A stretch of 14,248 nucleotides of DNA from Dunaliella salina. Taxonomy: Eukaryota > Chlorophyta > Chlorophyceae > Chlamydomonadales > Dunaliellaceae. Shown one piece after another: positions 1 to 14,248 of the stretch. The position numbers were made by a program, and so were the translations under genes. Position 1 is the first letter of the stretch. Each line of letters starts with the position of its first letter. The notes beneath the pieces are model-generated. The model was not told the DNA's origin. It saw only the letters and a list, made by a program, of their open reading frames with translations, and made no database searches. Where the stretch lies: NCBI GenBank assembly GCA_002284615.2, contig MU070122.1:117704-131951 (forward strand), given 5' to 3'.

Positions 1-370
1 GGCTGTCAAATACATGACAGGTAGAACAGAATGTGGGAAGAAAAAGAAAAGTCTACAGAGGCCAGAGGCCACACGCAGTAAGGAAAGGCTTCATGACAAG
101 AACAGGAAAAAATAGAGNAAAGTCTCNCNATGACAACGACGGAAAGGGAGACNTNTTGGCACACAAGCATGNCAGGCTGCATAAGACCTACTGCTACTTT
201 GAGCTCTTCTTTCTGGAAGNTCAATTGGGGGCCATGCNAAATGAAATGCAGNTNTTNTATCATCCTCACCTTCCGACGCCATTCATGCCTGGTCATGGCG
301 CTTCCATGAGGGTAGTAGGCATATCTAGGATGTCTCATCTCCCGCAAGCACCCTTTCCGCCTGCGCAACA
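1..370. other. Unresolved 5' margin with N bases
   Basis: No gene could be supported here. Several N bases (about 117-253) break every frame. Open frames exist on both strands but show no recognisable domain. A short repeat end lies at about 37-95 and is listed separately. The stretch may include the 5' part of the retrotransposon that is recognisable from about 484. Confidence 0.4.
37..95 (-). repeat. 3' end of a dispersed retro-repeat with T-rich tail
   Basis: Read on the minus strand, this stretch has CTTTCCTTACTGCGTG followed by GGCCTCTGGCC, TGTAGAC and a TTTTC-rich tail. The same order (TTTCCTTAATrCACGC, GGCCTCyGG, GCGTArAC) is found at 12711-12750, and the last part is found at 6019-6057. 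I infer a SINE-like or truncated LINE-like 3' end. No target duplication could be identified here. Confidence 0.45.
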
Positions 371-483
371 TTGCACCCAGCATATATGCGAATGTTTTTT
401 TCATCTTTATGGATGGTGCATCATACACCTTCACTAACTTGTATGATGAGCCTGCATAAGTTACACAGGTGTCCTCACATGTG

Positions 484-866
484 ATGTTGTGCAGAGACTT
501 CAATGTAAAAATTTGGAGGTGTCTGACGCACATTATGAGGCTCTATTGGACTGCCCGGCACTCCATGCCACTAGAAGGTGCAAGTGTACAGATGTAAATT
601 TGGCTACCAATTTGCTTGTGGATATTGCAGCTGCGTATGGACTTGCGTTCACAACAGGGCGCATGCAAGGTGATGATGGTCAGCCCACCTTTGTTGGGTA
701 TCCTACATGCAACACAAATGTCAGGCGTAGTAGACCAGACCATGTTCTGGGCACTCCTTCCTTGTTTTGGCACACACAGCAGTCACAAATCCGTCCTCCA
801 TCTCTAAACACAACAGACCATGGATGCATTACGTTGGTTTTGTGTGCTGGATGTCGTTCAAAACGT
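484..866 (+). pseudogene. Endonuclease (EEP fold) remnant of the retrotransposon
   Basis: This is the C-terminal half of an exonuclease-endonuclease-phosphatase domain, which nicks target DNA in non-LTR retrotransposition. The Asp and Asn of the GDFN motif are kept but Gly is Arg. The frame changes between about 505 and 515. The segment then reads without a stop to 866 and includes DCPAL, LLVDIAAAYGLA, TTGRMQGD, RPDHVL and TDH. The N-terminal half is not recognisable upstream. Confidence 0.75.
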
Positions 867-1499
867 TGAATGGTCTCCTCATCCTGGGCATACGATGGAA
901 TGGGTTTGTGCGCCAGTAAACTCAGCTTGGTCTGGAAACCTGAGCGCTTGACTGCTTATTTTGATTTTCTTGAGAGGAACCAGGAGATGCCGATGCAGTT
1001 AGAGGATGCTTTGAAAGCAGGCAATGTCAACACTGCGTGCTTTTGTTTGCGGAGCTGGATTATGCAGGCAGCTAGGAGCAACATGTTGGAATGTACAAGT
1101 TTCAAGACTGTGTGTTTAAAAGAATTGAGAAGGAAATTTGCAGACCCATTGGTTCAATGAGTTATGCCAATGGGTTGAACGAGTTATGCCGGTAAAAGAA
1201 ATGCGGATTTATTCAAGCAGTGCAGAGTGGTCAAGCAGTGCATGCCTGCCCTGCTTGCTCGGCGTGCTAAGGAGAATTATAAGAAGGCTGTTCTGGACAG
1301 ACCCCAAAGGTATACCCCCGACATGCATGAGTTGCTGCCGAAGCCTAGGACAAACCAGCAGACCCCTAATGCAGCAGAAGGCTGGAGGTTGTACCTACAC
1401 AAAAATTTTGGTGCTCATCTAAACAGCTCTTCACAGGCTACACTCTTGCCTGCTCCGGAAAAAATGGAATTGCCTGATGCAGCTGCATTGTATCCTGTT

Positions 1500-2690
1500 G
1501 CCTGTTATCACCAGCGAAGGCTAAATCCCAGGACCTCCCCTGGTTTGGGTGCAATAGCTGCCCCTTGTCTTAAGTGTGCCAAAAAATGAGACTTTTGGCA
1601 GTGAATGGAAGTAAAGATAAAGACAGGTTTTGCTCGATTGTTTGCTGCCATGATGAAGAAGGCTAAAGTTCCTGCATGTTGGAAAGCGGCAAACTTACTT
1701 TCCTGCATAAAAAAGGCTCTCCTCTAGACCCAGCAAACTTCCGCATGCTTGCACTTCAGTGATGTAATGTACAGACTGCATGCATGTGCCCTGAGTGTGT
1801 CCTTAAAGGCTGCAGCAAGGATGGGAACAAAATGTCAGATGCTCAGTATGGCTTTAACCCAGGCCGCAACACACATACACTGCAGCCAATTTTCATTCTG
1901 CGACATCTCATACATGCGGCGCAGATAACCCCCCCCCCCCCCCNCACTCACCTCCGCAGCATTCATAGGCTTCAAACAAGCATATGATACAATACCTAGG
2001 GAAGGCTTACGGGCTTATTTACAACGCATACGCATGCCAACCTGCCTACTGAATATGTTAAGAAACATTTACGATAATGATGAATACGTGCTGGTGGATG
2101 GATGTAAGAGAGCCCATGTACATTGGGCAACTAGGGGTTAAGCACTGTCTCCTTTGCTGTTATGCTTACATATCAATCGTGTTGATTGCCTGGCAGGAAA
2201 CATTTTAGGCGCAGTTACAGGTGCAAGTGATACCTGAGTGACACACATGTTGCATGCAGACGACCTCTGCCTTACCGCCAATGGTCCTTATGAGCTTCAG
2301 CGTACGTTAGATAGGTTACGTGGATATGCATAGAGGTAAGGATTAATCATCAACGTATCAAATTCCGAGATTGTGCACTTCAATTAAAAAGGAAATAATG
2401 TTCCCGTTTTCATGCTAGGTGGAGTGCAGCTCGTGCGCTCTGAGTCATTTTAAGTATCTGGACATAACTTACTTATCCCCCCGCCTCTTCTAAGCATTTG
2501 TGAGCACCTTGCATGTCCTGAGCATCTCTTCTGAGCATACGGGTGCACCATTTTTGGCTGGATGCCATCGTGTCAGGCAACTTGCAGGTGACTATAAGCT
2601 GGGAGATAGGCCTCATACCTTGCTTTGGTTTATGAAGGCATATGCTCTCCCTGCATGCATGTATGCTACTCAAATTTGGGGCACTAGGTT
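1500..2690 (+). pseudogene. Reverse transcriptase remnant of the retrotransposon
   Basis: The block runs from the RT entry (NPRTSPGLGAIAAPCLK) through PACWKAANLL, DPANFRMLAL, QYGFNPGRNT, AFIGFKQAYDTIPREGL and HADDLCLTA to NVSNSEIVHFN. The catalytic Asp pair is kept at 2259-2264; the Tyr before Ala is His. At least three frame changes and seven in-frame stops are needed to follow the domain. This is decay, not programmed recoding, because the breaks are scattered. Confidence 0.8.
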
Positions 2691-3515
2691 TATGAGGCCA
2701 GGAGCTGAGATGCTTTGCCCATTGCAGACTGTGCAGTTGTGTTTATTGAAGCGTATCCTTGGAGTTAAAAGGATTGCGCTAAGTTGGTCTGTGCTATGTG
2801 AATGCCGGTTTGAATCACTGCAATTCTATTGGTTCCGAGCTGCTATTGGGTTTTTAAATGCCTCCCTTGCCTGCAACAGCATTACTTCACGCAAGGTGCT
2901 CAGAGCGGATATTGACATGAGTAGTATTACTAGGAAGTGCTGGGCATCAGTATTGATTTACGGAAGAGGCACAGGAGCGTGTGGCCAACTGAGGATCAGG
3001 CTGAACATGGTGGTCGTTTGAACAAGGTAGCCAAGTACCACAACTGGGTAGCACTCCCTTCAGGCATAATTCTGCTTTTGGCAAACCTCTCCATACTCAT
3101 AGGCTTTTATACCTGGACTTGGGTAGGCATGCAGAGAAACATTGCTAGCTTCCGATTGCACGCCCACACACTTTGAGTTGAAACTTCTCGTTGGCATGGA
3201 CATGCACCTCAGCGTGATTCATATACTTCAGTAGGATGGCAGGATGGAAGACACGTTACCTTCCTCTGCTCTTGAAACTTCCTCTGTTGCTTTAGAAGAA
3301 AGCATGCACACCTTTTTGCTGCCATTCCTGCACGCAGAGTCATGTTAGATTATAAAGCTCCTTCTATTTCCTGATGCTTGTTCTCAGAATGTATCTTGAT
3401 TTTCCCAAAACGAAGACACTGAGACTTATTATTTCATCTCCAAACTTATGGATTTCTCTCAACACACCGAGCAGCCAAATCACCTGGCTGAAGGTTATGT
3501 TCCCTTGCAACCTTG

Positions 3516-3603
3516 TATGGATGATTCATGCATGAGCGTGTGCGTGTGCTCCTGCATGTACCTTGCTTTTGTGCAGCGTATTTGAGACAAATTCTGATTC
3601 TGC
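3516..3603. other. Spacer between convergent units
   Basis: A short gap separates the last recognisable retrotransposon residues from the stop codon of the minus-strand proline-rich gene. The 3' UTR of that gene must run into retrotransposon sequence. No clear polyadenylation signal was identified. Confidence 0.4.
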
Positions 3604-4287
3604 TTACTTTAGCAGGAGGTTTATGAGGCAGGCCAGGAGGATCAGGCCGAGGACTGCCCCCACAACGATGCCTGCCAAGGCTCCTTTGCTGACGCCAGAA
3701 GAGGCTCCCTCAGAGGGGCCACCCTCCTTGTCGACTTCTGCCTCACTTGGAACCAAAGTCGCTGGAGGTGCTGGAGGGGAGGGCACACGCAGCTCCGAGT
3801 CATTTGGAAATGGTGCGGAAGATGCATTGCCTGGCACATCTTGATCGTAAAAGGGGGGCACAGGAGCTTGCAAAGGAGCTGGCAGGGTTGGGGAGGGGGG
3901 CAAGGGCGCGGGCGCTGGAGTAGATGGAATAAATGGAGGTAGGATGAAAGTAAGGCTACCAGGGGGTGCTAAGGGTGATGGAGGAAGAGGGTGCGGAGTT
4001 GGAGGGTGTGTTGATGGTGTCTGAGGCATTGGATTTGGGAGGTCTGGTGCTGGCTGTGGATTGTCGGGGAAAGGCGGAGAGGATGGGTTGGATGGGCTGG
4101 GAAATGTTGGTGGACTCAACACAGGTGGACCTGGAGGGGGAGGCAAAGGTGGCAGAGCGTGTATTGGAACTGGTTCCAAAGGTGGTCCTGGGGAATTCAG
4201 GAGTGATTCTTCATACTCAGGGGGTGGAGGTGGTGGGCCTGCTGCCTGAGGTGAGTGTAGAGGTGGTGAGGGTGGCAAGGTTGGAGT
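3604..4287 (-). CDS. Terminal exon: proline-rich ectodomain plus C-terminal transmembrane helix
   Basis: The exon encodes about 227 residues ending at TAA (3604-3606). Roughly the first 150 residues are Pro/Ser-rich (PPPPPPEYEE, LPPLPPPPGPP and similar). A short linker rich in Glu, Ser and Asp follows (DQDVPGNASS, EAEVDKEGG). A Gly/Ala-rich membrane helix (starting GALAGIVVGAVLG) runs to a final Lys, giving a type I topology with almost no cytoplasmic tail. The small-xxx-small pattern could support helix packing. The 5' border is chosen at CCCACAG (ends 4288), preceded by a pyrimidine tract; a second in-frame AG lies at about 4247. An ATG at the left end is not needed because the frame is open upstream to 4350 and fits exon 5653-5795. 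Confidence 0.75.
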   Translation of the reverse strand, partial: TPTLPPSPPLHSPQAAGPPPPPPEYEESLLNSPGPPLEPVPIHALPPLPPPPGPPVLSPPTFPSPSNPSSPPFPDNPQPAPDLPNPMPQTPSTHPPTPHPLPPSPLAPPGSLTFILPPFIPSTPAPAPLPPSPTLPAPLQAPVPPFYDQDVPGNASSAPFPNDSELRVPSPPAPPATLVPSEAEVDKEGGPSEGASSGVSKGALAGIVVGAVLGLILLACLINLLLK

Positions 4288-4349
4288 CTGTGGGACGGGG
4301 AGCAGAGGCAGAGGGGGGTAAACATTGTTGGGACTTTGAGAGGTTATAC

Positions 4350-4445
4350 CTCAAAAACGCATGGGTGTCCAAGAACCAAATTTTGTCAATGCAAAGAGGT
4401 CATTTTCCGATACTTTTGGTCCATGGACATCCATGCGTTTTTGAG
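4350..4445. repeat. Long hairpin inside the outer element
   Basis: CTCAAAAACGCATGGGTG... at 4350-4370 pairs with 4425-4445 at 20 of 21 positions. Weaker pairing continues inward (AAGAACCAAA against TTTTGGTCCAT). This segment is not present in the other two copies of the family, so it may be a small foldback element or a local expansion. Confidence 0.7.
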
Positions 4446-4821
4446 AAACGGTCAGATCAAGATCTGGATGGATACCAGATGGGGCCTAAAGTTGCCTGTT
4501 CTTTACATGCTCTCAGCATTGCTCTCCCGTGCCTGGCACCACAAAGTTAGTTTATAATGATAGCTTGTTTCACGAGCTTTCTCTGACACTAGAAGACCAG
4601 GGGTGCCAGTTAAAGGGCACACGTGCCTGACCAGCCGTGGCGTGAGCCCTAGTTTTCACCACCAAATCTTCATTCTGGACCATTTTCTGGTTAAAATTGG
4701 ATGATTTTTTGGTGATTTGGAGTCTTTGTACTAGAAGAATACCATTGCAAAAAGAATGGGATGAAAAGACCCAGTGGTTGGTGAGATATAAAATTTCAGC
4801 CACTTCTCTTGGAGAAAATCC

Positions 4822-5466
4822 CAGAGGGGGGAACCCGGCTGATTTGCCAGACATGCTCTTTCCTACATTTTTTCTCACATCTGACCATGCCAACCATTCT
4901 TATTTATAGTAATATTGCTTTCATCAAAAATGACAAAATCGGAGGACCTCAGATCACTCTCCAGGCCTCAGTTCACCCAAAAATGGCCCACAGCTCCACC
5001 CTGGGCCATTTTTCACTCCCAAAATTTTGTATTTATAAAACCTATGTCCATTGCTAACATCCTGCATATTCAAAAATAGGAAAAAAGAAAGTAAAAAAAT
5101 GGCCTTTTAGGCACCCCCTGTGCTGGATTTTGTCCAAGGGAAATGGCTGAAATTCTGTATCTGACCAACCACTGGGTCTTTTCACTCCATTTATTTTGCA
5201 GTAATATTATTTAACTACAAGGACTCCAAAACACCTAAATTTACCCAATTTGGCGCAGTGGGTTGTCAGATCTGGGGATTTGGTGGTGAAAACTAGGGTT
5301 CACGTCACGGCTGATTAGGCACGGTGTCCCCGACTGGTAATATTGCAACGTTAGTACTACATGCGGCTTTACAGTGAACCCAAGCATCAATATTACGAGT
5401 TGGGGACAACATACGCAAGGAGCATGCAAAACATGCCTGATTTTGGGCCTTAGCTTCCCCCCTCTG
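4822..5466 (+). mobile_element. Nested introner-family copy, inverted relative to its host element
   Basis: The element is 645 bp. Its ends are CAGAGGGGGGAACC and GCTTCCCCCCTCTG, and a perfect 9-bp duplication AGAAAATCC flanks it at 4813-4821 and 5467-5475. It is inserted within the outer copy, which continues on both sides; sequences 4755-4820 and 5476-5600 are inverted counterparts of parts of this insert. The terminal GTAA has become GAA, so neither end offers the GT donor seen in the other two copies. Confidence 0.85.
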
Positions 5467-5652
5467 AGAAAATCCACAAAATCCAGCACAGGGGGTGCCA
5501 AAAAGGTCAATTTTGGACCTCCTCTTTTCTTATTTTTGAATATGCAGAATGTAAACATTTTATATGGTGGTTACTGAAACAAAGAAAATTGGGAGTGAAA
5601 AATGGCCGCAGCAGGCCCAGAAAAATTTGGCAGAGGCTGCAACAATGGTTAC

Positions 5653-5795
5653 CCCCCTCTGGAGCAGAGGTGCTAAAGGATTGTGCGGACCTGTAAGGTA
5701 TGGAGGTGCCGGACTTGGCAAAGATTCCAGAAGAGCAGGCGGGCTGGGTTGGTAGGGCAGAGGGATTTGATGAGCAATGGGATCTTGAGGACATG
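5653..5795 (-). CDS. Penultimate proline-rich exon
   Basis: Its acceptor is CCAATTTGCAG (minus strand), ending at 5796. The exon enters in phase 1 and reads CPQDPIAHQIPLPYQPSPP..., PSPAPPYLTGPHNPLAPLL, then QRG, which comes from the inserted element. It is 143 nt and leaves in phase 0, unlike the phase-1 array, because its right end is the transposon insertion point. It continues directly into the terminal exon if the element is removed. Confidence 0.6.
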
Positions 5796-6009
5796 CTGCA
5801 AATTGGAAACCAATGACACCCAGGCAGTCAACACGGGCGGCAGAGCTAAAGAAGGAGACATGTACTAATTCTGTGTGCATTGACTGACCGACCTTGTAAC
5901 AGCTGCACAAAGCCAGGGTCGGGTGGGATTCACAAACATTTGAATGAAAACATCTTTCTTCAGACCAAGCGACGCCCACTGCAATGACAGCCAGTGCGTC
6001 ATGCATCAA

Positions 6010-6066
6010 TTCCAAATGGGCCTCTGGCCTGCGTAGACTTTTCTTTTTCTTTTTCTTTTCCAAATG
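6010..6066 (+). mobile_element. 5'-truncated retro-repeat end with TSD
   Basis: TTCCAAATG occurs at 6010-6018 and again at 6058-6066. Between them lie 39 bp: GGCCTCTGGCCTGCGTAGAC followed by a TTTTC/TTTTTC repeat tail. A target duplication, 5' truncation and a 3' simple tail are the marks of LINE-driven insertion. The body matches the ends at 37-95 and 12721-12750. Confidence 0.7.
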
Positions 6067-6279
6067 ACCCTGGGGGCATACAACTGTTGCCGCTGATGTG
6101 CTGCTGCCCAAGGGGTAAAATGGGATTGGCTCAATGGAGGGATCAGTGAGGGGGAGGAAAGAAAGGGCGAGCAGCAAAAGAAGATCAGCACATAAGAAAA
6201 CTTTGTTTCAAAGTAAAAAAGAAAATAAGCAAGGGAGATGCAGCAGAAAGAAAGAAAGATATGAGCTCGCCATTCAAAA

Positions 6280-6297
6280 GCGTGCATTAAGGAAAGG
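6280..6297 (-). repeat. Dispersed CTTTCCTTAATGCACGC motif
   Basis: Eighteen bases on the minus strand match 13695-13715 (minus) and, with two changes, 12712-12729 (plus). It is probably a fragment of the same SINE-like family. No borders were identified. Confidence 0.35.
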
Positions 6298-6468
6298 GCC
6301 TCTCCATGGACCCCACCAAAAGGGTGACCACTTTTCTAGCAATCCCCAAACGCAAGAGTTCAAACCGTAGACTTCCTCCTTGGTTGATGCGCCCTCACAC
6401 CGATCGGGGTGGCTGTAACAAGGCAACCGATGCAACGCTCACACTATCTTAGTACAGCAAAAGCTCAC

Positions 6469-6579
6469 GCAGGTGGGAGGTGTAGTTGGAGGAGAGTGGT
6501 CTGGGAGGCTGACCAGGGGATTCCGGAGAAGGCAAAGAAGTTAGAGGGAAGAGGCTCAATTTTTGAGGGACAGCAGCAG
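6469..6579 (-). CDS. Proline/serine-rich exon (37 aa)
   Basis: On the minus strand the acceptor is TCTCTAG and the donor CTGC|GTGAGC. The exon is 111 nt, phase 1 on both sides, as in the array. Residues include SLFPLTSLPSPESPGQPPRP and SSNYTSHL. It is less repetitive than the main array. Confidence is moderate because the pyrimidine tract is weak. Confidence 0.45.
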
Positions 6580-6659
6580 CTAGAGAGTCCTGATGCATGC
6601 CTGAGCAAGATCTGGACAAGCTATACAGTGAACTTCTTATCAAAACAAGCCAAGCAGAC

Positions 6660-6720
6660 TCAGGAGGCGGATGAGATGGTGCAGGCAAAAGGAATTAGCT
6701 TGAAGGGCTTGCGCCAAATA
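6660..6720 (-). pseudogene. Degenerate array exon
   Basis: The minus strand reads CCTGCACCATCTCATCCGCC then TCCTGAGTCTGC. This aligns with the array's exon end CCTGCACCACCTCCTCCTC|GTGAGTTGTGC. The GT is missing and a TAA falls a few codons upstream, so this unit appears dead. Confidence 0.4.
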
Positions 6721-6766
6721 GATGATAAAGTAGCACATGGGCTGACATGGGCAAAAAAAAGGGGTT

Positions 6767-6797
6767 ATGTAAGACGCCCAACTTGGGCGTCTTACAT
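6767..6797. repeat. Perfect 31-bp palindrome
   Basis: Arms of 15 bp (ATGTAAGACGCCCAA and its exact complement) flank a single C at 6782. Both strands carry TGTAAGA at the outer edge. It lies in non-coding sequence of the minus-strand gene. Confidence 0.9.
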
Positions 6798-7171
6798 TGT
6801 AAATAAAGTCAGGTGTGTTGCAGTGCACCGCTCTTTGAGCCCATGTGCCTCCGTTTTCAAATTTTCACAGGGGAAATTTTCTCTGACTTTTACCTTCTTT
6901 TTGCTGTTCGGTCAGACTGAAGGAATGATAGTGTGGGGGTGAGGTGCATTCCGAGCAAAACTCACAGTGTGGAGGAAAAGGAGGCTCAGGTGAAGGGGAT
7001 TGGATCAGAAGGTTTGGGTTGTGTGGAGGGTGATGGACTGTTGGAAGAGATGTGGATGAAAGATGAGTGGGATAGCTCGCTATGTATGAAAGCCAGTATG
7101 GTACACTCCAGTTGAATGATGAAAAAATTGGGTGTTAGAGCACTGCTCAATAATCCACAGTTATGAAAAAC
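6798..7171. other. Non-coding stretch
   Basis: Nothing coding is supported. Sequence on both strands is unique within the window. It probably belongs to an intron of the minus-strand gene. Confidence 0.4.
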
Positions 7172-7320
7172 TTAGCAGGACTTAAGAGGTGAAAGAGGAG
7201 GAGGAAGAGGAGAAGGAGCAAATAATGGAGAAGGAGGAGGAGGAGGAGGAGGAGGAGGAGGAGCAGATAAAGGAGAAGGGCTAGAAGGAATGGGGATCGG
7301 GGGAAGGGGGGGGGGGGGGA
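7172..7320 (-). pseudogene. Low-complexity degenerate array exon
   Basis: On the minus strand a run of 14 C and then a CCT/CTC-rich stretch encode IPIPSSPSPLSAPPPPPPPP and PLPPPLSPLKSC before TAA (7172-7174). The end CACCTC|TTAAGTCCTGC aligns with the array donor CTC|GTGAGTTGTGC, but GT has become TT. The unit therefore cannot splice in the usual way; if used it would end the protein without the membrane helix. Confidence 0.4.
7222..7262. repeat. (GGA)n microsatellite
   Basis: About ten GGA units run uninterrupted on the plus strand. A G14 run at 7306-7319 lies close by. Both are within the degenerate proline-rich unit and are likely expansions of Pro codons. Confidence 0.85.
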
Positions 7321-7515
7321 GAAGAAGTCAAGGATGGTGAAATAAAAGGCGTGGGCCGGAAACAAATGGCGTAGGCTGGAAATTAAAAGCGTGGACCTGT
7401 TGCACAAGAAAAGGAAAGGAACCAGCATTCCAAATTCACGAGGAAAAACAAGGAGTGGAAGCAGGTTTGGAAGAGCCCTTTCAAAATTCAGCATCAAAAG
7501 CTGGGCAGGATTTAT

Positions 7516-7617
7516 GAGGATGATGAGGCGGCACGGGTGAAGAAGGCGGGCTAGGAGGAGTTGAGCTAGAATATTGATACGAGGCAAATAAAGGGGGCAA
7601 ACAAGATAAAGGGCTCA
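7516..7617 (-). CDS. Array exon, 34 aa, donor lost
   Basis: The minus-strand acceptor GTACACAG is intact and the 102-nt length and phase match the array. Residues (SPLSCLPPLFASYQYSSSTPP...) have lost much proline. The donor reads CCTC|ATAAAT instead of GTGAGT, so the normal splice is broken; read-through reaches TGA within 12 codons. Confidence 0.45.
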
Positions 7618-7715
7618 CTGTGTACAAAACAGCTGCACAAGTCAATGAGGACAACTAACATGTAAACAAAAAAACTCTGAAATTCGGCCAAAAGGAAAAG
7701 CTGAACACGACTCAC

Positions 7716-7814
7716 GAGGAGAAGGAGGTGCAGGTGGAGAAGACAGGCTAGGATGCGCAAGGATAGGTGGTGGGTATGGAGGAGGGGCAGGGGGAAAAGG
7801 CTGGGGAGAACTTG
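7716..7814 (-). CDS. Array exon, 33 aa
   Basis: Acceptor TTACACACAG and donor TCCTC|GTGAGT on the minus strand border a 99-nt, phase 1-1 exon. It reads SSPQPFPPAPPPYPPPILAH and ends SSPPAPPSP. It is more diverged than the units to its right. Confidence 0.6.
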
Positions 7815-7912
7815 CTGTGTGTAAAAGAATTTCAACACAACTCAGTGAGTATTGATGAGCTGTAGAAAAGCATTTGTTGCTCAGCTGTGAGGACAAGCTG
7901 AGCAAAACTCAC

Positions 7913-8014
7913 AAGGAGGAGGTGGCGGTGCAGGTGATGGAGGTGGATTGGGAGGCATCGGGCTAGGTGGCGGATGTGGCAGAGGTGGTGGGGGCAAAGG
8001 AGGGGGAGGNCTTG
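7913..8014 (-). CDS. Array exon, 34 aa
   Basis: Acceptor GCACAG and donor CCTT|GTGAGT border this 102-nt, phase 1-1 exon; one N lies at 8010. The proline-rich core (PPPPLPHPPPSPMPPNPPPS-type) is clear. Confidence 0.6.
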
Positions 8015-8118
8015 CTGTGCAGAAAAAGAGATTGCAACACATTTCAGTGTGGATTGACAAAGCACGGAAGAGCTGTAAATTATTCAGCTGTTAGGAANAG
8101 CTCAGGAGCACAACTCAC

Positions 8119-8220
8119 GAGGAGGAGGAGGTGGTGCAGGTGATGGAGGTGGATTGGGAGGCATAGGGCTAGGTGGCGGATATGGGGGAGGGGTTGGGGG
8201 CAAAGGAGGGGAAGGGCTCA
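8119..8220 (-). CDS. Array exon, 34 aa
   Basis: Acceptor TTCTGCACAG and donor CCTCCTC|GTGAGT border a 102-nt, phase 1-1 exon. It encodes SPSPPLPPTPPPYPPPSPMP and PPNPPPSPAPPPPP-type residues. The downstream intron is about 104 nt and closely matches its neighbours. Confidence 0.65.
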
Positions 8221-8324
8221 CTGTGCAGAAAAAGATATAGCAGCACATTTTAGTGTGAATTGACAAAGCGTGGGGGAGCTGTCGATTATTCAGCTGTTAG
8301 GAAATGCTCAGGAGCACAACTCAC

Positions 8325-8423
8325 GCGGAGGAGGATGTGCAGGTGACAGAGGTGGATTGGGAGGCATCGGGCTAGGTGGTGGGTGTGGGGGAGGTGGTGG
8401 GGGCAAAAGCGGGGGAGGGCTCG
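8325..8423 (-). CDS. Array exon, 33 aa
   Basis: Acceptor CTGCCCAG and donor CCTCCGC|GTGAGT border a 99-nt, phase 1-1 exon. Residues are SPPPLLPPPPPPHPPPSPMP and PPLSPAHPPP. Confidence 0.65.
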
Positions 8424-8521
8424 CTGGGCAGGAAAAAAGATTGCAACACATTTTAGTATGGACATTCGAAATGTGGAAGAGCTGTAAATTGTTAAGCTGT
8501 AAGCTCAGGTGCACAACTCAC

Positions 8522-8623
8522 GAGGAGGAGGAGGTGGTGCAGGTGATGGAGGTGGATTGGGAGGCATCGGGCTAGGTGGTGGCTGTGGGGGAGGTGGTGG
8601 GGGCAAAGGAGGGGGAGGGCTCG
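8522..8623 (-). CDS. Array exon, 34 aa
   Basis: Acceptor TTTCTGCACAG after a T-run and donor CCTCCTC|GTGAGT border a 102-nt, phase 1-1 exon encoding PLPPPPPPQPPPSPMPPNPP followed by PSPAPPPP. It is a good reference unit for the array. Confidence 0.65.
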
Positions 8624-8727
8624 CTGTGCAGAAAAAAAGATTGCAGCACATTTTAGTGTGGATTGACGAAGCGCGGAAGAGCTGTAAATTCTTTAGCTAT
8701 TTAAAAAAGCTCAGGAGCGCAACTCAC

Positions 8728-8808
8728 GAGCAGGAAGTGGTGCAGGTGATGGAGGTGGATTGGGAGGCATCTGGCTAGGTGGTGGGGGCAAAGGAGGGGG
8801 AGGGCACG
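8728..8808 (-). CDS. Array exon, 27 aa (short)
   Basis: Acceptor TTTGCACAG and donor CTGCTC|GTGAGT border an 81-nt, phase 1-1 exon. It lacks about seven codons in the middle of the standard unit, still in frame. The intron on its 5' side holds the 3.57-kb insertion. Confidence 0.6.
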
Positions 8809-8869
8809 CTGTGCAAATAAAGAGATTCGTCGGAAAATTTTGGTTTCTCTAATTCCACTTCTGATTGGA

Positions 8870-9495
8870 CTGAAGGGGGTCTGATTCAAAGGGTGCCTCT
8901 GAAAGGAATCTAAATCAGAGGCAAGGTGGTCTGAGTCAGAGGCTGCCCCTGTAGCAGCATCACTACGAGCCTCTGATGATGTTCTGGATCAGAACAAAGC
9001 TGGTCTGGTTCGGACTAAAATTCATTTGACCTCATCTGCCTTATTCACACAATGTCTGAACTGCATCTGAATCAGTGCTCAACTTCTCAGAGTCAGACCA
9101 ATTCATCTAAGTTCCCATCTGCCTTGTGATGGACCCTCTGAAGGCGCTCTGAATCAGAGTAATGTTTGTCTGATTCAAACTTCGCCCCATCCGCCTATTC
9201 ACACAATGTCTGAACTGCCTCTGAATCAGAGTTCATATTCTCAGAGTCAGACCAATTCATCTAAGTTCCCATCTGCCTTGTGATGGACCCTCTGAAGGCA
9301 CTCCGAATCAGAGTAATGTTTGTCTGATTCAAAATTTGCCCCATCTGCCTTTTCACACATTGTCTGAACTGCCTCTGAATCAGAGTCCATTTTCTCAGAA
9401 TCAGGCCAATTCATCTAGGTCCCATGCAAAGTTCTGATGTAGAACACCCATCTGTTTTAGATTTAGGACTACCTTCTGGAGTGGCTCTGAGTCAG
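8870..9495. repeat. Left subterminal cluster of CTCTGAATCAGAG palindromes
   Basis: The motif is its own complement apart from the central base. Exact or one- to two-mismatch copies are seen near 8906, 8925, 9068, 9149, 9219, 9303, 9373 and 9485, with looser half-copies (TCTGATTCAAA) between them. Confidence 0.75.
9020..9428. repeat. 154-bp tandem repeat, about 2.6 copies
   Basis: CACACAATGTCTGAACTGC recurs near 9046, 9200 and 9354, and TGCCTTGTGATGGACCCTCT recurs at 9120 and 9274, a constant spacing of 154 bp. Each unit holds two CTCTGAATCAGAG-like palindromes. Confidence 0.85.
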
Positions 9496-9749
9496 AGGGT
9501 GCTAAGTCTGTCATGCATGAGGTGCGACTTATCATGTTACTTTTTCAAAAAAGGTCATATATTACAGTAATATTGCATTACAGTAACCCCAAATTTTAAA
9601 AATTTCCCATGATTTTGTGGATGGTGAGTTTTTTCGACCTCAGGAATTGGCTGGTCATGTTCCTGCAAGGTACTTCAAAAGAGAAAAGTAACAAAGACGA
9701 GTTTGAGCTTCGTTTGCATTGAAATTGGGCAAAATGACATGTAAGCTTC

Positions 9750-10028
9750 CTATATAAGTACAACAGTCTCCTGCTGTTTGGCTGTCTGTTGAGGGTTGAC
9801 AATGCTAGCATCAGCGCTGATGAGTGTCCTGCAGCCCTTGCAGCTGAGCACACAAGGCTGCAGCTCCTCCTCTGCAGCAATTAAGATGTTGCAGCCCTTC
9901 TTGATCTCCATTAGCTGGGTGGGCTTGTCTAGCATCTTTTTCAGCTCTGTGGGTACGCTGCCAGACCTGAACTTCTGGCGTACAACCCCATCACTATCTT
10001 TCTCCACACCGAAGACTTTCCTTGGCAT
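9750..10028 (-). CDS. Small ORF in the hAT-like element, function unknown
   Basis: The frame encodes 92 residues from ATG at 10026-10028 to TAG. The N-terminal part is basic (MPRKVFGVEKDSDGVVRQKF), and a Cys cluster CVLSCKGC follows at about residues 58-65, which could hold a metal with residues not present here. Gln-rich PQQTAKQQE lies near the end. The frame is preceded by A/T-rich sequence. I do not recognise a family. It could be a captured gene fragment or the first exon of a lost transposase; a possible donor GTACTTATATAG lies at the end of the frame. Confidence 0.35.
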   Translation of the reverse strand: MPRKVFGVEKDSDGVVRQKFRSGSVPTELKKMLDKPTQLMEIKKGCNILIAAEEELQPCVLSCKGCRTLISADASIVNPQQTAKQQETVVLI

Positions 10029-10136
10029 ATTTAATTTGCTTGTGTGTACCCGTCCGGCCTGGGCCGGATTTCAAATAGCCCGGAATTTTTGAGACGCCAT
10101 GTGGGGTATCGGAAAATGTCATATTGCACAGGAGGC

Positions 10137-10190
10137 CGTGTAATATTACTGTAATATTACTGTAATATTACTGTAATGGTAATATTACAC
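10137..10190. repeat. TGTAATATTAC short tandem repeat
   Basis: TGTAATATTAC is repeated about three times, followed by a diverged copy, at the right inner end of the hAT-like element. Related ACAGTAATATTGC and TTACAGTAACC lie at 9565-9588. They may be subterminal transposase-binding repeats. Confidence 0.7.
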
Positions 10191-10222
10191 TATCTCGTCG
10201 CACCTTAGTTATGCAAGAGGTG

Positions 10223-10893
10223 GTGTGTTTCCAGAGGGGGTAAGCTGGCCAATTTGCCAGACATGCTCTTTCTCCTAATTCTCTCTCAAATTTGACCATA
10301 CCAACCATTATTGTTTATATAAATATTATAATTGACAAAAAATGGAAAAATTCGGAGGACCCCAGATCATTCTCCTGGCCTCAGATCACCCCAAATTGGC
10401 CTACAACTCCACCCTGGGGTCATTTTTCACTTTCAAAATTTTATATTTATAACCCCCATATACACTGGTAACATCCTGCATATTCAAAAATATATAAGGA
10501 GGGCGTCATTTTTTGGCCTTTTTAGCACCCCTTGCACTGGGTTTTCTTCAACGGAAATGGCTGAAATTCTGTATCTGACCAACCACTGGGTCTTTTCACT
10601 CCATTCTTTTTCTTGCAATGATATTTATTTGGTACAAGGACTCTGAATCACCAAAAATCACCTAATTTGACGCAGTGGGTGGTGCAGTGGGTGGTGGAGA
10701 TTGGCTGGTGAAAACTAGGGTTCACGCCACGGCCGATTGGGCCCGTCTCCCGTGACTGGTAATCTTGAGAAAGTAATGCTACAGAAACCATAGGAAACCG
10801 AGCTTGAAAATGACCGGTCACGGGAGATGTACGCAAGGAGCATGCAAAAAACACCTGATCTTGGGCTTCAGCTTACCCCCCCTGGTGTGTTTC
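10223..10893. repeat. 9-bp target-site duplication GTGTGTTTC
   Basis: GTGTGTTTC lies at 10223-10231 and 10885-10893, immediately outside the third introner-family copy. Confidence 0.85.
10232..10884 (+). mobile_element. Third introner-family copy, 653 bp
   Basis: Ends are CAGAGGGGGTAAGCTG and CAGCTTACCCCCCCTG, with a perfect 9-bp duplication. It aligns along its length with 4822-5466, including the GATTTGCCAGACATGCTCTT, ACCAACCACTGGGTCTTTTC, GTGAAAACTAGGGTTCACG and ACGCAAGGAGCATGCAAAA blocks. Both ends carry GGGGGTAAGC pointing inward, so a consensus 5' splice site is available in either orientation. It sits next to the hAT-like element and inside the 3.57-kb insertion. Confidence 0.85.
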
Positions 10894-11000
10894 TTCACCT
10901 GCCACTGCTGATGGTGAGGAAATATATTGCAAGGCCTTTTGCCAACAGTGGGGCTTATCCAGTGCATGCACAGCCTATGGATGAGCTCACTGTGTACAGG
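10894..11000 (+). CDS. Possible exon after the third element
   Basis: A plus-strand frame reads MVRKYIARPFANSGAYPVHA, then MDELTVYR, and ends at TACAGG|GTAAGC, a strong donor at 11001. The frame is open to the left across the element's target duplication. No family recognised. If real it would belong to the 3.57-kb element. Confidence 0.25.
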
Positions 11001-11044
11001 GTAAGCAATTGATTGTTATTATATAATAATTTAAATTCCCAATA

Positions 11045-11140
11045 CAAGTGAGCGCTTGGGCCCCTGGTTCAATGGGGTGTACACTGCAAAGCAGTAGGTC
11101 TCTAGCTGGATCGCTTTACCGCTCTTTCGTTCACTTGGGG
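11045..11140. repeat. Short inverted-repeat segment with tRNA A-box-like bases
   Basis: CAAGTGAGCG at 11045 and CGTTCACTTG near 11131 are inverted with one mismatch. Between them TGGTTCAATGG resembles a polymerase III A box and ACTGCAAAGCAGT forms a small hairpin. A full tRNA fold could not be built. Confidence 0.3.
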
Positions 11141-11350
11141 GGCCTGAATTGGGCCTGAATCAGAGACATTCAGTGACCAAGCAGTCTGGGACTCTGATCG
11201 GCTAGGGATCAGAGGGTCGGATTCAGAGAAAAAGGCCGGAATGGGGGTCTGGCTGTTTGCCTGAATCAGACCACCCCTATGTGGTTGAATCAAAGCCTAT
11301 CAGAGGGGATCCTTTTGAATCAAACTTTGAAGCAGGTTCAGAGTCAGGTC
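11140..11350. repeat. Right subterminal cluster of CTGAATCAGAG motifs
   Basis: Motif variants occur near 11144 (CTGAATCAGAG), 11190-11230 (CTCTGATC, GGATTCAGAG), 11263 (CTGAATCAGAC) and 11338 (TTCAGAGTCAG). They mirror the cluster at 8870-9495. A further copy lies beside the right end at 12369. Confidence 0.6.
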
Positions 11351-11894
11351 AGGCATCTTGGTTTGAGTTCTTTCCCCAGCGGGACCAGCAAAATCTGAAT
11401 ATGCAGAACCTTTAATTTTACCTTTTTGAGCAACCCTGCATACTCTGTTGGAGCCTTTGGGGGGGCCCAGGAAGGGGGCCTGGAATCAGTCAAAATCTCT
11501 GCCAGAATGGGGTCCTCAGTAAGCACCCCCCCGGCTTAGCTGACTCACAGCTATGGTTCAGCATTTCATGAGTGGCATATCCTGGGGGTCCCGGGGGGCT
11601 GGGGCGGAGGTCCAGCCAATCGCCCAATTTCGGCAGGGAAATGACAAGAAAGCAAGGCTCAGCACTGGGTTGATGATTTGGAGTGATTTGGAGAAACGAA
11701 CACAGCAGGTCAATGTGCTGAGAGGAGCACTAAGGTAAGGTTACAAGGTTACAATGGGATATAAGCCTTCAGCCATAAGGTTGGCTGCTCGGCGTGAAGT
11801 CCTTTGATGAGCACGAACACAGGCAACTCTAAAAAAACACTAGCACTAAGGTAAGATCCTTGGTCTAAGTTGTTCTTGGCTTTGACCGAGCTCA
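11351..11894. other. Unassigned interior of the 3.57-kb insertion
   Basis: No domain recognised. A short plus-strand frame (11553-11735) ends at ACTAAG|GTAAGG, a donor-like site. AGCACTAAGGTAAG is repeated at about 11728 and 11842, and AAGGTTAC is doubled at about 11736-11752. Confidence 0.3.
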
Positions 11895-12320
11895 ATGGAT
11901 GATGTGCACACCTGCACCTGGGCCCCCAAACTCGTCAGGGTATACTCCAAAAATATGCTCAACAGCACCTCATACTCAGATTGTGGCCAGATGCTGCGCA
12001 TGCATGATTTGCAGTTTTGCACCGGTTTTGCCGAACAGATGCGCTCTTGCTGTAAGTGCTTTGGGACAAATTCCCACCCCCCTGTTTTTCCACACCATAG
12101 GTTCAGGCTTGACACAAAACCACCTGAAAGAGTTTTAGCAAAAGATATGGGGCAGATTTGTGTCAAATATGCATATTGGCACTCATTTTGTGGCCCGGGG
12201 AATGGCCACTTTTGGCCTAAAATGCCCCTGGCTCACCTGCAACACCTCCTCCTCACTTTTTTTGATGCAGAAGAGTTTGACGCATCAATACTAACTACTG
12301 TGCGTACTCAGTTTGCTTGA
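11895..12320 (+). CDS. ORF of unknown function in the 3.57-kb insertion (141 aa)
   Basis: The frame runs from ATG to TGA with 141 residues rich in Cys and His (MLRMHDLQFCTGF, RSCCKCFGTNSH, YWHSFCGPGNGHFW). The Cys/His content might suggest a metal-binding transposon protein, but no spacing I know is matched. The opposite strand is also open over part of it, so coding is uncertain. Confidence 0.25.
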   Translation: MDDVHTCTWAPKLVRVYSKNMLNSTSYSDCGQMLRMHDLQFCTGFAEQMRSCCKCFGTNSHPPVFPHHRFRLDTKPPERVLAKDMGQICVKYAYWHSFCGPGNGHFWPKMPLAHLQHLLLTFFDAEEFDASILTTVRTQFA

Positions 12321-12510
12321 AATCCTGCGAGGCAAAAACTCCACACTTTTTGGCATAGCATGCCTGGGCTGATTCAGAGAAGTAAAACTCTCTGGCGTTG
12401 CAACACATTTCAGTGTGGATTGACAAAGCGTGGAAGAGCTGTAATTTATTCAGCTGTTAGCTCAGGAGCACAACTCAGGAGGAGGAGGAGGTGGTGCAGG
12501 TGATGGAGCT

Positions 12511-12584
12511 GGATTGGGATTTGAGCCAAACGGTGTGGCTCATGCATGGATTGGGATTCAAGCCAAACGGTTTGGCTCATGCAA
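12511..12584. repeat. 37-bp direct repeat holding hairpins
   Basis: Two copies (12511-12547 and 12548-12584) start GGATTGGGATT. Each contains a foldback: GAGCCA...TGGCTC in the first and AGCCAAACGGTTTGGCT, a perfect palindrome around one G, in the second. A further hairpin GCAACT/AGTTGC follows. Confidence 0.8.
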
Positions 12585-12757
12585 CTGACCAGTTGCACCC
12601 CTGGAAACACTCAGGAAGGCAACCCTAGAGGTCCCCGGTTCGTACCCCTGGGTGAGGGTTGGCACCTAGAACTTGGAGAAATCCGGGTAGTCGGAGGGTT
12701 CCCTAACGGATTCTTTCCTTAATACACGCGGCCTCCGGGCAAGCGTAAACATTGGGT
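12521..12757 (+). mobile_element. SINE-like insertion in an array exon
   Basis: The inserted sequence carries GGTTCGTACCC (12637-12647), close to the polymerase III B-box consensus GGTTCGANNCC. It ends with TTTCCTTAATACACGCGGCC and GGGCAAGCGTAAAC, an end shared with other copies in the window. ATTGGG/TTGGG of the exon appears on both sides as a short duplication. A convincing A box was not found, so tRNA origin is tentative. Confidence 0.55.
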
Positions 12758-12924
12758 TGGGAGGCATTGGGCTAGGTAGTGGGTGTGGGGGAGGTGGTAA
12801 GGGCAAAGGAGGGGGAGGGCTCGCTGTGCAGGAAAAGATTGCAGCACATTCTAACGTGGATTGATGAAGTATGGGAGAGATGTAAGCTATTCAAAGTTAG
12901 GAAAAGCCCAGGAGCACAACTCAC

Positions 12925-13008
12925 GAGGAGGAGGAGGCGGTGCAGGTGNTGGAGGTGGATTAGGAGGCATCGGGCTAGGTGGTGGGGGCAAAGGAGGGGG
13001 AGGGCTCG
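12925..13008 (-). CDS. Array exon, 28 aa
   Basis: Acceptor TTCTGCACAG and donor CCTCCTC|GTGAGT border an 84-nt, phase 1-1 exon with one N at 12949. Like the unit at 8728 it lacks the middle repeat block of the 102-nt exons. Confidence 0.6.
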
Positions 13009-13133
13009 CTGTGCAGAAAAATAGATTGCAACACACATGTGTGATAAAAAAACACATTTTAGTGTGGATGGAAAAAATGTGGTAGAGCTGTTAATTATTC
13101 AGCTGTTGGGGAAATTTCAGGAGCACAACTCAC

Positions 13134-13193
13134 GAGGAGGAGGAGGTGGACGTTTTGGGCATATGAAATTTTGTCGGAGCAATGTCATGATTG
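13134..13193 (-). CDS. Array exon, 20 aa, diverged 5' half
   Basis: Donor CCTCCTC|GTGAGT is standard. The start is set at TTTGTTTAG, which gives phase 1 and a 60-nt exon reading IMTLLRQNFICPKRPPPPP. Only its 3' third matches the array. It may mark the 5' edge of the duplicated block. Confidence 0.4.
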
Positions 13194-13320
13194 CTAAACA
13201 AAGTTTGATTGGTCGTTGCAGGATGGCATCCTCTCTTTACATTAATGTGCACTGTTTAAGCCAATCCTGATTGCATGCAGTTCAGAGAACTCACAAGGAT
13301 TGGTTGTAGAAGTAGACGCA

Positions 13321-13350
13321 CCACCATGATATGCACCACCATGATATGCA
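13321..13350. repeat. 15-bp tandem duplication
   Basis: CCACCATGATATGCA occurs twice in a row in an intron of the minus-strand gene. Confidence 0.85.
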
Positions 13351-13385
13351 CTACGCATCCCACAATCGGCACCCCGTAAACATAC

Positions 13386-13538
13386 GTGGACTACGTGGTG
13401 GAGGCGGACTTGGTGGCGGGGGAGGCCTAGGTGGAGATGATGGAGGCACTGCAGAGGAGATCAAGAGCAGGTGTTCAGGTTGGTGAGGAAATCCAACGGG
13501 TGTGGATAGAAGAGTAGGTGGCAACGGAGACAGAGGCC
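13386..13538 (-). CDS. Proline-rich exon, up to 51 aa
   Basis: The donor is AGTCCAC|GTATGT. Two acceptors keep phase 1: AACCATCAG (exon end 13538, 153 nt) and CTCCTCTGCAG (exon end 13448, 63 nt); the second has the better pyrimidine tract. Residues include GPLSPLPPTLLSTPVGF and PPSSPPRPPPPPSPPPPRSP. The sequence is not part of the tandem array. Confidence 0.55.
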
Positions 13539-13680
13539 CTGATGGTTATAAAGCAGGTGAAGGGCGCCTTGTGTTTGCGTGAATGCAAGAGGGGGAAAAC
13601 ATTTTCGTGAATTTAATCAGGCACGGATTAAGGTCTACCAAAGCAGCGAGGATCAATCCATTAAGAGGAGTACAATAAGA

Positions 13681-13720
13681 AAGCCTGCGCTGGCACAGCC
13701 AGCGTGCATTAAGGAAAGAC
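13681..13720 (-). repeat. Retro-repeat end with hairpin
   Basis: The minus strand reads CTTTCCTTAATGCACGC followed by CGCTGGC-ACA-GCCAGCG, a 7-bp perfect stem, and a TTTCTTATT tail-like run. It resembles the ends at 12712-12750 and 13871-13912. Confidence 0.4.
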
Positions 13721-13860
13721 CCAACAGTCAGTGTTGAAACTGAGGGTGAGCCCCGGCAAATCAAAAGAAGAAAAGCACAGAAGATCAATCCATTCATATC
13801 TGTTGCATAAGAAGGGATGAAGCATTGGCAGAAGTGCACAACAGAATTGAGGCACCTATC

Positions 13861-13922
13861 TTGCTACACACGCACACTGGTGGCTGTCCAGCGTAGACTT
13901 CTACTTTTTACTTTGCTACACA
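13861..13922 (+). mobile_element. 5'-truncated retro-repeat end with 10-bp TSD
   Basis: TTGCTACACA at 13861-13870 and 13913-13922 flanks 42 bp containing TGGCTGTCCAGCGTAGAC and a T-rich tail (TTCTACTTTTTACT). The GCGTAGAC plus T-rich tail matches the insertion at 6019-6057. Confidence 0.65.
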
Positions 13923-14032
13923 GGTCATACAGCACTCCTTCCGCAGTATTCAAATTGTCATTCCTATTCGTGGTCTCCTGAATTTTTCATGCTGCAGCCT
14001 GAAATTTGGGATTTTGTAAGGGGCATGCTTAC

Positions 14033-14083
14033 CTGGAGGTGGTGGGGGAAACATTTCAAGAATTACATCGCACGATAAGGAGC
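14033..14083 (-). CDS. Small exon, 17 aa
   Basis: Acceptor CTCTACAG and donor CCTCCAG|GTAAGC border a 51-nt, phase 1-1 exon reading SLSCDVILEMFPPPPP then the first base of Gly. It holds one Cys and opens the proline-rich region. The gene continues upstream beyond the window edge or beyond the TG repeat. Confidence 0.5.
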
Positions 14084-14180
14084 CTGTAGAGCATGCGTGG
14101 AACACAGGTATGTCTTGAACATCTTAATTGAAGTTTTCAGAAAATGCAGAATCAATTTTTAGGCATGCATGCAGAAACAT

Positions 14181-14248
<68 letters not shown>
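14181..14248. repeat. (TG)n microsatellite at window end
   Basis: At least 33 uninterrupted TG units run to the last base. The contig may end here because of the repeat. Confidence 0.95.

Follow-up and report, generated by a model that had tools for sequence, protein, structure and literature searches.

The locus

The window analysed here is a stretch of 14,248 nucleotides of Dunaliella salina (assembly GCA_002284615.2, contig MU070122.1, positions 117,704 to 131,951 of the forward strand). It contains, on the minus strand, a predicted proline-rich gene which is interrupted by a transposable element with terminal inverted repeats (TIRs); a second, related element is nested in the first one. 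The coordinates of the features are listed in Table 1. The borders of the most distant exon of the gene were set by eye, after matching to the annotated second copy of the gene (see below).

Table 1. Features in the window; position 1 is its first base, exons and splice borders are predictions, and a slash marks a splice border
Feature	Positions	Strand	Details
Next exon of the gene	270..360	-	RRKGCLREMRHPRYAYYPHGSAMTRHEWRRK; matched to annotated second copy, borders by eye
Exon after predicted intron	3608..4287	-	Proline-rich stretch and C-terminal hydrophobic segment, then predicted donor AAA/GTAAGC
Predicted intron	4288..5652	-	Donor GGGGG/GTAACC at 5652, acceptor CCCACAG/ ending at 4288; 1,365 nt, phase 0; from sequence
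Target-site duplication of outer element, left copy	4300..4308	.	GAGCAGAGG, 9 bp, perfect
Outer TIR transposon	4309..5661	- (host-gene strand)	1,353 bp with nested element
TIR of outer element, left	4309..4330	+	CAGAGGGGGGTAAACATTGTTG
Duplication of nested element, left copy	4813..4821	.	AGAAAATCC, 9 bp, perfect
Nested second TIR element	4822..5466	.	645 bp; related high-copy family; ends CAGAGGGGGGAA / TTCCCCCCTCTG
Duplication of nested element, right copy	5467..5475	.	AGAAAATCC, 9 bp, perfect
TIR of outer element, right	5640..5661	-	CAACAATGGTTACCCCCCTCTG (CAGAGGGGGGTAACCATTGTTG in gene orientation); carries predicted donor
Open frame before predicted intron	5653..6020	-	Cys-containing stretch, then PYQPSPPALLESLPSPAPPYLTGPHNPLAPLL; open to about 6207
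Target-site duplication of outer element, right copy	5662..5670	.	GAGCAGAGG, 9 bp, perfect
Third related TIR element	10232..10884	.	653 bp; perfect 9-bp duplication GTGTGTTTC; outside any evident exon

The window is flanked by long runs of N, and at its end (14178–14248) a TG microsatellite reaches into an assembly gap. On the minus strand, tandem exon-intron units were recognized by eye at 7700–8850 and 12400–13140; each has a proline-rich exon, about 100 nt long, which starts after TCTGCACAG/CGAGCCC and ends with CTC/GTGAGTTG. They look as if an exon together with its intron had been duplicated repeatedly. These units were rejected as evidence on donor sequences, since the search pattern had itself required GTGAGT or GTAAGT.

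The insertion and the reading frame at its site

An earlier description of the locus, made from the letters alone and termed here the sequence-only reading, had reported a perfect 9-bp duplication and inverted ends. Both were confirmed: the same 9 bp stand on either side of the outer element, and the two ends are complementary at 21 of 22 positions, with weaker internal repeats besides this 22-nt TIR. After subtraction of the nested element and of one copy of its duplication, the outer element is 699 bp long. No Pfam domain was found in the six internal ORFs of the outer element which were scanned, and Rfam yielded nothing above gathering scores across the window. Judged by these features, the outer element is a TIR transposon without recognisable transposase.

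The nested element, which had been overlooked in the sequence-only reading, has ends of the CAGAGGGGGG type. Since the genome also has outer elements that lack the inner one at other places (e.g., C49:591355-592072), the outer element was inserted first and the inner one second. The third element of the window showed 77% identity to the nested element; its end, GGGGTAAGC, is a closer donor match than that of the outer element.

Removal of positions 4309-5670, i.e., the element plus one copy of the duplication, leaves an open frame ...NPLAPLLPVPQTPTLPP..., and the frame spanning the empty site comprises 413 amino acids, with the flank taken up to 6400. The claim that such an excision would restore a continuous proline-rich frame (APLL/PVPQ) was thus borne out. 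Among 150 dinucleotide shuffles, which were successive steps of one chain, none reached 413 amino acids (maximum 373) and one reached 350. Since the observed frame lies beyond all shuffles, the insertion site is best read as the middle of a predicted coding exon. Location of a TIR transposon within a proline-rich reading frame, as originally proposed, is therefore well supported by the duplications, the ends and the open frame at the empty site.

For the upstream, Cys-containing part of the frame no relatives were detected in a protein database search, and its Pfam match was only sub-threshold. Likewise, no annotated protein joining both exons was found in protein searches over length ranges of 192-612, 422-1,342 and 592-1,885 amino acids, with different protein parts as query in each; in one of them the best 7,986 candidates were scored. 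All of these searches yielded the product of the second gene copy and nothing else. A genome search for an empty site or for a paralog of the upstream frame yielded the copy in the window and no other.

The element family in the genome

The genome sequence which was searched comprised 284.9 Mb in 1,403 contigs; the draft genome of D. salina was described as having 343.7 Mb and 49.1% G+C (PMC5658486). With at most two mismatches, the 22-nt end had 303 genomic matches (155 + 148), a number which counts ends and not elements, an intact element having two; the reversed control pattern had none. Forty-seven elements were defined by their ends alone (at most 3 mismatches of 15, spacing 550–800 bp), the longer copy of the window being admitted by a special rule, and their median length was 698 bp. 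A flanking 9-bp duplication with at most two mismatches was present in 36 of the 47 and was perfect in 18; in a control, mismatched pairings gave such a duplication in 5 of 2,162 cases.

Of the 94 ends sampled, two for each element, 77 have a GT dinucleotide at positions 10–11, most commonly in the form GTAACC (60 ends). The donor motif is thus a general property of the end repeat and no adaptation at the site in the window. Multiple copies, inverted ends, a constant length of the duplication and the lack of a transposase domain in the six ORFs are the properties of a non-autonomous, MITE-like TIR DNA transposon, and the family appears to be a large, ordinary and non-specialised one. The 9-bp target-site duplication is shared with Mutator-like elements; according to PMC9569675, these have 9-bp duplications and, in maize, TIRs of about 200 bp, whereas the TIR of the D. 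salina element has about 22 nt.

Predicted splicing

The splice strings given in the sequence-only reading were found as written, and both borders are in phase 0: the predicted junction leads from CAGAGGGGG/GTAACC to CCCACAG/ACT. In the 32 nt preceding the AG of the predicted acceptor, 27 positions are pyrimidines; the previous AG is 46 nt upstream of it. The first AG after the duplication follows 12 bases on and is in frame.

The following course of events could be envisaged. The 1,353-bp transposon, holding the 645-bp second one, interrupts the predicted proline-rich exon, and its end repeat CAGAGGGGG/GTAACC would serve as the donor. The C-rich repeat at the other end, together with the duplicated CCTCTGCTC and the host sequence CCCGTCCCA, would form a pyrimidine tract, and an AG of the host gene, in CCCACAG/ACT, would act as the acceptor. 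The spliceosome would then remove an intron of 1,365 nt which starts inside the end of the element and stops at the host AG, with loss of PVPQ and gain of QRG. In the predicted spliced product QRG would replace PVPQ, which would shorten the compared stretch from 350 to 349 residues. Retention of the element would lead to 33 extra residues after APLL, followed by a stop, and the C-terminal hydrophobic segment would be lost.

Splicing at 5652/4288 is plausible because the end repeat has a built-in GT. This GT, together with a proline-rich and hence pyrimidine-rich exon and an in-frame AG 12 bases on, makes splicing the leading hypothesis. Against it stands the predicted donor GTAACC, which has C at position +5; all four comparison donors of the annotated second copy, which were deduced from where the matches of its protein end, have G there. 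The sequence-only reading is thus supported in part: the donor in the end repeat, the 27 pyrimidines in 32 positions and the preserved frame render its claim that the element is now an intron plausible from the sequence, but the donor is weak at +5. Similarly, the statement that the element was spliceable on arrival is a fair one as far as the end repeat is concerned, considering the GT in 77 of 94 ends. We hold with about even confidence that the transposon in the predicted exon is removed as a predicted intron, and that it represents a single insertion of an ordinary family rather than a member of an intron-generating one. The nested insertion in a predicted exon is real, and it is likely tolerated through splicing.

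Transposons of the Ds/dSpm type in maize have been found to be spliced from exons singly, with proof from transcripts. The D. salina insertion resembles these cases in that a cut-and-paste element lies in an exon, with splice signals near its ends and small changes of the protein; the difference is that splicing in D. salina is predicted from sequence, whereas the maize cases have the transcript proof.

The second gene copy and the state of the frame

The downstream part of the gene occurs a second time on the same scaffold (C687:152941-158135, locus L073; exon match C687:156617-157186). In this second copy the matched part of the exon is 97% identical to that in the window and the adjoining intron about 93%. 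This copy is annotated as DUNSADRAFT_15580, a hypothetical protein with its start inside the downstream exon, whose first 141 residues match the second copy at 100%. It was considered as a clean empty site and rejected, since positions 4174-6306 of the window are missing there as one block (a deletion of about 2.1 kb); thus, the element and the upstream frame are both absent from it. The second copy may be a paralog or another haplotype that was put on the same scaffold. The first 300 bases of the window are identical in both gene copies apart from 11 single Ns (118–257), which suggests a merging of reads from two copies or haplotypes in this stretch.

The main rival to splicing is a disruption of this gene copy by the insertion. 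With the element retained in the RNA, the copy would encode a shortened protein or be a pseudogene in decay, and its open frame would be a remnant; we consider this possible, although less probable than splicing. The weak +5 position of the donor, the stop which retention would bring after 33 residues and the failure of the protein searches to yield an exon-joining protein point in this direction. So does the comparison of the exon between the two gene copies, which gave a dN of 0.032 and a dS of 0.029; with values so similar, amino-acid constraint is not visible. In addition, the next donor reads AAA/GTAAGC in the window and AAG/GTAAGT in the second copy. On the other hand, some 350 codons spanning the site still form one intact frame. 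Compared with the second copy, the downstream exon shows 19 differences in 564 sites and no indel, whereas the adjoining intron has 218 differences in 3,206 sites and 21 gap openings. The divergence of the intron is uneven (1.3% to 10% in bins of 300 nt), so that the exon lies within the range of the intron bin by bin.

The time available for decay was estimated from terminal branches, which gave, with partial sampling, ages of at most 7.1% for the outer element (against 37 copies) and at most 4.6% for the nested one (against 8 copies). In a simulation of neutral decay the probability of an intact frame was 0.40 at 1%, 0.16 at 2%, 0.04 at 3.5% and 0.014 at 5%. Neutral survival of the frame would thus be unlikely at the upper-bound ages; the argument is weak at an age of 1–2%, and the indel rate of the simulation was taken from one intron. 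The intact frame and the indel-free exon favour, but do not prove, a living frame.

Other insertion sites of the family

A sample of 79 loci (67 + 12) was scanned, which yielded 49 resolved sites after repeats of one site had been merged, with flanks of 0.6–1.5 kb; six of the sites belong to the family of the nested element. Dropped were 16 of the 67 and 7 of the 12 loci, in which no end pair had a duplication at two or fewer mismatches. From the 370 flanking ORFs, 188 were kept (the four longest per site) and 150 were run against Pfam. Five families were obtained, with one ORF each (RVT_1, tRNA-synt_2d, Ashwin, MnmE_helical and Mito_carr; the assignment of ORFs to families was made by eye), and for most of the 49 sites it could not be decided whether they lie within a gene.

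At three loci neighbouring exons were assigned by eye. At L018 the GTGAGT donor of a mitochondrial-carrier-like exon starts about 40 nt ahead of the element, and at L064 a PheRS-like exon is situated at a distance of about 0.5 kb; at least some relatives thus appear to be situated inside ordinary introns. At L031, on the minus strand, the element is followed by several degenerate tandem repeats, each made up of an acceptor and the beginning of an ABC-transporter-like exon (VMFLPQKPYMALGS); one of these repeats carries an inserted family member.

The sites L018 and L064 lend some weight to the view that the element in the window, too, is a passenger in a pre-existing intron and created none. 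We regard this as improbable, since proline-rich coding sequence is present on both sides of the duplication in one continuous frame, and the nearby upstream GTs are, by eye, poor donors.

In the sampled part of the family a host frame is interrupted at one of 49 resolved sites, that of the window, going by the length of the frame and by visual inspection. The window also has the longest spanning frame of all 49 sites (350 amino acids, truncated where the locus ends), followed by 273, 256 and 227 amino acids; by eye, the first two of these look like remnants of retrotransposons, and the third is a low-complexity repeat. The spanning frame had a median of 82 amino acids at 44 sites; at 918 control positions, taken from the same flanks, the median was 107. 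Frames of at least 100 amino acids were present at 18 of the 44 sites versus 59% of the control positions. Thus, an enrichment of open frames was seen neither in these 44 sites relative to the controls nor with 5 more sites, a comparison of plain values with no significance test behind it.

Comparison with introners

The origin of new introns is an old question, to which introners are a leading current answer. The search for introners in PMC9860276 demanded similarity that starts no more than 5 nt (exonic) or 10 nt (intronic) from each border, and at least four introns per family; part of the families have TIRs and duplications of 3–9 bp, and enrichment in genes was reported for 161 of 175 genomes. 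In one class, derived from non-autonomous DNA transposons, the element brings the 5' splice site and co-opts a 3' one (same source). Among the papers searched, none mentioned D. salina together with introners.

The likeness of the D. salina insertion to these elements, as far as they are portrayed there (PMC9860276), consists in the TIRs, the target-site duplication, a donor borne by the element, an acceptor on the host side and a changed number of codons, which is a prediction here. The signs of DNA transposition, TIRs and a 9-bp duplication, are therefore present. The difference is that introners form families, whereas in D. salina there is one predicted intron, and sampled relatives are without enrichment of open frames. 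Instead of four or more introns sharing sequence up to their borders, one of 49 sites in the sample of the family was found, and the distance from the ends of the element to the predicted borders is 9 nt on the donor side (exonic) and 21 nt on the acceptor side (intronic). The predicted intron, with 1.35 kb, owes its length to the nested insertion.

That a true introner family is repeatedly making introns in D. salina genes is, in our opinion, very improbable: the GT at positions 10–11 in 77 of 94 ends, facing a pyrimidine-rich far end, and the TIRs and 3–9 bp duplications known in introners (PMC9860276) would agree with it, but the single interrupted frame among 49 resolved sites, the shorter spanning frames and the distance of the borders from the limits given above speak against it. 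The analogy to introners that had been drawn originally is not supported by the sampled sites and the borders, nor is an introner reading at the level of the family. It may be said that the insertion works like an introner on paper and that, by the sequence comparisons made here, membership in such a family fails.

Significance

The leftover CAGAGGGGG comprises exactly three codons, with no stop in any frame, and the duplication of 9 bp likewise corresponds to three codons. Insertion into an exon in either orientation would bring in CAGAGGGGG/GTAACC at one border and a C-rich tract at the opposite one. With a leftover and a duplication of three codons each, any host AG at a multiple of three downstream would give a frame-preserving intron. 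It is an unlikely, though conceivable, extension of these observations that the end repeat is a ready-made splice cassette, and that the birth of an intron from a non-specialised transposon was caught here, as the stage preceding an introner family, with a second transposon entering the new intron later. An ordinary, non-specialised transposon family whose end repeat by itself can be read as spliceable would illustrate the raw material available for the selection of introners.
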